Below are positions 1 to 64,000 of a DNA stretch of 64,000 bases, piece after piece. The DNA is taken from NCBI RefSeq assembly GCF_018336815.1, contig NZ_CP050497.1, positions 1,860,001-1,924,000 of the forward strand, written 5' to 3'. The position numbers were made by a program, and so were the translations under genes. Source of the DNA: Treponema vincentii. Its GTDB lineage: Bacteria; Spirochaetota; Spirochaetia; Treponematales; Treponemataceae. The notes under the pieces were generated by a model. That model saw only the letters and a list, made by a program, of their open reading frames with translations, ran no database searches and had not been told where the DNA came from. How positions within the stretch are numbered: the stretch's first letter is position 1; every line of letters begins with the position of its first letter.

Positions 1-319
1 AAAACTACGAGGTATCGATTCGCCTGAGGCGGCAAAGAAGCTGCACGGCGCGGATATATTGGTTCCTCGGGATATGGCTTGCCCGCTTGAACGCGGCGAG
101 TTTTATATCAATGATCTTTGTAATTCTGACCTTGTGTACAAAGGAAATTCTGTGGGTACAATTGCAGATGTAGTGGAAGGCGGAGGCGGATTGTTATTGG
201 AAGTCTCCGAGGCTGCAACAGGCAGAACCGTGTATGTTCCGTTTCGCTCTCAATTTATTGGGAAGATAAACATAGCGGCAAAGCAGGTTGAGCTTATGCA
301 CCGCTGGATTCTCGAATGA
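1..319 (+). CDS. rimM: 16S rRNA processing protein RimM, C-terminal part (gene begins before the window)
   Basis: The reading frame is open from base 2, so the gene starts upstream of the window. The visible 105 residues match the RimM end: a GADILVPRD stretch, then a PRC-barrel-like region with GTIADVVEGGG and a final [10 protein letters not shown]. RimM helps mature the 16S rRNA of the 30S subunit by binding S19. Its stop overlaps the trmD start as ATGA, and rimM-trmD-rplS is the classic bacterial order, which supports the call as much as the sequence does. Confidence 0.9.
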   Translation, partial: KLRGIDSPEAAKKLHGADILVPRDMACPLERGEFYINDLCNSDLVYKGNSVGTIADVVEGGGGLLLEVSEAATGRTVYVPFRSQFIGKINIAAKQVELMHRWILE

Positions 320-1062
320 GATTCAATGTGCTGACCTTGTTTCCCGAAATACCCGCCGCCTTTTTCGAATCGTCGATCATGGCGAAGGCGGTTGAGCGGG
401 GGCTTATTACCTACAATCTGGTGAATATCCGCGACTTTGCTTACGACAAGCATCGAACCTGTGATGATCTAACCTACGGCGGCGGAGCTGGAATGCTCCT
501 ATTGCCGCAGCCGCTTTCGCTCGCGCTCGATTCCGTACAGGCTGCCGAAAAACGGGTTATCTATGTAACCCCTTCCGGTAAACCCTTGACGCAATCACGT
601 GCAGCGGAGCTTGCGCGAGAACAAGAGCTCGTGTTTATCTGCGGCCGCTACGAAGGAATTGATCAGCGAATCATCGACGAATACGTTGACGATGAAATTT
701 CGCTCGGCGACTACGTTATGTCCTCAGGTGAACTTGCTGCACTCGTAATAATAGACGCGGTGTACCGCTTGATCGACGGCGTTATTTCCCGCGAATCCCT
801 TGAAGAGGAGAGCTTTTCCGACGGTTTGTTGGAATACCCCCAGTACACACGGCCGCAGATATTCAGGGACAGGGCTGTTCCTGAAGTGCTTCTGTCCGGC
901 CACCACGAGCACATTCGTAAATGGCGGCTTGAACAGCGGATTAGAAAGACGCTTGCCATGCGTCCCGACTTGCTGACAGCAATCCGTAGTTTGCCTGAAT
1001 GGACAAAAGAAGCGGAACTTATTTTACAGGAGATAACAAATGGCAGAGAATTTAATTCGTAA
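316..1062 (+). CDS. trmD: tRNA (guanine-N1-)-methyltransferase TrmD
   Basis: TrmD methylates G37 of tRNAs using S-adenosylmethionine and prevents +1 frameshifting. The 248 residues are the usual length. The SPOUT trefoil-knot signatures are present: [15 protein letters not shown] near residue 107 and [19 protein letters not shown] near residue 132. The N-terminus ([13 protein letters not shown]) is typical. The start overlaps the rimM stop by 4 nt and the end overlaps rplS by 23 nt, pointing to one translationally coupled operon. Confidence 0.97.
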
Positions 1063-1399
1063 GATTGAAGAAAAACAAAAGATTGTCGAAAAACCTTCTT
1101 TTAAAGTAGGCGATACCGTAAAGGTACACTTCAAGATTATTGAAGGAAAAACCGAACGTATTCAGATATATGAAGGCTTGGTGCTGTGCTTTAAAAATGC
1201 CGGTATCGGTCGGACATTCACCGTAAGAAAGAACTCTTACGGCGTTGGTGTCGAGCGCGTATTCCCGCTTCACTCACCGCGTATTGCAAAGGTGGAAGTT
1301 GTGCATGCCGGTAAGGTACGCCGTGCCAAGCTGTACTACATCCGCGAGAAGATCGGTAAGGCAGCAAAGATTAAGACACTGCTGCAGAAAAAGAACTAG
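1040..1399 (+). CDS. rplS: 50S ribosomal protein L19
   Basis: L19 sits at the 30S-50S interface of the ribosome. The 119 residues contain the family core [20 protein letters not shown], then [24 protein letters not shown] and [20 protein letters not shown]. The start ATG lies inside the end of trmD behind AGGAGATAAC, so translation is probably coupled. Length and motif order are normal. Confidence 0.98.
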
Positions 1400-1404
1400 C
1401 GGAT

Positions 1405-2382
1405 ATGCAAACCGTAGCGGAACGGTCGGCGCTTATTATTCCGTTAAGCTGGAACACTGCGCTTAATAAGACCGTTCTTTTACACGGGAATACTGCTGCC
1501 GGTTTTTCCGAGAATGAACCGGTAACGGTTCGGGTGCTGTCAATCCTTAAAAACAATACGATACGGATTGCCGTCAAGGGGATCGTATTGCAAGCACAGA
1601 CAAAAGCTCTTTCTCAGGATATTCGAGAAGGAGCTTTTTTATTGATGCGTGTTCATATTGCCGAGAACACGGTGGTACTAACACCGTACCCAAAATATGT
1701 ACCGCAACCGCTGCCGCATGGCGATGTATTTACCCAGCTCGCCATACCGCAGTCCGACCTTACGGCGGCATTGATCGCCTTTTTCCGTCAAGCCGAACAG
1801 CCGCTTCAATCCCGCCCACTTTTAAAAATCCTTTCTTCGCTCTCTGCGTTTGCCCCGCACGAGAAAAAAGCTGCTTTTGCCGCAGCGCTCCTCTACTCCC
1901 GCGGCATTGAACCTTCGCCACAGCTGATTGCACAATGCCTCACAGCGCTTTTCGGCCTTTCCGATAAGCAGGGAAGAACCGCTGTCGAAGAATGGGACGA
2001 CCAAGACCTCTTTCGTTTCCTCAATCATGTAAAAACAGGCAAAAACCACTGGGTAGTATTCCCGTTTGAAAAACAGCTCAACACACTCTGGAAAGGTTCG
2101 GCAGCATTTTTGCTTGACCTGCAGGATACGGTGTGCCGTGAATGCTGTCTGCGGGTGCGAAGTGAAAAAAAGCAGGAATCTTGGACGTTTACGCTCAAGG
2201 ATCACCAATGTCTTTTTTCCTATCGAGGGCAAGACGAACTTTCACTACAAAAACAGGAAAAACTCACGGCATTGCTACAAACTTGTCTGGAATCCGCAGG
2301 AGTTACGTCATATACCGTACATTATGCCGATAATAATAGAGAAGAGAATCATACCCTTGCATCAATTGATATATCCGTGTAG
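1405..2382 (+). CDS. Conserved hypothetical protein, possibly FliK-like C-terminus
   Basis: This 325-residue soluble protein begins 5 nt after rplS. I do not recognise a family firmly. The middle (residues 110-190) is Leu/Ala-rich and helical. The last 100 residues, with strands such as ESWTFTLKDHQCLFSYRG, vaguely recall the hook-length-control FliK C-terminal fold. The next gene is an FlhB-tail homologue, which fits a flagellar export link in a spirochaete. The context is seen; the role is inferred. Confidence 0.6.
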   Translation: MQTVAERSALIIPLSWNTALNKTVLLHGNTAAGFSENEPVTVRVLSILKNNTIRIAVKGIVLQAQTKALSQDIREGAFLLMRVHIAENTVVLTPYPKYVPQPLPHGDVFTQLAIPQSDLTAALIAFFRQAEQPLQSRPLLKILSSLSAFAPHEKKAAFAAALLYSRGIEPSPQLIAQCLTALFGLSDKQGRTAVEEWDDQDLFRFLNHVKTGKNHWVVFPFEKQLNTLWKGSAAFLLDLQDTVCRECCLRVRSEKKQESWTFTLKDHQCLFSYRGQDELSLQKQEKLTALLQTCLESAGVTSYTVHYADNNREENHTLASIDISV

Positions 2383-2420
2383 TATAGACGTGGAGTGAGG
2401 TATGACTTTTTTATATTACC

Positions 2421-2708
2421 GTGAAGATAAAAAACGATAATATGAGCAGAGCACGGGACTGTTCGGTGGCATTGTCATATACATTTGGGGAGAGTGTTCC
2501 GCTGATTACCGCCTCAGGACGCGGTACAGTTGCGCAAAAGATACGGGAAATTGCCGATAAATGTCATATTCCCCTCATCAATAACCCTCTGTTAGCGGAA
2601 GTGTTGGTTGAAGCCGAAATAGGCTCTTGCATTCCCGAAGAAACGTATCAAGCGGTTGCCGCTCTTTTTGCATTTCTTCAAAAAAAGGATGGGATAATCG
2701 GTGCTTAG
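2421..2708 (+). CDS. Stand-alone FlhB C-terminal-domain-like protein (export switch homologue)
   Basis: The 95 residues correspond to the cytoplasmic tail of the flagellar export switch FlhB/YscU without the membrane part, as in small FlhX/YlqH-type proteins. The core is seen as VALSYTFGES, GRGTVAQKIREIADKCHIPL, NNPLLAEVL and IPEETYQAVAALFAFL. The NPTH autocleavage motif of full FlhB is absent. The listed start is GTG at 2421; ATG at 2442 is an alternative and neither has a strong ribosome site. The gene overlaps the HD-GYP gene by 8 nt. Confidence 0.75.
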   Translation: MKIKNDNMSRARDCSVALSYTFGESVPLITASGRGTVAQKIREIADKCHIPLINNPLLAEVLVEAEIGSCIPEETYQAVAALFAFLQKKDGIIGA

Positions 2709-3924
2709 GCGAATTAAGGTAGAAGATTTAAAAGAAGGTATGCTGTTTTCAGAACCGCTGTTCTTTGACGACGGTAAAAATAGAGTTCTGGGCAAAGGGT
2801 ATCCGGTTTCTGAACGTGAACTATCGGTATTAAAGCAATGGAAAGTACCTTTTGTTATGACAGCCGGTAAAAGCATAAAAAAAAGAGCGGAATTAGATGA
2901 AAAATTAGATGCACTACCCGACAAAGGGGAAGCTCCTACCGCTAAAACAGCTAACAAAAACACTCAAAAGAAAACAGCGGAAGAAAATACTATTTTACAG
3001 CTTCCGGATATTTTAACGCACAGCGAACTGTATACCGAATATTTGGCGATTATCCTAACACTGGATATCTTTTTAACCGAGGTAAAAAAAAGAAAACCAA
3101 TATCACCCCGCCCCATAGATGGAATTGCCCTGAGACTCCGTAATTTGCTCGCCGCCAATAGACCGCTCGCTATTTCATTCATCTTATCAGCCCAAATTCC
3201 TGAACGAGAGATGGCAAAAGCCCTCGTGGATACCGCTATTTTAGCTGAAACCATCGCAAAATTCATGAATCTTCCGGAAGATTATATTGATGACATAGTG
3301 CTCGCTTCCCTACTACACGATTGTGGGATGCTAAGAATTCCCGATGCCATTTTAAACAAGAAGACTGCGCTTTCAGATACTGAAATGCAGACCGTTGCGG
3401 CTCATACCGTCTATGGATATAAAGCCGTATTATCGGAATTTATGTATACCGAACGGGTCGCGATGCTTGTTTTGCAGCACCACGAACGATGGGACGGCAA
3501 AGGATATCCGAACGGACTTGATAAAGAATCCATCGAAATAGGCGCCCGTATCATCGCTGTTGTAGATGCCTTTGTGGCGATGACCGCACAAAAGGCGTAT
3601 CGTAGTGCACTGCTCGGTTATGATGCGATGAAAACCTTACTTGCGGATAAGGGACGCCGTTTTGATTACGAAGTTATCAAAGCTATGATTCAAAGTATCG
3701 GTGTATATCCCATCGGTTCAATAGTGTTGATGAACGACACATCCATCGCCCGTGTTGTGGGTACAGCTCCCGAAGCGCCGTTGCGTCCGTCGATTAGAGT
3801 AATCATTGATGAAACCGGACATCTTTATCCCAATAATAAGGGTAAACTTATTGATCTGAAGGAATACAAAAATACTTTTATTGTCAAGGCTATTGACCCG
3901 CTACAGTATCAGCAAAAAAAGTGA
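2701..3924 (+). CDS. HD-GYP domain protein (cyclic-di-GMP phosphodiesterase family)
   Basis: This 407-residue protein probably hydrolyses cyclic di-GMP. The N-terminal 70 residues resemble the small domain that often precedes HD-GYP (LKEGMLFSEPLFFDDG). Residues about 190-330 hold the domain: LLHDCGMLRIPDAIL, then LQHHERWDGKGYPNGL, which is the HHE...DGKGYP signature, and GARIIAVVDAFVAMTA. The HD metal pair and GYP motif are intact, so activity is plausible. Translation starts at GTG 2701 inside the previous gene. Confidence 0.9.
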   Translation: MLRRIKVEDLKEGMLFSEPLFFDDGKNRVLGKGYPVSERELSVLKQWKVPFVMTAGKSIKKRAELDEKLDALPDKGEAPTAKTANKNTQKKTAEENTILQLPDILTHSELYTEYLAIILTLDIFLTEVKKRKPISPRPIDGIALRLRNLLAANRPLAISFILSAQIPEREMAKALVDTAILAETIAKFMNLPEDYIDDIVLASLLHDCGMLRIPDAILNKKTALSDTEMQTVAAHTVYGYKAVLSEFMYTERVAMLVLQHHERWDGKGYPNGLDKESIEIGARIIAVVDAFVAMTAQKAYRSALLGYDAMKTLLADKGRRFDYEVIKAMIQSIGVYPIGSIVLMNDTSIARVVGTAPEAPLRPSIRVIIDETGHLYPNNKGKLIDLKEYKNTFIVKAIDPLQYQQKK

Positions 3925-4295
3925 TGGAAGAACGGCTTGGCCCGGCAGGAGAATCTTATGCAGCAAAATGGCTTGAACAGCAAGGATATTCCATCATTGC
4001 CCGAAACTGGCGTACAAGAACCGGCGAAATTGACATCATAGCGGAAAAAGGTGAAAGACTTGTTTTCTTTGAAGTGAAGACATTGCCTCACACATCGCTT
4101 GCAGACTTGGATATTATTGTCGGAAATAGAAAACAGGAAAGGATTTGTAAAACCGCTAAATATTTTCTCTTAACTCATCGAAAATATAACAAGATGCATA
4201 TACGTTTTGATGTTCTTGTGTTGCCGTTTGACCCGCGAACAACGGAAGGACTCGAGCCTTTGCATTTAGAGAATGCTTTTGAGGATTATGTATGA
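3921..4295 (+). CDS. YraN/UPF0102 family endonuclease-like protein
   Basis: The 124 residues have the YraN layout: GPAGESYAAKWLEQQGYSII, RNWRTRTGEIDIIAE and FFEVKT, which together give the PD-(D/E)XK-like E-(x)n-D-x-I-(x)n-E-V-K pattern. The cellular role of the family is poorly defined. GTG 3921 overlaps the previous stop; ATG 3924 directly after it is equally possible. The stop overlaps the next start as ATGA. Confidence 0.9.
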   Translation: MMEERLGPAGESYAAKWLEQQGYSIIARNWRTRTGEIDIIAEKGERLVFFEVKTLPHTSLADLDIIVGNRKQERICKTAKYFLLTHRKYNKMHIRFDVLVLPFDPRTTEGLEPLHLENAFEDYV

Positions 4296-4468
4296 ATGTT
4301 GGCGTGTTTCCAAAAAAAGAGCGGTATACCCCCCGCAAATACTTTACCGAATCCGACTTTCGCGAAATGGAAACAAAACTCAAGGATGAGGCGTATATTC
4401 AAGCTGCAATATATCGATTAGCATCGATATTGACCGAACAGATGATGTACATGAAGGATGATGAATAA
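4292..4468 (+). CDS. Small conserved-context protein, 58 aa
   Basis: A short gene fills the space between yraN-like and the zinc-ribbon-like gene. It overlaps the former as ATGA and the latter as TAATG, so both neighbours support translation. The protein starts MNVGVFPKKERYTPRKYF and continues as a charged amphipathic helix rich in Glu, Lys and Met. No family is recognised and there is no signal peptide or membrane segment. Confidence 0.7.
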   Translation: MNVGVFPKKERYTPRKYFTESDFREMETKLKDEAYIQAAIYRLASILTEQMMYMKDDE

Positions 4469-4869
4469 TGAGTAATAGGCGGGGACACAGAAGAGATAAT
4501 CATTATACCGAAACTGCCGCAACAGACAATAAACCGTATACCGGCTCAAATCATAATGAACCTACAGAACTTTTTATCTGTGCACGATGCGGGAAACCCA
4601 TCAAAGATTTAAGCGCTGCATTAGCGGATAAAACAGACGGCAAGCCTGTGCATTTCGATTGTGTATTGAATTTTTTAAGGCAAAATGAAACCTTACAGGA
4701 AAATGAAGCGATTTCTTATATCGGACAAGGAAGATTTGCCGTTATCAAATATGCTTCAATGGTAACGATGAAAGAGTTCACGATTGTAAGAATCATCGAG
4801 TGGGAAGATAAAAATCAACGCGCAGAATGGCGAGGCACCATTGCCGACCGTTTCAGCTTAATCGATTGA
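4468..4869 (+). CDS. Hypothetical protein with a Cys-rich (zinc-ribbon-like) segment
   Basis: The 133 residues begin with a basic, probably disordered stretch. A segment near residues 36-60 with ICARCGKPI and later PVHFDCV follows, a CxxC...HxxC arrangement that could bind zinc. The C-terminal half is a beta-rich stretch ending in WRGTIADRFSLID. It is the last gene of the host operon before the accessory region. Function unknown. Confidence 0.75.
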   Translation: MSNRRGHRRDNHYTETAATDNKPYTGSNHNEPTELFICARCGKPIKDLSAALADKTDGKPVHFDCVLNFLRQNETLQENEAISYIGQGRFAVIKYASMVTMKEFTIVRIIEWEDKNQRAEWRGTIADRFSLID

Positions 4870-4920
4870 GCAGCCATCAGCGTATATCCTAAGCACACTT
4901 CCGGACAGCCTATTTGCAAA

Positions 4921-5002
4921 AGGCATCGCGTATAAATTGCAAGGGGTATCGCATAATTCTTTTCCTTGACTTGACCAGATTAACAGGTTAAACTTATCAT
5001 AG
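4921..5002. repeat. 82-bp direct repeat, copy 1
   Basis: Copy 1 begins AGGCATCGCGTATAAATTGC and ends AAACTTATCATAG. Copy 2 at 5862-5943 differs at about 5 of 82 positions. Together they bracket the toxin-antitoxin pair and the acetyltransferase relic. The inner part (GATTAACAGGTTAAAC) resembles a tract I recall from intergenic DNA of many bacteria. Confidence 0.85.
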
Positions 5003-5052
5003 TTTTAAACCGCAACGCAGCTTGTCGGCTTTGAAAACGGTGTTATGTGATA

Positions 5053-5340
5053 TTACTTCTGCATTAAAGCTGAATAATTCAAATGATTTTCTCTTGCAAA
5101 AGAAATAAACTCTTTTTCTTCCTGTGTTACCCGAATTTGAAATTTTAAAGGCGATCCGAATTTTTGTTTTCGACCGGCATTTTCCCTTGCTCCGCCATGT
5201 CCAAACTCTTTTGCATAATTTGCAAGACCGGATTTCTTTAAATATTCCTTTTCAGAAATAATTTTTTCATCGGGAGAAAGTTCTGATTCCAATTTCTTAA
5301 AAACATAACCTTCCGAATCTTTTACATATACATATCCCAT
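5053..5340 (-). CDS. Probable antitoxin of a RelE-type pair
   Basis: This 95-residue protein lies 2 nt downstream of the toxin-like gene. The C-terminal half reads GGARENAGRKQKFGSPLKFQ then IRVTQEEKEFISFARENHLN, which looks like a ribbon-helix-helix DNA-binding segment after a basic linker. The N-terminal half is acidic. The order is toxin first, antitoxin second, as in HigBA-type loci. Assignment comes from size, position and this C-terminal pattern. Confidence 0.65.
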   Translation of the reverse strand: MGYVYVKDSEGYVFKKLESELSPDEKIISEKEYLKKSGLANYAKEFGHGGARENAGRKQKFGSPLKFQIRVTQEEKEFISFARENHLNYSALMQK

Positions 5341-5342
5341 AA

Positions 5343-5639
5343 TCAGATCTCCTTCAAACGTTTCTCAGCAAGTTTTATAGTTTCTTTTTGAGTTTTCTGT
5401 GTCTTCTTTACAAAAACGACTCCTATTACAATAATTTTCCCTTCTTTATATTTAAATAAAGACCTAAGTTCATTTGATTTTATTTCAAAAATCTTTTTCT
5501 GAAGACGCTTTACTTTTACAAACTCAATTCCCCGTTGTTCAATCTTTTCATATTCTATTTTTAGTAAATCTTTTTGCGATTGTTTCAGAGATGATATTTC
5601 AGATTCAACAACAGGCAGTTTTTCCACCGTAAACTTCAC
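5343..5639 (-). CDS. RelE/HigB-like toxin (Gp49-like family)
   Basis: The 98 residues show the RelE-fold pattern: a helical N-terminus, then VKRLQKKIFEIKSNELRSLF, YKEGKIIVIGVVFVKKTQKT and a Lys-rich final helix. Such toxins cleave mRNA on ribosomes and are neutralised by the partner. The GTG start lies only 6 nt after a good -10 box (5646-5651) with no ribosome site, so the message may be leaderless; an in-frame GTG at codon 5 is the alternative. Confidence 0.75.
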   Translation of the reverse strand: MKFTVEKLPVVESEISSLKQSQKDLLKIEYEKIEQRGIEFVKVKRLQKKIFEIKSNELRSLFKYKEGKIIVIGVVFVKKTQKTQKETIKLAEKRLKEI

Positions 5640-5645
5640 GATTTA

Positions 5646-5673
5646 AATATACCATTTATTTTGATTTTGTCAA
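5646..5673 (-). promoter_or_regulatory. Sigma-70 promoter of the toxin-antitoxin pair
   Basis: On the minus strand TTGACA (5673-5668) is followed after 16 bp by TATATT (5651-5646). The predicted transcript start falls at or next to the toxin GTG codon. Confidence 0.6.
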
Positions 5674-5714
5674 CAATTTCAATTAAATATTATCAATATA
5701 TAATTTCGTTCTTT

Positions 5715-5864
5715 TTAAGAATTATCTTCCTTTATTATCAAATAGAGCCCTGTTATATCTGCTATTTGAACAGTCTTTATAAAAACTTGTGAAAGGAGCC
5801 ATTTTCCTATTCCGTTTCCCTGTAACTCTCTATTAACAGCAAGCCTCGCGATTCTCAGTGTAGG
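5715..5864 (-). pseudogene. GNAT acetyltransferase C-terminal relic (TacT-like)
   Basis: Read on the minus strand, the DNA encodes about 49 residues beginning PTLRIARLAVNRELQGNGIG and ending with a stop at 5715-5717. The R-x-x-Q-G-N-G-I-G acetyl-CoA loop and the RLAV strand before it are typical of GNAT enzymes, especially TacT/AtaT-like toxins. Everything upstream of the first proline is missing and is replaced exactly at 5862 by the 82-bp repeat. No start codon or ribosome site is visible, so this is a remnant. Confidence 0.75.
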
Positions 5865-5943
5865 CATCGCGTATAAATTGCAAGAGGTATCGCATAATTC
5901 TTTTCCTTGACTGGAGCAGATTAACAGGATAAACTTATAATAG
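5862..5943. repeat. 82-bp direct repeat, copy 2
   Basis: This is the second copy, about 94% identical to 4921-5002 and in the same orientation. Its left edge coincides with the truncation point of the acetyltransferase relic. Confidence 0.85.
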
Positions 5944-6013
5944 ACTAGGGTAAACGCATCAGGACGTTTTTTTTAACAACCCCGCAGAAAAATTGAAACT
6001 ATTCGACCAGAAC

Positions 6014-6063
6014 TGCCAAGGATGGCATCGCTAAACAATGTACATCCTTGTACATTGTTTAGC
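6014..6063. repeat. Two adjacent hairpins, one with a perfect 15-bp stem
   Basis: A short hairpin (TGCCA-AGGA-TGGCA, 6014-6027) is followed by GCTAAACAATGTACA (6030-6044), loop TCCT, and its exact complement (6049-6063). No T-run follows. The style resembles the hairpin cluster at 63344-63514. Between here and 6170 I see no gene. Confidence 0.75.
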
Positions 6064-6238
6064 TCTGCACCAAAATTTCAAAAAATACGCTAGATAGCTA
6101 CCAGTACATACTTTAACAACTTATCAACACGTCTCATCATTAAAACAAACCTCTAATTGTAAGAAAAACTGTAAGAAAAACGAGCAAGCGCAGCAAGACC
6201 TTGTTACGGCAGGATTGTAGGCAGCTTGCTTGCTATAT

Positions 6239-6268
6239 CCGAATTACCGGTATAGATCGGTAATTCGG
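6239..6268. other. Inverted repeat with 10-bp arms in a gene-free structured region
   Basis: CCGAATTACC (6239-6248) pairs with GGTAATTCGG (6259-6268). It sits upstream of two terminator-like hairpins in a gene-free, comparatively GC-rich stretch (about 6170-6560) that may encode an untranslated RNA of the prophage left end or the host. Confidence 0.6.
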
Positions 6269-6315
6269 CGGCGAGGTAAGTTATCGAGGTTGCTTACTTC
6301 GCTGTTTTACGGCGG

Positions 6316-6359
6316 AAAGCGCATAGGGCAACCTCGAAATAGCCTTATGCGCTTTTTTT
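6316..6359 (+). terminator. Rho-independent terminator
   Basis: The 14-bp stem AAAGCGCATAGGGC / GCCTTATGCGCTTT has one mismatch (6316-6329 with 6342-6355) and runs into TTTTTTT. This is a strong + strand terminator with no gene directly before it, which implies a non-coding transcript. Confidence 0.75.
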
Positions 6360-6514
6360 ATGCCTTGCAGAGGATTGAGCCTCCGCGTTTGATGCAAGTT
6401 CAGAGTAAGGCAGAGCGCAAGCCGCCTACTCTTCGGAGCAGGTGAGCAAAAATCACGGCTTCCGTGTCGCCGTAAAAAGGCAACCAAAATAGGCTTGCGG
6501 AGTGTCCCGACTTA

Positions 6515-6551
6515 GGGCGGTTGAGGGGTTTTAGAAACCGCCCATCTTTTT
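6515..6551 (+). terminator. Terminator-like hairpin
   Basis: GGGCGGTT (6515-6522) pairs with AACCGCCC (6536-6543), followed by ATCTTTTT. This is a second + strand terminator candidate 200 bp after the first. Confidence 0.6.
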
Positions 6552-6640
6552 ACAGCGTACCGAAAACCGGCATTACTCTGTTTCGGCGAGGATGTACAAA
6601 AGGAATGGTACTACAGGGAAGGGGAAAACACGAGGTTGAT

Positions 6641-6763
6641 ATGACGGTATATTTGTATAAAAGTGAGAAAGGCTTATATCGTATGTCGTTGAGCTACGGG
6701 CAGTGTAAAATTTACACTGTTAGTTATCAATATTGCTTCTTAAAGACCATAAGGAGGTTATGA
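6641..6763 (+). CDS. Possible 40-aa protein
   Basis: ATG 6641 follows a weak GAGG. The reading frame, MTVYLYKSEKGLYRMSLSYG and onward, ends in an ATGA overlap with an upstream ATG of the next gene. The palindrome at 6701-6719 lies inside it. Translation is uncertain; it may be leader DNA. Confidence 0.3.
   Translation: MTVYLYKSEKGLYRMSLSYGQCKIYTVSYQYCFLKTIRRL
6701..6719. promoter_or_regulatory. 19-bp perfect palindrome, operator-like
   Basis: CAGTGTAAA-A-TTTACACTG is a perfect inverted repeat about 50 bp upstream of the first clear prophage + strand gene. A related inverted repeat with the same CAGTGTAA half lies at 18096-18116. Confidence 0.5.
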
Positions 6764-6765
6764 TT

Positions 6766-6936
6766 ATGGAAAACAAAAAAGAAGTTGACAACATTCAACT
6801 ATTGGCTGATATAAAAGCCGTTGTTGAAAAACACGGGGCAGTAATTAGCGAATACGCTTATCGTCCTAAAAATGAAAAGTGTTTGTACTGCTTGGATTTG
6901 GAAATCGTGTTAAAAAGAAATTGCTCTTTATCATAG
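6766..6936 (+). CDS. Hypothetical phage protein, 56 aa
   Basis: ATG 6766 sits 8 nt after a strong AAGGAGG, which decides the start over ATG 6760. The acidic N-terminus (MENKKEVDNIQLLADIKAVV) is followed by a short Cys-containing strand (KCLYCLDLEIVL). No family recognised. It is convergent with the minus-strand gene at 6958. Confidence 0.55.
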   Translation: MENKKEVDNIQLLADIKAVVEKHGAVISEYAYRPKNEKCLYCLDLEIVLKRNCSLS

Positions 6937-6957
6937 ATAAAACGCAATTTGAATGGG

Positions 6958-7179
6958 TTAGCAATTCTTGAAAATTTCTATAGCCGCTTTCATAGCAACT
7001 TCTTCACTTTTTGCGTCTTCTTTGATGTTTGCAGCAATTAAATCGGAAAGCGCAAGAAATCGGGCGATTGATTGTTCGGGTGTAATTTTTTCTTCAAGTT
7101 TTTTTAAGTGAATTTGATTTAACTCTAAAAGTTTTAAAGCTATATCAATACCTTTTTGTTTCAGCTCTTGATCTGTCAT
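6958..7179 (-). CDS. Small helical phage protein downstream of the repressor
   Basis: The 73 residues (MTDQELKQKGIDIALKLLEL...) are predicted to be all-helical and charged. An AAGGAGC ribosome site lies 8 nt before the ATG. It is on the same strand as the CI-like gene 73 bp upstream and is likely expressed in lysogeny with it. No family recognised. Confidence 0.6.
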   Translation of the reverse strand: MTDQELKQKGIDIALKLLELNQIHLKKLEEKITPEQSIARFLALSDLIAANIKEDAKSEEVAMKAAIEIFKNC

Positions 7180-7252
7180 AATAGGGTGCTCCTTGTTGAT
7201 ATTTGCTTAAAGTATCGGAGACTAAAAGAAAATATTGATATATTCTATTCTG

Positions 7253-7564
7253 TTAGCTTCCTTGCTTTAGATTTTTAATATCTTCAATAGAGATCATCAA
7301 ATTTTCTACTATTTTGTCAATCTTTTCTTTATTATCGGATTGACAGCCGGTTACGAGATATTCCATAGACACATTAAAAAATTTAGCAATGCGTAATACA
7401 TCATCGGCGCGTGGAAGGTTACCCGCTTTCCGCATAGAATTATAAGTATTAAGGCTATTAAAAGATAATCCTTCTATAGATTGTATCATCATGTCGATAG
7501 TCATATTCTTTTTTTTAGCTAATTCTTTGACCGTTTCAAAAAAAACAAGAAAATCAATATTCAT
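7253..7564 (-). CDS. CI-like Xre-family repressor
   Basis: A helix-turn-helix protein of 103 residues if started at the Met before NIDFLVFFETVKELAKKK; a longer frame extends upstream. The Xre domain is seen as MTIDMMIQSIEGLS, TYNSMRKAGNLPRADDVLRI and AKFFNVSMEYLVTG. It is transcribed divergently from a consensus promoter (7642-7670) flanked by repeats of GACAT and ATGTC half-sites. This is the classic lysogeny switch layout, so it is the likely maintenance repressor. Confidence 0.8.
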   Translation of the reverse strand: MNIDFLVFFETVKELAKKKNMTIDMMIQSIEGLSFNSLNTYNSMRKAGNLPRADDVLRIAKFFNVSMEYLVTGCQSDNKEKIDKIVENLMISIEDIKNLKQGS

Positions 7565-7599
7565 AAAAATCATTATAGACATTTTTAGATTAAAAACAA

Positions 7600-7705
7600 G
7601 TAGAAAATAGCATTTTTTATGTTTTTTTAGACATAAAACTATTGACAAGATGTCATAAAAGACCTATAATAAGCATACAAAGTGTTAGAAAAGACATTTT
7701 GAATA
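7600..7705 (+). promoter_or_regulatory. Early rightward promoter and operator region
   Basis: TTGACA (7642-7647), a 17-bp spacer and TATAAT (7665-7670) form a perfect sigma-70 promoter firing rightward. TTAGACATAAAA, GATGTCATAAAAGACC and AAAAGACATTTT around it share an AGACAT/ATGTC(A/T) half-site, probably the operators of the adjacent CI-like repressor. Confidence 0.75.
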
Positions 7706-7741
7706 TTGAACCTTTTCAATCATAAGGAGCGTAAAGAGACT

Positions 7742-8239
7742 ATGACAGCAGTAGAAAAGATGGCGCTTAAGATTGCCAGACAACAAGAAAAAAAGCAAAA
7801 AAAAGAGAATGAAAAGCGTGAACAGCTTGCCGCAGGTTTTGCCTTCGTTAAGCCGGTTTCAGCAAGCGCAAAAAAAGTTATTCAGCAGCTAGAAGCGATG
7901 ATGATCGACGGCTATGCAAAAATTGATAATACGAACGGCGTTTTTATGCCGGTTGTCGTTGAGCAGGTTGGAGCAAATCAAATATCAATCGCTCACTACT
8001 ACGAGCAGAACGGCGATTTAATGGCCGATCCTGAAATCGTCTTTTTGAAAAAGGAATATTCATACGGTGTTGAATACTATCCTATCTACGAAAGAATGAG
8101 CGGCTTCGCTTCAGATGTAGAGCTGGTGATATTCGAGAACGGCAAGCCGAAGATGATTAGCAACCTGCAAAAAGGCGCGTCGAGCTTTTGCACTACTTGG
8201 ATGAGCACAATTGTAGTGCAGCAAGGCATAGGCAAGTAA
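7742..8239 (+). CDS. DUF6908-like phage/plasmid protein
   Basis: First gene rightward of the switch, 165 residues. A Lys-rich helical N-terminus is followed by a domain containing NQISIAHYYEQNGDLMADPE and the SYGVEYYPIYERMSG region, a pattern I associate with DUF6908 proteins of mobile elements; function unknown. I chose ATG 7742 behind AAGGAGCGTAAAGAGACT; a longer frame begins at 7706. A perfect hairpin follows the stop. Confidence 0.65.
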   Translation: MTAVEKMALKIARQQEKKQKKENEKREQLAAGFAFVKPVSASAKKVIQQLEAMMIDGYAKIDNTNGVFMPVVVEQVGANQISIAHYYEQNGDLMADPEIVFLKKEYSYGVEYYPIYERMSGFASDVELVIFENGKPKMISNLQKGASSFCTTWMSTIVVQQGIGK

Positions 8240-8251
8240 ACAGCAACAACA

Positions 8252-8272
8252 CCGCCGGAAAATCTCCGGCGG
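8252..8272. terminator. Hairpin CCGCCGGA/TCCGGCGG between convergent genes
   Basis: The stem is 8 bp with loop AAATC. There is no U-run on either side, so termination is weak at best. Confidence 0.4.
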
Positions 8273-8304
8273 AAGTAACGTGCAGTTCAAGGATAGGAGG
8301 TTGA

Positions 8305-8565
8305 TTAACCTTGCTGATTTTTGAGGATTTGAAAAACAAGCGTTTTAATTTCTTGCAGCTCTTTCGCTAGAGAGGCGGTCAAGACTTGTAGCTGTTCAAT
8401 CTGTTGTGATTGCTCTTGAGTGATAGTTTTTCCTTCACTTGCATAAGCGGTTACCGCATCAATGACATATTGTGTCCGCGTTTTATTTGAGCTTTTAGCC
8501 TGTTTGTCTAAATACTCTTTAAAATCTAAAGGTAAATTGAACGATGTAGCAATATTGTTACTCAT
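8305..8565 (-). CDS. Ribbon-helix-helix regulator with C-terminal coiled coil
   Basis: The 86 residues open with an Arc/CopG-like fold: IATSFNLPLDFKEYLDKQAK then TRTQYVIDAVTAYASEG. A Gln/Leu coiled coil (QSQQIEQLQVLTASLAKEL) follows. It is divergent from the J-domain gene. Seven AGCTA/GCTAG elements lie in the intergenic DNA, two pairs exactly 11 bp apart, which suits cooperative RHH dimer binding. It is probably a local autorepressor. Confidence 0.7.
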   Translation of the reverse strand: MSNNIATSFNLPLDFKEYLDKQAKSSNKTRTQYVIDAVTAYASEGKTITQEQSQQIEQLQVLTASLAKELQEIKTLVFQILKNQQG

Positions 8566-8585
8566 ACTATGAATATACCATAAGA

Positions 8586-8706
8586 AGCTAAAAACGTCAT
8601 TAGAAAAACAAAAAAAAGCTAAAAAATCGCTAGATTATCATAAAAACACTTGACAGAAAGCTATTATACAGCTATTATAATAATATCGGTAGCTAATAAA
8701 AAGCTA
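8586..8706. promoter_or_regulatory. Operator array (AGCTA) over a sigma-70 promoter
   Basis: TTGACA (8650-8655), 17 bp and TATTAT (8673-8678) drive the J-domain gene. AGCTA occurs at 8586, 8617, 8659, 8670, 8691 and 8702, with GCTAG at 8629. The pairs 8659/8670 and 8691/8702 are one helical turn apart and straddle the promoter. Confidence 0.6.
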
Positions 8707-8738
8707 TAACGAACCTAAAACGCAAAGGAGCACTAACC

Positions 8739-9536
8739 ATGAAATACTTTACAAAAAAAATGACCTTAGACGAAGTAAAAGCAGCATACAGAGCAGCAGC
8801 GATGCGACTTCATCCTGACAGAGTCGGCAGCACCGCGGCAATACAGGAATTGAACAAGGAATTTGAAATCGCTTTTGCGATAGCGCAAAAATTCGAGAAA
8901 GCGGATCCAACGTATACCAAGCGGCAGCCTAAAACAGCGGAAAGTGCAGGCAGCTACCGGCGGCAGTTTTACACGTTGAACGGCTGGCAAGGTGAGCGCT
9001 ATAATCGCAATCTTTCAACAAAAGACATTGCAAAGCTAATCCGTGAATACGTCAAAAATGCGTATCCGACATACCGTTTTTCGATCACCTCAAATATTCG
9101 CCATATTACCGTATCTTTAATAGAGCATCCTGTAGAGCTGACAAACCGCGAGTTGTTACTTAACTATTATTATACCTCTGTTTATTCAGGACCGGTATAT
9201 ATTCCATCAAAAGGATATATCAATGCTAATGACACAAATGAAGCGGATCGAGAAGAATGGATTAACCACCAGATAGAAACAGCCGGATGCAAAAAGAACT
9301 TTTTTAAATCTGATACGTGGCTTAATCCGGTTGTTTTCGCAGTTTTGCAAGACGTTCAAGATTTTATGAACTCATACAACTACGATGACAGCGATTCAAT
9401 GACTGACTATTTCAATGTTAATTTTTACGACTCTTTACAGATTGGCAAAGATGGAAAACCTGCGCAGTTTGTAGAACGCACCGCGCGTATCAGTTCTACA
9501 AAAAAGACAAAGAGCGTTAAACGGCTTACCGCATAA
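8739..9536 (+). CDS. J-domain plus LPD29-like protein
   Basis: The 265 residues start with a degenerate DnaJ domain: MTLDEVKAAYRAAAMRLHPD with the HPD tripeptide at residues 27-29. Residues about 90-140 (LSTKDIAKLIREYVKNAYPT, YRFSITSNIRHITVSLIE) match the LPD29 domain of large polyvalent mobile-element proteins. Such proteins are common on plasmids and phages but have no proven role; recruitment of host Hsp70 is an inference. The AAGGAGC ribosome site is good. Confidence 0.7.
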   Translation: MKYFTKKMTLDEVKAAYRAAAMRLHPDRVGSTAAIQELNKEFEIAFAIAQKFEKADPTYTKRQPKTAESAGSYRRQFYTLNGWQGERYNRNLSTKDIAKLIREYVKNAYPTYRFSITSNIRHITVSLIEHPVELTNRELLLNYYYTSVYSGPVYIPSKGYINANDTNEADREEWINHQIETAGCKKNFFKSDTWLNPVVFAVLQDVQDFMNSYNYDDSDSMTDYFNVNFYDSLQIGKDGKPAQFVERTARISSTKKTKSVKRLTA

Positions 9537-9592
9537 CAATAATCTAACTGCCGGATATACTCCGGCGAAAACATAATTAAGGAGTATGAAGT

Positions 9593-9829
9593 ATGAGAAA
9601 AGAAGGTATTGTATGGGTTTTATTAAAAAGCAAACCAGACAAATGGTATAAAGCCGGTCTTATAAGAAACGGCAAGAAGGATGAATTTTTTCGCCTTGGC
9701 GGAGAAATTACAGATGATGTAATCGATTGGCATTTTTTGTCAGAAGCGGAGTTGCAAATGGATATCTTTTTCAAACCTTTGGAAAAACACGATATCGAAA
9801 AAATAGCGCCGCTCGCGATTGGAGGATAA
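9593..9829 (+). CDS. Hypothetical phage protein, 78 aa
   Basis: It follows TTAAGGAGTATGAAGT. The sequence MRKEGIVWVLLKSKPDKWYK with later GGEITDDVIDWHFLSEAE is beta-rich and soluble. No family recognised. It is the first of a run of small early genes with 0-20 nt spacing. Confidence 0.6.
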   Translation: MRKEGIVWVLLKSKPDKWYKAGLIRNGKKDEFFRLGGEITDDVIDWHFLSEAELQMDIFFKPLEKHDIEKIAPLAIGG

Positions 9830-9833
9830 AAAT

Positions 9834-10049
9834 ATGGCATACGTCAAAAAGGTGAAGATTTTTTCTTCAATCAATGAGGGCGTTTTAGAAAAGATAGTTA
9901 ATATTTTTCTTTCAAAAGAAGTAGAATGCGGGTTTTCTATTATGAGCGTTCAATATCAAATTGCAATAAATGATAACCCCAGTACCGTATGTTATTCGAT
10001 GCTAAAGTATTCCTGTATGGTCTACTACAGCGAACCGGCGGAGGAATGA
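9834..10049 (+). CDS. Hypothetical phage protein, 71 aa
   Basis: ATG 9834 lies behind GGAGGATAAAAAT. The protein MAYVKKVKIFSSINEGVLEK ... VQYQIAIND looks like a small alpha/beta protein with a Tyr/Met-rich C-terminus. No family recognised. Two upstream in-frame residues exist but lack a ribosome site. Confidence 0.6.
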   Translation: MAYVKKVKIFSSINEGVLEKIVNIFLSKEVECGFSIMSVQYQIAINDNPSTVCYSMLKYSCMVYYSEPAEE

Positions 10050-10052
10050 CAG

Positions 10053-10406
10053 ATGGTTAGTATTCAACGTGAGCACCTTGAAATCGACTATGAAACAGGA
10101 TTGATAGAAACAGTCCTTTCCAACGGCTGGATAGTCAAACAGCGCTTTAATTGGTTTATCGATTATGACGGTGTGCAAGTAGAATACGATCCGGATGCAA
10201 TGGAAGTCATCGGCTCGGAGCAAGTGGAAGAGTACAGCGCGGAAGAACGCGCGGCGTTAGCCGAATGTGAATGGAATATAACAGATTTAAAAACAGAAAT
10301 TTCAAGCAGTACATATTATCGCGAAGCGGCAACAGAATTTAAAGCAAGTCTCAATCCACACGCCTATTACGGTGTAAGTGAAAAAGACTTTTTCGGTCAA
10401 GTCTAA
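10053..10406 (+). CDS. Hypothetical phage protein, 117 aa
   Basis: An acidic soluble protein: REHLEIDYETGLIETVLSNG, then FIDYDGVQVEYDPDAME and an acidic helical C-terminus (SAEERAALAECEWNITDLK). It starts 3 nt after the upstream stop. No known domain recognised. Confidence 0.6.
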   Translation: MVSIQREHLEIDYETGLIETVLSNGWIVKQRFNWFIDYDGVQVEYDPDAMEVIGSEQVEEYSAEERAALAECEWNITDLKTEISSSTYYREAATEFKASLNPHAYYGVSEKDFFGQV

Positions 10407-10426
10407 AAAAAACGAATGGGAGGGGG

Positions 10427-10669
10427 ATGATGGGTAAGCATCGTGCGGTATACCTGACACGGGGTAAGGCTGCTGCGCTGTACAGCGTCTTATCAGAAAC
10501 AATTATCAATAATCAGTTACTGATTGGAGAAATTAAATGGGCGATGGAAAACCGTCGGTGGTTTTCAACGTTCGGTTGTAAGACATTCGCTGATTTTGTG
10601 CAGTTCAATAGTATTCAGATAACAGATGAATATCTGGTTAATTGGGACAGGTGCCGGTGGTGCCCTTGA
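10427..10669 (+). CDS. Hypothetical phage protein, 80 aa
   Basis: It follows GGGAGGGGG, a strong ribosome site. The protein MMGKHRAVYLTRGKAAALYS has several aromatic residues and ends NWDRCRWCP, leaving a C-terminal CxxC. Function unknown. Confidence 0.5.
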   Translation: MMGKHRAVYLTRGKAAALYSVLSETIINNQLLIGEIKWAMENRRWFSTFGCKTFADFVQFNSIQITDEYLVNWDRCRWCP

Positions 10670-10680
10670 GGAGATTAAAC

Positions 10681-11031
10681 ATGAAAGTCTATCTATCCGG
10701 CGCAATAAGCGCCAATCCGAATTACAAAAATGATTTTGAAAACGCCCGTAAACGGCTCAATGATGCAGGGTTCGCGGTCGTCTCTCCTACAATTTTTTGT
10801 GATGAAAGTATGAATTTTGACAGCAGAACGCGAAAATGTTTACAAGTGCTTTCAACGTGTAGCGCTGTTGCGGTGCTCGTAACGCCATATCAATCGGCGC
10901 GATGTTGCTTAGAACTTGATGTAGCAAGTGTCCTTTCAATGCAGGTTAAAACGGTTGACGAATGGATCGAATACGCCGAACGGCAAAAGCAAAAACGCGG
11001 TTTATGTCGCCGACGGGAGATGAGAGGATGA
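10681..11031 (+). CDS. DUF4406 (nucleoside 2-deoxyribosyltransferase-like) protein
   Basis: The 116 residues begin MKVYLSGAISANPNYKNDFE and continue with RLNDAGFAVVSPTIFCDE and a later AVAVLVTPYQSARCCLELDV, the order of the Rossmann-like DUF4406 fold related to nucleoside deoxyribosyltransferases. A role in base or nucleotide metabolism during phage growth is an inference. The start is set by GAGGAGATTAAAC. It overlaps the next gene as ATGA. Confidence 0.75.
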   Translation: MKVYLSGAISANPNYKNDFENARKRLNDAGFAVVSPTIFCDESMNFDSRTRKCLQVLSTCSAVAVLVTPYQSARCCLELDVASVLSMQVKTVDEWIEYAERQKQKRGLCRRREMRG

Positions 11032-11261
11032 GCAATAACGAAATACTTTTTGTCGGTTTTCTCTGTCTTGGCAGTGGATATCTACTCGGTCGCGCTCATG
11101 CGTTTGTAAAAACCGTTTTTAATGATGTTCATGTTCAGGATAACAAACAAGAAATCGCTCTTGCCTATATCAAAAATCAAGAGCCGCAAATCGAACAATC
11201 AATAAAAAAAATAGATGCCGTGCTTGCTAAAATTATTGAACAGATGGAAACAACAAAATAA
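11028..11261 (+). CDS. Small membrane-anchored phage protein, 77 aa
   Basis: One N-terminal hydrophobic segment (ILFVGFLCLGSGYLLGRA) is followed by an acidic helical tail that ends KIDAVLAKIIEQMETTK. It is probably an inner-membrane protein with a cytoplasmic coil. The start overlaps the DUF4406 stop by 4 nt. No family recognised. Confidence 0.6.
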   Translation: MSNNEILFVGFLCLGSGYLLGRAHAFVKTVFNDVHVQDNKQEIALAYIKNQEPQIEQSIKKIDAVLAKIIEQMETTK

Positions 11262-11298
11262 TAGCTATAAGCATAATGCACTTTAAGGAGGAATTAAC

Positions 11299-12072
11299 AT
11301 GGCAGTTATTGTAGCAGTAATGGGAGAAAGCGGAACGGGAAAATCAACCAGTTTACGCAATTTTCAAAAAGGAGAAGCATCGGTAATCAACGTATCAAAA
11401 AAGCCGCTTCCTTTCCGTAATACGTTATCGGTTTTTAAAACGGATAACTATCAAGAAGTTCAGGCGATGATTAAACGAGCACAGGCAAAAAGTGTTGTTA
11501 TAGATGATGCGCAATATCTGATGGCTTTTGAGTATATGCACCGCGCAAAAGAAAAGGGGTTTGAAAAATTTACCGACATCGGCGCGAATTTTTTCAACCT
11601 TACACGAACAGCAATAGCACTCCCTGATGATAAGATTATTTATTTTCTTTTTCATATTGAACGGACAAAAGACGGGAATGAAAAATGTAAAACCATCGGC
11701 CAGCTGCTTGATGAGAAAATAACGCTTGAAGGGCTTTTTACCATCGTTTTAAAAACAGTTGTGCTATTGGATGGAAATAATCAGCGGCAATTCTGTTTTG
11801 CTACCGTCAATAACGGTAGCGATACGGTCAAAACGCCGATGGGAATGTTCGCAGAGCCACTTATTCCGAATGATTTAAAAGTGGTTGATACGGTTATCCG
11901 TGAATATTACGGAATGCCGGAAAATGTTTTTATACAGCATTCACATAATGAAGCGCCGCAAGAGAGCCCCCAAGGCAATCGGCAACAGACCGGTATACAG
12001 CAAGTACCACCGCAAAACAGGAAACAGCAGTCGTCTATTTTAAGTTTTGCAAAATCGTATAAGGAGATGTAA
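11299..12072 (+). CDS. Sak4-like phage ATPase (AAA_24, RecA-like fold)
   Basis: The 257 residues carry Walker A GESGTGKST at residues 9-17 and Walker B SVVIDDAQYL near residue 69. The compact core is of the type called phage nucleotide-binding protein or Sak4. Sak4 proteins promote single-strand annealing or strand exchange with a phage SSB. The last 55 residues are Gln/Pro-rich and probably disordered. The next genes (exonuclease fusion, DUF669) make a recombination module. Confidence 0.8.
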   Translation: MAVIVAVMGESGTGKSTSLRNFQKGEASVINVSKKPLPFRNTLSVFKTDNYQEVQAMIKRAQAKSVVIDDAQYLMAFEYMHRAKEKGFEKFTDIGANFFNLTRTAIALPDDKIIYFLFHIERTKDGNEKCKTIGQLLDEKITLEGLFTIVLKTVVLLDGNNQRQFCFATVNNGSDTVKTPMGMFAEPLIPNDLKVVDTVIREYYGMPENVFIQHSHNEAPQESPQGNRQQTGIQQVPPQNRKQQSSILSFAKSYKEM

Positions 12073-12076
12073 GCGA

Positions 12077-13537
12077 ATGAAGAAAAAAGATGTTTTTACT
12101 TTCGATGAGCGCTTCCATGTATACCGGCTAAACGGCGAAATCATTCCATCCGTTACAAAAATTATCTGTACTGTTGCAGGGAAAGATTTATCACACATTC
12201 CCCCTGAAATTTTAAAGAAGGCAGCGGAGCGCGGTACGGCAATTCATAAAGAAATTGAAACAGGTGTTATTCAATCCGTTGAAGCAAAATGGATTGAACA
12301 AAATATCGTCCGTGCATCCTGCAAATTTGAGCAGCAGTTTTATCATACTATTGATGATTTTACGTATGCCGGAACTGCTGATATTGTTGCAAGCGATACG
12401 CTTTTTGATATTAAAACACAGAAAGAAGCGGACGTCTTGAGCTGGGCGCTCCAGCTTAACCTGTACAATCTCTTTTTCAAAAAGAAGTGTTTAAAGGTTT
12501 TGCATACACCGAATACCGGCAATTTTTCTGTTGTCGATATTCCGTTTTTATCAATAGAGCAGATACAAGAAGTCATTAGCACCTATTTACAAGACGCTCA
12601 ATTACGGGAGGATTTTATGAACTCAAAGGAAGGCAAAAAAGAACTTGTTGAAGTGCCGCCGCTTGAGCTGACGCTTAAGGTCGTTGAACAGAATATCGGC
12701 ACGCTCAACACCAATGCCGAACAGCTGTTAGAACTGGTAAAGAAACGACTTGCATACTATTCGATAGACCGGTACAGCGTAGATAACATCGCTGCTGCAA
12801 AAAAGGACAAGGCGGAATTAAATAATGCTGCGAAGCTGCTCAATGCAGAGCGTATCCGTATTGAAAAAGAATTTATGAAGCCGATCGAAACATTCAAAAC
12901 AACCGTTTCAGAAACAGTTAATCTCATAAATGAATGTTCTGCAAAAATCGACGGAATTGTGAAAGAAGTTGAACAAAAAGAAAAGGACAATAAAAAAGCG
13001 ATCATTATCGAATATTTTGAATCGCTTCATTTTTCACTTGTTGATTTTGATAGGCTGTTTAATCCGAAGTGGCTTAATAAAACAACAAAGCTCAAAGACA
13101 TTCAAGACGAAATACAGGAGCGGATTGAAAAAATACAAGCTGATTTAGGCGTTCTTGAGCGTATCGGAGAAGCGGAAGCGAAGCACTATTATTTATCAAC
13201 GCTGAACCTCGATGCGGCTCTTGCAAAAGCGGATGAAATCAAAGCAAATCGCGAACGACTTGCAGCACTTGAAAAAGCGAGGGTAGAACAAAATAGAGCG
13301 CAAGAATTATCCGAAAAAGAGCGACTCGATATGGAAGCTGCCGGAGAAGAAATCCCCTTAATATACGATGCTTATTGTCCCCCTTTGCAGGATTATCTTT
13401 CTCCGGAACAGACAGAAACGCCGCAAAAAAGAGAAGAAAAATTGCAAGTTTCTTTTACGGTAATCGGAACGGCAGAACAGTTGGTTGACCTTGAAGCGTA
13501 TATGAAAACTGCACAGCTGCGCTATACATTTCAATAG
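12077..13537 (+). CDS. PD-(D/E)XK exonuclease fused to DUF1351
   Basis: Residues 1-170 form a RecB/Cas4-like nuclease: EIIPSVTKIICTVAG, RGTAIHKEIETG, FTYAGTADIVASDTLFDIKT with the D...D-x-K catalytic pattern, then a Gln-Leu-Asn helix. Residues about 190-420 match DUF1351 (EQNIGTLNTNAEQLLELVKK, AELNNAAKLLNAERIRIEKE), a coiled-coil domain found next to phage recombinases. The likely role is end resection for the Sak4-like annealing system. ATG 12077 follows AAGGAGATGTAAGCGA. The fusion is notable, since the parts are often separate genes. Confidence 0.8.
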   Translation: MKKKDVFTFDERFHVYRLNGEIIPSVTKIICTVAGKDLSHIPPEILKKAAERGTAIHKEIETGVIQSVEAKWIEQNIVRASCKFEQQFYHTIDDFTYAGTADIVASDTLFDIKTQKEADVLSWALQLNLYNLFFKKKCLKVLHTPNTGNFSVVDIPFLSIEQIQEVISTYLQDAQLREDFMNSKEGKKELVEVPPLELTLKVVEQNIGTLNTNAEQLLELVKKRLAYYSIDRYSVDNIAAAKKDKAELNNAAKLLNAERIRIEKEFMKPIETFKTTVSETVNLINECSAKIDGIVKEVEQKEKDNKKAIIIEYFESLHFSLVDFDRLFNPKWLNKTTKLKDIQDEIQERIEKIQADLGVLERIGEAEAKHYYLSTLNLDAALAKADEIKANRERLAALEKARVEQNRAQELSEKERLDMEAAGEEIPLIYDAYCPPLQDYLSPEQTETPQKREEKLQVSFTVIGTAEQLVDLEAYMKTAQLRYTFQ

Positions 13538-13549
13538 GAGGATAAGAAT

Positions 13550-14185
13550 ATGTTTAATGATTATCAGATAGATGAGAATTATTTTAACAACAATTTCAAA
13601 GCAGGTGAATGGGAATGCACCATCACCAAAGTAGAAGAAAAAATATCAAAGAAGAATAATCCGATGCTCGCTCTTTCGTTTACGATTGATGAGCAAGGGA
13701 CGCTGTATTACTACATTGTCGATGATGTAAGCTCCGAAGACGCATGGAGACGACGTAATCAAAACTTGACTCGCTTTTTCGATTGTTTTTCAATTCCGCG
13801 TGGAAACTTTAATTATAACTCATGGATTGGAAAAAGAGGCGTTATCAAAATCGACAAGCGCGCTCCGAATGAGAATGGCGAGCAAAAGGGTTTTGAGGTA
13901 AAAGCCTTAATCGTACCGCAACAAATGCAGCAAAACAATAATAACGGAGCTTATCCGCAGCAAAGAAATACAACGCCTAATCACCCTACGTACCCTCAAC
14001 AAGGACAGTCGCGCCCACATCCGCAAGGACAAAGAGCGGCAGCGACTAATGGACATCAAAGCTATAATCAAACATCCCCGCAAAACGGTTATCAGCAAAG
14101 ACCGTCGGCATATCAAGGAACGGTACCTCAAACTACACAACCTTCTACTACCGACCCTGAAAATTTTGACAATATACCGTTTTAA
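13550..14185 (+). CDS. DUF669-like protein with SSB-type C-terminal tip
   Basis: Residues 1-120 (GEWECTITKVEEKISKKNNP, MLALSFTI, then WRRRNQNLTRFFDCFSIP) fit the DUF669 phage family. A Gln/Pro/Asn-rich linker of about 80 residues follows, ending DPENFDNIPF, an acidic tip with IPF like that of SSB proteins. It probably coats single-stranded DNA or recruits partners in the adjacent recombination module. Confidence 0.75.
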   Translation: MFNDYQIDENYFNNNFKAGEWECTITKVEEKISKKNNPMLALSFTIDEQGTLYYYIVDDVSSEDAWRRRNQNLTRFFDCFSIPRGNFNYNSWIGKRGVIKIDKRAPNENGEQKGFEVKALIVPQQMQQNNNNGAYPQQRNTTPNHPTYPQQGQSRPHPQGQRAAATNGHQSYNQTSPQNGYQQRPSAYQGTVPQTTQPSTTDPENFDNIPF

Positions 14186-14271
14186 TTGGTAAGGAAAGAA
14201 AAAAAATAACTTCCCGCCGTTTTATTCGCGCTTGAAACAGCGGGAAGTATTGTCAAACGCTATTTTACACT

Positions 14272-14745
14272 ATGGGAGGGAAAGTGTATACAGCAAGTGC
14301 GGTTGCAGAAAAAGCGCATATCAATCCCGCGGAAGTGCGGTATTTTGCGCGGAAGTATAACATACCGAAAATCACGATTGAAAATAAACAGCTCTTTATT
14401 TTTGACAAAAAAGAGTATCGGCTTTTTCTTCTTTATAAGAATATCCGTAAACAGAGAAAAGAGAATAAAAAGCAACTGCATTTTTCATTTTATGATGATA
14501 ACAAAACCGTTATACAAAAGCAAAATACGATAAGTAAAAAAGATGTACAGCGTGAAAAAATGCTTATTAAAAAACTCTGCGCAGTCTTACAAAAAGCGGG
14601 TAATAACGGCGTTGACAAACTCATTCTACAAACAGCACTAAAGATTGATAAAAAGCAGCTTGAAAATCTTTTAAATAAAAACACTTCGCTTCCCATCGCG
14701 GAAGATGAAACGATAGACAATAACCTGTATTGGGTTGGGGCATAA
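14272..14745 (+). CDS. MerR-like winged-helix protein
   Basis: The 157 residues start with a MerR/excisionase-type helix-turn-helix: YTASAVAEKAHINPAEVRYF, ARKYNIPKITIENKQLFIFD. A second, helical Lys-rich domain (LIKKLCAVLQKAGNNGVDKL) follows. It may be a regulator or excisionase. ATG 14272 has no ribosome site, whereas GTG 14284 lies 4 nt after GGGAGG and may be the true start. An imperfect hairpin CTTCCCGC/GCGGGAAG precedes the gene. Confidence 0.6.
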   Translation: MGGKVYTASAVAEKAHINPAEVRYFARKYNIPKITIENKQLFIFDKKEYRLFLLYKNIRKQRKENKKQLHFSFYDDNKTVIQKQNTISKKDVQREKMLIKKLCAVLQKAGNNGVDKLILQTALKIDKKQLENLLNKNTSLPIAEDETIDNNLYWVGA

Positions 14746-14755
14746 GGAGAAAACA

Positions 14756-15127
14756 ATGAAATTTGACAAATCGAGAGTATACACCGCAGTTAATGCGGAT
14801 GAATTAAAAATCGGCAGTAAAGTTATTTGTGCCGATACGCTAGCCTTATTAAAAACACGTGTTGAACATTTTGGTGTAAGCTACAACGCATACGAAGTAT
14901 TACGAGAAATTTTCCCTGATGATGAAGAATATCGATTTTGCGTAGGCTTTGGCGATGAAGTAACGTATGCTTTTGCGTATTTTGTTGAAAGACCTGATGA
15001 AAACCCCTTTGGCAAATGTTATGGCTGTGGCTATGTATTCAATTCTGAATTGCGCTTTGACTACGATATAAAATATTGTCCGCGGTGCGGGATGGAAATT
15101 GACAGCCCCTTTCCGACTGATTTTTAA
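14756..15127 (+). CDS. Phage protein with conserved N-terminal module and zinc ribbon
   Basis: The N-terminus MKFDKSRVYTAVNADELKIG is nearly identical, also in DNA, to that of the gene at 19065. Residues 85-112 hold CYGCG ... YCPRCG, a two-CxxC zinc ribbon. The shared N-terminus is one I recall in many gut-type phages, without known function. AAGGAGAAAACA sets the start. Confidence 0.65.
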   Translation: MKFDKSRVYTAVNADELKIGSKVICADTLALLKTRVEHFGVSYNAYEVLREIFPDDEEYRFCVGFGDEVTYAFAYFVERPDENPFGKCYGCGYVFNSELRFDYDIKYCPRCGMEIDSPFPTDF

Positions 15128-15142
15128 TGAAGGAAATATAAT

Positions 15143-15488
15143 ATGACGTACGAAGAATTTTTTGAAAGAGAAAATAGCCATCGCATCATCAAGCGGTTTT
15201 TCTGTAACAGATGATGACATACATTCTATTTTAAAGCCGCATCAAAAAGATACGGTAAAGTGGGCAATTGCCGGAGGCTGCCGTGCTGTTTTTGCAAGTT
15301 TCGGGCTGGGGCTTGTTATTCCTTGTATTTTAGCAGGAAGCCATGAAGGGGTCACTATACTCGATCCATTTTTCGGTAGCGGAACCGTAGCAGAAGCGGT
15401 AACGCTCTTAAATCGGAACTGGCTCGGTATCGAATTAAATTCTTCCTATCAAAATCTTTACAAAGAACGATTAGCCCTTTTTGCGTAA
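15143..15488 (+). pseudogene. Relic of a helicase-DNA methyltransferase fusion
   Basis: From ATG 15143 (AAGGAAATATAAT ribosome site) the frame gives MTYEEFFER, then one extra G shifts the family-like continuation KIAIASSSGFSVTDDDIHSI into another frame. That frame reads LKPHQKDTVKWAIAGGCRAV and FASFGLG, the start of a SNF2-type helicase up to its Walker A. It then jumps directly to PCILAGSHEGVTILDPFFGS GTVAEAV, the end of an N4/N6 DNA methyltransferase. Several hundred codons are missing. It is a doubly damaged remnant. The 108-aa open frame 15162-15488 might still be translated. Confidence 0.7.
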
Positions 15489-15531
15489 ATAAAAAAATAC
15501 AAATACCCGTATATAAAAAGAATACAAACAA

Positions 15532-16359
15532 ATGGAACGGATACAACTCTATCATGATTCATTTCAAAATTGGAAAGCGCACTACATAGAAAAAGCACAG
15601 CTCGTACTATCCGATTTACCGTACCAGCTCGGAGCTGCCGCATACGGTTCTAATCCGAGTTGGTACATCGGCGGGGATAATAAAAACGGGGAAAGCAAAA
15701 ACGCGCGATCTTCATTTTTCGACACCGATAGCAAGGCGGGTTTTAGAATTGCTGAATTTTTCCACTTTTGCAACAACCTTTTAATCAAAGAGCCGAAAGC
15801 AAAAGGAAAAGCCCCGTGTATGATGTTGTTTTGCGCGTTTGAGCAGCAATTTAAATTGATTGAAACTGCAAAGCAGTACGGGTTTAACAATTATATCAAT
15901 CTGGTATTTCGGAAGAATTTTTCCGCGCAAGTATTAAAGGCAAATATGCGTATTGTCGGCAATTGCGAATACGGGCTTATTTTTTATCGTGATAAACTAC
16001 CTAAATTCAACAATAACGGCAAGATGATTTTTAACTGCATGGACTTTGAACGAGATACAGCAACGCCAAAAATCCACCCGACGCAAAAACCGCTTAAATT
16101 ACTGGAACATTTAATCCGCACCTTTACCGACATAAACGATGTCGTAATCGATCCGTGCGCCGGAAGCGGCACAACATTACTCGCCTGTAAAAACCTCGGA
16201 CGGAAAGGATACGGCTTTGAAATAAAAAGAGAGTATGTCAAAGGCTTTTATGAAAAGTTCTTGCCGCTTGCGCAAGGAGATTTATTTATTCAAGCAGAAT
16301 TAGAACGGCAAGAAAAAGAAAAGCAAGCGCGCCGCGCAGCAGCGTTAATCAATGCGTAA
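15532..16359 (+). CDS. Phage DNA methyltransferase (N6-adenine/N4-cytosine type)
   Basis: The 275 residues contain the catalytic DLPY (residues 28-31), KIHPTQKPLKLLEHLIRTFT, and the AdoMet motif VVIDPCAGSGTTLLACKNLG with GYGFEI near residue 225. The order catalytic motif first, AdoMet loop last is the beta class. A C-terminal charged helix follows. No restriction partner is nearby, so protection of phage DNA is likely. The ribosome site is weak. Confidence 0.85.
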   Translation: MERIQLYHDSFQNWKAHYIEKAQLVLSDLPYQLGAAAYGSNPSWYIGGDNKNGESKNARSSFFDTDSKAGFRIAEFFHFCNNLLIKEPKAKGKAPCMMLFCAFEQQFKLIETAKQYGFNNYINLVFRKNFSAQVLKANMRIVGNCEYGLIFYRDKLPKFNNNGKMIFNCMDFERDTATPKIHPTQKPLKLLEHLIRTFTDINDVVIDPCAGSGTTLLACKNLGRKGYGFEIKREYVKGFYEKFLPLAQGDLFIQAELERQEKEKQARRAAALINA

Positions 16360-16385
16360 ACAATAAAATTTAAGGGAGCTTAAAG

Positions 16386-17342
16386 ATGGCGATGAGTTTT
16401 ATCTTTTATGAAACCTTTGCAAAACAATTAAAACTGTTAGACAAAGAATTGCGCTATCAGTTTTATGAAGCGATTATTGAATATGGGCTTTATGGTACAG
16501 AGCCTGATTTTACAGGACTTGAAGCGTGTGCGTGGCTTCCGATACAAGAAGCGATAGACAATGCCAAAGCCCGCCGCGTAAAAAATACCGAAGACGGGAA
16601 AAGAGGCGGCCGACCGGAAATACCTGAAGAAGTACAGGATGGTATTTGCGAGGACTTAAAAAACGGACTCACTCAAAAAGAAATAGCCGAGAAATACAAT
16701 GTATCACAACAAACAGTATCAAATATTAAAAACAATGTTTTTAGTGCTGAATATCAAGAAATTTTACCAAATACTAAAAACGGGGTTTTTAGTACCAAAT
16801 ACCAAAAACCACCTGCGAATACTAAAAACCTTGATGTAGATGTAGATGTAGATGTAGATGTAGATGTTAATGATAATGGTGATGGTGATGGTAATGAAAT
16901 AGTATCCCCGCCGGAAGAACCGGACGGGGATGTAAAGCCTGCACCTATTAAAAAAACACAAATAATTCCCGAACAAGCGGAGCGTTTAGCTCATCTACTC
17001 TATGACCTCCACCGGCAGTCAGACCCTCATTTCACTACCAGTCAAAAGCATATCGAGCAATGGGCGAAAGACATAGAAAAGCTTAGCCGCATTGATAAAC
17101 GCAGCTATGAAGACATTGAAAAAGCAATCCGCTGGATAAAAACGGCGGGGAACTTCTGGTGTCCAAATATTATATCCGGTTCAAAATTACGGGAAAAATA
17201 CCCGCAAGTATTTTTTGCAAATGCAACAGCAATACGCACGCTCCCCGCCGGAAGGAAAAAACAAGCGATTCGATTGCAATGTAACCGGCACTCAAGAAGA
17301 GATGCCGTTTTAAGCTCAAGGAGGAATTATGCACACGTGTGA
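16386..17342 (+). CDS. Phage replication initiator-like protein (DUF6291 plus HTH)
   Basis: Residues 1-65 (MSFIFYETFAKQLKLLDKEL, FYEAIIEYGLYGTEPDF) match DUF6291. A Hin-type HTH follows (GLTQKEIAEKYNVSQQTVSN), then a low-complexity (DV)6 acidic stretch and a C-terminal helical domain (IEQWAKDIEKLSRIDKRSYE, WIKTAGNFWCPNI) like phage replisome organisers. The next gene is a DnaC-like loader. The middle of the gene holds tandem hairpins and a 6-bp repeat that could be the origin. The GGGAGCTTAAAG ribosome site is good. Confidence 0.75.
   Translation: MAMSFIFYETFAKQLKLLDKELRYQFYEAIIEYGLYGTEPDFTGLEACAWLPIQEAIDNAKARRVKNTEDGKRGGRPEIPEEVQDGICEDLKNGLTQKEIAEKYNVSQQTVSNIKNNVFSAEYQEILPNTKNGVFSTKYQKPPANTKNLDVDVDVDVDVDVNDNGDGDGNEIVSPPEEPDGDVKPAPIKKTQIIPEQAERLAHLLYDLHRQSDPHFTTSQKHIEQWAKDIEKLSRIDKRSYEDIEKAIRWIKTAGNFWCPNIISGSKLREKYPQVFFANATAIRTLPAGRKKQAIRLQCNRHSRRDAVLSSRRNYAHV
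16727..16868. other. Candidate replication origin inside the initiator gene
   Basis: Two hairpins, TAAAAAC-AAT-GTTTTTA (16727-16743) and ACTAAAAAC-GGG-GTTTTTAGT (16773-16793), are followed by five GATGTA units plus GATGTT (16833-16868). Hairpins plus iterons within an initiator gene recall lambda-type phage origins. This is inferred from layout only. Confidence 0.4.
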
Positions 17343-18093
17343 AATAAAGCAAGTGAAAAAATATATCCCGCTTTTTCGCGGCAGAGAGGAAACCTTTCAC
17401 TGCGAAAAACATGGAGATGTACAGGTAATGCACCTAGAAGGATCGACCAAGCCGCCTAAATGCCCTTTGTGTGTACAGGAGCGTGAAGAACAAAAAAGGC
17501 GAGAAAAGCTTGAAGAGCAGCGAATAAAAAAGCTCATAGCAATGGGCATCCGCGACAAATATTTCAATGAAAGCTTTATCACTTACAAGCCGCAAAATGA
17601 AAAAGCAGCGAAATATCTTCACGATCTTTATGAGCTTGCCAAAAATCCGCGCGATACGTTCGTGCTGATGTACGGTAATAGCGGCACGGGCAAAAGCCAC
17701 CTTGCAAGCGCGGCGGTTGTACTTAACAACGCGGAATATACAACATGGCAATTTTTAGATTTGAGAATTCGATCGACGTATAACAGCTACGCAGCCAAAA
17801 AAACGGAATACCAGATGGTAATGCATTATTGCACTATTCCGTTTCTTGTTATCGACGAAATCGAGAAAGGAAAGAACGAAGATTCAAAAAGCAACTGCTT
17901 ATCGCTTATTTGTCGTGAACGGCACGAACGCAATCGCCCGCTGTGGCTTGCGGGTAATTGTAATTACGAGTGGGTAAAAACAATGCTTGACAGTTCTGTT
18001 ATCGATCGACTGAAAGAAAAGGGCAAGTCGTTCAATTTCGACTGGGAAAGTTACCGGCCGAAGCTGCGGGAGGCGGAAGCAAAAGCAAATTGA
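17329..18093 (+). CDS. DnaC/IstB-like helicase loader ATPase
   Basis: The 254 residues start with a Cys-containing zinc-finger-like region (HCEKHGDV ... CPLCVQE). The AAA+ core has Walker A YGNSGTGKSHLAS near residue 117 and Walker B FLVIDEIEKG near residue 170, with a sensor-like LWLAGNCNYEW. Such proteins load the replicative helicase at the phage origin. AAGGAGGAATT precedes the ATG, which lies within the end of the initiator gene. Confidence 0.85.
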   Translation: MHTCEIKQVKKYIPLFRGREETFHCEKHGDVQVMHLEGSTKPPKCPLCVQEREEQKRREKLEEQRIKKLIAMGIRDKYFNESFITYKPQNEKAAKYLHDLYELAKNPRDTFVLMYGNSGTGKSHLASAAVVLNNAEYTTWQFLDLRIRSTYNSYAAKKTEYQMVMHYCTIPFLVIDEIEKGKNEDSKSNCLSLICRERHERNRPLWLAGNCNYEWVKTMLDSSVIDRLKEKGKSFNFDWESYRPKLREAEAKAN

Positions 18094-18095
18094 TA

Positions 18096-18116
18096 CAGTG
18101 TAATAAGTAATTACAC
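18096..18116. promoter_or_regulatory. Inverted repeat GTGTAAT-N5-ATTACAC
   Basis: A 7-bp-arm palindrome between the loader and the pentapeptide gene. It shares CAGTGTAA with the palindrome at 6701-6719 and may bind the same regulator. Confidence 0.4.
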
Positions 18117-18144
18117 AAACATAAACATAACGGAGGAATAAACA

Positions 18145-19065
18145 ATGGTAAAAGGATTCAAAGGGTTTAATCAAGATTTGACCTGTAGAGGATTTCAGTA
18201 TGAAATTGGCAAGACGTATGAATACAACGGTGAAATTGAACTGTGTAGTAGTGGCTTTCATTTTTGTAGAAAATTACAAGATGTGCATCAGTTTTATGAC
18301 TTAAAAACATCTCGTATCTGTGAAATTGAAGCAAATGGGGAAATTGATAATGATGGCATAAAATCTGTATGCGCACGGATACGTATTATACGAGAGCTAT
18401 CACGTGAAGAGATTGGTGCAGCAGTAAACATAGGTAAAGATAATACAGGGTTATTTAACAGCGGAGACCATAACAGCGGATACCGTAACAGCGGAAACTG
18501 TAACAGCGGAAACTGTAACAGCGGAGACCATAACAGCGGAGACTGGAACAGCGGAGACCATAACAGCGGAGACCATAACAGCGGAAACCGTAACAGCGGA
18601 AACTGGAACAGCGGAGACCGTAACAGCGGAAACTGTAACAGCGGAGACCATAACAGCGGAGACTGGAACAGCGGATACCATAACAGCGGATACCATAACA
18701 GCGGAAACTGTAACAGCGGATGTTTTTGTACTTGTAATAATTCTTCCAGTATTTTTATGACAAAGAAAATCATGTATGAAGCCTTTAATAAACAGCTTAC
18801 CAAAGAAGAATATCAAAAGCTCATAAGTAGTGATGGCTTTTCGATTGTGCAACGTTTTAAATTGTACTCATTCAAAACTCGCACCGAAAAAAACGGACAG
18901 AAACACATTGCCCATTTATCCTACAAAGCAAGTTGGCGCATGTTTTGGCAAAGTCTTACGCCGGAGCAAAAGTTGACTATTAAAAAGATGCCGCATTTTG
19001 ACGCGGATGTGTTTTATGAGATAACCGGTATCAGGCTGGGGAAATTACACAAGGAGAAAAAGTAA
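18145..19065 (+). CDS. Pentapeptide-repeat protein with DUF7666-like N-terminus
   Basis: Residues 1-100 (MVKGFKGFNQDLTCRGFQYE, IGKTYEYNGEIELCSSGFHF) resemble the DUF7666 phage domain. Then 18 tandem N-S-G-x-x pentapeptides form a quadrilateral beta-helix-like rod (residues 105-194). A helical C-terminal domain ends the 306 residues. Some pentapeptide proteins mimic DNA and inhibit gyrase, but NSGxx repeats differ from the usual A(D/N)LxX. Near-identical 15-bp DNA units allow in-frame length change. Function unknown. Confidence 0.65.
   Translation: MVKGFKGFNQDLTCRGFQYEIGKTYEYNGEIELCSSGFHFCRKLQDVHQFYDLKTSRICEIEANGEIDNDGIKSVCARIRIIRELSREEIGAAVNIGKDNTGLFNSGDHNSGYRNSGNCNSGNCNSGDHNSGDWNSGDHNSGDHNSGNRNSGNWNSGDRNSGNCNSGDHNSGDWNSGYHNSGYHNSGNCNSGCFCTCNNSSSIFMTKKIMYEAFNKQLTKEEYQKLISSDGFSIVQRFKLYSFKTRTEKNGQKHIAHLSYKASWRMFWQSLTPEQKLTIKKMPHFDADVFYEITGIRLGKLHKEKK
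18457..18726 (+). repeat. 18 tandem 15-bp units encoding NSGxx
   Basis: The unit is AACAGCGGANNNNNN, with the last six bases coding DH, DW, NC, NR, NW, DR, YR or YH. Seventeen units are regular and the last (NSGCF) is degenerate. AACAGCGGA is almost invariant, indicating recent expansion or gene conversion. Confidence 0.9.
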
Positions 19066-19550
19066 TGGAATTTGACAAATCGAGAGTATACACCGCGCTT
19101 AATGCGGATGAATTGAAGATTGGGAGTAAGTGCATTTTTGCGGATGATTTAAGAGAGTTAAGACGTTTAGTGAGCATAGAGGATACCTCGCAGGTTTTAA
19201 TCGCAATCAGAGGAGAATCTTATAAATATCGCTTTGAACAGGCAAAAGCTGACTGTATGGGAGACACCCTTTTTGCCCTTGCCTATCTCATCGAACCGCC
19301 CGCCGAACCCAAGCACCTGCCTTTCGCAAGCAATAAAAAAGCGATGGAAGCAATTATGAAACATTGTGGGTGGGTAAAACATAAAAATGAACAATATTCT
19401 TTTATAACAGCCATAGATATAGGAGAAGAAGATGGGTATGAAATAAAGATAGATGATGATTGGTTTTCGGCAGATGAGCTTTTAAAAAACTATGTCTTTG
19501 CCGATGACGACACACCCTGTGGGGAATTGGTGGAGGAGGAAACAAAATGA
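19065..19550 (+). CDS. Paralogue of the 14756 gene N-terminal module
   Basis: The 161 residues start MEFDKSRVYTALNADELKIG, shared with the gene at 14756, but the rest differs: a middle region with ALAYLIEPPAEPKHLPF and an acidic C-terminus (WFSADELLKNYVFADDDTP). The zinc ribbon of the paralogue is absent. Start and previous stop overlap as TAATG. Unknown function. Confidence 0.6.
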   Translation: MEFDKSRVYTALNADELKIGSKCIFADDLRELRRLVSIEDTSQVLIAIRGESYKYRFEQAKADCMGDTLFALAYLIEPPAEPKHLPFASNKKAMEAIMKHCGWVKHKNEQYSFITAIDIGEEDGYEIKIDDDWFSADELLKNYVFADDDTPCGELVEEETK

Positions 19551-19735
19551 AGTTGGTTTTTAACTGGCAAGAGTGTGATCCGGGACCGGCTGCATTTGGC
19601 GTTGAAGCTGATCATTTAACGTATGAAGCAGAAATACCGGAAAGCTTTATCCCGAAACAAGTTTTAACGGCAATCAAACAGGGATTTAAACCGCGTGTAT
19701 TGCTGGTGAATGAGGGGACATTGCCTCAAGAATGA
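19547..19735 (+). CDS. Small phage protein, 62 aa
   Basis: It overlaps both neighbours by 4 nt (ATGA type), so it is probably translated. MKLVFNWQECDPGPAAFGVE ... with LTYEAEIPESFIPKQVLTAI looks like a small soluble alpha/beta protein. No family recognised. Confidence 0.6.
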   Translation: MKLVFNWQECDPGPAAFGVEADHLTYEAEIPESFIPKQVLTAIKQGFKPRVLLVNEGTLPQE

Positions 19736-20649
19736 CCTACCTATCTGTCTGCTCCGGTATTGAAGCGGCAAGCGTTGCATGGGAGCCGTTAGGTTTTAAG
19801 CCTATAGGTTTTGCAGAAATAGAACCTTTCCCTTGCGAATTGTTGAAGCAAAAATACCCTGCCGTAAAAAATTATGGAGATATTACGCAATATGAAAAAT
19901 GGAACGCAGGGGAATTTGACATTCTGGTCGGAGGCACACCTTGCCAGTCTTTCAGTATTGCCGGAAAGCGAGGCGGAAGTGCTGACGAGCGAGGCGCTCT
20001 CATGTATGCCTATTTGGGAATTGTGGAAACATATCGCCCCCGCTGGGTTATATGGGAAAACGTCCCCGGCGTTCTATCCTCGAACAGCGGATATGATTTT
20101 GCATCGTTCCTTGCAGGGTTGGAAGAATGCGGGTATGGGTGGGCGTACAGGGTGCTTGACGCTCAGTATTTCGGAGTACCCCAACGACGCCGTAGAGTCT
20201 TTGTTATCGGACATAGTGATAACGGAACAGACCGTGCCGCAAAAGTATTATTTGAGCCGGAAAGCCTGTGCGGGGATATTGCGGCGGGCAGCGAAACACA
20301 AAAGGAAGCTGCCATTACTTTTGGAAAAGGCGTTAGCTACTTCCGTCGCGGAGGAAACTACAAATATCACAAAGATAAGAAAGCCTCAACATTGAGGAAT
20401 AGTGCAGCATCCGATTGTTTCGATTTGGTTTTAGCAAGAGAAAAAAAATACATCCGTCGTCTTACCCCGCTTGAGTGCGAACGGTTACAAGGCTTCCCAG
20501 ACGATTATACACAGATTGAATGGCGCGGAAAATCTGCTGAACAATGTCCGGATAGTTTGCGATATAAGGCAATCGGCAACAGTATGGCAGTCCCTGTCAT
20601 GCGTTGGATCGGGGAAAGGATTAAAAAGGTACAAGGAGAAATAAAATGA
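19732..20649 (+). CDS. dcm: C5-cytosine DNA methyltransferase (Dcm family)
   Basis: The 305 residues hold motif I LSVCSGIEAASVAWEPLGF, motif IV GGTPCQSFSIAGKRGG with the catalytic Cys, motif VI WENVPGVL, motif VIII FGVPQRRRRVFVIG, and the C-terminal RRLTPLECERLQGFPDDY and AIGNSMAVPVMRWIG. The target-recognition part is short. No cognate nuclease is adjacent, so it probably guards phage DNA. A 173-codon open frame is nested inside (19874-20395). Confidence 0.92.
   Translation: MTYLSVCSGIEAASVAWEPLGFKPIGFAEIEPFPCELLKQKYPAVKNYGDITQYEKWNAGEFDILVGGTPCQSFSIAGKRGGSADERGALMYAYLGIVETYRPRWVIWENVPGVLSSNSGYDFASFLAGLEECGYGWAYRVLDAQYFGVPQRRRRVFVIGHSDNGTDRAAKVLFEPESLCGDIAAGSETQKEAAITFGKGVSYFRRGGNYKYHKDKKASTLRNSAASDCFDLVLAREKKYIRRLTPLECERLQGFPDDYTQIEWRGKSAEQCPDSLRYKAIGNSMAVPVMRWIGERIKKVQGEIK
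19874..20395 (+). other. Long overlapping open frame inside dcm
   Basis: A 173-codon frame on the same strand, shifted relative to dcm. Its end, QKYYLSRKACAGILRRAAKH, resembles sequences I recall as stand-alone phage proteins in databases. That resemblance may simply be the shadow of the conserved dcm FEPESLCGD region. No good ribosome site was seen at 19874. Confidence 0.3.
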
Positions 20650-20849
20650 AAAAAACAATTATTTTTATAATTATCATTTATGCAGTTTTTGTAGGAATAA
20701 TAATTAACACCTTTCCAATAAATATAAGCGGGTTATTACTGAGTTGTTTTTCTTTGATTGCTTTACGCTTATTGAAGAGGGAAATCAAGACTAATTATCT
20801 TGAAAAAGAACTTGAAAACTATTTTTACAACAAAGCAGGAATAAAATGA
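20646..20849 (+). CDS. Small membrane protein, 67 aa
   Basis: Two hydrophobic segments (TIIFIIIIYAVFVGIIINTF and ISGLLLSCFSLIALRLL) are followed by a charged tail. It overlaps dcm and the next small gene as ATGA. It may work with the following TAG-interrupted membrane gene. Confidence 0.6.
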   Translation: MKKTIIFIIIIYAVFVGIIINTFPINISGLLLSCFSLIALRLLKREIKTNYLEKELENYFYNKAGIK

Positions 20850-21055
20850 CATTTACGAAATATTACATAGAGCAGCTTAAGGACATTCCTGTGCTTTTTA
20901 GAGAGGCAAAAAGAGATAAAAAAATGTAGGCTTTTTTGATTGCAGCGTCGTTATTACTTTCCCCTATGGCGATATTCATAATGTATTTGTTTGACACAGG
21001 GAAAATGAAAATTGATAGCCGCTATTCAAATAAGACAAAAGAGGAGGATAAATAA
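20846..21055 (+). pseudogene. Small membrane-protein gene with an in-frame TAG
   Basis: ATG 20846 overlaps the previous stop as ATGA, and the frame reads MTFTKYYIEQLKDIPVLFRE for 27 codons to TAG at 20927-20929. The same frame then continues as AFLIAASLLLSPMAIFIMYL, a clear membrane segment, to TAA at 21053-21055, which overlaps the next start. The frame is coupled at both ends, so a nonsense mutation or stop read-through is more likely than two genes. Confidence 0.55.
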
Positions 21056-21732
21056 TGCCGTTAAATAAATCGACCGGAAATATGTATAACTTTATAACTC
21101 ACACTTGGAACACAATTAAGGGTGAATGTCTGCACGGATGCAGCTACTGTTATATGAAACGCTGGGGTAAACAGCCGCCGCTTCATTTTGACGAAAAAGA
21201 ATTAAAAACCGACTTAGGAAAAGGCAATTTTATCTTTGTAGGTTCTTCTTGTGATATGTTTGCAAAACATATTCCGTATGAATGGAAAATAGACACTCTT
21301 AATCGTTGCCTAGAATTTCCTAAAAACAAGTATTTTCTTCAAACAAAAAATCCCGGTAAATTACTGTTTTTTTCGAATGAGTTAAGGTTAAGAATGAATT
21401 TTTCTATCTGTACGACACTGGAAACAAATCGATACTATGAAAATATAATGGGAGACACCCCACCGCCAAATGTCAGGGCTCACTGCTTGTCGCGGTTCTT
21501 TAGTCTTAATAGGCATATCACAATCGAGCCTATTATGGATTTTGACTTACCGGAGTTTATACAGTTAATTTGGCGGTGTAATCCTGTACAAGTCAACATC
21601 GGAGCGGACTCAAGTCCGAAGCGTAACAAACTGCCGGAGCCGCCGAAAGAAAAAATCTTAGAGCTTATTGCGGAACTTGAAAAATTCACAACTGTCGTGC
21701 AAAAGAAAAACCTTACACGGTTATTAAAATAA
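21055..21732 (+). CDS. DUF5131 (phage Gp37/Gp68-like) radical-SAM-type protein
   Basis: The 225 residues have THTWNTIKGECLHGCSYCYM, with Cys residues spaced like an iron-sulfur radical-SAM site, then GNFIFVGSSCDMFAKHIPYE and YFLQTKNPGKLL, the DUF5131 order. The biochemical reaction of the family is unproven. A late ITIEPIMDFDLPEF segment fits the TIM-barrel. The ribosome site is GAGGAGGATAAATA. Confidence 0.8.
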   Translation: MPLNKSTGNMYNFITHTWNTIKGECLHGCSYCYMKRWGKQPPLHFDEKELKTDLGKGNFIFVGSSCDMFAKHIPYEWKIDTLNRCLEFPKNKYFLQTKNPGKLLFFSNELRLRMNFSICTTLETNRYYENIMGDTPPPNVRAHCLSRFFSLNRHITIEPIMDFDLPEFIQLIWRCNPVQVNIGADSSPKRNKLPEPPKEKILELIAELEKFTTVVQKKNLTRLLK

Positions 21733-21748
21733 AGAGGAGGCTTTCAAA

Positions 21749-22120
21749 TTGAAACTTACCAAAAAAGAGCGGGAAGAAGTTCGCGCGATGTTCGACGGCC
21801 GGTGTGCCTATTGTGGAAAGTTGTTAGCTGATAGATTTTGTGTAGACCACATAAAACCGATTTTTAGAGGTTTAGATGAAAAACCTGCGATAGCTGGAGA
21901 AGATGTAAAGGACAATCTTTTCCCATCCTGTCAACGGTGCAATTTGCATAAGCATACATTAACTCTTGATAAGTTTAGGGAAGCAATTAAACACCAAGTC
22001 GAAATTCTAAAGGAGAGGGATTATAACTATAAACTTGCCGCCGATTTTGGGCTGGTAAAAGAGACTGGAAATGATGTTATTTTCTGGTTTGAAAAATACA
22101 AAGGAAAACAATATGAATAA
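21749..22120 (+). CDS. HNH endonuclease
   Basis: The 123 residues show GRCAYCGKLL, FCVDHIKPIFRG and DNLFPSCQRCNLHKHT, which supply two CxxC zinc sites and the DH catalytic pair of the HNH fold. Translation starts at TTG 21749, 9 nt after AGAGGAGG. Phage HNH enzymes nick DNA in packaging or recombination; the precise role here is unknown. Confidence 0.85.
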   Translation: MKLTKKEREEVRAMFDGRCAYCGKLLADRFCVDHIKPIFRGLDEKPAIAGEDVKDNLFPSCQRCNLHKHTLTLDKFREAIKHQVEILKERDYNYKLAADFGLVKETGNDVIFWFEKYKGKQYE

Positions 22121-22427
22121 CTTAAATTTATTGCTTATTGAAGGAATAGTTGGAAGTAATCCTGTTATCACCACTTCTAAAAAAGGTACACCGATTTGTA
22201 TTTTCACGCTAATTTCAAAATGTACTTTTCAAGAGATGGATACTCCACAAGAAGATACGATAGAGATGACGGTTGAGGCATGGGCGCGAGTCGCAGAAAT
22301 ATGCGATAAATATTGCATGAAAGGAGACTCTGTTAAAATTATCGGACGGTTGAAACAAAATGCAACAGATAGCAAGGCTACAGTAATAGCGCATAGTATT
22401 GAGTTTAGACCGATAGTAAGAATATAA
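22113..22427 (+). CDS. ssb: Single-stranded DNA-binding protein (OB fold)
   Basis: The 104 residues match the SSB OB fold: NNLNLLLIEGIVGSNPVITT, TPICIFTLISKC, EMTVEAWARVAEICDKYCMK and GDSVKIIGRLKQN. It lacks the long acidic tail of cellular SSBs. The gene overlaps the HNH gene by 8 nt. It probably serves replication or the recombination module. Confidence 0.8.
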   Translation: MNNLNLLLIEGIVGSNPVITTSKKGTPICIFTLISKCTFQEMDTPQEDTIEMTVEAWARVAEICDKYCMKGDSVKIIGRLKQNATDSKATVIAHSIEFRPIVRI

Positions 22428-22451
22428 CTTAGGAAAAAGGATGGCAAATAA

Positions 22452-22781
22452 ATGAATATCGGAGATATGTTTTATCTTGAACGGCATAAACGTCGTTTAA
22501 TCTTACATGATGTCGCTTGTAAAATAGGGTGTTCTGCATTGTATCTCTCTCAAATAGAAACAGGCAAGATGTTACCATTAAAAAGCTCTAGTTTATCTAA
22601 ACTCTGTGAACTGTATGGACTAGATAGGAATGAAATATATCGGCTTTCCTGTGAAGAAGCAGAAAAGAAGCAAAAAGAAGCACAATCACCTCAAAAACAA
22701 ACAGGTTCGGTAACGTGCAAACATTCCGACCGGCCGCTTTTGGGGCGTGGGTATGTTACGCATTTAATCAATCACGGATAA
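22452..22781 (+). CDS. Xre-family HTH protein
   Basis: An N-terminal HTH (ERHKRRLILHDVACKIGCSA, LYLSQIETGKMLP) is followed by a charged linker and a tail reading SDRPLLGRGYVTHLINHG. The same tail occurs in the 48-aa protein at 25004. It lies 4 nt before the invertase gene and may regulate it. Confidence 0.7.
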   Translation: MNIGDMFYLERHKRRLILHDVACKIGCSALYLSQIETGKMLPLKSSSLSKLCELYGLDRNEIYRLSCEEAEKKQKEAQSPQKQTGSVTCKHSDRPLLGRGYVTHLINHG

Positions 22782-22785
22782 TGCT

Positions 22786-23403
22786 ATGACATACGGATAT
22801 ATTCGAGTAAGCACCGATAAGCAAACATTGAAAAATCAAAAATTTGAAATTACTAATTTTTGTAAGCGTGAGAAACTGCAAATAGATGGATGGATTGAAG
22901 AAACCATCAGCGGCAGCAAAAACTACAATAAGCGTAAACTAGGAGAACTTTTAAAAGTAATCAAAAAAGACGATTTAATCATTTGTGCAGAACTTTCACG
23001 TCTTGGACGTAATTTGTTTATGATTATGGAAATCTTAAATATCTGCATGAATAAAGAGTGCAAAGTATGGACGATTAAAGACAATTATCGTCTTGGGGAT
23101 GACATACAAAGCAAAGTCTTAGCCTTTGCTTTTGGATTAAGCGCCGAAATAGAGCGTAATTTAATTAGTCAGAGGACGAAGGAAGCGCTTGCGCGCGTTA
23201 AAGCTGAGGGTAAGCAGATTGGGCGGATAAAAGGTTCGCATAATTCTTATACAAAATTGTCAGGAAAAGAGAACTATATACGCATCAAATTATCTGCCGG
23301 ATGTACAAGAGCAAGTATCGCAAAAGAATTACATGTTGATAGAACAACACTATATCGTTTCTTGAAAATACAAAATGATCAACTGGATGAGGCAATTACA
23401 TGA
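22786..23403 (+). CDS. Serine recombinase/DNA invertase (Mpi-like)
   Basis: The 205 residues start TYGYIRVSTDKQTLKNQKFE with the catalytic Ser at residue 9, followed by ICAELSRLGRNLFMIMEILN and the AFAFGLSAEIERNLISQRTK E-helix, very like the Bacteroides Mpi invertases. A C-terminal HTH (GCTRASIAKELHVDRTTLYR) binds the crossover site. It should invert DNA between short inverted repeats; I found no convincing invertible segment in the window. Confidence 0.88.
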   Translation: MTYGYIRVSTDKQTLKNQKFEITNFCKREKLQIDGWIEETISGSKNYNKRKLGELLKVIKKDDLIICAELSRLGRNLFMIMEILNICMNKECKVWTIKDNYRLGDDIQSKVLAFAFGLSAEIERNLISQRTKEALARVKAEGKQIGRIKGSHNSYTKLSGKENYIRIKLSAGCTRASIAKELHVDRTTLYRFLKIQNDQLDEAIT

Positions 23404-23888
23404 AAACAGACGCAAGTGTAGAGATTGTCCGATGGCAGGGGAACGAATTGACGGTACGGCTACCCGGCGAGATTGATAAAAAACAGATGGATTTTTACAT
23501 CCGGCATCGGCGTGAGCTGTATAGGCGAAACATGAAAGAAAACAAACGTCCCTTTCATTATCCGCTCATTGAACTGCTATTATCCGACAAATACAAAAAA
23601 CGCACCACGGGAAAAAATTCACAAAATACGAAGCTGCACGGTATGATCCGCAGCATTGCCAACGATACGGGTAATGATTTTGAGATGGTAAAGTATGTAA
23701 TAAAGCAGAAAGCAATGAACGAACTCGGCTATCCTACAATGCGCGGAGACGATGGGGAGCCGGTATGGAACGCATTATTGAATGAACCGTTCCCTCAAAG
23801 TGAGGCAGATTGCACAACGGTTGAAGAAAGCCTATTGATAGAAGCGGCGTATTTAATCGCTGCTGAAAACGGGATTATGCTAGCATGA
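23400..23888 (+). CDS. Hypothetical phage protein, 162 aa
   Basis: It overlaps the invertase stop as ATGA. The N-terminus is beta-like (VEIVRWQGNELTVRLPGEID), followed by a basic helical part (HGMIRSIANDTGNDFEMVKY, VIKQKAMNELGYP) and an acidic end. A nucleic-acid role is possible from charge. No family recognised. Confidence 0.6.
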   Translation: MKTDASVEIVRWQGNELTVRLPGEIDKKQMDFYIRHRRELYRRNMKENKRPFHYPLIELLLSDKYKKRTTGKNSQNTKLHGMIRSIANDTGNDFEMVKYVIKQKAMNELGYPTMRGDDGEPVWNALLNEPFPQSEADCTTVEESLLIEAAYLIAAENGIMLA

Positions 23889-23889
23889 T

Positions 23890-23919
23890 TTGCGTTACGC
23901 ACCCATAACAGTAACAATA
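23890..23919 (+). promoter_or_regulatory. Late-type promoter site 1 (TTGCGTTACGCAC)
   Basis: TTGCGTTACGCAC (23890-23902) is followed by a weak -10 (AACAAT, 17 bp spacing). The site lies 38 bp before the solitary membrane-protein gene. It is one of five dispersed copies in the prophage. Confidence 0.6.
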
Positions 23920-23940
23920 GAAATATGAGGAGGTTTAGAT

Positions 23941-24270
23941 ATGAAAACTAAACTTATTTTTATAATCATTTTAGGACTTATTCTATTTGGTGTACTGTTT
24001 ATGCAGTATGGACACGTTCCTTCTATTGACTGTATAGGGGCGGCGGCTATATTAGCCGGAGGGGGTGTTGCAGTTTATGACTGCATAAAACGCAGGAACA
24101 AAGCAGCATTAATACCTTTGGCAATAAGTATCATAACGTTCATCATAACGGGATTTATACCGTTTGAAGGTTCAGTTTTAGTAGCCGTATTCGGTTTTAT
24201 TGCATTGGGTTTATATATTTACCTAACAGTTATTTTAAACCGCCGAAAGAGCCAGACTGAAAAACACTAA
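23941..24270 (+). CDS. Four-helix membrane protein, holin candidate
   Basis: The 109 residues contain about four hydrophobic segments (LIFIIILGLILFGVLFMQYG, IGAAAILAGGGVAVYDC, LIPLAISIITFIITGF, VLVAVFGFIALGLYIYLTVI) and a charged tail. The gene stands alone between a late-type promoter and a strong terminator. Co-regulation with the lysis cassette makes a holin or antiholin plausible, but no family was recognised. Confidence 0.6.
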   Translation: MKTKLIFIIILGLILFGVLFMQYGHVPSIDCIGAAAILAGGGVAVYDCIKRRNKAALIPLAISIITFIITGFIPFEGSVLVAVFGFIALGLYIYLTVILNRRKSQTEKH

Positions 24271-24281
24271 CATAATTTGCT

Positions 24282-24323
24282 GCCCCGTCGGGTTTCGTCT
24301 CCTTTTCCGGCGGGGCGTTTTTT
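24282..24323 (+). terminator. Rho-independent terminator
   Basis: GCCCCGTCGG (24282-24291) pairs with CCGGCGGGGC (24307-24316), then GTTTTTT. It closes the single-gene unit at 23941. Confidence 0.85.
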
Positions 24324-24340
24324 AAGTGGAGAGTAAACGG

Positions 24341-25000
24341 ATGAATACAGTATCCCTTTTTGAGAATGATTCGACAGCAGAAAAGACGATGACGGTAAAA
24401 GAAGTTGCTTGTATTTTAGGGGTAACGGAACGTACTGTACAGCGGCATTTAAAAGCTATTCGAGAGAGCCTCGACAACGTTGTCGAGGTGAAAAACGGAG
24501 TACAGACTTTCATTACCGAAGCGGAAGTAACATTGATTAAGAAAAAAATCGAAACAAGCGGGCGTAGTGATATAATCGTACCGTCAACATTACCAAAAAC
24601 AAACCTTGAAAAACAGCTTTTAATTCGTCAAGCAATGCAATTACAGAATGAAATGATTGCGGAACTGGAAGCGGAAAACGGACAGCTGAAAATTGAGAAT
24701 GCCGAAGCAAAACCAAAAGCTGAGTATTACGACACACTCATTGAACGGGGAAACTCCACAAACTTGCGCAATACGGCAAAAGAATTAGGAATACCTGAAA
24801 AACAGTTTATTGAACAGCTGCAACTGGACCGGTTTTTATATCGTGATAAGCACAATCAATTATGTCCTTATGCTGAATATGTACAGAAAGGTTATTTTGA
24901 AATGAAAGAATGGCAGCACGGGCAAAAGAGCGGTATACAAACGCTGATCACCGTGACTGGCAAACAATATTTTATTGGAAAGTACAAAAAGGCAGCATAA
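24341..25000 (+). CDS. Phage antirepressor with KilAC domain
   Basis: The 219 residues start with a helix-turn-helix (MTVKEVACILGVTERTVQRH), then a coiled coil. The C-terminal KilAC domain follows: YYDTLIERGNSTNLRNTAKE, LGIPEKQFIEQLQLDRFLYR, GYFEMKEW and TVTGKQYFIGKY. KilAC proteins lift repression or bind DNA during phage induction. ATG 24341 behind GGAGAGTAAACGG is preferred over GTG 24326. A perfect 20-bp palindrome lies inside (24469-24488). Confidence 0.85.
   Translation: MNTVSLFENDSTAEKTMTVKEVACILGVTERTVQRHLKAIRESLDNVVEVKNGVQTFITEAEVTLIKKKIETSGRSDIIVPSTLPKTNLEKQLLIRQAMQLQNEMIAELEAENGQLKIENAEAKPKAEYYDTLIERGNSTNLRNTAKELGIPEKQFIEQLQLDRFLYRDKHNQLCPYAEYVQKGYFEMKEWQHGQKSGIQTLITVTGKQYFIGKYKKAA
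24469..24488. promoter_or_regulatory. Perfect 20-bp palindrome inside the antirepressor gene
   Basis: CCTCGACAAC joined to GTTGTCGAGG has dyad symmetry without a spacer. It may be an operator for this or another phage regulator. Confidence 0.45.
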
Positions 25001-25003
25001 AAG

Positions 25004-25150
25004 ATGAATAAAACAACAGAAAGCAAAAAGAAAAAAGGCATAGGGAAACAAACAAAATCGGTGGTAAAAAAGACAGGTCTTATCCGTGCTGAACGTTCAG
25101 ATAGACCGCTTTTAAAAGGTCATGTAACATATTTAATAAATCATGGATAA
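25004..25150 (+). CDS. Small basic protein with SDRPLL tail, 48 aa
   Basis: ATG 25004 follows the antirepressor stop by 3 nt. The protein is Lys-rich and ends RSDRPLLKGHVTYLINHG, closely matching the C-terminus of the HTH protein at 22452. A shared short tail in two genes suggests a conserved binding peptide. No known family. Confidence 0.55.
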   Translation: MNKTTESKKKKGIGKQTKSVVKKTGLIRAERSDRPLLKGHVTYLINHG

Positions 25151-25156
25151 ACAATA

Positions 25157-25432
25157 ATGACAATAAAAGAAACTCGCCTCTATGTGTTTAATCGGGCGGG
25201 ATGGCGATGTGCCGTATGCGGCAAAAAAATAGACTGGAGTACGGGACAGCTTGCGCATCGAATACCAAAGACAAAGGGCAATATCAAACAATACGGCTTA
25301 TCCGTTGTTGACCACCCGTTTAATGTACGGGCAACGTGTTCATTGCGTTGCAACGCAGCGGTATTGATTGGTAATAGCTCGATAGAAAAGCAGCAGCTTA
25401 TCGAAGCGATTAAAAGGGAGAAAAAAGAATGA
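25157..25432 (+). CDS. HNH-type nuclease-like protein, 91 aa
   Basis: The protein shows GWRCAVCGKKIDWSTGQLAH, then ATCSLRCNAAVLIG, a CxxC ... H ... CxxxCN layout like small HNH proteins, though the second Cys pair is spaced unusually. It overlaps the next gene by 4 nt. Confidence 0.65.
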   Translation: MTIKETRLYVFNRAGWRCAVCGKKIDWSTGQLAHRIPKTKGNIKQYGLSVVDHPFNVRATCSLRCNAAVLIGNSSIEKQQLIEAIKREKKE

Positions 25433-25719
25433 AACTTATTGAAAGAATACGAAATACTCTATCTTGCTTTTTAACAAAGGTGATATGCAGCCCGTATATT
25501 AAGAGGGTGTGCTACATGTACCGATACAGTTTTTCGCAGTTATGGGAATGCGCTGGTAATGTTGTATATTATGGTTTCATTTGTTTGTTTGCGATTGTGG
25601 CTCTACTTTTCTGTCCCATTATGCAACTATTTTATAGCTGTTGGCTATGGAGAGCGCACAAGCGGGAAAAATTACGTAAGACCAATAATGCTGGGTTGGA
25701 AGATAAAAATGTTTCGTAA
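25429..25719 (+). CDS. Membrane protein, 96 aa
   Basis: A central hydrophobic segment (VVYYGFICLFAIVALLFCPI) is flanked by basic and Cys/Tyr-rich stretches. It overlaps both neighbours. No family recognised. Confidence 0.5.
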   Translation: MKLIERIRNTLSCFLTKVICSPYIKRVCYMYRYSFSQLWECAGNVVYYGFICLFAIVALLFCPIMQLFYSCWLWRAHKREKLRKTNNAGLEDKNVS

Positions 25720-26053
25720 ACCGCACAAATACAATGTTGTAAGCAAAGAACGCCGAACAGCCGACGGCATTACGTTTGACAGTATGGCGGAGATGAGGCG
25801 ATATCTTGAGCTGAAGCTACTTGAAAAATCCGGTGTAATAGCAGGGCTCGAATTACAGCCGAAATTCTTACTTATTCCGAAAACAGAAAAAGGCGGCAGA
25901 GCGGTTTACTACATCGCCGACTTCAAATATACCAAAGACGGCAAAACCGTATACGAAGATGTAAAAGGCGTAAAGACTGAAGTATACAAACTCAAGAAAA
26001 AACTGCTATTCTACAAATATCCTGATATTTGCTTTTTTGAGAATAAGGTATAA
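25709..26053 (+). CDS. DUF1064 Holliday-junction resolvase-like nuclease
   Basis: The 114 residues read NVVSKERRTADGITFDSMAE, MRRYLELKLLEKSGVIAGLE, LQPKFLLIP, then YIADFKYTKDGKTVYEDVKG. This is the DUF1064 order with the PD-(D/E)XK residues D...E-D-V-K. It probably resolves branched phage DNA before packaging. ATG 25709 is chosen because it matches the family start and follows GGAAGATAAAA. Confidence 0.8.
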   Translation: MFRKPHKYNVVSKERRTADGITFDSMAEMRRYLELKLLEKSGVIAGLELQPKFLLIPKTEKGGRAVYYIADFKYTKDGKTVYEDVKGVKTEVYKLKKKLLFYKYPDICFFENKV

Positions 26054-26069
26054 AAACTTATAAAAATGA

Positions 26070-26098
26070 TTGACAAACTTATTCTATAAGCATATTAT
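26070..26098 (+). promoter_or_regulatory. Promoter of the second toxin-antitoxin pair
   Basis: TTGACA (26070-26075), 17 bp and TATTAT (26093-26098) lie directly before the toxin gene. The ACTTAT/ATAAG dyad overlapping it may be the antitoxin operator. Confidence 0.6.
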
Positions 26099-26106
26099 AC
26101 AAGTGT

Positions 26107-26361
26107 ATGGTACGTGTCCAATGGAGCAGAAAGGCTGTTAAACAAATGCAAAAAATAGCCGAATCTGATAGACAAACAATATATGTAAAAGCAAAAGAGT
26201 TGCGGAACTTTCCTAACATTGGAAATATTAAGCATTTAAAAAATCACAAATATGAATATCGTCTTAGAATTGGCAATTATAGAATTTTATTTAATTTTGA
26301 TGATGGTGTTAAAATAATATCCATCGAAGAGGTGAAAAAAAGAGATGAACGCACTTACTAA
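26107..26361 (+). CDS. RelE/ParE-family toxin
   Basis: The 84 residues match the RelE fold: VQWSRKAVKQMQKIAESDRQ, GNIKHLKNHKYEYRLRIGNY and RILFNFDDGVKIISIEEVKK with the basic/aromatic catalytic region. It is expected to cleave ribosome-bound mRNA. It has its own promoter and overlaps the HTH antitoxin by 17 nt. Confidence 0.88.
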   Translation: MVRVQWSRKAVKQMQKIAESDRQTIYVKAKELRNFPNIGNIKHLKNHKYEYRLRIGNYRILFNFDDGVKIISIEEVKKRDERTY

Positions 26362-26695
26362 CGCACAAATTTTAAATGATAAGAACGGCAATCCTACTTT
26401 TGCAGTTATTCCGTTTGAGGTTTTTCAATCTTTATGTAAGAAGAATGAAATAGCTAGCAAAGATAAAGATGTCTATTTTCCCGATGAAGTTGTGGAAAAA
26501 TTGATTATGGAAAAAAAAACAACTATACAGGCGTGGCGTGAATACCTCAATCTTACACAGGCGGATATTGCGCAGAAAATGGGCATAAGCCAAGCCGCCT
26601 ATAGTCAAATGGAAACTGCGAAAAAGAACCGCAAGGCAACATTGCAAAAAATTGCCGAAGCAATGAATATCGATTATCTACAACTGAAAATATAA
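26345..26695 (+). CDS. HTH antitoxin paired with RelE
   Basis: The 116 residues start with a Phd-like strand (LNDKNGNPTFAVIPFEVFQS) and end with an Xre HTH (YLNLTQADIAQKMGISQAAY, SQMETAKKNRKATLQKIAEA). It should neutralise the overlapping toxin and autoregulate the pair. The pair probably stabilises the prophage or excludes other phages. Confidence 0.85.
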   Translation: MNALTNAQILNDKNGNPTFAVIPFEVFQSLCKKNEIASKDKDVYFPDEVVEKLIMEKKTTIQAWREYLNLTQADIAQKMGISQAAYSQMETAKKNRKATLQKIAEAMNIDYLQLKI

Positions 26696-26743
26696 TTGTG
26701 TTTTCACTAAAGATATGATATATTTCATTTAAGGACAATAAAA

Positions 26744-27262
26744 ATGCAAGTAAAAGTATTAAGTGTGAAAAATCCTTTTGCCTATTTAATTCTGCAAGGC
26801 GGTAAAGATGTAGAAAATAGAACATGGACTACCGATTACCGCGGCAGACTTTATATTCATGTAAGCGGCGATACGTTACCATATCCTGATAGCGATAGCG
26901 CACCTCCAAAAATCTTAGAATGTAATGAAGATGATATATTTCGTTTATATGCTGATTATGTGAATACTCTCGATGATTATATTGATAATTTAAACGATCG
27001 GTATGTTGAAGTTGGCGTTCCTACTGGTACAAAAAGTGAAGAAGAATGGTGTGAAAGAATTAAGGAACGCGCTGAACTATGGCTTTTAAAAAGTCAATCA
27101 ATAATCGGTTATGTTGATTTAGTTGATATTATACAAAACAGTTCCAGTCCGTGGTCTATAGACGGACAGTATCACTGGATATTAAAAAATCCTACACTTC
27201 TTGAAAATCCTATCCGGCAAGTCAAAGGTAGATTAGGATTATGGAATTACAATCTGCCTTAG
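26744..27262 (+). CDS. ASCH-domain protein
   Basis: The 172 residues show VKVLSVKNPFAYLILQGGKD, VENRTWTTDYRGRLYIHVSG, a long acidic insert, and IIGYVDLVDIIQN followed by QYHWILKNPTLLENPI. This is the PUA-like ASCH fold, which binds RNA or modified nucleotides. Its phage role is unknown. It is the last gene before the packaging operon. Confidence 0.8.
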   Translation: MQVKVLSVKNPFAYLILQGGKDVENRTWTTDYRGRLYIHVSGDTLPYPDSDSAPPKILECNEDDIFRLYADYVNTLDDYIDNLNDRYVEVGVPTGTKSEEEWCERIKERAELWLLKSQSIIGYVDLVDIIQNSSSPWSIDGQYHWILKNPTLLENPIRQVKGRLGLWNYNLP

Positions 27263-27303
27263 CAACAATCTTTCCTTAAAAGCATATCCTTATCTCATTT
27301 TAT

Positions 27304-27333
27304 TTGTGTTACGCACTACCTTTAGTGTACAGT
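27304..27333 (+). promoter_or_regulatory. Late-type promoter site 2, packaging operon
   Basis: TTGTGTTACGCAC (27304-27316) contains the -35. An 18-bp spacer from TTGTGT leads to TACAGT (27328-27333). The first start codon follows 36 bp later. Confidence 0.65.
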
Positions 27334-27368
27334 AAAAGCACATACTCATTTTTTTAGGAGGTGCTTTT

Positions 27369-27515
27369 ATGTTGTCATATTGCGGTAGACCGGTTATGTG
27401 TTTTGACGCTTCCGGCGGAGGCGGCGGTAGTTTTGCGCGAAGAATAGGCGTAGGAACTAAAAATAGTTTTATCCTCAAAACAAAAGACGATAGGGGGCGT
27501 GTTCGTTACCGCTAA
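27369..27515 (+). CDS. Glycine-rich small protein, 48 aa
   Basis: ATG 27369 follows AGGAGGTGCTTTT. The protein MLSYCGRPVMCFDASGGGGG continues with FARRIGVGTKNSFILKTKDD and a basic end. It is the first gene after the late-type promoter. It could be a leader peptide or small structural protein; no family recognised. Confidence 0.6.
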   Translation: MLSYCGRPVMCFDASGGGGGSFARRIGVGTKNSFILKTKDDRGRVRYR

Positions 27516-27518
27516 CCT

Positions 27519-28169
27519 ATGAAAAACCTGTATGCGTCAATACAGTACATGGCGGAGAATATCAGCTCCGCCATTGTGCTTTATTCACTTGGAAAAGACT
27601 CAACGGTAATGCTGGACTTATTCAACAAGTTCATGAAGGGGCGGTATACGCCCGTTTTTTTATATTACTGTGAAAACCTTGAAAGCAAAAATAAAGTCAT
27701 TCGCTACTACGAAAAGCGGTACAACATTAAAATTGAGCAGTATCCACACTACGAAACAACGTACCTGATTTCACGAGAGGGTAAAAATATAAAGCGGCTA
27801 ACAATGGCTGATACCTTCGCCGCATTGCGAGCAAAATATAACATTGAATACATAGCGTTAGGCTGGGAGGCTTGCGAAAGCTTAGCAAGAGCCTGTATGC
27901 TTAAAACCTTTGATAACGGTATTGATTGGAAGTACAAAAAGCTTACCCCCCTCCACATCTGGGCGAAAAAAGATATAGACAACTACATAAAACAAAACCG
28001 CCTCATCCTTGCGCCGGAGGTCTATTCCGGTTTTCGCAATATTGACATCTATAAGGGAGAATCCCTCGAATGGCTTAAAAACAATTTTCCCGATGATTAT
28101 CAAAAATGGGTAATAAAATACCCGATGGCGCAGGCTGATTTTATAAGGTGGCAGGAATATGGAAAATAA
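27519..28169 (+). CDS. PAPS-reductase-like protein (IbrA-type)
   Basis: The 216 residues have the PP-loop YSLGKDSTVMLDLF near residue 22, then a Rossmann-like region and WAKKDIDNYIKQNRLILAPE near residue 148. Family members adenylate or reduce sulfur compounds. In phages they pair with ParB-like proteins (IbrA/IbrB), as here with an 11-nt overlap. The function in phages is unproven. Confidence 0.8.
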   Translation: MKNLYASIQYMAENISSAIVLYSLGKDSTVMLDLFNKFMKGRYTPVFLYYCENLESKNKVIRYYEKRYNIKIEQYPHYETTYLISREGKNIKRLTMADTFAALRAKYNIEYIALGWEACESLARACMLKTFDNGIDWKYKKLTPLHIWAKKDIDNYIKQNRLILAPEVYSGFRNIDIYKGESLEWLKNNFPDDYQKWVIKYPMAQADFIRWQEYGK

Positions 28170-28920
28170 TAAGTTTGAAGTCTATCAAATACAAACGGTA
28201 CAGCGCAGCAGCATCCACGAAGCTCCATATAATCCGAGAAAAATATCGAATGAAGCCCGTAAAAAACTCAAAAAGGGCTTAAAAACGTATGGACTGGTTC
28301 AGCCGATAGTCGTCAACCGCAAGACAATGAATGTTGTCGGCGGGCATCAAAAACTATCGATAATGGATGAGGAATATAAATACCCGACAAATGACTATTC
28401 GTTGCAAGTATCGATGATACAGGTGGACGAGGAAACGGAAGTAAAAATCAACATCTTCTTGAATAATCCCGCCGCTCAAGGCGAATGGGACAACGAGTTA
28501 TTACAAGAAATAAAATTGTCCTATCCCGATATTGATTTTCAGAAAGATTTAGCCTTTGACATGTTGGATATGCAGTATATTTTTGCCGGTTCAAGCCTCT
28601 TTGATGATGAAAACGACTCCCTTTTTGACACCAAGCCCGAGCAGGAAGATATAGTTGATATGGTAGAAGAGGCGAAAAAAGCCGACCGCCTGAAAGCTGC
28701 GCGGCAGGCGGAACGGGATATGCGCAAAGCCGATAACCGAAGCGATAACGACTATCAAGCAAAGTACGATGACTACACGCTTACCCTTGTATTTGAAAAC
28801 AATGCCGCAAAGCAGGATTTTTGCAAGAGGGCACACATCGAAGCAAAAGAAAAATTTGTAAAATCTTCAATCCTTTATGACGTGGCGGATGGTAAAATCA
28901 ACATGAGAGGGCAACCGTAA
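28159..28920 (+). CDS. ParB-like nuclease-domain protein (IbrB-type)
   Basis: The N-terminal ParB domain is visible: IHEAPYNPRKISNEARKKLK, KGLKTYGLVQPIVVNRKTMN and VVGGHQKLSIMDE. The C-terminal part is acidic and charged with a Lys/Arg helix. It is fused by overlap to the PAPS-reductase-like gene and 1 nt from terminase, a pairing common in tailed phages. It may act in packaging or host control. Confidence 0.8.
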   Translation: MENNKFEVYQIQTVQRSSIHEAPYNPRKISNEARKKLKKGLKTYGLVQPIVVNRKTMNVVGGHQKLSIMDEEYKYPTNDYSLQVSMIQVDEETEVKINIFLNNPAAQGEWDNELLQEIKLSYPDIDFQKDLAFDMLDMQYIFAGSSLFDDENDSLFDTKPEQEDIVDMVEEAKKADRLKAARQAERDMRKADNRSDNDYQAKYDDYTLTLVFENNAAKQDFCKRAHIEAKEKFVKSSILYDVADGKINMRGQP

Positions 28921-29498
28921 TGGCCGAAAAATGGGAGCGGCAAGAAGGGGAAAGCGCGAAACAATACGCATACTTTAAAATGTTTCTTGACCTTGGCGCC
29001 TTGCGGACAATCCCAAAAGTACAAGAAAAGACTAACAAAAGCCTAACATATTTGAACACTTTATCCTCTCGTAACAACTGGATAGCTCGTGCCGACGCTT
29101 ACGACCGCTATATTGACGAAATTACCCGTAAGGAAAATATCGAAGCGATTAAGAAAACTAACAAAGAAAACATACAGCTTGCGCAAGCGATAAAGTTTGT
29201 TGTGGGGAAAAAGGCAAAGTTACTCATCGACAAGATAAAAGCTGCCGGAGAGAATACGGAAAGTTTAAACGAAGTGATAAACGAAATATCGTGGAATGTC
29301 TTACCGCAGCTTGCGAATATGGCGGTTGAGATTGAGCGCAAGGCGTATGGTATGAACGAGGAAATCTTAAAAATATCTATAGGGGACAATTCCGGCATTG
29401 ATGATATTGAAGTGAGTATATCGCTTAAAAAAGCGGCATTACGTGAAAAACTCATGCCGATTGAAGATAAGAATAACCCACAAAAGGATAACGCATGA
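28920..29498 (+). CDS. Terminase small subunit
   Basis: The 192 residues start with an HTH-like region (GESAKQYAYFKMFLDLGALR, LTYLNTLSSRNNWIARADAY) typical of small terminases that bind the packaging start site, followed by an oligomerisation coil and an acidic tail. Start and stop overlap both neighbours, including the large subunit. Confidence 0.8.
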   Translation: MAEKWERQEGESAKQYAYFKMFLDLGALRTIPKVQEKTNKSLTYLNTLSSRNNWIARADAYDRYIDEITRKENIEAIKKTNKENIQLAQAIKFVVGKKAKLLIDKIKAAGENTESLNEVINEISWNVLPQLANMAVEIERKAYGMNEEILKISIGDNSGIDDIEVSISLKKAALREKLMPIEDKNNPQKDNA

Positions 29499-30994
29499 GA
29501 GCCGAACCGATAACCACACCGACGCCGGTCCAAACCGGCTGGAAGTGTATTGATGATAGGACGCTGACTGCTGATATGCTCAGGCGCGATAAGGAAGCGC
29601 AAGAAGCGTTTATCAATGCGCTTACACCCGCAGAGCTTGACGCGCTGCCGTTCGATTGGGGCTTTTGGGCGAGGGATGATCAGCTTCCGCCCAGAGACTG
29701 GATCACGGGAGAAAAATACATCTGGTGTTTACGCTGCGGGCGCGGCTGGGGTAAGACACGGACAGCAGGGCAAGCGATCATCGAAGCGGTGAGAACGGGC
29801 AAGTACAAACATCTTTCGTTATGCGGAGCGACAGCCGAAGAGGTGCGCGATATTATGATCAACGGAGAGTCGGGGCTTGCCCGCTATTGCCCTCCGTCTC
29901 TGGGTATGGTATATAAGCCGTCGATAAAAAAAGTCTTTTTCAGTAACGGTGCAGTGATCAGTATTTTCTACGGTTCAGAGCCGGAGAAATCCAGAGGTGC
30001 GCAGTCTGATTGGCTCTGGTGCGATGAAATACATAAATGGCAATATCCGGAAGAAACCTTTGATAACCTTCTTCTTGGCTTGCGCTTAGGGAGCAATCCC
30101 TTATGTGTGGTAACGAGTACCCCGAAACCGACAGCATTTACCAAGCGGCTGGAAGGACTGACAAACAGCGACGGGAAACCCTGCGTACATGTAACCGTTG
30201 GCAGCACCTACGAGAATAAGTCAAACCTTTCTCCGGCATTTATCAGCACGATTGTTTCAAAGTATGAAGGTACCCGTTTAGGACAGCAGGAACTCTACGC
30301 GCAAATTCTTGACGATAACCCCAATGCCCTCTTTAAAAAAGACTGGATAGAAAATAACAAGGTTGACGCTTTACCGCTTGTTGCAAACCGATACCGCATT
30401 ATCGTGAGCGTCGATCCTGCGGCAAGCCATACGGCGGATTCAAACCATACCGGCATTATCACGGTATTAGAGGGAGCCGCTCCTGAACGGCTTATCAGCG
30501 CCGCTGCTATTCAGCACAAAAATGAAAGCCACTACTACGTGTTAGCTGATGCGTCTCTTATCGGAACTCCTAATCAATGGGGCTTAACGGTAAAAGCTAT
30601 GGCAGAAACACAGAAAGCCGATACGGTTGTTATCGAAGACAATCAAGGCGGCGACATGGTAGAAAGCACGCTCATCAATGCGGGAGTAACGCAGCGCATT
30701 CACCGTGTGCGGGCAGTGCATTCAAAACTGGCGCGGGCGCTTAACTCATCTACCCTTTGCGAGCAGGGACGCATTCACTTCTACCGGAACCCGCTCTCCT
30801 ATAACGCGGAACACGGAACCGATCCACTGGATATGCTTGAGGATGAATTATGTAACTGGCAGCCGGGAGACGATAGCCCCGACCGCATGGACGCATTCGT
30901 TCACGCAATCAATTATCTAAAACCCGATTTAAAAGACTTAGCGCACGAAGATGCGGCAAAAAGAGCATTGTTTAATGTTCTGGGAGGTATATAG
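29495..30994 (+). CDS. Terminase large subunit (packaging ATPase/nuclease)
   Basis: The 499 residues hold Walker A LRCGRGWGKTRTAGQAIIEA near residue 82, Walker B DWLWCDEIHKW near residue 173, and a C-terminal RNase H-like nuclease with VSVDPAAS, VVIEDNQGGDMVESTLINAG and PDRMDAFVHAINYL. It pumps DNA into the prohead and cuts concatemers. Length is normal and all motifs are intact. Confidence 0.93.
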   Translation: MRAEPITTPTPVQTGWKCIDDRTLTADMLRRDKEAQEAFINALTPAELDALPFDWGFWARDDQLPPRDWITGEKYIWCLRCGRGWGKTRTAGQAIIEAVRTGKYKHLSLCGATAEEVRDIMINGESGLARYCPPSLGMVYKPSIKKVFFSNGAVISIFYGSEPEKSRGAQSDWLWCDEIHKWQYPEETFDNLLLGLRLGSNPLCVVTSTPKPTAFTKRLEGLTNSDGKPCVHVTVGSTYENKSNLSPAFISTIVSKYEGTRLGQQELYAQILDDNPNALFKKDWIENNKVDALPLVANRYRIIVSVDPAASHTADSNHTGIITVLEGAAPERLISAAAIQHKNESHYYVLADASLIGTPNQWGLTVKAMAETQKADTVVIEDNQGGDMVESTLINAGVTQRIHRVRAVHSKLARALNSSTLCEQGRIHFYRNPLSYNAEHGTDPLDMLEDELCNWQPGDDSPDRMDAFVHAINYLKPDLKDLAHEDAAKRALFNVLGGI

Positions 30995-30996
30995 AA

Positions 30997-31173
30997 ATGA
31001 GCGGGAATGCGCTACTTAAATTGATTTTGGTAATATTGTGGATTGTGTTAGTTGTGCTGGATTACATAATAGTAAAGGGTATGAAAAAACTATATAAACA
31101 GTTTGAAGAATTGATGCAACTATATGCATTTAAGCAACAACAGATGCACAAAGATAAGGCGGAAGATAAATGA
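30997..31173 (+). CDS. Small membrane protein between terminase and portal, 58 aa
   Basis: ATG 30997 starts 2 nt after the terminase stop, with GGGAGGT upstream, and the stop overlaps the portal ATG. The N-terminus holds one membrane helix (LLKLILVILWIVLVVLDYII), followed by a basic, Gln-rich helix. The topology resembles a small holin or membrane anchor. No family recognised. Confidence 0.6.
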   Translation: MSGNALLKLILVILWIVLVVLDYIIVKGMKKLYKQFEELMQLYAFKQQQMHKDKAEDK

Positions 31174-32681
31174 AACTTGCAGACTTTTTTATGCGGAACC
31201 GGAGCATCTCCGGTTTATTCTTAGATAGCGGCATTACAAAACGGGATGCCGCTGAAGCATTTAGCAGCGTAAAAACGGACTATGTACTATCCCGCTCCCT
31301 GTATTCGTCAGCGCCGTCGCATCAGAGCGGCTATCTTGACTATGCGCTGGGGAACTACTGTACCAAGCTCTATATCGACACCTTCTGCTGGTTTATCGGC
31401 TTACCTGATATTCAAGCGGAAAGCGATACGTTTTCAAAAGCGATACAAGCGTTTTTAACGAGAAATAAGACGCTTCTTTTCAACATTTACAAGCAGACGA
31501 TGGTAGACGGTAAGCATTATGTCTGGATAAGATTAGAGCAGACTGCAACGGGAAAAAGTGAAATCCGCATAAAGCAAATCCCCCTTGAGCTTGTTATTGA
31601 AGATGATTGTATCAAAGACCTTACAGGCGGCTATACGCGCTTCGTAACCGAAACGGTTGAGAAATGGAAAGAGAGAGGCGTAGACCGCAAAGCGACAATC
31701 CGCATCACCCTTGAGGCGGGCAAGGAAACAATCGACATTGACGGCGATCTTCCTGCGGGGTATCGGCAGAAGCAAACGGTCAACCGTACTGCCTTCCCGT
31801 TTGTGCCGGTATTTTGCCTTTATAACAACAAGCAAACATTCTTAAAAGACGGAATCCCCGAAATTGCTCCGGCGGTTCCATTTATCCGCCGGTATGATGC
31901 CACCTTGCGAAAACTCGGACGGCATATCGACAATATTCTTGAGCCGCGCTTATTGGTCAAGGTGAAAAACGTTGCACAATTCCTCAAATACTCATTTGGG
32001 CTTACGGATGAGAGAGTTGACAGACTGGCGGAAGGAAAAGAAGCGATTGATATGACGCAATTTAAGGCTGCCATTTTGGACGGCGAAGATGCGGCAAGCG
32101 AGGTTCGGTATGTCGGGCAAGCCAATAATGTAGAAAGCGCTGTTTCGCTTCTTAAACTCTTACACTGGATTATCGTTGAGCTTACGATGCCTGAATACCT
32201 GTATGGAACGGCGATGCAGTCAACCAATGCGAGCGTTGCCGAGCAGTCTCCTGTATGGGCTAAGAAAGTAGAAGGACGGCAAGGTGAATATAACGAGTTT
32301 TACTATTGGCTTATCGATGTGTTCAAAGCAGCCCGCATTGCGCTTGCAGGGCGGGATGAATTTGCAGGGGATGGAGGAGCCGATAATCCGATCGTTCGCT
32401 GGCAGGAGCTGACGGCAAAAGATGATGTTGCAATGATGAACGCCCTTAGCACCTTTGTCGGCGCAATGGATAAAGCCATGACAATGGGCTTAGTCTCTCC
32501 CAAAAGCGCCTTTAATACTCTTAAAACCTTTATGGCAATCCCCGCAGACTATGAAACGGAAAAGGATGCCGCTACAGAATGGCTCAAGCTCAAAATCCGG
32601 CTTGAAGCCTTGCAGGACAGAATCCGCAGCGGAGATATAGAAGCCGAAGCTGCGATTGAAGACCTCTTTAAGAGTGCGTAA
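31170..32681 (+). CDS. Phage portal protein
   Basis: The 503 residues follow terminase directly, as portals do. They contain LDYALGNYCTKLYIDTFCWF near the start, a long stem/wing region, and the helix MPEYLYGTAMQSTNASVAEQ with AKKVEGRQGEYNEFYYW near residue 345, all typical of SPP1/HK97-type portals. Twelve copies should form the head-tail channel. Confidence 0.85.
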   Translation: MKLADFFMRNRSISGLFLDSGITKRDAAEAFSSVKTDYVLSRSLYSSAPSHQSGYLDYALGNYCTKLYIDTFCWFIGLPDIQAESDTFSKAIQAFLTRNKTLLFNIYKQTMVDGKHYVWIRLEQTATGKSEIRIKQIPLELVIEDDCIKDLTGGYTRFVTETVEKWKERGVDRKATIRITLEAGKETIDIDGDLPAGYRQKQTVNRTAFPFVPVFCLYNNKQTFLKDGIPEIAPAVPFIRRYDATLRKLGRHIDNILEPRLLVKVKNVAQFLKYSFGLTDERVDRLAEGKEAIDMTQFKAAILDGEDAASEVRYVGQANNVESAVSLLKLLHWIIVELTMPEYLYGTAMQSTNASVAEQSPVWAKKVEGRQGEYNEFYYWLIDVFKAARIALAGRDEFAGDGGADNPIVRWQELTAKDDVAMMNALSTFVGAMDKAMTMGLVSPKSAFNTLKTFMAIPADYETEKDAATEWLKLKIRLEALQDRIRSGDIEAEAAIEDLFKSA

Positions 32682-34280
32682 ATGGACTTTGATTTATCGG
32701 GCTTGCCGGAAGAGCTGCAAGGCTTTATCCGCACAGCATTGCAGGGGCGGCGTAAGGCATTACTGACCGCCGAAGCGGAGATAAAAGCGGCGTTGCAAGA
32801 AAGTATCAATCGCATACGGGAGCGGATCGGTAAGAGGGGCGTTTTTACCGGCATTACTCAAGAACTGGCAGAGCGCATAGCAGAGGAAAAAGTCTTTTTT
32901 GCTTCCGAGCTTGAGCGTATTACGCAGGAAGGATTAACCCGCGCAGCGTATGCGGGGCTTTTTATCGGTGAGCAGACAAAACAGTACTACAAAGCAAAAG
33001 GCTTGCTCAAATTCCGTCTGATTGAAAAAGACGCACTCCGTGAAGCGGAGGTCATCGCAGAAAGCACTATGCGCAAACAGCGGATATTCAAGAATAAAGA
33101 GTTCATCCTTTCCGACCGGATATGGGATATATCTGATAATAACTATGACAAGATACAAGAAATCATTTCAAGCGGCATCAATACCGATTGTGTCAAAGTT
33201 GCAAAGGCATTACAGCAGTATGTCAAAGAAGGAGCAGAAACGTTCGTAAAAGACTACCCGAATATGTACGAACGTATGGGTGGACGGGTTCCGAAAAACT
33301 TAAACTATGAAGCCTTACGGCTTGCCCGCAATGAATTATCCGAGGTGTATTGGCAGGCAACGATAGAAGGATTTAAAGAAAACCCTGCTGTAACAGCGGT
33401 AAAGTGGCTTTTATCGAACAACCGGCTGCCCGGCTATCACGATATTTGCGATATGATGGCGTATGCCGATGATTACGGACTGGGAGCGGGGATTTATCCC
33501 GTCGATGCCGCCCCCGAAAAGCCGCATATCTGCTGTCTTTGCTCTTTAGCGCCGGTTATTGCAAAAGACATAGAGCGCGGAGACGTTGCCAATAAGCTGC
33601 CTGAAAATTGGGAAGCAATCAAAACGCGGCTGGAGAACACCTCCGCATTTACTAATCTGGAAGAATTAACCGAAGCACAGAAAAAGAAACTGAAAGCGCA
33701 GCGGCACGCGGCATACCAGAGACGGGCAGAAGAAAAACGATATAAAAAAGTTGTAAGCAAGATTGAAACGAAAACTCCAGAAGAATTTGCAGAAATTATC
33801 AAAACTTCTAAGGCTAGTTTGCCTGAAACTATGGCTTGGCGCGTTGATGCTCACACAAAAGAAGAGTATAATAACATCAAGCTGTTCGCCTCAAAAGGCG
33901 GCTCTTGCGTTGCAATAAAACCTGATGGAGATATTATCAGTGTATGCAAGAACTCAAACGATAAAGGTACAAAAGGCTCCGATTTAATTCGGTATGCCGT
34001 CGATAACGGCGGGGTAAAGCTAGATAGCTACGCAGGTAATCACGGCTTTTATACAAAGAACGGATTTGAACCTGTTGCGTATGTTACATTCAATGAAGAG
34101 TATGCCCCACCGGATTGGAAGAAAAATGTAACAGGTTACGAGAAAGAAGATATTGTATTTTATAAATATACAGGAAAGAGAAAAGAAACAGATTGGGAGA
34201 AAATAAAAAACGATATTAAACTTTTTGATAATTATGATGCAGCAACGAATTATAGAGATGATTTGTTAAAAGGGAAATAG
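32682..34280 (+). CDS. Minor head protein with C-terminal acetyltransferase-like domain
   Basis: Residues about 1-330 are a Mu-F/SPP1 gp7-like head morphogenesis protein (LRLARNELSEVYWQATIEGF, WLLSNNRLPGYHDICD, PHICCLCSLAPV). After a charged linker, residues 370-530 form a separate domain: MAWRVDAHTKEEYNN, GGSCVAIKPDGDIISVCKN, GSDLIRYAVDNGGVKLDSY and HGFYTKNGFEPVAYVTFNEE. The FYxKxGFE pattern is GNAT-like. Such tails may be injected effectors. Two small paralogues follow immediately. Confidence 0.8.
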   Translation: MDFDLSGLPEELQGFIRTALQGRRKALLTAEAEIKAALQESINRIRERIGKRGVFTGITQELAERIAEEKVFFASELERITQEGLTRAAYAGLFIGEQTKQYYKAKGLLKFRLIEKDALREAEVIAESTMRKQRIFKNKEFILSDRIWDISDNNYDKIQEIISSGINTDCVKVAKALQQYVKEGAETFVKDYPNMYERMGGRVPKNLNYEALRLARNELSEVYWQATIEGFKENPAVTAVKWLLSNNRLPGYHDICDMMAYADDYGLGAGIYPVDAAPEKPHICCLCSLAPVIAKDIERGDVANKLPENWEAIKTRLENTSAFTNLEELTEAQKKKLKAQRHAAYQRRAEEKRYKKVVSKIETKTPEEFAEIIKTSKASLPETMAWRVDAHTKEEYNNIKLFASKGGSCVAIKPDGDIISVCKNSNDKGTKGSDLIRYAVDNGGVKLDSYAGNHGFYTKNGFEPVAYVTFNEEYAPPDWKKNVTGYEKEDIVFYKYTGKRKETDWEKIKNDIKLFDNYDAATNYRDDLLKGK

Positions 34281-34283
34281 GAA

Positions 34284-34496
34284 ATGACGTACAAAGAATA
34301 TCGAGATGCAGTGAAAAACCAGTTTTTGAAACTCTGGAATAATCTTACAGAGCAAGAAGTTGAAAGCTACTTCAAACGCGAGGGTGAAAAAGTTATTCAA
34401 TCTCGATACGAATGTTTAAGTAGTACAGATGAAGGTGTGCGTGGAACTGGGAGTATAGACTCTGTCGCCTATTGCCTATATATGATGTATGAATAA
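34284..34496 (+). CDS. Small acidic protein A, possible partner of the head effector domain
   Basis: The 70 residues (MTYKEYRDAVKNQFLKLWNN, LTEQEVESYFKREGEKVIQS, then GTGSIDSVAYCLYMMYE) are clearly related to the next gene product. Similar small proteins follow minor head proteins with toxin-like tails in other phages as I recall. An immunity or chaperone role is inferred. Confidence 0.6.
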   Translation: MTYKEYRDAVKNQFLKLWNNLTEQEVESYFKREGEKVIQSRYECLSSTDEGVRGTGSIDSVAYCLYMMYE

Positions 34497-34502
34497 TTTT
34501 TT

Positions 34503-34742
34503 ATGGAACGGAAGATAATAATATTTGACGAATATTTTGAATTAGTAAAAGACTTTTTCTCACAATATAATTTAACAGAAAAAGAACGGGACGTATATTT
34601 GCAGTCAAATGAAGTTCAACAAGAAATAAAGGAAAAATACGAAGATGGAATACAGCGATATAAAAAGGGCATGATCAGCTATGATGTTTTGACAACCGGA
34701 ACTGTTGAATCGGTTTGTTATAACCTCTGGCTTGAATATTAG
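34503..34742 (+). CDS. Small acidic protein B, paralogue of protein A
   Basis: The 79 residues share with the previous gene product an LTE-(K/Q)-E helix, a KYE/RYE segment and the end TGTVESVCYNLWLEY. The tandem duplication 3' of an effector-like domain resembles immunity gene arrays. Confidence 0.6.
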   Translation: MERKIIIFDEYFELVKDFFSQYNLTEKERDVYLQSNEVQQEIKEKYEDGIQRYKKGMISYDVLTTGTVESVCYNLWLEY

Positions 34743-34791
34743 ACGAAATAGAGAGTATCGAGGTTGTAGAAGGATAAGAGGGAGGTGTAGG

Positions 34792-35208
34792 ATGTCAGAT
34801 AAACTCTTAACAAAGAATTTCAATTTTATCGGTTTTGGCGTATTAAATGTTACGATGGTCGGCAGCGGTGCGGAGCTGGCATTACAGCCTTTTTTGGTAT
34901 CTAAAACAAAAAACGGCATGTATGAAGCGGTAGCGCTTAATTTCGGTACGGTTGCACTTGGTCTTACCGAAGATGATGCGATTAGAAATGTAAGCCTAAG
35001 CATTTTTACTTATGGCGTATCATTTATACAGGCAAACGCGCCGCTTGAAACAATTTCAAGGGCAAAATATATGGCAGATTTTTTTGCAGAATATGCACGT
35101 CTTTCAATGCGGCATAGTAAAGCAGTGCAAAAAATGCTTGCCTTTTCGCATCAAAACGAAACAACCGGTTCATATACAGCATCTGGGTATTACTATCAGG
35201 CGGCATAA
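34792..35208 (+). CDS. Hypothetical protein, 138 aa
   Basis: ATG 34792 follows GGGAGGTGTAGG. The protein (NFNFIGFGVLNVTMVGSGAE, LALQPFLVSKTKNGMYEAVA) looks like a compact alpha/beta protein without signal or membrane segment. The next gene follows without spacing. No family recognised. It is part of an accessory stretch between head genes and the lysis cassette. Confidence 0.55.
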   Translation: MSDKLLTKNFNFIGFGVLNVTMVGSGAELALQPFLVSKTKNGMYEAVALNFGTVALGLTEDDAIRNVSLSIFTYGVSFIQANAPLETISRAKYMADFFAEYARLSMRHSKAVQKMLAFSHQNETTGSYTASGYYYQAA

Positions 35209-35493
35209 ATGGAGGGATTGTTGCTGTTTAAACCTATTATAAAGATATTGCAAAGCAAAAATATTATCAGTTCAGAAATTGCCTGCGGTTCTATAAAAGA
35301 TAATAGGAGTACATTTTATTCTATTTCATATTATTCTGCACAATCGAATGGAATAGCTGTATTTAATGTAATAGTTATAGATGGTATACATTATATGAGT
35401 GCAAATGAACTAAGAATACAATCTCGCATATTCGGTTTTAAAATGGCAGATATACTCAAGTTATACAAAATCGAACTGGAAAAACAAAAATGA
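35209..35493 (+). CDS. Hypothetical protein, 94 aa
   Basis: It starts directly after the previous stop. It is Ile/Ser/Tyr-rich (LLLFKPIIKILQSKNIISSE, YSISYYSAQSNGIAVFNVIV) and its AT-rich codons differ from the structural genes, hinting at separate acquisition. No family recognised. Confidence 0.5.
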   Translation: MEGLLLFKPIIKILQSKNIISSEIACGSIKDNRSTFYSISYYSAQSNGIAVFNVIVIDGIHYMSANELRIQSRIFGFKMADILKLYKIELEKQK

Positions 35494-35576
35494 AAATACG
35501 AAAAAATATGAACCGTTGCATATTCTGCAACAGTTCACACACTATTTCCACTTGTTGTAAAATCCGCAACAACTGA
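35490..35576 (+). CDS. Possible 28-aa Cys-rich micropeptide
   Basis: ATG 35490 overlaps the previous stop as ATGA. The peptide contains CIFCNSSHTISTCCK, a CxxC...CC arrangement like a small zinc knuckle. The DNA also forms the small hairpin GTTGCA/TGCAAC. Translation uncertain. Confidence 0.25.
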   Translation: MKIRKNMNRCIFCNSSHTISTCCKIRNN

Positions 35577-35650
35577 ATCAGCTTCAGGTAAATAACGCTT
35601 ACCCATCCCGCAAAGAGCCTTCCAAAAAGACGGCACAGTCAAATTCGTAA

Positions 35651-36100
35651 TCATCTTTTTTCAGAGGAAATGCCGATATCTCCGAGTATTTCTTGTACGC
35701 GCATACAACGCCGGAGTGCGTTACAGCGTTCACGGTATCCGTGTATTCCTTCCTCGTCAAAAACTGCATCGATGTCTTGCTGGGACGTGCAGGTATTGAG
35801 CTTTTCAAGAATCCGGTTATCGGCTTGGCTTAACGGCCTTTTTACCAATCCTAACTTTTCATAGAAGGGAGTGAGCCGCCAATAGCCATTGATAAAATGG
35901 CAGAGCGTAAATTCATACAACTGCTCATCTGTCGGAGGCGTTGAGGGGCTAAAAAAATAAGACGGCGCATACATCGCATAGGTCAAGTACCGCTGCTTTT
36001 CTTGTATATCAGTAATGCCGAAGTGAACAAACACAACGGCTATTTGTTCTGTGCTTTTGCATTCCCGTAATGCGCCGATGATGCGCTTGTCAAAACTCAT
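35651..36100 (-). CDS. Hypothetical phage protein, 149 aa
   Basis: Start ATG 36100 lies 9 nt after AGGGG; ATG 36106 is an alternative. The protein has two similar helical halves: KRIIGALRECKSTEQIAVVF, VHFGITDIQEKQRYL and DNRILEKLNTCTSQQDIDAV, FDEEGIHGYRERCNALRRCM, suggesting an internal duplication. It is last in the minus-strand late cluster and is preceded by a structured 5' region (36131-36214). No family recognised. Confidence 0.6.
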   Translation of the reverse strand: MSFDKRIIGALRECKSTEQIAVVFVHFGITDIQEKQRYLTYAMYAPSYFFSPSTPPTDEQLYEFTLCHFINGYWRLTPFYEKLGLVKRPLSQADNRILEKLNTCTSQQDIDAVFDEEGIHGYRERCNALRRCMRVQEILGDIGISSEKR

Positions 36101-36130
36101 TCGCATTATCCCCTATGGTATTGAAAAAAG

Positions 36131-36214
36131 TATGCCCTTACATCCAAAATAAGGAACTTTGATTTTTAAGGGTAAGGGCGTATCGTTTGTACGTTGTAGT
36201 TCAAAGTCCTTATT
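36131..36214 (-). promoter_or_regulatory. Interleaved stems, pseudoknot-like leader
   Basis: Stem A pairs TATGCCCTTAC (36131-36141) with GTAAGGGCGTA (36172-36182). Stem B pairs AATAAGGAACTTTGA (36148-36162) with TCAAAGTCCTTATT (36201-36214). The stems interleave as an H-type pseudoknot. On the minus strand stem A is followed by TACTTTTTTC, so it could terminate before the 36100 gene. Confidence 0.45.
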
Positions 36215-36229
36215 GCAACATAAAATTGT

Positions 36230-36268
36230 ATAGCAGTTGTCGAGGATTACTCGGTAACTGCTATTTTT
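36230..36268. terminator. Terminator-like hairpin at the end of the spanin genes
   Basis: ATAGCAGTT (36230-36238) pairs with AACTGCTAT (36256-36264), with an inner CGAG/CTCG pairing and a T5 run on the + strand. On the minus strand the trailing run is weaker (ACAATTTTAT). Confidence 0.55.
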
Positions 36269-36278
36269 CTATCAGCCT

Positions 36279-36779
36279 CTAGGGAGGACGAAAAAGACTG
36301 AATTTAAATTTTAGAAAGTATTTCATGCCTATTGTAAAAAGTATTATTGTTAGTATTGCCGAAAGTATTATAACGGCAATCATCCGGCGGTGCAGCTTGT
36401 CCTTTTGTTTATTGATTATTGCCTGCTGTTCCGCTATTGTTTCGGCAGCCTCTCTCTCGTATGCGTTGTAAGATTGCCGCAAGGCTTTCAAGCTCGCTCG
36501 CTCCGTCTGTAATTGACTGCGTAAGATGTTCGCTGCGCTTTCGGCTTTCTGCAATTTCTCGGTTAAGCTCTTCGCTTTGCTCTCTTGCGCCCTCAAGCGT
36601 TCCGTTAAGTTGCTCGCCTGTAATAGCAGATTCTGTCTGCTTATCTTCAAGTTCTCCGATATGCTCTCTAACCTCGTAAGCTCCGTCTCCGTTACCGTAT
36701 ATAGCCGCTCCTGTGCAGCAACCTGAAAGCATAAAGAACACAAGACAGATAAGGCAAACAATAAAAACATTCTTTTCAT
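36279..36779 (-). CDS. Spanin-like coiled-coil protein, nested with a lipoprotein
   Basis: The 166 residues begin with a signal-like segment (MKRMFLLFALSVLCSLCFQV, cleavable after VAA). A 100-residue Leu/Ser/Glu coiled coil (LTRLESISENLKISRQNLLL ...) follows, then a membrane helix (MIAVIILSAILTIILFTIGM) and a basic tail. Its first 370 bases also encode the lipoprotein at 36409-36783 in another frame. Nested coil/lipoprotein pairs next to an endolysin are the Rz/Rz1 pattern, so outer-membrane disruption is the likely role. Confidence 0.65.
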   Translation of the reverse strand: MKRMFLLFALSVLCSLCFQVAAQERLYTVTETELTRLESISENLKISRQNLLLQASNLTERLRAQESKAKSLTEKLQKAESAANILRSQLQTERASLKALRQSYNAYEREAAETIAEQQAIINKQKDKLHRRMIAVIILSAILTIILFTIGMKYFLKFKFSLFRPP

Positions 36780-36783
36780 ACAT
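36409..36783 (-). CDS. Spanin-like lipoprotein (Rz1 analogue), overlapping frame
   Basis: The 124 residues start MYEKNVFIVCLICLVFFMLS and reach a lipobox LSGC near residue 22, so the mature protein should be lipidated. A helical, Glu/Gln-rich body (EHIGELEDKQTESAITGEQL) follows. The start is 4 nt before that of the nested coiled-coil gene and directly after the previous stop. Both frames keep export signals over hundreds of bases, which is unlikely by chance. Confidence 0.65.
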   Translation of the reverse strand: MYEKNVFIVCLICLVFFMLSGCCTGAAIYGNGDGAYEVREHIGELEDKQTESAITGEQLNGTLEGAREQSEELNREIAESRKRSEHLTQSITDGASELESLAAILQRIRERGCRNNSGTAGNNQ

Positions 36784-37047
36784 TCACTGTCTCGCTTTTT
36801 TCTCTGATTGTTTGATATATCCCTTAAAAAAGAGCCATTGAGGAAAATACAAGACGGCGTCAGTATGGAACGAATACCGTTTGTGTGTCTGGTTATCTAT
36901 CCAATAGAAATGCGGACAAAATACTTTATAATTTTTATGATTTTCAAAAGCCGATACACATTTAATTGTTACTTTCCGCCCGTATTTTATTTTTGCCTTT
37001 ATCGCTTCTATAAAGCAGTTTGAAAAGTATGTTTTTTCTGTGTTCAT
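36784..37047 (-). CDS. Hypothetical phage protein in lysis cassette, 87 aa
   Basis: A basic, aromatic protein (NCFIEAIKAKIKYGRKVTIK, VFCPHFYWIDNQTHKRYSFH, DAVLYFPQWLFFKGYI). No signal peptide. It lies between endolysin and spanin genes with TGAATG spacing. No family recognised. Confidence 0.6.
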   Translation of the reverse strand: MNTEKTYFSNCFIEAIKAKIKYGRKVTIKCVSAFENHKNYKVFCPHFYWIDNQTHKRYSFHTDAVLYFPQWLFFKGYIKQSEKKARQ

Positions 37048-37057
37048 TTATCACATC

Positions 37058-37507
37058 CTATTCCTTCATAAGTTCAAAATGCGGATTGTCCCATCCCTTA
37101 CCCCAGACCTGCCCGTATCCGCCTGCGCACCAGTCAAGCCCGTAGTCTTCACCGATAGCGCCGATTTCTTGCCAGACCTGCTCCGGCGCACTCCACCAGA
37201 CGCGGCCGTCTTTTACCGGCGCAATATCAACAGCGTTTCCGCCAAAATGCCGAGAGTTTGTCGTCTTTGTTACAATACGCTTATTTTCCGCTTCCGTTAA
37301 AAGGTACAACCCTGCTTTTTTGCGGAGTGCATTCACATCCTCAAGCGGCTTGCGCCCTTGCGCGTAATAGGCCGTCTGCGTATCAACCGTACGATCTGTT
37401 TCAAGGACGATTACCTCTATGCCGCGCTTTTTCAGTTCTGCTAAAAAAGCGCGTGTCCGCTTCGCAAGTTCCGGCTGCAACCGATCAATGTCTTTTATCG
37501 TTCCCAT
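37058..37507 (-). CDS. M15-family peptidoglycan peptidase (endolysin)
   Basis: The 149 residues match VanY/L-alanyl-D-glutamate peptidases: LQPELAKRTRAFLAELKKRG, TDRTVDTQTAYYAQGRKPLE, NSRHFGGNAVDIAPVKDG with the zinc-binding H...D, and WDNPHFELMKE with the last His. It lacks a signal peptide, so release needs a holin. AGGAGG precedes the ATG. It is the central enzyme of the lysis cassette. Confidence 0.9.
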   Translation of the reverse strand: MGTIKDIDRLQPELAKRTRAFLAELKKRGIEVIVLETDRTVDTQTAYYAQGRKPLEDVNALRKKAGLYLLTEAENKRIVTKTTNSRHFGGNAVDIAPVKDGRVWWSAPEQVWQEIGAIGEDYGLDWCAGGYGQVWGKGWDNPHFELMKE

Positions 37508-37568
37508 CTTTAAAACCTCCTAAAATCTTTTTACCGTTGTAGATGTTTACAAATTCGTCTAATGTCAT
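37485..37568 (-). CDS. 27-aa leader peptide, resembling a CHAP-endolysin N-terminus
   Basis: The peptide MTLDEFVNIYNGKKILGGFK follows AGGAGATAACAAAAC and overlaps the endolysin start. The LDEFVxxYNGK pattern is like the first residues of CHAP-type phage endolysins. It could be what is left of a replaced endolysin or a translational-coupling leader. Confidence 0.35.
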   Translation of the reverse strand: MTLDEFVNIYNGKKILGGFKDGNDKRH

Positions 37569-37581
37569 GTTTTGTTATCTC

Positions 37582-37713
37582 CTATGCATTCAGTTTCTGT
37601 AATACTTCCCGTAATTGTTCCGCCTGCCTGAGTTTCTTTTCTTTTTTTTCTTTACAGAAATCAGCGCGGAGTTTATCGCCTATTTTTTCAAAAAAGCGGT
37701 AAATATGATTCAT
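37582..37713 (-). CDS. Small basic coiled protein, 43 aa
   Basis: The gene starts inside the end of the upstream membrane-protein gene and ends 13 nt before the next leader. The protein MNHIYRFFEKIGDKLRADFC continues as a Lys/Glu-rich helix. Its position in the lysis cassette suggests a helper role; no family known. Confidence 0.5.
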   Translation of the reverse strand: MNHIYRFFEKIGDKLRADFCKEKKEKKLRQAEQLREVLQKLNA

Positions 37714-38260
37714 ACATATCAGCTTTACTTTTTACTTCACGTAAATAAATAGCTGCTGCGCGTCGGGTAAACTCTTTTGCAACGACATATATTTTATTTG
37801 CATCGATAGGTTCCGGCGGTTGAACTGCACACTTTTCCGCACGGATTATTTCTCGCTTTAAGTGGCTGTATAATTCCGTATTAAGCTGATCTATATAGCT
37901 GTCAACCGTTCGCACGGTCAAATCCTCAAACCCATTTTTATACAACCGCTTATTCAAGATTGCTTCCGCTCGATACATACAGCAAGAAAGACTACTAATG
38001 CCGGTTAAAAGGTAAGATATGTCGGGCAAAATATCCTCTGCCCGCTCCTTACGGAGAAGTTCTATTCGCTCGCAAGCGTCCTTCATCAGATACATTAAAC
38101 CGATTGTATCTATCTTTTGTACCTTTCCGCCTTCTGCTACTTCAATTGTTTGTCCGAAAAGCGAAAGTTTGCCGCCCCTTCGTAATAACAGGATGAATGC
38201 AAGCGCTACTATCACGCCTAAACCAATCCATCCGATAGGCGGTAATTTCTCTATAGCCAT
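37688..38260 (-). CDS. Membrane-anchored protein opening the lysis cassette, 190 aa
   Basis: ATG 38260 is chosen because a membrane helix follows at once (PPIGWIGLGVIVALAFILLL). The rest is a soluble helical domain (TIGLMYLMKDACERIELLRK ...). It is the first gene after a late-type promoter on the minus strand and precedes the endolysin, so it could be a pinholin-like or regulatory membrane protein. A longer open frame upstream lacks support. Confidence 0.6.
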   Translation of the reverse strand: MAIEKLPPIGWIGLGVIVALAFILLLRRGGKLSLFGQTIEVAEGGKVQKIDTIGLMYLMKDACERIELLRKERAEDILPDISYLLTGISSLSCCMYRAEAILNKRLYKNGFEDLTVRTVDSYIDQLNTELYSHLKREIIRAEKCAVQPPEPIDANKIYVVAKEFTRRAAAIYLREVKSKADMYESYLPLF

Positions 38261-38294
38261 AAAACGCTGCCTTGTTGAATAATTTTGTAACATC

Positions 38295-38324
38295 AGCATA
38301 GAAGAAAAGCAGTGCGTAACGCAA
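38295..38324 (-). promoter_or_regulatory. Late-type promoter site 3, lysis cassette
   Basis: On the minus strand TTGCGTTACGCAC starts at 38324. An 18-bp spacer after TTGCGT leads to TATGCT (38300-38295). The lysis start codon follows 35 bp later. Confidence 0.65.
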
Positions 38325-38380
38325 ATCGGCAGGGATAAAAATAATTTTTTTAAATATTTTCTTTTTTTTACGTTCAAAAT

Positions 38381-38410
38381 TTGTGTTACGCACCCCCAAT
38401 TATTTACAAT
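38381..38410 (+). promoter_or_regulatory. Late-type promoter site 4, head and tail operon
   Basis: TTGTGTTACGCAC (38381-38393) with an 18-bp spacer after TTGTGT reaches TACAAT (38405-38410). It is divergent from site 3 and 57 bp away. Confidence 0.7.
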
Positions 38411-38440
38411 ACTCACCGTACCACAAAAAGAGGTGATGAC

Positions 38441-39805
38441 ATGGGGAAGTCTGGAAAAAACACATATACGCAAAAACCACTTTTTACCGATCCTGCGCAA
38501 ACTCCGTTTGTATCGATTGAGGCTGTGGGTGAAATGCTTTCCGAAGTGGAAGCAAAGACAATGATAAGCCGCATTCCTCTTAATCCGCTTGCGACACCTG
38601 AAATGATTGCAGCGCTCAAAGGGGATACCGATCCGCTCGATTGTATTTTTGCCGTTGAATATCGAAAAAGCAAAAGCGGCGTTGAATATCTTGATGCGGC
38701 GTATGAACATATTGTCGAAACGATTTTGACCAGTACGGTTTTTATTCCTTCCGGCTATGGGCATCAATCGCAAGAAGCATTCTTTTATGAAGGACGTGAG
38801 ATATACGGAACGGTTATCGGCGCATTACTCGATAAAGAGGCGGGGAAAGTCTATTACCGCATTATTCCCGACAAGGGGGAGCACGCCGAAAAAATTCGCA
38901 GGTGGCTCAAGAACAAACAAATCAATGCGGTGTCTATTTGGGGCATTCCGACGTATGCGGATGAAAGGAAAAAGACGGTTATTGATTATGCGCTCCGCTC
39001 GGTAGACTTTGTGCCGCCCTTGTCTGAAGGGCAGCATAATGAAAGCGCAATCGGGCAGATGGCGGGTATGAGCTTTAATGAGCAGGAAAGAAAAATCCGT
39101 GATGCCTTGCGAGAGCGGTACAAAGACTATGTTTTTACGGAAGATTTTTATGATGATTATGTCATCGGTGAATATAAAAATCGGTTGTATAAAATTCCGT
39201 ATAGCATACAAAACGATACGGTTATATTCGGGGCGGCTCAAAAGGTGCGTCGCGTTGTTGAATATAAACACGAGGAGGTAGAAATGGAACTGACAAGTAT
39301 AGCAAATGATGAGCTTACGGCAGAAATCGCACGGAGAACAAAAACGGGGCTTTTGTCTGCTCAAGCTGTTGCAGGGGAAATGGGGGTAAAACTGGAAGAT
39401 GCTCAAAAGATGAAAGACTTAGAGACGGCTTCAAGTGAACTTGCTGAACTGAAAAAAGCTGCCGGAGAAATGGCGGTTGCCGATGCGATTGCTTTTGCGA
39501 AAAAAGCGAAAGAAGCGGAACAGGAAGCGGCGGCAAAAAAGGCATTTGGCGAAATGGTCGAGGCGGTGAAGGCAGAAAAAGGCTTAATCAAAGACGGTAA
39601 GCCCTTCGGTGAAATGGCAGTGTTGGTGGATAAATTCTGTCATTTTGAAACCGGTATGAGTAAAGAGCAGGTTGCAGGGGAAATGGATCGCGTGATGAAT
39701 GACGCGGACATTCAAAAGCTCGTGCAAGGGAAAACCGCAACCGCTCCGGTTGGTCAGATGACCGGTGCGGTTGCAAAAAGTGAGCCGGAAGTATACGAAA
39801 TCTAA
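38441..39805 (+). CDS. Prohead protease/scaffold protein
   Basis: The 454 residues combine an N-terminal protease-like half (TVFIPSGYGHQSQEAFFYEG, NAVSIWGIPTYADE, YALRSVDFVPPLSEG, a Mu-I/S78-like order) with a C-terminal Ala/Glu/Lys coiled coil rich in repeated GEM tripeptides, typical of a scaffold. It lies just before decoration and capsid genes. ATG 38441 is preferred behind GAGGTGATGAC. Confidence 0.75.
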   Translation: MGKSGKNTYTQKPLFTDPAQTPFVSIEAVGEMLSEVEAKTMISRIPLNPLATPEMIAALKGDTDPLDCIFAVEYRKSKSGVEYLDAAYEHIVETILTSTVFIPSGYGHQSQEAFFYEGREIYGTVIGALLDKEAGKVYYRIIPDKGEHAEKIRRWLKNKQINAVSIWGIPTYADERKKTVIDYALRSVDFVPPLSEGQHNESAIGQMAGMSFNEQERKIRDALRERYKDYVFTEDFYDDYVIGEYKNRLYKIPYSIQNDTVIFGAAQKVRRVVEYKHEEVEMELTSIANDELTAEIARRTKTGLLSAQAVAGEMGVKLEDAQKMKDLETASSELAELKKAAGEMAVADAIAFAKKAKEAEQEAAAKKAFGEMVEAVKAEKGLIKDGKPFGEMAVLVDKFCHFETGMSKEQVAGEMDRVMNDADIQKLVQGKTATAPVGQMTGAVAKSEPEVYEI

Positions 39806-39820
39806 ACGAGGGGGTGTGAT

Positions 39821-40171
39821 ATGACTGGAGAGCACAGACTTTTATCAGTTAATAAAACGGTTGCAATCGCAGATGTAACAATTCCTGCGGGAGGAGCGCA
39901 GACGCTCGATAATCACGGCATTGTCTTTGTCGGCGACCGCGCGGGGGTTGTGCTGCAAAAAGAAGCGGGCAATCAAGTAACGGTGTCTTTTGACACGCAG
40001 AGGGAATGGACAACGGAGAGCTATGATAGCGCCAATTTGCCGAAAATCGGCGAAAAGGTGTATCTCGGTGCTTCGGATGGCAAGCTCACGAAAACCGCAA
40101 GCGGAAATAAGCTCGTCGGCTACTACTGGGGGACGATTGGGGGTGCGGTGCTTTTTTCGCTTCACGCATAA
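39821..40171 (+). CDS. Capsid decoration-like protein (DUF2190 type)
   Basis: The 116 residues (TVAIADVTIPAGGAQTLDNH, GIVFVGDRAGVVLQKEAGNQ, LPKIGEKVYLGASDGKLTKT, GYYWGTIGGAVLFSLHA) fit a DUF2190-like beta-barrel. Proteins of this kind sit between scaffold and capsid genes and bind the capsid outside. Function inferred from fold pattern and position. Confidence 0.7.
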   Translation: MTGEHRLLSVNKTVAIADVTIPAGGAQTLDNHGIVFVGDRAGVVLQKEAGNQVTVSFDTQREWTTESYDSANLPKIGEKVYLGASDGKLTKTASGNKLVGYYWGTIGGAVLFSLHA

Positions 40172-40207
40172 AAGCAGACCGTACATAACGATGAGGAGAA
40201 AGAAATA

Positions 40208-41272
40208 ATGGAATTTGTATCACATGAAACAATCCGTATGAAAAATGCTACGGAGAAAAAACAGATGTCGTTGCAATACCGTGCGCCGAAGGTGCCTGCC
40301 GGTGAGATGGCAATAAAGGATACCGGCTCCGGTACGCGCACTGAAATCTTTACGCGGGAAATGCTTGCGCGGGCGGTCGGCTTACCGTCAGGGGAAATGA
40401 TGAGCGCAGAGGATTTGCATAAGTTTGCAAAGCAAGCTGTTCTTGACGTATCGCTCGGTATGGCGGAGCATCCTGCCCTTTATTCCTTCATTTACGAAGA
40501 GATTAAAAATGCCGATTTTCCCCGCACAATCAAAGTGATGGAGCTTATCGGAATGCGCGCTGCATTCGGTGTTACCAACGATGGGGAAAGTGTGCCGATG
40601 GCGGATTTTAAATTCGGTAAGCTCGATACGGTTGATTTTAAGACGTTCGCTGCCGGTTATTCCATTTCACGCGGCTGGGTAAACTTCAATGAATTTTGGA
40701 AATTACCGCAAGCGTCAAAAGCGCTCGGTATTGCGCATAATGCCATTCTTGACCATCTGCACCTGTCGCCGATTATTACGCATTCGTATACCGGAGAGGC
40801 TGTTACCAATAAGGTAACAACCGGTAGTACCGACCTTGAGAATGTGTGGCTTACACTGCGGCAAGGGCTTAAAGATGCCCTCAAGCGTACCAATGCAGGC
40901 GGCTACCGGATTCGTCCGACTATAGCCCTTTGTAACTCTGCAACGGCGATGGATGTAGAGGCGGCAATCAAAGGTTTATTGCAAAAAGGTACACAGCTGG
41001 GGCAGCTCGCACAGATTCAGAGTGTTTTAAGTTATGACGGCTGGACGGGTGAAGTCGGCGGAATTAAATACGAGTTTAAAGCTCCGGCTGATAACGAAGT
41101 GTATTTAATCGTTCCGAAGCGTTCGTTTAAGGCGCTTGTAAAAGAAGATTTAACGCACCTTGAACAGCGGGGTAACATTCTCACCCTTTCTGAATTGGAT
41201 GTTGTCGAAACCTTTACCCGTTGCGCGGTTGCCGGGGTTGCAGATGCCGTGCATAAGGTAAAGCTCGCATAA
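40208..41272 (+). CDS. Major capsid protein
   Basis: The 354 residues follow the decoration gene, as capsid genes do. Features are a charged N-arm, then FGVTNDGESVPMADFKFGKL, AAGYSISRGWVNFNEFWKLP and NEVYLIVPKRSFKALVKEDL near the end, consistent with an HK97-like capsid of the Mu/T-like type. A GGAG ribosome site is present. A perfect 11-bp hairpin follows the stop. Confidence 0.8.
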   Translation: MEFVSHETIRMKNATEKKQMSLQYRAPKVPAGEMAIKDTGSGTRTEIFTREMLARAVGLPSGEMMSAEDLHKFAKQAVLDVSLGMAEHPALYSFIYEEIKNADFPRTIKVMELIGMRAAFGVTNDGESVPMADFKFGKLDTVDFKTFAAGYSISRGWVNFNEFWKLPQASKALGIAHNAILDHLHLSPIITHSYTGEAVTNKVTTGSTDLENVWLTLRQGLKDALKRTNAGGYRIRPTIALCNSATAMDVEAAIKGLLQKGTQLGQLAQIQSVLSYDGWTGEVGGIKYEFKAPADNEVYLIVPKRSFKALVKEDLTHLEQRGNILTLSELDVVETFTRCAVAGVADAVHKVKLA

Positions 41273-41278
41273 GGTTTT

Positions 41279-41311
41279 AAAGAGAGAGATGCGTATTTCG
41301 TCTCTCTCTTT
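41279..41311 (+). terminator. Hairpin after the capsid gene
   Basis: AAAGAGAGAGA (41279-41289) pairs perfectly with TCTCTCTCTTT (41301-41311) around an 11-nt loop. Without a long U-run it may act as a partial terminator or RNA stabiliser that raises capsid mRNA. Confidence 0.55.
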
Positions 41312-41333
41312 AATGACAGATCGAGGAGATGAT

Positions 41334-41678
41334 ATGGGAAGTGAAAATATTACCTTACGTATAATGAAAACCGCTAACGGCTGGTATGTTGAGCATGAGG
41401 CAAGTGATGCAACGAACAGTTATACCGTTGAAGGAGATGCGTGGGAAGCGCTCAATCCTGCGCTTGCGGGAACTTTTGAAACGCCGTTTAAAGCGTCGGA
41501 AGAAAACGAAAACAGCGTTGAAAAGCCGAAGATAAGCGAATTAAAAGCAAAGATCAAAACACTTGAAGCGGCGGAAAAAGAGTTACACGACTTGAAAGAA
41601 GCGGCAGGTGATATTGATATTTTGCAGGCGATTGAAAGCGCAAAGAAAGCGCAAGCGCAAACAAATCCGCAAACATAG
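41334..41678 (+). CDS. Hypothetical head protein, 114 aa
   Basis: ATG 41334 follows GAGGAGATGAT. The beta-like N-terminus (ENITLRIMKTANGWYVEHEA) is followed by an Ala/Glu/Lys helix (KISELKAKIKTLEAAEKELH). It lies between capsid and connector genes and may be a head accessory protein. No family recognised. Confidence 0.6.
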   Translation: MGSENITLRIMKTANGWYVEHEASDATNSYTVEGDAWEALNPALAGTFETPFKASEENENSVEKPKISELKAKIKTLEAAEKELHDLKEAAGDIDILQAIESAKKAQAQTNPQT

Positions 41679-41695
41679 AAGGGGGATAGCAGCGC

Positions 41696-42073
41696 ATGAT
41701 CATCACCGAAGAGCTGATACAAAGAATCCGCACTCTGCTTAACGAAGCAATACCGGACGGGGGCAGCGAAGAAAATACGCATTTTTCTACGCTTGATTTA
41801 ACTATCACATTGCAGATATCGGAAAGTGAAAATCATGCGCTCTACCTTTTATGGACGCAAAAAGCGGGCATTATTCAAAAAGATGGAGGCGATATAAAAA
41901 GCATTAGTGCAGGCGGAGAAAGTGTTGAAAAATACACCGTCGCCGATTATGTGAATCTCTGCCTTAAAACTGCGCAAGGGTATAAAGAGGCATGGGAGGC
42001 GGAGCGGAAAAATGCTGGTGCTTCGTTTTTAATCTGCTGTAAAAAAGATGATGATGAGGCGGCGCTATGGTAA
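41696..42073 (+). CDS. Head-tail connector (adaptor-like)
   Basis: The 125 residues begin with a helical region (MIITEELIQRIRTLLNEAIP) and contain VADYVNLCLKTAQGYKEAWE. Position 1 after the capsid group suggests a gp6/gp15-like adaptor under the portal. No strong motif; it overlaps the next gene by 7 nt. Confidence 0.55.
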   Translation: MIITEELIQRIRTLLNEAIPDGGSEENTHFSTLDLTITLQISESENHALYLLWTQKAGIIQKDGGDIKSISAGGESVEKYTVADYVNLCLKTAQGYKEAWEAERKNAGASFLICCKKDDDEAALW

Positions 42074-42459
42074 ATACTGTCAAACAATTACGGAAAGACA
42101 CGGAAAGTATTATCGATGTGAACCCGTCTCTTCTTGCATTTATCCGCCGTGAAAGAGAGAAAAATGAATACGGCAATGTAAGGGAAGTAGAAAAGCGAAC
42201 GGAAATACAGCGGGTGCGGATTGCAGAAATCTCACACAGCGAAACCGACCGGCTTTTGCAAGAAGGATTGTTAAAGACGCATATCGTCAATATCACCGCA
42301 TTCCACGATGCGGATATTCAAGCAGGCGACTTATTCGATTTTCAAGGCAACCGGTATGAAGTCGTTTTTATCCGAAAGATCACTATCGGCGGGTATGCGC
42401 CGGAGAATGCCTACAAGATGTCAGGCAGGGCAAAAGAAATACGGGAGGCAGCCGAATGA
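42067..42459 (+). CDS. Head completion/stopper-like protein
   Basis: The 130 residues end in a beta-barrel-like part (FHDADIQAGDLFDFQGNRYE, VVFIRKITIGGYAPENAYKM) as in phage stopper or head-closure proteins. Overlaps on both sides support translation within the connector block. Confidence 0.6.
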   Translation: MVNTVKQLRKDTESIIDVNPSLLAFIRREREKNEYGNVREVEKRTEIQRVRIAEISHSETDRLLQEGLLKTHIVNITAFHDADIQAGDLFDFQGNRYEVVFIRKITIGGYAPENAYKMSGRAKEIREAAE

Positions 42460-42851
42460 GAGGGATGGAAGCGGTCTTTGCAAACTTAGAGGCGGTAAAA
42501 AAGGAAATGCTCGACGCTTGCGAGATGGTTGCCTGCGAAACGGCCGCCAGTATGGAGCGGTATGCGAAAGAAAACCGCGTATGGACTGATCGAACAGGAG
42601 ATGCCCGCAAGGGATTACGCGGTGTTGCTTCTCGTTCGTCACAGGCAATATCGGCAGGGATTTATCAGGATTTATACGGCAACACCGGAAAAGAATATGG
42701 CTATTGGCTTGAAAACGGAGAGCGGAAATTAGCGGATGGGCAATTATTTGGGCAAAAGTACGGCATATTACGTCCAACTCGGAACGCCCATGCCGGTATG
42801 TTTTTCGACGGTATCGAAAAAGCGTGCGGACAAGCGCTCAAACGACAATAA
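42456..42851 (+). CDS. HK97 gp10-like tail-component protein
   Basis: The 131 residues contain TAASMERYAKENRVWTDRTG, DARKGLRGV, YGYWLENGERKL and FFDGIEKACGQALK, the order seen in HK97-gp10 neck proteins. It probably connects neck and tail tube. Confidence 0.75.
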   Translation: MRGMEAVFANLEAVKKEMLDACEMVACETAASMERYAKENRVWTDRTGDARKGLRGVASRSSQAISAGIYQDLYGNTGKEYGYWLENGERKLADGQLFGQKYGILRPTRNAHAGMFFDGIEKACGQALKRQ

Positions 42852-42863
42852 GGAAAGGAAACG

Positions 42864-43232
42864 ATGCGAAGCGCCTTGTATGCGGAACTGGTAAAACTTT
42901 ATCCGGTATATTACATCGGCAACGTTGGAAAAACGGTAAAAAAGCCGTTTTTGATTATGCAGTTTGAACACGGCATTAAAACAACTTTCGGCCGCTGGAA
43001 TATGGTTACCGTTACGGCTTACGTTGCGGCGGGAGACTTTGCGCTTCTTGATGCGGTATGTGAAAAAGTTATTTCCGCATTGGACGGGAAGCATCTTAAA
43101 CGGATAAACGATGAGAGCGTCTTTTTAGTGCAATACGTCGATTGTTCGGGAGACCTCGTAGAGGATTCTCTTGGAGCAATTTCAAAGCAGCTTAATTTTA
43201 AAATCCCCTCTTTCGGCGGAGGTTTTATGTAA
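42864..43232 (+). CDS. Tail terminator/completion protein
   Basis: The 122 residues (MRSALYAELVKLYPVYYIGN, VTVTAYVAAGDFALLDAVCE, DLVEDSLGAISKQLNFKIPS) and the position just before the tail-tube gene fit a tail terminator. The fold is inferred from pattern only. Confidence 0.6.
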   Translation: MRSALYAELVKLYPVYYIGNVGKTVKKPFLIMQFEHGIKTTFGRWNMVTVTAYVAAGDFALLDAVCEKVISALDGKHLKRINDESVFLVQYVDCSGDLVEDSLGAISKQLNFKIPSFGGGFM

Positions 43233-43298
43233 AGGGAACCGGAAGAAAAAGCATCATAAGCTTTTGTGCCGGTCCTATAAATGGAGGTTAAAAGATTT

Positions 43299-44267
43299 AT
43301 GGAAAAGAAAAACGAATACGGGTATTCAATCGGACAGATGCAGGCAGCGCGTCTGAATGCTGACAAAAGCTGGCCGTCTCCTAACGATTGGGAAGATACC
43401 AATCCTCAAACCGGTGAAGTGAGAAAGCACAGGGGAGGACTCATCGGTAAAATAGGTCCGTTCAACATTGACGGCTGGACGGGGGACGATTTAAAGCTGA
43501 CGGTTCTGTACGGCACCAAAAGAGAAACCTTTACCTTTGCCTCGACCGCTGCGAATAAAAAAGCGGTGAGTGTCGCTGATATGGTAAAAGACTTCAATAC
43601 CGCCTTTAGCGCCCTTGAATCAAAAGGGATAAAGCTCAAAGCGGCTAAAACGGACATCGGATCAGATTACGATGCGGAGTACCTTAAAATCACCACAAAG
43701 GCAGCAGGGGATTTACCCTTTTTTGCCCCGATTGGGTTTCAAGGGAAACTCGCCGAATTACTCGGTATTGTCGGCTATGTTTCGACCAAAGAAGCAAAGA
43801 GCTTCAAAGATGATTTTGACAAGGAAAGCGGTAAAACGGTTGATGCGACGAGTGGACACGGGATTCGCTGTACGGTAAAAGAAGCGGATAAAATAAAGGG
43901 TGTCAATATTACCGCTTCTTTTGCAAGCCTGCCGAATAAGTTCTTTTCCCTTGTTACCGGCAACACGTACAACGAGGAAACGGGAGAGCTGTATATCGAC
44001 AATGCTGGAAGCCCGCCGCTTGTCACCTTCCGTTACTTCGTAGAGCAGTACGAAAAGGGGCAAAACACAAAAGGTAGTTATGCCCGCGTCAAAGCGGTTA
44101 TTTTCCCTTCGTGTCAAACAACGCCAACAGGAAGCGAAGCAAGTGAAGATGCTTTTGGAGCTGTCGAACTGCAAGGCACCGGCGGGGAAAATAAGCGCAG
44201 CAATTTACCGTTAAAGTTTATCAAAGAAATTTCACTTGCCGACTACACGCAGTACGTACAAGGGTAA
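43299..44267 (+). CDS. Major tail (tube) protein
   Basis: The 322 residues lie between the tail terminator and the chaperones, the standard tail-tube position. The N-terminus has SIGQMQAARLNADKSWPSPN and GGLIGKIGPFNIDGWTGDDL; the end shows RSNLPLKFIKEISLADYTQY. The GGAGG at 43283-43287 sets ATG 43299. Unusually long for a tube protein, so it may carry an extra surface domain. Confidence 0.7.
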   Translation: MEKKNEYGYSIGQMQAARLNADKSWPSPNDWEDTNPQTGEVRKHRGGLIGKIGPFNIDGWTGDDLKLTVLYGTKRETFTFASTAANKKAVSVADMVKDFNTAFSALESKGIKLKAAKTDIGSDYDAEYLKITTKAAGDLPFFAPIGFQGKLAELLGIVGYVSTKEAKSFKDDFDKESGKTVDATSGHGIRCTVKEADKIKGVNITASFASLPNKFFSLVTGNTYNEETGELYIDNAGSPPLVTFRYFVEQYEKGQNTKGSYARVKAVIFPSCQTTPTGSEASEDAFGAVELQGTGGENKRSNLPLKFIKEISLADYTQYVQG

Positions 44268-44278
44268 AACAAATCATC

Positions 44279-44303
44279 AGCCCGTCTATTGTTTAGGCGG
44301 GCT
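44279..44303 (+). terminator. Hairpin between tail tube and chaperone genes
   Basis: AGCCCGTC pairs with GGCGGGCT around TATTGTTTA, followed by TCAATCC. It is probably a partial terminator that keeps tube mRNA in excess. Confidence 0.5.
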
Positions 44304-44344
44304 TCAATCCACCTTCAAGAGGAAAGGAGTTTTAAGCAATCGCT

Positions 44345-44926
44345 ATGTTTGAAAGAATACAATCATTTTTCACTAAGACAAGGAGAAACAGCGCAATCAA
44401 AACAGCCGTTGAAGAAGCAACAAAAGTGCCGGAAAGTGAAGCCCAGCGTCTTGCCCTTGCAACCTGCGAATGGGTAGAGCTTTTATGGAACGGAAGTAAG
44501 CAAAAGTTTTTTATTCACAAAACGAATTTTCAAGAGCTTTTAACCTGCGGGAATTTTCCGAATATCTTGTATAAATTTGTCAACGGCGTAAGCGAATCCA
44601 TCGGCGCAAAAGATTTAAAAGTATCAGAAATTGACCTTAAAAAGATGAAAGAGGAAGAAGATGAATTCCTCGTTGAACTTGCAAAAAAAAGTATGGTAAC
44701 TCCGACGTATCAGGAATGTTACGACGCTATTTTGAACATTCGCGGCATCAATGAAAGCAGCCTCAATGATGTTATTCCTAAAGATTTCTTAAACGATCTT
44801 TTTCTTTTCTACCTTACCGATTGGGAGCAAGATGTAAAAAAAAATTTGGGCGCGTTCAATTTGCCCGCTTCGGCAGGCTCGCAAAATACTACAGATGCAA
44901 GCCCAGTAGCTACATCAGAGGCTTAA
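44345..44926 (+). CDS. Tail assembly chaperone G
   Basis: The 193-residue helical protein (SEAQRLALATCEWVELLWNG, QKFFIHKTNFQELLTCGNFP) sits between tail tube and tape measure, the fixed place of G/GT chaperones. Near its 3' end lies a run of nine A (44836-44844) with the heptamer A-AAA-AAA in the correct phase for -1 slippage into the next frame. The rest of the tail is Ala/Ser/Thr-rich. Confidence 0.75.
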   Translation: MFERIQSFFTKTRRNSAIKTAVEEATKVPESEAQRLALATCEWVELLWNGSKQKFFIHKTNFQELLTCGNFPNILYKFVNGVSESIGAKDLKVSEIDLKKMKEEEDEFLVELAKKSMVTPTYQECYDAILNIRGINESSLNDVIPKDFLNDLFLFYLTDWEQDVKKNLGAFNLPASAGSQNTTDASPVATSEA

Positions 44927-45087
44927 ACGATTTTGAAGCCTTTTTGTTCGATGAGGCGTGTCTCGTTGCTGTTGAAGGAGAAAATCAGCAGCGGGAAGAA
45001 AAAGAGAAAGCACAGAAAGCAAAAGAAAAAAGAGAGAAACAATTTCAAAAAGATATGGCAGAGACCTTTGCAGAGGATGATACATAA
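44821..45087 (+). CDS. Tail assembly chaperone T part, made by -1 frameshift
   Basis: This frame is open across the G end and has no ribosome site of its own. After slippage on A-AAA-AAA (44836-44842) the fusion would continue KKFGRVQFARFGRLAKYYRC, GLNDFEAFLFDEACLVAVEG and end in a Lys/Glu-rich coil. The GT fusion spans 44345-45087. It binds tape measure and tube during tail assembly. Only about 88 codons of T are visible. Confidence 0.7.
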   Translation: MGARCKKKFGRVQFARFGRLAKYYRCKPSSYIRGLNDFEAFLFDEACLVAVEGENQQREEKEKAQKAKEKREKQFQKDMAETFAEDDT

Positions 45088-45101
45088 AACGGGTTAGGTA
45101 G

Positions 45102-47249
45102 ATGGGACAGAGTTTAGGCGAGATATATGCGGAATTAGCATTAAAAACAGACAAACTTCAAAAAGGGATTAGAGAATCCAATCGCTCTCTTGCAAAACTT
45201 GAGCAGGATATTGATAACGCAGTTGATAGCATCAATGCGAAGCTCGCTGCTATCGGTACCGCTCTTTCTGCAAGCGTAACACTCCCTTTAACATTACTCG
45301 GAAAAGCCGCGATTGATACCTTTACGAATTTTGAACAGTCCATGCAGAATACTTTTTCTGTTATGGGAGCAAGCGCATCCGAAATGGAAGCCTTGCGAAA
45401 GAAAGCGGAAGACATGGGAGCGAGTACCCGCTTTAGCGCAAGTCAAGCCGCCGATGCCCTCTATAGCTTAGGTTCCGCAGGACAAACAGCTGCGCAAGCA
45501 ATGAACAGCCTCGACGGTGTGTTACAGCTCGCAGGGGCTACCGGAAGCGATTTAGCCTTTACCTCAAGCACGATCGCTTCTACCCTTTCGCAGTTTAATC
45601 TACAAGCAGAAAAGTCAGGGCACATTGCCGACGTGTTTTCATTGGCTATCAGTAAAAGCCAAGCGAATATGACAAAGCTCTCGTATTCAATGAAGTATGT
45701 CGGACCCGTCGCTGCCGGTTTAGGGGTAAGTCTTGAAACCTCAACCGCTGCGTTAATGCGGCTTTATAATACCGGTTTCGGCGGTGAGCAGGCGGGCACT
45801 ATTTTACGGTCGGGTTTACAAAAGCTCGCAAGCGGTACGGATGATGTCAAAAAGAAACTCCAAGAATTAGGGGTAAGCTATGATGAGGTAAATCCGAAAA
45901 CCAATAACCTTGCCGACATAATCGAGCGGCTGAAAAATGCAAATATCGATGTTGCAAAGTCAAGTGAGTTATTCGGGGAGGCAGCCGCTGCCGGTATGCA
46001 AGCGCTGATCGAAGGCGGCGGGGATGCCATCCGCACGATGGACGGCTTACTGCAAGCATCCGACGGGGCGGCAAAAAAGATGCAGGATATTCAAAACGCT
46101 TCTTTTGCCAATACGAAGGCAGAGCTTTCAAGCGCTTTTGAAGCCGTTCAAATTACCCTCACCTCAAATATCATCCCTGCGGTTGATACGTTTGCAAAAG
46201 GCATTACCCGTGTTTTACAGTTTGTTAATGAATTGCCGGTAGGAGTTCAAACGGCAGGAACTGCTCTTGCCGGATTAGCCGCCGCTGCCGGTCCCTTACT
46301 CCTTGTTGCAGTCGGCATTAAAAAGATACAGGCTGAAATGGTGCAGCTCAATCTTGTCATGTCGGCAAATCCTGTTTTAGCATGGGGAGCCGCCGTTGCC
46401 GCCGCTGGTGCTATTGCCCTCGGCATTATTGCGCAGGTGAAAAAAGCGCATGAAGATTATATCCACGGCGCAAAGCGAAGCGTAGAAGAAGTTAAAAAGC
46501 TGAAAGAGGATGCCTTAAAGCAAGGAAATGAAGGACGTAAGATACAGTCTCTTTTTGACGAATATAACACCTTAAAAAACAAAACGCAAAGAACGGCGGA
46601 CGAACAGGAGCGGTATAACAATCTTTTAAAGGAACTACAGACAATCGTCCCCGGCGCAACTGAGGCGTTAGATGCGCAAGGGCAGAAGGTTATACAGAAT
46701 GAACAGGCAATTACCGAAGCGATACGGAAGCGCATTGAAAGTGAAAAAATCCTTAATAATTTGGCTCTTATTAAGGCAAAAAGCAACGTAGCTCATGCGC
46801 AGTCGGTTCTTACATCGGAAGGCGCGAGACTTCCAAGCCAACAAGCGGCATTAGAAAAAACAATTGCCAAAATGGAGCAGGCAGCAAATAGTTATTCAAA
46901 AGCGCAATATCTTAAATCGGAATATGATCTTGCCTTGTTAGAAAATCGGAAAGAAGAAGCGGCGCGTATTTATACTACATTAAAAAACTATGCCGATAAG
47001 GCGCGGCTTGCCAGTGAAATCTCATTAACACGATGGGACACTACCAGTATTGTTAAAGCATTTGAAACGGTTAAAACAAAGGCAGAAAATACCGCAGAGT
47101 CTGCTCGCGCTGCGTTTGAAAAAACAGCTGCGGCTATTCAAGAGAATGAACAAGCCCAAAGAGAGCTTAATGCAGCGATTGAAAAACAGCAGGCATTAGA
47201 AACAGCAGAAAATAACATTAACAGCGCTCCGCAAAAAAAAGAAGCATGA
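45102..47249 (+). CDS. Tape measure protein, N-terminal part (frame broken at A8)
   Basis: The first 715 codons hold the TP901-type tape-measure core: SEMEALRKKAEDMGASTRFS, SASQAADALYSLGSAGQTAA, KYVGPVAAGLGVSLETSTAA and FGGEQAGTILRSGLQKLASG, then two hydrophobic stretches. The frame ends at TGA 47247 just after eight A (47233-47240). Removing one A continues the coiled coil without a break into the following frame, giving about 1592 residues, so the gene is split by one base. Confidence 0.85.
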   Translation: MGQSLGEIYAELALKTDKLQKGIRESNRSLAKLEQDIDNAVDSINAKLAAIGTALSASVTLPLTLLGKAAIDTFTNFEQSMQNTFSVMGASASEMEALRKKAEDMGASTRFSASQAADALYSLGSAGQTAAQAMNSLDGVLQLAGATGSDLAFTSSTIASTLSQFNLQAEKSGHIADVFSLAISKSQANMTKLSYSMKYVGPVAAGLGVSLETSTAALMRLYNTGFGGEQAGTILRSGLQKLASGTDDVKKKLQELGVSYDEVNPKTNNLADIIERLKNANIDVAKSSELFGEAAAAGMQALIEGGGDAIRTMDGLLQASDGAAKKMQDIQNASFANTKAELSSAFEAVQITLTSNIIPAVDTFAKGITRVLQFVNELPVGVQTAGTALAGLAAAAGPLLLVAVGIKKIQAEMVQLNLVMSANPVLAWGAAVAAAGAIALGIIAQVKKAHEDYIHGAKRSVEEVKKLKEDALKQGNEGRKIQSLFDEYNTLKNKTQRTADEQERYNNLLKELQTIVPGATEALDAQGQKVIQNEQAITEAIRKRIESEKILNNLALIKAKSNVAHAQSVLTSEGARLPSQQAALEKTIAKMEQAANSYSKAQYLKSEYDLALLENRKEEAARIYTTLKNYADKARLASEISLTRWDTTSIVKAFETVKTKAENTAESARAAFEKTAAAIQENEQAQRELNAAIEKQQALETAENNINSAPQKKEA

Positions 47250-47328
47250 TGAAGAGCTGGCTCGTCTTGCGAAAGAATGGGAAGCGGAAAAGAAGATCAT
47301 CGATGAGAAAAAACGCTATGCGGAGAAA

Positions 47329-49881
47329 ATGGGAGAAAGTTTTAGCGTTCCTCAAGAGCGGATAAAATTTTTACAAGCAAAATTAAAAGAACTCATTGCC
47401 ATAGAACCGGAAGATATTGATAGGATTTTCACCCTCGACTCCAAAGGCTTACAACAATATTTTGATGCGATAGCCCAAGAACAAGCGAAGCTGGAAAAAG
47501 GCAAGGGGCATAAAAACACCGGTGCTAAAGACAAAGATACTTCTTACCAAGCGCAAATAGCAGAACTCGATAAGTTCTATCAAGAAAAACTCGCAAAAGC
47601 AAAAGAATACGGGCAATCCAGCATTACCGTTGAAAAAGAATATCAGGAAAAACGGCTTGCACTTATCGAACAATTTATTAAAGAAGAAGATAAGAAAAAA
47701 GGCGCTGGAAAAGGAATAACTGTTGAAACAAAAAGCGCGGCAAACGATGAGAAAAGCTCCGGCGTAACGCTCGGCGATGAGCTTACCAAAACAAAGCTGA
47801 TGAGCGATGCGTTCGGGCGGTATCAAGTACAGCAAAAGGAATTACAAGCAGAGCTCAAAAAAACGCAAGAAGAAATAATCGCTACGCACGATAAAATTGC
47901 AAAGACAAAAGCGCTGCTTGAAGCGGCAGAAAAAAACGGCAAAAACGGAAGAGAAATTGAAGCTCTCAATCAAGATTTACAGGCAATGCAAGCCTATTCT
48001 CGGCAGTTGGAAGAAAAGGCACAAAACATACGGGTAGACATAAACGAAGCGGAACTATCATTTTCAAATATAAAAAGCGGGCTGATCGATATTGAAAAAA
48101 TCGGCAAATCAAAACTTCAAATACAGCTTATCAACATAGAAGAAGAAAGAAAACGGCTTTTAAAAATTATTGAAGAAAATAGTCGGGCAAAAATAGCAGC
48201 GGCAAAAGATAATGCCGAAGAAATAGCAAGAATAGAAGCGGATGCAAAAAAACAACAAGATGCCGTGAATAAAGACGCTAATAAGCAACAACAAGACGCA
48301 AAAGCGGCTGCCGCTAACGCATACTTACAAGGCAGCATAGGCATTGCTAAATCTCTTACCAAAGTAATAGCAGACTCTATCGAGCAAGGCGGTATTGACG
48401 GTTTTGCTGCAATGCAAGCGAGCGCCGACATACTTAACAAAATAGGCGATATGGTAGGAGACCCTATAACTCAAGCCGTTATAAAATCCGTAACGGCGGC
48501 AATCGAAATAATAGGGATGATATTAAAAGCCGTTAGCGCCGCAAGTGTGAAAGCATTTGAACAAGAAGTACAGACAATTGTTGATAGCGCTAAAGAAACC
48601 GCCAATGAAGCGGCACAAAAAATAGTAGAGAATATTCATAAAAGCATTGTCGATCAAAGCCAAGCGCCAATGAAAGAAGCGGCAACTTCACTGTTGCAAG
48701 CAATCACAAACGGGTTTCAAAGTGGGGATTTTACCAATTTTTCAAAATCTATTGACGACATAATTAAAAAATTGGTCGTTGATAAAATGGTTTTGTTTTC
48801 AGGATTGCAGGGCGCTATTGAAAAGTTAGTGAATAATATATTTAGCGGGTTTAAAGGATCAGGTGCGCATCAGATAAACGCACTAAAACAAGAGCAAGAA
48901 CCGTTAAAACAAGAAATGGAGGCGACAAGAAAAGAATACGATGCGTATCAAAAATTAGTACGCCTTCGTGATGAAGGGATACGGCAACAATCGTTATGGC
49001 ATCATCAAAGAACAGGCTTTTATGCCGGTATGTGGGAAGGCGATGTCAAAAAAGAGGTTACAAAACTAAATGGTGAAATTGCGAAACTTGAAGGAAGTGC
49101 AAAACGGTATGAGGCAGCGCAACAGAAATTAGCTGAATTGAATAAGCAAATAAAAGCGATCAATCCGAATGAGAAAGCTGATTTAACGCAAATAAAAAAA
49201 ATGGACAAGGATGAATTAAAACGCCTTGCAGAAGAATACGGTAAGCCCATTAAAGAAATTTTTAAAATGCTCGGTATCGATGTCGGGGAAGGTTTTCAAA
49301 AAGCGCTTACGGATAGTATGTCCAGTGCGATTTCTTCTGCGTTAGGAGAGGCAGCTTATAACGCAGACTGGGGAAGTTTTAAGAAATCTTTTGCTTCTGA
49401 AATGAAAAAAGCCATTATTCAAGCCGCTGTTGAAAACGCCGGTATAAAAAAGAAAGTTGATGAGATTATTCAAGATATTATGAAAGACGGCAAAATTACC
49501 GGAGACGAAGTAACCGGTACGATTGATAAACTAAAAAATCTCTATGATAATTTAGAAGGGAATATGGCCGAACTTTCAAAAATTACGAGGTCATTAGAAG
49601 GCGGGGTAGAGGTAAAAGCACGGGCTGCCGGTACTATTATTCAACAACTTTCAGGGGCGGACAGGGACGTATTGCTTGAAGCGATCCGCGAAGGCTTTAC
49701 AAAAATCAATCAGGTTATCGATCTAAAAGAAACGACTATTCAGCATCTTACCGCTACTCAAATTATTATCAATTCAGTTACATATAATTCCTACAATAGT
49801 ACCATTAACATAACAGCAACCGAACAAACCGACTTAAAAGCAGTCTTAACGGAAATTGTACGAGAGGCATTGGCAGGGTAG
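47329..49881 (+). CDS. Tape measure protein, C-terminal part
   Basis: The frame is open from 47239 (KKHDEELARLAKEWEAEKKI upstream of the first Met). It codes an 850-residue coiled-coil rod with membrane-like (DPITQAVIKSVTAAIEIIGM) and Ala-rich segments and a beta-like end. It belongs to the same polypeptide as 45102-47249. The Met at 47329 has GGAGAAA only inside coding sequence, so independent initiation is doubtful. Confidence 0.8.
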   Translation: MGESFSVPQERIKFLQAKLKELIAIEPEDIDRIFTLDSKGLQQYFDAIAQEQAKLEKGKGHKNTGAKDKDTSYQAQIAELDKFYQEKLAKAKEYGQSSITVEKEYQEKRLALIEQFIKEEDKKKGAGKGITVETKSAANDEKSSGVTLGDELTKTKLMSDAFGRYQVQQKELQAELKKTQEEIIATHDKIAKTKALLEAAEKNGKNGREIEALNQDLQAMQAYSRQLEEKAQNIRVDINEAELSFSNIKSGLIDIEKIGKSKLQIQLINIEEERKRLLKIIEENSRAKIAAAKDNAEEIARIEADAKKQQDAVNKDANKQQQDAKAAAANAYLQGSIGIAKSLTKVIADSIEQGGIDGFAAMQASADILNKIGDMVGDPITQAVIKSVTAAIEIIGMILKAVSAASVKAFEQEVQTIVDSAKETANEAAQKIVENIHKSIVDQSQAPMKEAATSLLQAITNGFQSGDFTNFSKSIDDIIKKLVVDKMVLFSGLQGAIEKLVNNIFSGFKGSGAHQINALKQEQEPLKQEMEATRKEYDAYQKLVRLRDEGIRQQSLWHHQRTGFYAGMWEGDVKKEVTKLNGEIAKLEGSAKRYEAAQQKLAELNKQIKAINPNEKADLTQIKKMDKDELKRLAEEYGKPIKEIFKMLGIDVGEGFQKALTDSMSSAISSALGEAAYNADWGSFKKSFASEMKKAIIQAAVENAGIKKKVDEIIQDIMKDGKITGDEVTGTIDKLKNLYDNLEGNMAELSKITRSLEGGVEVKARAAGTIIQQLSGADRDVLLEAIREGFTKINQVIDLKETTIQHLTATQIIINSVTYNSYNSTINITATEQTDLKAVLTEIVREALAG

Positions 49882-49888
49882 AAAAGCT

Positions 49889-50209
49889 ATGAGAATATTT
49901 GACGAGAAAAAAGAGTTAGACATTCCCAAATGGATAACAGCCTCAAGCAGCGCTTCAACAATCCAGCTGCAAGCGGTGAAGCTCAACGACTTGCATGGGG
50001 AATACCTAACCGGAAAAGAACAGTACGGCAGTAAGACATTTCAATGTTCGGGAACTATTTCAACTGATTCTGCTTGCGCAGTAGAAAAAGAGCGCAGCAG
50101 GTTACTCTCTTTATTAAGTGCTAAAGATTTAATCGTTTACCGCGATGACGATGATACCATTTTTTTACCGCTGCCGTTTAACGGGGCAGATACAGGTAAC
50201 ATACTATAA
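49889..50209 (+). CDS. Distal tail (Dit-like) protein, N-terminal part (frame broken at T7)
   Basis: The gene starts 7 nt after the tape measure stop, where distal tail proteins lie. The 106 residues (KLNDLHGEYLTGKEQYGSKT, FQCSGTISTDSA) end soon after seven T (50160-50166). Removing one T joins DDDTIF to YRCRLTGQIQVTYYNGENLH in the next frame, restoring a 246-residue protein. Confidence 0.65.
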   Translation: MRIFDEKKELDIPKWITASSSASTIQLQAVKLNDLHGEYLTGKEQYGSKTFQCSGTISTDSACAVEKERSRLLSLLSAKDLIVYRDDDDTIFLPLPFNGADTGNIL

Positions 50210-50630
50210 TGGAGAAAATCTTCATAAAGTCTTTACGATGAGCTTTACCCTTAAAGCCTTTGATCCGTTCGGCTATGGACAACGTAAAATAGAAACGATT
50301 GCAGGGAGAAGACAAGACATATCTATTGTAACTGAAGGGAATATATCCACCATACCGGAGATTGCGATAAGCGGTATCGAAAAGGTTTCAGGTCTTTTAG
50401 TGCGCTGTAATGGAACGGAGCTTGCCATTTCCCGCGAAATAGCGATACCGCACGGCAAAACGCTCCTTTATAAAGACGGAAACCTCTTTTTAGACGGAGA
50501 AGACTACACACGCCTTTTAACGCTTTCAAGCGTTATTCACCCCTTGTACTTTATATCCGGCCATAACACTGTTTCAATCTATGTTCCGGCGGGAACCGTT
50601 ACCATTGCCTTCAATGGGAGATATCTATGA
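50145..50630 (+). CDS. Distal tail (Dit-like) protein, C-terminal part
   Basis: The frame continues the broken distal tail gene: KVFTMSFTLKAFDPFGYGQR is the typical middle of siphovirus Dit proteins, followed by a galectin-like half (LLVRCNGTELAISREIAIPH, LSSVIHPLYFISGHNTVSIY). The stop overlaps the next gene as ATGA. A separate start is unlikely. Confidence 0.65.
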   Translation: MTMIPFFYRCRLTGQIQVTYYNGENLHKVFTMSFTLKAFDPFGYGQRKIETIAGRRQDISIVTEGNISTIPEIAISGIEKVSGLLVRCNGTELAISREIAIPHGKTLLYKDGNLFLDGEDYTRLLTLSSVIHPLYFISGHNTVSIYVPAGTVTIAFNGRYL

Positions 50631-53215
50631 TTATCTTTTACGATAAAGACGGCGCGCGGCTTGGAAAAACGTATGAATGCGGCTGGAGCTTTTCACAGAA
50701 AAAGAACAAGGAAGGAACCGGTAAACTCGACCTTATCGATTATCCTCAAAACGCAAAATATGCGGAGCTTTACAAGGGGACGGAAAAAATACAAACCGTT
50801 GTCCTTACCGAGCATTCGAGTAGTGAAAGTAAAACAAGCACGAGCGTAAAAACGCTTGAAAGTCTTTTTAAAAATTACCGCATCCCTGAAAACTGGCACG
50901 GATGGGATAATAAGCCTTTGAGCTTTGTGTTAGCCGATGCAATATACGGATTCGATTATATTCAAAAATCAACCCTAGAGGATTTCACCGATTATATCGA
51001 AAAAGTCAACATCGGATTAAATAAAATAAAAGACGGCGATATTCACCTTGATTACAGGGAAGTTGGAGACAGTATCCACTATTATGAGCAAGGATCCATT
51101 ACATTCGCTTTTGATTGTGGAGATGCCGTTGGTCAGCGATATATCAGGTGGGTTGCAACAACCGGTGAAAAAGTCTCCGTCAGCGTACAATCAGCATCCT
51201 CCGATACCCCTATCACTACTATAACCGATGTTGATTTCTCCCATTCTCCGGTACTTTCTCCCCGCCGCGATAAAGAACACGATAGCAGTTTATCGGGAGT
51301 AAAAATTGCAAGCGATAAGCGATATGTTGCAGTGCGTTTTGTTCTGACCTATCACAATGCCGACTGGATACAGGATTTTGCAACACATAAAGTATATAAT
51401 CAGCATAACATATTAGTCGATAGAACCGTACGCGGCTTTACACCGGTCATCCGCGCTTTTGAGATTATTACTAGAAAAAAGACTGAATTTGCAATTAAAT
51501 CCATCCCTACTGATATGAATGAATTAGTAGACGGGATAGAGCTTTCAAATATCACGTTATGGGATGCAATTCAAAAGATACGGGAAAAATACCCCTTTGA
51601 TACCGCTTGTACCTTTGAAAAGGGGCGTCTTTTTTTCACCTTTGAACGCAGTTTAGTAAAAAATAAAAAGGCTCAAGCAACGTATCTTTTACGCGCAAGC
51701 GATACTGTTGCCCAGCAGTTAAATAATACCGTTATTAAAGAATTAAAACAGACCGTTCAAAAGGCAAACGTGCTTCATTGCTATGGAGAGGGGGAAAAGC
51801 AGCAACGCCTCTATGTGCGCATCCCTGAAATAGGAACGTATGATAATCAAGCGACGGTAGAAGATACCTTTACTGACAATAAAATAAAAAGCAGGGAAGA
51901 ACTGAAAAAAATCGGTTTAAAAAAGCTCAAAGAAAAACGGAAAGAAGAAAATCCGGTTTTTGAAGTCGAAACGCTTTTACCCATCCGCCTGTTTGATGAA
52001 GTCTCGCTAGTCCATCCTAAAAGTAACGCAGTGTATGAAGTTACTGTACAAGAAGAGCGTATTTCATACAAAGAAAATAAACTCACGCAAAAATTCGGTA
52101 TCGGCGGATTTCTTTTTAACCCTCTTTCAGCCCTTATCCCGCAAAAAGAGAGCGATACGGAGCGTAAAATAGTAAAGCCCCCTGTGGGAGTCCAAGCAAC
52201 AGGAAAACAAAATGCGATTAGCATAACGTGGGATGCTGACGGGGATGATTTTGTAATACGATGGAAGGAAAAGACGCAGGATTTTTATAACTACCGGCAT
52301 ACTAAGCAAAAACAAGAAGTTATTGAACGGCTGAAATCTGATATCGATTATGTTTTTAGTGTGGCTTCCGTTGCCGAAGGTCTTTTATCGGATTATACGG
52401 CGGAGATTGTATGCCGTCCGCTTTCTACTGATATGGGCTTCCCATCAGACGAAAACGCATTAGTACATACCTGCTTCGATGAAACACCCCAAGTGCTGCC
52501 GCAAGTTAATCCTTCCTATACGGCATGGCAAAATAAAATTGTCGAATACGATTGCACCGGCAAACAAGCAATTAAAATGACATTTGCCGAAGCGATGTAT
52601 AATGTCATTATTTTATCCGGTGAATTACAGAACGATTTTGTTTTACACCTTTTTTTTGATTCTTTAAACGGCAACGGCGCAAAGCAGTATCAGATTGTCT
52701 ATAAATTAACGGGCAATTATACCGTGATGATTAAAACTGATGTAGCATATACCCGTATTATTACGCAGTATATTAAACCGGAAACATACGGCGCAGGTTG
52801 TTATGCACTCGTCGATTTTAAAGGAAATGTTTGGCACTTTAAGGGAGAAGCGGGAGCGGGCGGCGTATTATCCGTAAATGATAGAGTAGCATATATTGAC
52901 GATGAAGATTTTTTCCTTATTGAAAAAGAACGGACGGTACAGAAAATAATAAAAACAGATGCACTAACCGCAATACAACGATATGATAGCCCTATCGGAG
53001 AAATTAAAACCTTCTTTGAAAATGATTACAAGCACGGTTTTTTAGAAGCAAACGGTCTCCCCTTTAGTCCCGATGTCTTCCCTGAATTAACCGCGTATGT
53101 AAAACGTGTTTTTCATACCGGCACGGAACCTATTACCGGATGGCCTTTACGTCCAAAGCTTGAAGGGACTGTGCAGGGAACAAAAATATTTATTAAGGCA
53201 GTACAAGGAGTATAG
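50627..53215 (+). CDS. Tail-tip protein (Tal-like) with FN3-like domain
   Basis: The 862 residues include an N-terminal baseplate-hub-like region (VVLTEHSSSESKTSTSVKTL), a central region (NVLHCYGEGEKQQRLYVRIP), a fibronectin-III-like stretch (VGVQATGKQNAISITWDADG, DYVFSVASVAEGLLSDYTAE) and a C-terminus with FLEANGLPFSPDVFPELTAY, similar to tail-collar ends. It probably forms the tail tip and touches the host surface. Confidence 0.7.
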   Translation: MIIFYDKDGARLGKTYECGWSFSQKKNKEGTGKLDLIDYPQNAKYAELYKGTEKIQTVVLTEHSSSESKTSTSVKTLESLFKNYRIPENWHGWDNKPLSFVLADAIYGFDYIQKSTLEDFTDYIEKVNIGLNKIKDGDIHLDYREVGDSIHYYEQGSITFAFDCGDAVGQRYIRWVATTGEKVSVSVQSASSDTPITTITDVDFSHSPVLSPRRDKEHDSSLSGVKIASDKRYVAVRFVLTYHNADWIQDFATHKVYNQHNILVDRTVRGFTPVIRAFEIITRKKTEFAIKSIPTDMNELVDGIELSNITLWDAIQKIREKYPFDTACTFEKGRLFFTFERSLVKNKKAQATYLLRASDTVAQQLNNTVIKELKQTVQKANVLHCYGEGEKQQRLYVRIPEIGTYDNQATVEDTFTDNKIKSREELKKIGLKKLKEKRKEENPVFEVETLLPIRLFDEVSLVHPKSNAVYEVTVQEERISYKENKLTQKFGIGGFLFNPLSALIPQKESDTERKIVKPPVGVQATGKQNAISITWDADGDDFVIRWKEKTQDFYNYRHTKQKQEVIERLKSDIDYVFSVASVAEGLLSDYTAEIVCRPLSTDMGFPSDENALVHTCFDETPQVLPQVNPSYTAWQNKIVEYDCTGKQAIKMTFAEAMYNVIILSGELQNDFVLHLFFDSLNGNGAKQYQIVYKLTGNYTVMIKTDVAYTRIITQYIKPETYGAGCYALVDFKGNVWHFKGEAGAGGVLSVNDRVAYIDDEDFFLIEKERTVQKIIKTDALTAIQRYDSPIGEIKTFFENDYKHGFLEANGLPFSPDVFPELTAYVKRVFHTGTEPITGWPLRPKLEGTVQGTKIFIKAVQGV

Positions 53216-53216
53216 T

Positions 53217-55139
53217 ATGGCGTACACGAATGAGCAATTAGGCAAAGCGTTGGAAGATTTAACGATTGCGTATAACAACTTTATCGAAAAGGCAAAAGAT
53301 GCCGCTATTGCGGCGATGGGAGATACGGTCATTGCGCAGATTAAGCAGGATGCAAAAGAGTATATAGCCTCCGAGCTTGCTGCGCAGAAAGCGGCGTTAG
53401 AGCAAGCAATTGAAGAGGCTAAGATTGCGTTGAAAAACAGCGTAGTTGACGCGGGGAATAAATTAGAGCAACAGGCGTCCGAGAAAAAGAATGAGCTTAA
53501 TGCCTTAATTGTATCGGCAGAAAATGCGTTGACACAGCTAACCGCGGAAAACTTGGAGAAGCTAAACGCGGCGAAAGAAAGAGCGGAAGCAGCGTACAAA
53601 GCATTAGCCGACGAAGAGAATGGGAAATTAAAGAACGTTGCCTTACAAGCAAAGGAAGACGTCATTGAAATATTAAACACGTTATCGGAAAAAACAGGCT
53701 TACAAATAGAAGAGGCAGAAAAAACATTTGAAAAAAAACTCGAGGCGGAGGTGCACAGCTTTAAGGCCGCGGCAAAACAAGAAGCGGCGCGTTTACGAAA
53801 CATAACACAATCGCAGCTGCAAGAATTCGCTTACGGGTATAAAGATTTATATAATAATGTTCTCTTTTTTATGAATAAACCAAATAGTTCTTCCATTCTT
53901 CCATCAAAACCATTGCAAGGAATAGAAAAAATAAAATTACCGAAAAAAGACGGTATCCTTATGTTACTTTGTTATAGTGGTTATTATTATGGTGATCAAT
54001 ATGTCTTACGTGCGAGCATTTGCAATACGAATAAAAAACCGGTAACCGTATTAGGCTATAGTAAATTCTTCGACGTTGAAAACGCCGCGCTTATTTTCTA
54101 TAATCAAGCATTACCGCGATATGATTGCTTTAATGTAGAAAAAATAAAGCCGCTTGTATTTAATTTTTATGCAAAAGACCTTATGCCTGATGAGGATGGA
54201 TTTTCATATATTGCATTTGAAGGAATGTACCCTGCTAACTACGGGATTGCTATCTATGGATACTGCACGGCAGAAGTAAATACAAACTTTATGCTAGCAG
54301 ATTTACACAGCATGAGCGAAGGATATTACAAAAGTAATTTATATTATTATAGTCAACATTATTTCTTAAATAATAATAGCAAGTATGAAACAGAGATAGG
54401 TTTACCATACCGTGAGGTGCAAAAAAATATCATTATAGGGTTGCTCTTTAGTCGTGCTGATAAAAACTGTTTGAGAGTTTTACATATTCGCGGGTATGCT
54501 ACGAATATAACGTATAGCGAAGTTGAAAAACCCGTATGTAATTCTTTTAAGCTTTTTAAACCGTTAGAACCTTTATTAAAAGATTTTAGTTTTAAGTTTT
54601 TTAAAATACCTGCACAAGAGGTTATCGCAAATACCGAACTTATCGGTTCTATTAAAGTGGTACGTTTAGTCCTTTGGAAATCTTATGATTACAGTTACAG
54701 CAATTACCCTATACAAGCGCTCTTTGTTGACGATGAACAGGTGCCGGTTGATAATTTGGATACGCTTTTGCCGCCTTCTTTTAAAACGATGCAGATTGCT
54801 TTAGATGCCGGAGCGGATGATAGTTCATGTTATAAGATTATCCCTATAAAGCCTTTTCTTGCCGAAGAAAAAAGGTATATTTTTGAGGCGGATTTTAAAG
54901 TGTTATCGGGGAATCCTGCCGCTGTTACAGTGCTTTTTTATGATTTTACAACAAAAAAAATACTAGTAGAAAGTCAAACTCCTGTTATTAACGGTCAGTG
55001 CCGGATAAAGTTTGAATTTGTCTTTACTTATACCGTTGGACATGATACACGGTTTTTGTGCTATTCGGGAGAAAACGGAAAAACAAACGGGGTTCGCTGC
55101 GAATATTCCAATTTTGCTTTAATTGAAAAGGGACTTTAA
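53217..55139 (+). CDS. Tail fibre-like protein with N-terminal coiled coil
   Basis: The 640 residues start MAYTNEQLGKALEDLTIAYN and form about 200 residues of Ala/Glu/Lys coiled coil (EQAIEEAKIALKNSVVDAGN). The remainder is beta-rich (YYYGDQYVLRASICNTNKKP). ATG 53217 directly follows the upstream stop behind AAGGAGTATAGT. It is probably a trimeric fibre or receptor-binding protein. Confidence 0.65.
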   Translation: MAYTNEQLGKALEDLTIAYNNFIEKAKDAAIAAMGDTVIAQIKQDAKEYIASELAAQKAALEQAIEEAKIALKNSVVDAGNKLEQQASEKKNELNALIVSAENALTQLTAENLEKLNAAKERAEAAYKALADEENGKLKNVALQAKEDVIEILNTLSEKTGLQIEEAEKTFEKKLEAEVHSFKAAAKQEAARLRNITQSQLQEFAYGYKDLYNNVLFFMNKPNSSSILPSKPLQGIEKIKLPKKDGILMLLCYSGYYYGDQYVLRASICNTNKKPVTVLGYSKFFDVENAALIFYNQALPRYDCFNVEKIKPLVFNFYAKDLMPDEDGFSYIAFEGMYPANYGIAIYGYCTAEVNTNFMLADLHSMSEGYYKSNLYYYSQHYFLNNNSKYETEIGLPYREVQKNIIIGLLFSRADKNCLRVLHIRGYATNITYSEVEKPVCNSFKLFKPLEPLLKDFSFKFFKIPAQEVIANTELIGSIKVVRLVLWKSYDYSYSNYPIQALFVDDEQVPVDNLDTLLPPSFKTMQIALDAGADDSSCYKIIPIKPFLAEEKRYIFEADFKVLSGNPAAVTVLFYDFTTKKILVESQTPVINGQCRIKFEFVFTYTVGHDTRFLCYSGENGKTNGVRCEYSNFALIEKGL

Positions 55140-55143
55140 TCTT

Positions 55144-56763
55144 ATGGAAGCAATCAACTACGCCCCCAGCGGGCAAAATATGATACTCACCGAAGATGCG
55201 CAAATAGTGCCGGGGGTTTCAGGCAATGCATGTTATTTACCGGCGGGAACCGGCACAATCGCCCTTGCAGGCGACAGAAACGAGCTATCGGTTTCCCTTT
55301 GGCGGCAATGGGACGGCGTTGTAGAATCCGATGCTCCGCGCGGGGTTTTTCGCTTTAAGAATATACGCATCTTTTTTGATAATGTAACCGACTTTTTAAC
55401 CGTCGTCATAAACGGTTTTAAGGCAATTACGGATATTAAGGACAAGCAAGAACAGGTGCATTGGTGTTTTACTTTTGTAAAGAATGATCGGTTTATCATC
55501 TACAAGGATGCGAAAGAGGTGTATAGCCTACCGGCAGGAGACAAGCCGGTAGATATGGCTGACGGTTTTAGCATCGGCGGGGGGCGCACACATGCGACAT
55601 TCGATGAGGTGCGGGTATATAAAACCGTACTTACACAAGGGGAGATAAACGGGCTCTTTTATTTAGTCAGTAAGGGTACGCAGGTAAAACAGCTTGAAAA
55701 AATTGTACAATCGGCTACCCCAAAATACTTAGGCGTTACCGAAACGGTACCGGCAACCCGAACGGCGGTAATCACGAAGGGAGAGAGACTCGGCGCGCAG
55801 GATGCAAACGCAGGCGACTGGGTATTGATGGCTAAAACGATAGGCGGATGGAAGTGCGGGGTGTGTTACCGCTGGACGGGTACACTGTGGATAAACTTAG
55901 AGCCGGAAAAAGACTATGCAGAGCAGTATCACGCCTGCTTACTTCACATCTGCGAAATCGATGAGCTGATGAAGGAAACCGGACACTTCGGAGCGTTGTT
56001 TGCGAAACAAATCATCGCGCAAGAAGCGTTTATAAAAAAACTTGCCGCCGACCAAGCATTCTTAAAAGAACTTATCGTACAAAAGCTACGCATTGACAGT
56101 GATAAAAATTCAAATCAAGATTTTGAAGCATGGTTTGACAAAGATAACGGATTGAAGATTCAAAACAATGGTCAGGTAGTCTTTAGTGTTAATCCGAGCG
56201 GTTTCGCCTTTATGAAGAATGCAAAATTTGAAGGGGAAATCGACTGTCAGGGATTTAAGGTAATCAATACCGGTAATACTACCCCAACGCTTCAATTCTC
56301 GTGGAGTAAGGGGAATGATGCGTTTACTTGCGCAAGCAAGATTAGCGCTGTTGGGAGTTATGACTCCTTAGGCGGCTACTATTATAACAATCCTTTGATA
56401 ACAAAACATTATGGAGACGGTATCTATGGAGGCAATACAATACGAAGTATAATTTATAAACGTTGGCGCGCGCTTACATTGACCACCGGTTTTGTTTGTA
56501 TAAAATTAGAATTACTAAATAATAATGGTTCATTAATAGGAATTATAAGTGTTTCACGACATGATAATGGATATATATATTCAAGTTTTACAGAAAATGA
56601 CGAATCTAAAGGATGGGCTGCTTACAGAGCATCGCAATATGATTTCGCTTTTTATACCTATAATCCTTCACAGACCGTAATGATCCCTAATATCTCTTTC
56701 GGGAAAGCGTCAACCCCTAATATCTTATACAGAGATGAGAACGGATTTGTAAAGATAAGTTAA
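55144..56763 (+). CDS. Tail fibre/receptor-binding protein with LamG-like domain
   Basis: The 539 residues begin with a concanavalin/LamG-like domain (NELSVSLWRQWDGV, VHWCFTFVKNDRFIIYKDAK, FSIGGGRTHATFDEVRVYKT). A helical segment (FLKELIVQKLRIDSDKNSNQ) and a beta-rich Gly/Tyr end follow. It is the last + strand structural gene and overlaps the opposite-strand lipoprotein by 4 nt. A role in host recognition is inferred. Confidence 0.65.
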   Translation: MEAINYAPSGQNMILTEDAQIVPGVSGNACYLPAGTGTIALAGDRNELSVSLWRQWDGVVESDAPRGVFRFKNIRIFFDNVTDFLTVVINGFKAITDIKDKQEQVHWCFTFVKNDRFIIYKDAKEVYSLPAGDKPVDMADGFSIGGGRTHATFDEVRVYKTVLTQGEINGLFYLVSKGTQVKQLEKIVQSATPKYLGVTETVPATRTAVITKGERLGAQDANAGDWVLMAKTIGGWKCGVCYRWTGTLWINLEPEKDYAEQYHACLLHICEIDELMKETGHFGALFAKQIIAQEAFIKKLAADQAFLKELIVQKLRIDSDKNSNQDFEAWFDKDNGLKIQNNGQVVFSVNPSGFAFMKNAKFEGEIDCQGFKVINTGNTTPTLQFSWSKGNDAFTCASKISAVGSYDSLGGYYYNNPLITKHYGDGIYGGNTIRSIIYKRWRALTLTTGFVCIKLELLNNNGSLIGIISVSRHDNGYIYSSFTENDESKGWAAYRASQYDFAFYTYNPSQTVMIPNISFGKASTPNILYRDENGFVKIS

Positions 56764-57440
56764 AACTCTTTTAGATATTCAATAAATATCGGCGGTAATG
56801 GCAATGTAAAACTGTCATCACTTGCATTAAATACTATCGTTATATTAGATTGGGCAGTCCGCAATCGATTGATGATATCAAGAGATAATTCTGCTTTCAT
56901 TATCGTATCTTTTACATCTAAATATTCAAACTCAGGATCGTTATTTTTTTGATATGTTATATCAACGTTATGAATGTCTACTACATCATTATTAGAAAAT
57001 TTTATTTGAATAGGCTGTGTTTCTGATGCTTTTATAACAATAGGTGTCATAAGTTTAGACTTTAAAACAAACGTTATTTTTTTTGTGTCATATTTAACCG
57101 TTTTTTGCAATTCAAGGTATACTTTAAAATACATACCTTTAGAACTTTTTGTGCCCTTCGTAGCAGGACGTCCATCAAACGTAACCGTATTAACGATATC
57201 TTCTTTTCGAGGAACATCAGCTAATAGTTCTTCGTCCGTTCTGGTATCTTTTAATTCACCGGTAAGTTTTACCGTCCAATGCGCATCTTTTGACGTATAT
57301 TCCTTTTCTTGAACTAATGATTTATTTTCTTTTGCCATCGGATCTTCTGTCATAGTATTTCCTTTCGCATTCGTTGCATAATTGCAGGATACCATAGACA
57401 GCATAAATAACGCAAATAAAAGATAGACAGATTTTTTCAT
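56760..57440 (-). CDS. Lipoprotein A (accessory, related to lipoprotein B)
   Basis: ATG 57440 is chosen because it gives a lipoprotein signal MKKSVYLLFALFMLSMVSC with Cys 19. The mature 208 residues include NKSLVQEKEY and a C-terminal domain ending SFTLPLPPIFIEYLKEF, both mirrored in the lipoprotein at 59276. It lies opposite to the tail genes and after the TerB_N gene. The protein is predicted to sit in a cell envelope; role unknown, possibly lysogenic conversion. Confidence 0.75.
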   Translation of the reverse strand: MKKSVYLLFALFMLSMVSCNYATNAKGNTMTEDPMAKENKSLVQEKEYTSKDAHWTVKLTGELKDTRTDEELLADVPRKEDIVNTVTFDGRPATKGTKSSKGMYFKVYLELQKTVKYDTKKITFVLKSKLMTPIVIKASETQPIQIKFSNNDVVDIHNVDITYQKNNDPEFEYLDVKDTIMKAELSLDIINRLRTAQSNITIVFNASDDSFTLPLPPIFIEYLKEF

Positions 57441-57512
57441 AGGGAACTCCTTACAAAAAATATAAGCAAATAAAAGAAACAACTCAAATGCTGCGATTAT
57501 GCTTGAAGCATC

Positions 57513-59015
57513 TTACTGCACTCCTGCTTTTTTTGCAAGTCTTGCTAATCTTAGGTCAAAATCTCCCATTCTGACATGAGGCATTCTTGAAACTTTTGCA
57601 GCTCTTTGGCAGATAAAATAAGCCTCATTATACATTTTTATTCTTTCCAGCAAAATAAGAGGGCGCTCCCAATAAGACGATCCTGTTGGTGTAGTTTTTC
57701 CTAAAATTTTTAAGTAAAATATAATAGCTTTTGTAATATCGTCTTTTTCAATGTTTCTAGCTTTCTCATACGTCGATACATATTTTCGAAAATTTTTATC
57801 AAAATCAATCATTCCTTCTGTTTCATTTATATTTTCAACATTTATCTTATATTCCATAAAAGCCGCAGTTATATGATTTTCTTGAAAATATACATTTTTC
57901 TTAGTTTTTTTAGGTTCGGGTTTTATATCTCCGCGTTTACGCAATTCAGCAAGTTCTAATTTTGTCAGTTCGTGAGCAGCTTCTAAAAAAACATTCATAT
58001 CACGTTTTAATTTAAAACAGTCTTGAACACGAGTAACCGGTACTTTTACATCAAGTGAATAGTTTACAAATATTGACTCATCAATTACAGGCAGTTTTTT
58101 TATCTCTTGAGGTGTAATATAGTCTTTCAGATTCACAGTATTTTTTCCTGTTTTCTGTGTTAAAAGAGTATCAAGATTTTTTAAAAATATATCGTAGTAT
58201 TTTGTTATATAATTTCTATTAGAAAATTCAAAAGTTTGTGCCATTCGCACTATATCTTTTGCTGTCAGCGGAATATCAAAACTATAAGCCCCAAGTAAAT
58301 ATAAATTATGTGAAAAGATATATTCATATTCATTTTCCTGATTTAATGAATAGAAAAAATCCCTCGCATACTCACCTTTTCCTTTTAATATGCTGGCAAG
58401 AATTATTGCATTGCCGGTATACGTTTGAAAAGACTTTTGTTTGTGTACTTTTCTTAATTTTAAAACAACAGTCATTGCTCTGTCAAAATCACCATCTAAC
58501 AAATGACGCTCAAGACCATAGTACAAGAGAAAAACATAGCCTATATCTATATCAGCTATATATGGATTAGTTAAGAAATTTAAATACTTCCATCTTTGTT
58601 CAGGGGTTAATTCTGAATGAGGCATAATTGTATCTCTTGAACCGTAACAGGGGAAATAATGCAATTTTTCAACACTTTCCGCATTTTTTGGTTTGTTTAT
58701 GGGAAGTTTTGTAAAAATAACACTAGGTTCTATTGTTTCGTTATATTCATAAACAAAAGTAATACAGCCAACATTATATTCATACACCTTTTTAGGTTTT
58801 TGCGTATAATTTTTATATTTACCGTCTCCTATCCAGATAAGACCTTCTAAATCAGGATGGATTCTTTTAATAACTTCTTGACTGATCTCTGCCGATGGTA
58901 TTTCCCTTTGTTTTATTTCATCAAAAACATTTTCGTGTTGCTTTTGAGATACATTTTCTTGGGGAACTAAATTACTATTAGCTTTCTTTCGCTTAAATAA
59001 ATCAAAAACAGACAT
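57513..59015 (-). CDS. TerB_N-domain protein
   Basis: The 500 residues have a charged N-terminus and a TerB_N-like domain at about residues 55-260: LEGLIWIGDGKYKNY, SELTPEQRWKYLNFLTNPYI, ADIDIGYVFLLYYGLERHLL. The C-terminal 230 residues are helical and basic. TerB_N proteins occur near tellurite-resistance and defence-type loci, but the function is unknown. ATG 59015 follows AAAGGGATATGT; a longer frame upstream lacks a ribosome site. Confidence 0.75.
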   Translation of the reverse strand: MSVFDLFKRKKANSNLVPQENVSQKQHENVFDEIKQREIPSAEISQEVIKRIHPDLEGLIWIGDGKYKNYTQKPKKVYEYNVGCITFVYEYNETIEPSVIFTKLPINKPKNAESVEKLHYFPCYGSRDTIMPHSELTPEQRWKYLNFLTNPYIADIDIGYVFLLYYGLERHLLDGDFDRAMTVVLKLRKVHKQKSFQTYTGNAIILASILKGKGEYARDFFYSLNQENEYEYIFSHNLYLLGAYSFDIPLTAKDIVRMAQTFEFSNRNYITKYYDIFLKNLDTLLTQKTGKNTVNLKDYITPQEIKKLPVIDESIFVNYSLDVKVPVTRVQDCFKLKRDMNVFLEAAHELTKLELAELRKRGDIKPEPKKTKKNVYFQENHITAAFMEYKINVENINETEGMIDFDKNFRKYVSTYEKARNIEKDDITKAIIFYLKILGKTTPTGSSYWERPLILLERIKMYNEAYFICQRAAKVSRMPHVRMGDFDLRLARLAKKAGVQ

Positions 59016-59092
59016 ACATATCCCTTTCTTTTTAAATCGGCTAAAACAAACAAAAGCTAAATAATTAAACATTTTTGTTTACCTGATTCGGC

Positions 59093-59209
59093 AACAGGTT
59101 GCAGATGGTAGCCTATTCCGGCAGCGACTGCCCGAAGCCGTTTGTCGGAAGGGCGTATACGTTTAATGGGGCGGATAACGACAAGCTGCGGATAGGGCGG
59201 TGGTTTTAG
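59093..59209 (+). pseudogene. Tail-fibre 3' remnant
   Basis: On the + strand, in the gap between the minus-strand genes, 38 codons read NRLQMVAYSGSDCPKPFVGR followed by AYTFNGADNDKLRIGRWF and stop. The upstream frame is closed by stop codons. The sequence looks like the end of a phage tail or fibre protein and is not the end of the present fibre gene. It suggests that accessory genes replaced part of an older fibre region. Confidence 0.5.
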
Positions 59210-59228
59210 GCGGCCCCGCCCTCCGAAC

Positions 59229-59244
59229 AAAAAAAAGGGGGGGG
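59229..59244. repeat. A8-G8 homopolymer tract
   Basis: Eight A followed by eight G in intergenic DNA, next to the fibre remnant. Such tracts slip easily; no reading frame crosses it now. Confidence 0.7.
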
Positions 59245-59275
59245 CTGCTCTTATGTGATTAAAAAAAATAACTAT

Positions 59276-60133
59276 TTATAGTTCCCGTAAATATTCAAAA
59301 AATAATGGAGGCAATGTAAAATCAAGCGTACCTCCATCAAAATTTATCCGTACTGTGGTATCTGCGTTTTGTTTACGAAGCCTATTTACTTCTTTCAGTG
59401 GTATTTTAGCAGTCAGAGTTGTCCTATGTAATCCTTTGTTTGTTATCTCAAAATTCGGCAAACAATCAAAACCCATAATCGAACTATCTGCTAGTTTTAT
59501 TTGTATATCCTTTCCTAGGCTTGGGGTCTTATACTCATTGCTTGTTATAGCCGCAGATATAAAAAAGTTAATTTCACCTGATTGTTCTATGTTTTTTAGT
59601 ATTATAAACATGGGAAACATGTTATTTTCTACTTTTAATGATAGAAAAGCAATATTGTTTGAAATTTTAGAAGTAAAATTATCTTTACTGCCGGACATAA
59701 GCAAAACCCATGCATCCTTTTCTATGTGTTTTTTTTCAGAAACCATACTTTTATTTTCATTCGCAAAAGGGTCTTGTTTCTTAAAACTTACATAAATATT
59801 GATGTCTTTCGTTACCGTAATAGAAACTGTGCGCTTAGTAGTATCCGAAATTGGGATTGACCAAGAATCTACTTCATAATTTTCATTAGGGACTGCGGTA
59901 AATACAACAGTTTTACCATTTTCAACGGTGATCGGCGATGTTGTATAAATCTTATCCATTCCATTTATTTTTGCAGTAATACTTCCGCCATCTCCAGAAA
60001 CAGAAAAATTGACATTATATTGTTCTGTCTTTGTATCTTGTGAGAGATTTTGTTGCATATTATTATTTGGCGTGTTACACGCGGTAAACAGCGTCGCCAA
60101 CACCAGCAATAACAAAACAGCAATCTTTTTCAT
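59276..60133 (-). CDS. Lipoprotein B with InlB-like repeat
   Basis: The 285 residues start MKKIAVLLLLVLATLFTAC, a lipoprotein signal with Cys 19. Residues 40-120 form one bacterial beta-repeat (GDGGSITAKINGMDKIYTTS, VVFTAVPNENYEVDSWSI), a type common in treponemal surface lipoproteins. The C-terminal part matches lipoprotein A: NKSMVSEKKH and the end DFTLPPLFFEYLREL. It has its own promoter (60157-60186) and an AAAGGAG site. Confidence 0.75.
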   Translation of the reverse strand: MKKIAVLLLLVLATLFTACNTPNNNMQQNLSQDTKTEQYNVNFSVSGDGGSITAKINGMDKIYTTSPITVENGKTVVFTAVPNENYEVDSWSIPISDTTKRTVSITVTKDINIYVSFKKQDPFANENKSMVSEKKHIEKDAWVLLMSGSKDNFTSKISNNIAFLSLKVENNMFPMFIILKNIEQSGEINFFISAAITSNEYKTPSLGKDIQIKLADSSIMGFDCLPNFEITNKGLHRTTLTAKIPLKEVNRLRKQNADTTVRINFDGGTLDFTLPPLFFEYLREL

Positions 60134-60156
60134 AGTAAACTCCTTTCAGTGCAATT

Positions 60157-60186
60157 AGTATACTATAAGCGGCGTGAAAAATGCAA
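60157..60186 (-). promoter_or_regulatory. Promoter of lipoprotein B
   Basis: Minus strand: TTGCAT (60186-60181), 18 bp, TATACT (60162-60157). The -35 lacks the TTACGC extension of the late-type sites, so this gene may be expressed in the lysogen. Confidence 0.55.
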
Positions 60187-60268
60187 GGCGGGATGAGCAG
60201 CGGTTTTCGTTGAAAGGTAGAAGAGGGCAATCCCTGCGGGCGAAGAGTTTGGGAATTATAGACAAATA

Positions 60269-61135
60269 TCAGTGTAGATAGCCGATTCTGCGTTTAATAT
60301 CCACGGCTCTTGATGAATATAATCCATTTGTAATGTTTTTTTCCATCTCTTCTTTTTTTTGTTTTTCTTCCTGTGTCATATCCGTATCGAGCTTACCTTT
60401 TAATGTTCCAATAAAAAGTTCATATTCACGTATTGTGTTTACTACTGTTAGTCGTTGTATCTTTTCTATTTCCAAACAACATTCGTTAACAACATAGGTC
60501 ATATATTTGAATGCGTCCATAAAAGAAAAATGTCCATCGCCGTCAATATCAATTGCCATTTTAATTGCAACAAAGAAAGCAAAAAGCATTATATTCGCTT
60601 CCCAACTATTACCATAACTACCGATAGGAATACTTATGCTTTTTGTCAGGTTTGTACCCCCCATAATAACTATATTGGGTGTAAAAAAACGCCCCTTTAG
60701 TTTTGTATTCGGATAATTAAAGATACCGGCATAACACGACCCTAACAAGATAAAAACTTCTTTTGCAGAACAAACAGATTTTATCGTGTTTATGAATATG
60801 TGAGGTTTTATAGGGACTTTTGCGGCAAGACCATCAATATTTCCATGTCCAAATACATTTAAAACTATGAAATCCTTTTTTATACAAGATAAAATAGTCT
60901 TAAAATCTTCAGGATTAAAGATTTTAATCTTTTTTTTGTTAGATGGTTTAATTATTTTCTCTATATTAGAATGGTCGCCGTCAATGATAAGCGTAATATT
61001 TTCAAAAGGAACATTCTTTAATAGGAGTATGTTTACACCAAAATTTATATCATGTAAATGCTTATCGTCAGGTTCCGTTTCGCTTGTAAGCATAAAAATC
61101 CATTGTGTATTTGTCTTATCAATTCTGTAATACAT
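60269..61135 (-). CDS. Caspase-like (clan CD, C13-type) protease with EF-hand-like loop
   Basis: In 288 residues the catalytic dyad is visible: FIVLNVFGHGNIDGL with His 97 and VFILLGSCYAGIFN with Cys 134, the HG...SCYAG pattern of clan CD peptidases. Residues 196-207 read DIDGDGHFSFMD, a canonical calcium-binding EF-hand loop. A charged coiled coil ends the protein. No signal peptide is seen. It overlaps a 108-aa gene and is driven from a late-type promoter. ATG 61135 is preferred; TTG 61141 is possible. Substrate and role unknown. Confidence 0.7.
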   Translation of the reverse strand: MYYRIDKTNTQWIFMLTSETEPDDKHLHDINFGVNILLLKNVPFENITLIIDGDHSNIEKIIKPSNKKKIKIFNPEDFKTILSCIKKDFIVLNVFGHGNIDGLAAKVPIKPHIFINTIKSVCSAKEVFILLGSCYAGIFNYPNTKLKGRFFTPNIVIMGGTNLTKSISIPIGSYGNSWEANIMLFAFFVAIKMAIDIDGDGHFSFMDAFKYMTYVVNECCLEIEKIQRLTVVNTIREYELFIGTLKGKLDTDMTQEEKQKKEEMEKNITNGLYSSRAVDIKRRIGYLH

Positions 61136-61445
61136 TTTCAACCATTTGCGTTAATTCCATTTTAAACATTTCACTATCGCTATCTTTGTATATCGGAATA
61201 TCAGAAAATTTTATAATATATTTATATGTAATGTTTGCACAATCTGGACAAACACTAATAACAGCTCCGCTTTCAGAAAGTAATAAATTTTGTCCGTTCG
61301 ATAAGATATATTTTGCAGAAGGGGTATCAGAGCACTCTATCGCATATAAGTTATAATTTCCGTAATTTATTAGATCGCGAGTAACCCCTGATAATTGTGT
61401 CAATGTCGATGACAGGATTTTTATCGTTTTTAAGTCCTGATACAT
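61119..61445 (-). CDS. Small partner protein of the caspase-like protease, 108 aa
   Basis: The protein (MYQDLKTIKILSSTLTQLSG, TPSAKYILSNGQNLLLSESG) contains CPDC in the middle and an acidic helical end. Its last 17-23 bases overlap the protease gene, which implies coupled translation and a stable ratio. It might be an inhibitor, sensor or substrate. No family recognised. The ribosome site is GAGGAG. Confidence 0.6.
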   Translation of the reverse strand: MYQDLKTIKILSSTLTQLSGVTRDLINYGNYNLYAIECSDTPSAKYILSNGQNLLLSESGAVISVCPDCANITYKYIIKFSDIPIYKDSDSEMFKMELTQMVENVLQN

Positions 61446-61504
61446 TATTTACTCCTCACCAAAAGTATAAGCGAAAGCGGGTGGGTTTGCAAGTTCACGC
61501 AAAA

Positions 61505-61534
61505 ATAATATCACATAGAAAGAGCGTAACGCAA
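61505..61534 (-). promoter_or_regulatory. Late-type promoter site 5, caspase-like operon
   Basis: Minus strand: TTGCGTTACGCTC starts at 61534. An 18-bp spacer after TTGCGT leads to TATTAT (61510-61505). The partner gene starts 59 bp later. Confidence 0.65.
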
Positions 61535-61614
61535 AAGAGTATTTAAAGAATCTCCACCTTGTCGCCGAAAATGGCCATAAGCAGAAATCTTATCAGTTGA
61601 GGAGGTATCTTTTT

Positions 61615-63015
61615 ATGAAAAGCATAGGACAGCCGTGGTGTATCTTTCCGCGAAATAAAGCCAATGGGATTCTCTATTACCAATTAAAAGATAAAGAAAC
61701 CGGTAAATATATGAGTGCAAAAAGTACCGGCACGAGGGATAGAAATGAAGCGACACGTTTTGCCAGTCGGTGCTGGGCAGAATATGACCGTACCGGTACA
61801 GTACGGTATAATGTCGGCAATAACATTACAGCAACGGATGAAGGAGCTCATGTTATCGACGCGGACATAAAGGCGTATACTCAAACTGCCATTGATACGA
61901 TTGTGCAAGGCGTACAGGGTGCTGTTTGTCATAACAACTCCGTACAGCCGTACTCTGTATCAGCCGCAGAATACGAAGATGCTCCGGAAGAGATTAAGCC
62001 GATTTTAGACCAGCTATCAACGCTCACCTTTTATGACTACATTCTTCTTTACTGGAATTATAAGGAAAGTCCTTTCATTAAGGGCAAGATACGGACCGGC
62101 GCAACTCCGCCAAATCCTGAGCGGTTTTACCATCATACAACCTGCATCAAAAAATATGAGCAGTATTTTCCTTCTTGCTTGCTTACCGAAATAACCGGTA
62201 CGAAAATTGATACAATGCTCGGCGCAATCAAAGGAGCAGGTAAGCTGAAAGAAAATACCATGCACAAATACTACTCCATCTGTATTCAAGCCCTTCGTTT
62301 TGCGTATCGTAATAACCTCATTGCGCGGGATATTTCACAGCAGATAACGAGAGAATCAAAAGCTACGCGAAAAAAAGCGAAGAAAGAGGCGGAAAAAGCT
62401 ACTTTTACAAAAGAGGAAATCCGGCAACTTTTCAATAGCGAGCATAATCCGTTCGGCTCTCAAATAAATTGGCTTATCAATGAAGTACTGTTTAAAACCG
62501 GTTGCCGCATTGGAGAAATACAAGCCCTTCAGATGCAAGATTTTATCAAAAATTCAGACGGATATGCGCTCAAGGTTGACAAGAACTATTGCAGAACCGG
62601 CAAGCGGCTTAAATGTACGAAAACAGAACGCAGCGACATCGTTCCTCTTTCCGCCGACCTTGCAGAAAAATTGCTCGCACACCTTGAAAGCAACCCATAT
62701 CAAGATGATCCGGAGGCGTTCATATTTAGCTCCCCTCGAGATGCGCATAAACCGTTCTGCTATGAAAGTTTTAACGATGATTTTAATAGAACAATGAGAC
62801 GATTAGGAATGAAGCGCACGAATTTGACGCTCCACAGCTATAGGCATACGTTTGCTACCTTTTTACGCATGGCCGGCTTTTCAGAAGAAGAGCTTAAGTT
62901 TTTAACTCGGCACGACTGCATAGCAGAGGTGCGGCACTATGCCGATCACTATACGCCTGAAATGGAACAACTCAAATACAAGGCAGTCGGCGCACTCGAT
63001 AAAATTATAGAGTAA
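61615..63015 (+). CDS. int: Tyrosine-type integrase
   Basis: The 466 residues have an N-terminal arm-binding part, a SAM-like core-binding domain (FYHHTTCIKKYEQYFPSC, NTMHKYYSICIQALRFAYRN) and the catalytic domain with TGCRIGEIQALQMQDF, LHSYRHTFATFLRMAGFS and the final HDCIAEVRHYADHY giving R...H-xx-R...H and Tyr. It should integrate and excise the prophage. ATG 61615 follows GAGGAGGTATCTTTTT. It marks the right end of the element; no matching att core was found. Confidence 0.93.
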   Translation: MKSIGQPWCIFPRNKANGILYYQLKDKETGKYMSAKSTGTRDRNEATRFASRCWAEYDRTGTVRYNVGNNITATDEGAHVIDADIKAYTQTAIDTIVQGVQGAVCHNNSVQPYSVSAAEYEDAPEEIKPILDQLSTLTFYDYILLYWNYKESPFIKGKIRTGATPPNPERFYHHTTCIKKYEQYFPSCLLTEITGTKIDTMLGAIKGAGKLKENTMHKYYSICIQALRFAYRNNLIARDISQQITRESKATRKKAKKEAEKATFTKEEIRQLFNSEHNPFGSQINWLINEVLFKTGCRIGEIQALQMQDFIKNSDGYALKVDKNYCRTGKRLKCTKTERSDIVPLSADLAEKLLAHLESNPYQDDPEAFIFSSPRDAHKPFCYESFNDDFNRTMRRLGMKRTNLTLHSYRHTFATFLRMAGFSEEELKFLTRHDCIAEVRHYADHYTPEMEQLKYKAVGALDKIIE

Positions 63016-63171
63016 AGCTGGTACGAAATAGCTATCTTAAAGACATTTTTTTTCACGCTTTTTGAATGGCACTTTATACGCCTGACAGGAAAGCTGTATA
63101 CAAATAACTTGCAAAAACACGCTAAAAAGTCTGGAAAATCAACAAAAACAAACAAAATAATAAAAATATGC

Positions 63172-63200
63172 TTGACAAGAATGCGTTCATAGCTTAATAT
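63172..63200 (+). promoter_or_regulatory. Strong sigma-70 promoter without a gene
   Basis: TTGACA (63172-63177), a 17-bp spacer and TAATAT (63195-63200). No coding sequence follows for several hundred bases. Confidence 0.55.
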
Positions 63201-63206
63201 AAAAAT

Positions 63207-63317
63207 AGTTAGAGCTACACAGTTTTTTTGACAGATAAAGTGTAAGATAACTAATTAAAAATATGTACTAAAAACGCCTCAAAACGAGCGTTTCACCCTA
63301 TCTTTTAGCGTTTTTTT
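63207..63317 (+). ncRNA. Candidate small RNA after the orphan promoter
   Basis: From about 63207 an imperfect hairpin (GTTAGAGCTACAC with GTGTAAGATAAC), a second hairpin (AAACGCCTC with GAGCGTTT) and a T7 run at 63311-63317 could form a ~110-nt transcript. Nothing more supports it. Confidence 0.3.
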
Positions 63318-63343
63318 CCTGATACAGAGTTATTGTTTACCTA

Positions 63344-63514
63344 CACGTTTGCAATGCAAACGTGCTACTGCATAGAACCACCGCCGTCCGTGGCGGTTCT
63401 GATACGTCGAGGACTGTTTGCAGTAGCGGCATGGATGCCGCTTGTATTAACCAGTAGTGAGTTTCGTCTGTATGCGAAACTCACAGTCAAAACTATACAA
63501 GGATGTATAGTTTT
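63344..63514. repeat. Cluster of five consecutive hairpins
   Basis: Stems: CACGTTTGC/GCAAACGTG (63344-63364); an imperfect GAACC.../...GGTTC (63375-63399); GCGGCAT/ATGCCGC (63426-63441); GAGTTTCG/CGAAACTC (63459-63482); AAAACTATA/TATAGTTTT (63489-63514). They resemble the hairpins at 6014-6063 and are probably a host intergenic repeat element. Confidence 0.6.
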
Positions 63515-63587
63515 GGCGATGCGACAACGCAGATATGCTGCATATTTGCAAAAGGGGCTTGACACGCGCATAACCAGCGGCATAATT

Positions 63588-63678
63588 TCACAGCTCACAG
63601 CTCACAGCTCACAGCTCACAGCTCACAGCTCACAGCTCACAGCTCACAGCTCACAGCTCACAGCTCACAGCTCACAGC
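63588..63678. repeat. Thirteen perfect copies of a 7-bp repeat
   Basis: TCACAGC is repeated 13 times without error over 91 bp. A 7-bp unit is prone to slippage. No open frame crosses it. Confidence 0.95.
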
Positions 63679-63791
63679 GTGAATTCTATTTAGATAATCT
63701 TTTATCTTTTCCCTATAAACATCATCATTTTTTCTCAGTTTACACACAAAAACAAAACGTAGATATAAAACCCTCTGCGTTCTCTGCGTGC

Positions 63792-64000
63792 TTCGCGGTT
63801 GCATTAAAAAATAAACCGCAGAGGCCTCAAAGGACGCAAAGAAAGGTAAGGGAGCTATCTGATAAGTTCTTTCTGTTCAGAACCTTTGCGCTCTTTGTGA
63901 GATTCGCGGTTGCATTAAAAAATAAACCGCAGAGGCCGCTAAGGACGCAGAGGAGTGGAGCAGGAGTATCTGATAAGTTCTTTCTGTTCAGAACCTTTGC
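63792..64000. repeat. 111-bp tandem repeat running out of the window
   Basis: TTCGCGGTTGCATTAAAAAA starts at 63792 and again at 63903, and ATCTGATAAGTTCTTTCTGT at 63857 and 63968, so the period is 111 bp. The inner ACCGCAGAGG...GGACGC words belong to a widespread type of intergenic repeat. No gene is seen from 63016 to 64000. Confidence 0.85.

What the first reader, a model, noticed from the sequence alone, without database searches (positions are those of the whole stretch)
60269..61534. Caspase-like protease with an EF-hand loop and a small partner on the late switch
The His 97 / Cys 134 dyad (FGHG, SCYAG) and DIDGDGHFSFMD loop are visible in the sequence. A phage protease of the clan CD type, coupled by overlap to an unknown 108-aa protein and placed under the same promoter type as lysis genes, suggests a late-acting or calcium-responsive system: host killing, maturation or exclusion of other phages.
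Basis: partly seen in the sequence, partly recalled or inferred. Interest (0 to 1): 0.72.

Follow-up and report, generated by a model that had tools for sequence, protein, structure and literature searches.

The report
Mobile legumain-like protease with partner
A prophage in a Treponema-like bacterium carries an uncharacterised two-gene cassette, a legumain-like protease plus a small dedicated partner protein, that travels as a unit in phages, satellites and defence islands of unrelated bacteria and is most likely an anti-virus weapon held in check by its partner.

Summary
Window 60272-61135(-) encodes a 288-aa clan CD cysteine protease with a His97/Cys134 dyad; 61119-61445(-) encodes a 108-aa partner that overlaps it by 17 bp. 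The dyad is conserved in 25/25 relatives and in one distant homologue. The EF-hand-type loop D196-D207 is conserved in 25/25 and lies in a predicted helix-loop-helix. Profile and fold searches place the protease nearest legumain/GPI8 (family C13), not caspases proper.

The pair is a real, previously unnamed module. The partner precedes the protease in every locus with enough upstream sequence, in Spirochaetes, Melainabacteria, beta- and gammaproteobacteria. The two proteins co-diverge (Mantel r 0.90) and both are under purifying selection.

The 'late switch' claim fails: the cassette is antisense to the structural operon, beside the integrase, and promoter matches in the region are at chance level. 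Elsewhere it is cargo in lambdoid prophages and satellite-like elements, and lies next to Gabija or DRT8; a distant homologue is in a restriction/MZA-like cluster.

Best reading: a mobile-element-borne, probably abortive, anti-phage protease restrained by its partner. Defence, calcium dependence and substrate are inferred, not shown. New variant of a known kind.

The parts
60269..61135 (-). Legumain-like (clan CD, C13-like) cysteine protease, 288 aa from ATG 61135 (a TTG start at 61141 would give 290 aa)
   Evidence: ORF; dyad and EF-loop invariant in 25/25 relatives; AF2 model pLDDT 79; Foldseek PDB hits to GPI8, legumain and caspases; profile match to legumains E about 1e-3
60845..60847 (-). 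Catalytic His97 codon (GHG motif)
   Evidence: invariant, 26/26 including the distant homologue
60734..60736 (-). Catalytic Cys134 codon (GSCYAG; GQC in relatives)
   Evidence: invariant, 26/26
60515..60550 (-). EF-hand-type loop D196-D207 (DIDGDGHFSFMD)
   Evidence: loop acidic residues invariant in 25/25; helix 184-195 before and helix 207-247 after in the model
61119..61445 (-). Small partner protein, 108 aa; first gene of the pair, 17-bp overlap with the protease start
   Evidence: homologues directly upstream of the protease in every locus with enough sequence; predicted compact beta-alpha-beta fold in the orthologous fusion model
61365..61367 (-). Near-invariant Asn27 of the partner (N-x-G after the predicted first helix)
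   Evidence: Asn 21/22 and Gly 22/22 in the alignment; position relative to helix and strand
61464..61492 (-). Candidate sigma-70-like promoter TTGCAA-N17-TATACT just upstream of the pair
   Evidence: consensus match only; matches in the region are no more frequent than in shuffles
61597..63015 (+). Divergent tyrosine integrase next to the pair (prophage end; cargo position)
   Evidence: Pfam Phage_integrase E 8e-19

Best explanation
The two genes form a self-contained defence (superinfection-exclusion / abortive-infection) cassette carried by mobile elements. The protease is a cytoplasmic, legumain-like cysteine endopeptidase. Its EF-hand-like loop, directly after the catalytic core, probably binds Ca2+ and supports the active conformation. 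The conserved Arg/Lys-His on the first helix suggests cleavage after Asp or Asn. The small partner, made first from the same transcript, binds the protease and holds it inactive, plausibly by a substrate-like Asn loop. An infection cue releases or alters the partner, and the protease then cleaves host or phage proteins and stops the infection. Shown here: the fold class by prediction, the conserved catalytic and EF residues, the obligate pairing and co-divergence, purifying selection, and cargo and defence-island contexts. Inferred: partner as inhibitor/sensor, Ca2+ use, P1 specificity, trigger, target and the defence outcome.
For: C13-like fold and dyad. Obligate same-order pairing, co-divergence Mantel r 0.90, p 1e-4, dN/dS 0.03-0.18 for both genes. 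Contexts: Gabija GajA/GajB beside the pair in Luteibacter, and a DRT8 reverse transcriptase 85 bp away in Burkholderia aenigmatica. Distant homologue inside an MTase/MORC-like ATPase/Z1/modification-dependent nuclease cluster. Cargo in E. coli lambdoid prophages and in satellite-like elements next to a HEPN gene. Beside integrases in this window and in L034. A SngA/TerB-like gene lies in the same cargo block of the window. No transmembrane-like segment. Published work shows that prophage and satellite variable loci are reservoirs of antiviral systems (PMC9122126).
Against: No functional test. PADLOC has no model matching the protease; the partner was not scanned there. Several chromosomal loci (L013, L014, L015) and the polysaccharide-cluster locus (L057) showed no recognised defence neighbour among the genes I scanned or read. 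Defence neighbours show association only, from few loci and without an enrichment statistic. AF2 for the window protein used 14 sequences; Foldseek TM-scores are modest (0.3-0.55). The fusion model gives no interface confidence.
Confidence: 0.48

Rival explanations
1. Toxin-antitoxin / addiction module: the protease is toxic when free, the partner is its labile antitoxin, and the main benefit is stabilising the prophage or island, with phage defence secondary or absent.
For: Two-gene operon with the small gene first and overlapping or near start codons, mobile distribution, co-divergence.
Against: The pair is absent from the plasmid collection, where addiction modules are common; co-location with defence systems fits defence at least as well.
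Confidence: 0.22
2. Proenzyme arrangement in reverse: the partner is the protease's dedicated substrate or pro-effector, and cleavage activates the partner (as in protease-activated nuclease and gasdermin systems).
For: One protease with one dedicated small protein that is always present; protease-activated partners are known in bacterial immunity (PMC12799240 abstract describes nuclease-protease pairs).
Against: The partner is under 110 aa, has no recognised catalytic or membrane-inserting motif, and its most conserved sites look structural.
Confidence: 0.17
3. Phage life-cycle protease: acts late in the lytic cycle of its own phage (maturation, lysis timing, host takeover).
For: Carried within prophages; in E. 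coli lambdoid prophages it lies in the early-right region on the lytic strand, just before hokD.
Against: Antisense to the structural operon in this window; no phage collection hit; also found outside recognisable prophages next to defence genes and in a polysaccharide gene cluster; in viral contigs inserted on the opposite strand between capsid genes.
Confidence: 0.1

Closest known systems
Legumain / asparaginyl endopeptidases and GPI8 (peptidase family C13)
   Same: Caspase-type alpha/beta/alpha core, HG...C dyad, basic-His pair on helix 1 (RH; KH in the window), best sequence-profile and fold matches
   Different: Only sub-threshold Pfam matches; no secretion signal; EF-hand loop plus long C-terminal helices instead of the legumain C-domain; separate partner gene; bacterial mobile-element genes
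Caspases / metacaspases (C14) and bacterial caspase-like immune effectors (e.g. Craspase TPR-CHAT)
   Same: Clan CD dyad and fold class; caspases appear among the fold hits
   Different: No C14 Pfam match in any member; no CHAT/TPR, CRISPR or nucleotide-sensing partner seen; small partner matches no known family
Prophage and satellite defence hotspots (P2/P4 loci, PARIS, etc.; PMC9122126)
   Same: Small, own-strand cargo cassettes between conserved phage genes, interchangeable between elements
   Different: The main text of that paper mentions no caspase or protease, and the protease has no PADLOC model
Legumain-inhibiting cystatins
   Same: Small protein with beta-alpha-beta order and an Asn directly after the helix (PMC5727476 for cystatins; for the partner)
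   Different: No sequence match to cystatins or any solved structure; fold not compared separately; inhibition untested

Membership tests
Clan CD cysteine peptidases | His-Gly ... Cys dyad at the ends of adjacent core strands | tested here: met
   H97 and C134 invariant 26/26; strands 91-98 and 128-133 in the model
Clan CD cysteine peptidases | Caspase-hemoglobinase alpha/beta/alpha fold | tested here: met
   Foldseek: legumain, GPI8, caspase, E down to 2e-6
Peptidase family C13 (legumain) | Match to the curated family profile (Pfam PF01650) | tested here: not met
   Only weak matches in 6 of 14 members, best E 5e-4; none for the window protein
Peptidase family C13 (legumain) | Arg-His on helix 1 contributing to S1 (Arg44/His45; PMC4357240) | tested here: met
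   R 24/25 (Lys in the window), H 25/25; aligned to legumain RH
Peptidase family C13 (legumain) | Cleavage after Asn/Asp | not testable with these tools
   needs an enzyme assay
Caspase family C14 | C14 profile match | tested here: not met
   No PF00656 hit in 14 members
EF-hand Ca2+-binding motif | DxDxDG...D loop between two helices | tested here: met
   D196/198/200/207 invariant in 25/25, helix-loop-helix in the model
EF-hand Ca2+-binding motif | Ca2+ binding | not testable with these tools
   needs ITC or a structure
Anti-phage defence system | Recurrent location in defence islands or cargo loci | tested here: met
   Gabija and DRT8 neighbours, distant homologue in an RM/MZA-like cluster, prophage and satellite cargo; no enrichment statistic
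Anti-phage defence system | Reduces phage plating | not testable with these tools
   needs plaque assays
Cystatin (partner) | Cystatin fold or sequence profile | tested here: inconclusive
   No sequence hit; predicted element order is compatible, but the partner could not be fold-searched alone

The most novel reading that the evidence does not exclude
A new immune system class in which a bacterial legumain-type protease is held by a cystatin-like, in-trans inhibitor with a substrate-mimicking Asn loop, i.e. a legumain-cystatin pair operating in phage defence.
Probability: 0.15. Interest if true: 0.85.

Novelty: new variant of a known kind. Interest (0 to 1): 0.6.

Why it matters
Caspase-type proteases are known effectors of bacterial immunity, but I found no description of a legumain-type protease with a dedicated small partner as a stand-alone two-gene cassette. 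The pair is small, recurs from Spirochaetes to E. coli prophages, and can be cloned directly into a laboratory strain, so both the proposed defence role and the inhibitor role are quickly testable. If true it would extend legumain biology, known mainly from eukaryotic vacuoles and lysosomes, to conflicts between mobile elements.

Tried and rejected
Late-switch/lysis-promoter link: promoter-like sites at chance level; rejected. Phage and plasmid collections by tblastn: no hits. DNA search in the phage collection: none. Partner against Pfam and PDB: nothing convincing. Small-profile hits in two spirochaete genomes lie inside a lytic transglycosylase-like protein and a large protein and look like chance. 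att-site search around the integrase: no convincing direct repeat. A first mixed alignment misplaced the small proteins and was rebuilt. Partner profile too diverse for a collection scan. Melainabacteria copy L011 has an in-frame stop in the protease start region: decayed or an assembly error. Literature searches found no paper on this pair.

Full report
OBSERVATION. The window lies in a 2.71-Mb genome whose relatives in the same family include Treponema MAGs. At the right end of a prophage (terminase, portal, head and tape-measure genes on the + strand), between the last tail-side gene and a tyrosine integrase, a block of minus-strand genes ends with the pair: partner 61119-61445 and protease 60269-61135, overlapping by 17 bp.

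IS IT REAL. Relatives at 26-35% identity to the window protein were found in other Treponema-family genomes, a Melainabacteria MAG, Luteibacter, Pandoraea, Duganella and Burkholderia, in viral contigs, and in E. coli. In every locus with enough upstream DNA the small gene directly precedes the protease, overlapping it or up to about 50 bp away (a larger apparent gap in L011 comes from its stop-interrupted protease start); the few exceptions are cut at a contig edge. Pairwise distances of the two proteins correlate at r = 0.90 over 22 loci (p = 1e-4). dN/dS is 0.04-0.10 for the protease and 0.03-0.18 for the partner in five close pairs of loci. Hence a true two-gene module. It is rare: 4 of 195 family genomes, 3 of 393 in the phylum including one distant homologue, 1 of 300 in the order of a Burkholderia carrier, and 13 plus 11 of 5426 E. 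coli genomes.

WHAT THE PROTEASE IS. Pfam gives only weak C13 (E 5e-4, 6 of 14 members) and C25 matches; PADLOC, PHROGs and NCBIfam give nothing convincing. A family profile matches legumains in the PDB at E about 1e-3, aligning both the N-terminal RH..D motif and the HG...C region. AF2 (pLDDT 79 for the window protein; 85 for an orthologous partner-protease read-through fusion) gives Foldseek hits to GPI8, legumain and caspases with E down to 2e-6. In legumain, Arg44 and His45 on helix 1 contribute to the S1 pocket for Asn/Asp (PMC4357240); the family keeps R (24/25; Lys in the window) and H (25/25), so Asp/Asn cleavage is predicted but untested. The EF-type loop, invariant in 25/25, lies between helix 184-195 and helix 207-247. 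Ca2+ matters in other clan CD families (metacaspases, gingipains, separase; PMC4357240), so a calcium role is plausible but unproven.

WHAT THE PARTNER IS. It matches no Pfam family or PDB sequence convincingly and has no hydrophobic segment of transmembrane strength. In the fusion model it is confidently folded (pLDDT block means 76-95 over residues 1-80) with order beta-alpha-beta-beta-beta-beta-beta. Its most conserved sites include Asn (21/22) and Gly (22/22) right after the helix. Legumain-inhibiting cystatins also place their essential Asn directly after the helix, before the following strand (PMC5727476). This is a lead, not a membership claim. The fusion was a modelling device that read the natural stops between the two genes as Ser; it gives no interface confidence.

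CONTEXT. In Luteibacter the pair is beside Gabija (GajA E 3e-197, GajB E 1e-126); in B. aenigmatica a gene matching the DRT8 reverse transcriptase lies 85 bp downstream on the other strand. A distant homologue (417 aa, dyad kept, EF loop lost) closes a cluster with a C5 methyltransferase, an HSP90/MORC-type ATPase, a Z1 protein and an AspBHI/Mrr-type nuclease. In E. coli lambdoid prophages the pair sits just before hokD in three different prophages; in satellite-like elements it sits on the opposite strand from the capsid genes, near a HEPN gene. In L034, as in this window, it abuts the integrase. In this window the same cargo block holds a TerB_N protein matching Shango SngA (E 6e-12). Prophage and satellite variable loci are known reservoirs of antiviral systems (PMC9122126).

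MECHANISM. I commit to an anti-phage (exclusion or abortive) protease restrained by its partner (0.48). Rivals are an addiction module (0.22), the partner as dedicated pro-effector (0.17) and a phage life-cycle protease (0.10). The late-switch idea is not supported: the cassette is antisense to the structural genes, promoter-like matches are at chance level, and the pair also occurs outside recognisable prophages.

NOVELTY. The parts (clan CD protease, EF-hand, cargo defence cassette) are known kinds; this combination with an obligate small partner is, as far as the databases and papers searched show, undescribed. No enrichment statistic, binding or activity data could be obtained here.

Noticed in passing
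window 57513-59072 (-): TerB_N-domain protein (Pfam E 4.6e-6) with a partial match to Shango SngA (PADLOC E 6e-12): a possible second defence gene in the same prophage cargo block.
   Followed up: partly
L055 7287-17641: Phage-like contig with a C5 methyltransferase, MORC/HSP90-like ATPase, Z1 protein, AspBHI/Mrr-type nuclease, a 275-aa unknown and a distant 417-aa homologue of the protease with a different partner: possibly an MZA-like system with a protease arm.
   Followed up: partly
L030 2352-7965, L059 6962-12521: In satellite-like or defective prophage elements the pair is flanked by two diverged copies (58% protein identity in L030, 73% DNA identity in L059) of a ClpP-MCP capsid fusion gene, one lacking its N-terminus but still open: a possible record of how cargo enters a capsid gene.
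   Followed up: partly
window 59276-60133 and 56760-57482 (-): Two lipoprotein-like genes with similar C-terminal endings (IFIEYLKEF / LFFEYLREL), one with an InlB-type B-repeat domain; probable lysogenic-conversion surface proteins.
   Followed up: no
L060 8325-9295: In E. coli F11 the protease gene of the pair is truncated next to an IS1 element while the partner gene stays intact: partner without functional protease is tolerated.
   Followed up: no
window 63590-63678: Tandem AGCTCACAGCTCAC repeat just beyond the integrase; nearby, a piece of about 160 bp (63173-63334) recurs at 492.5 kb of the genome.
   Followed up: no
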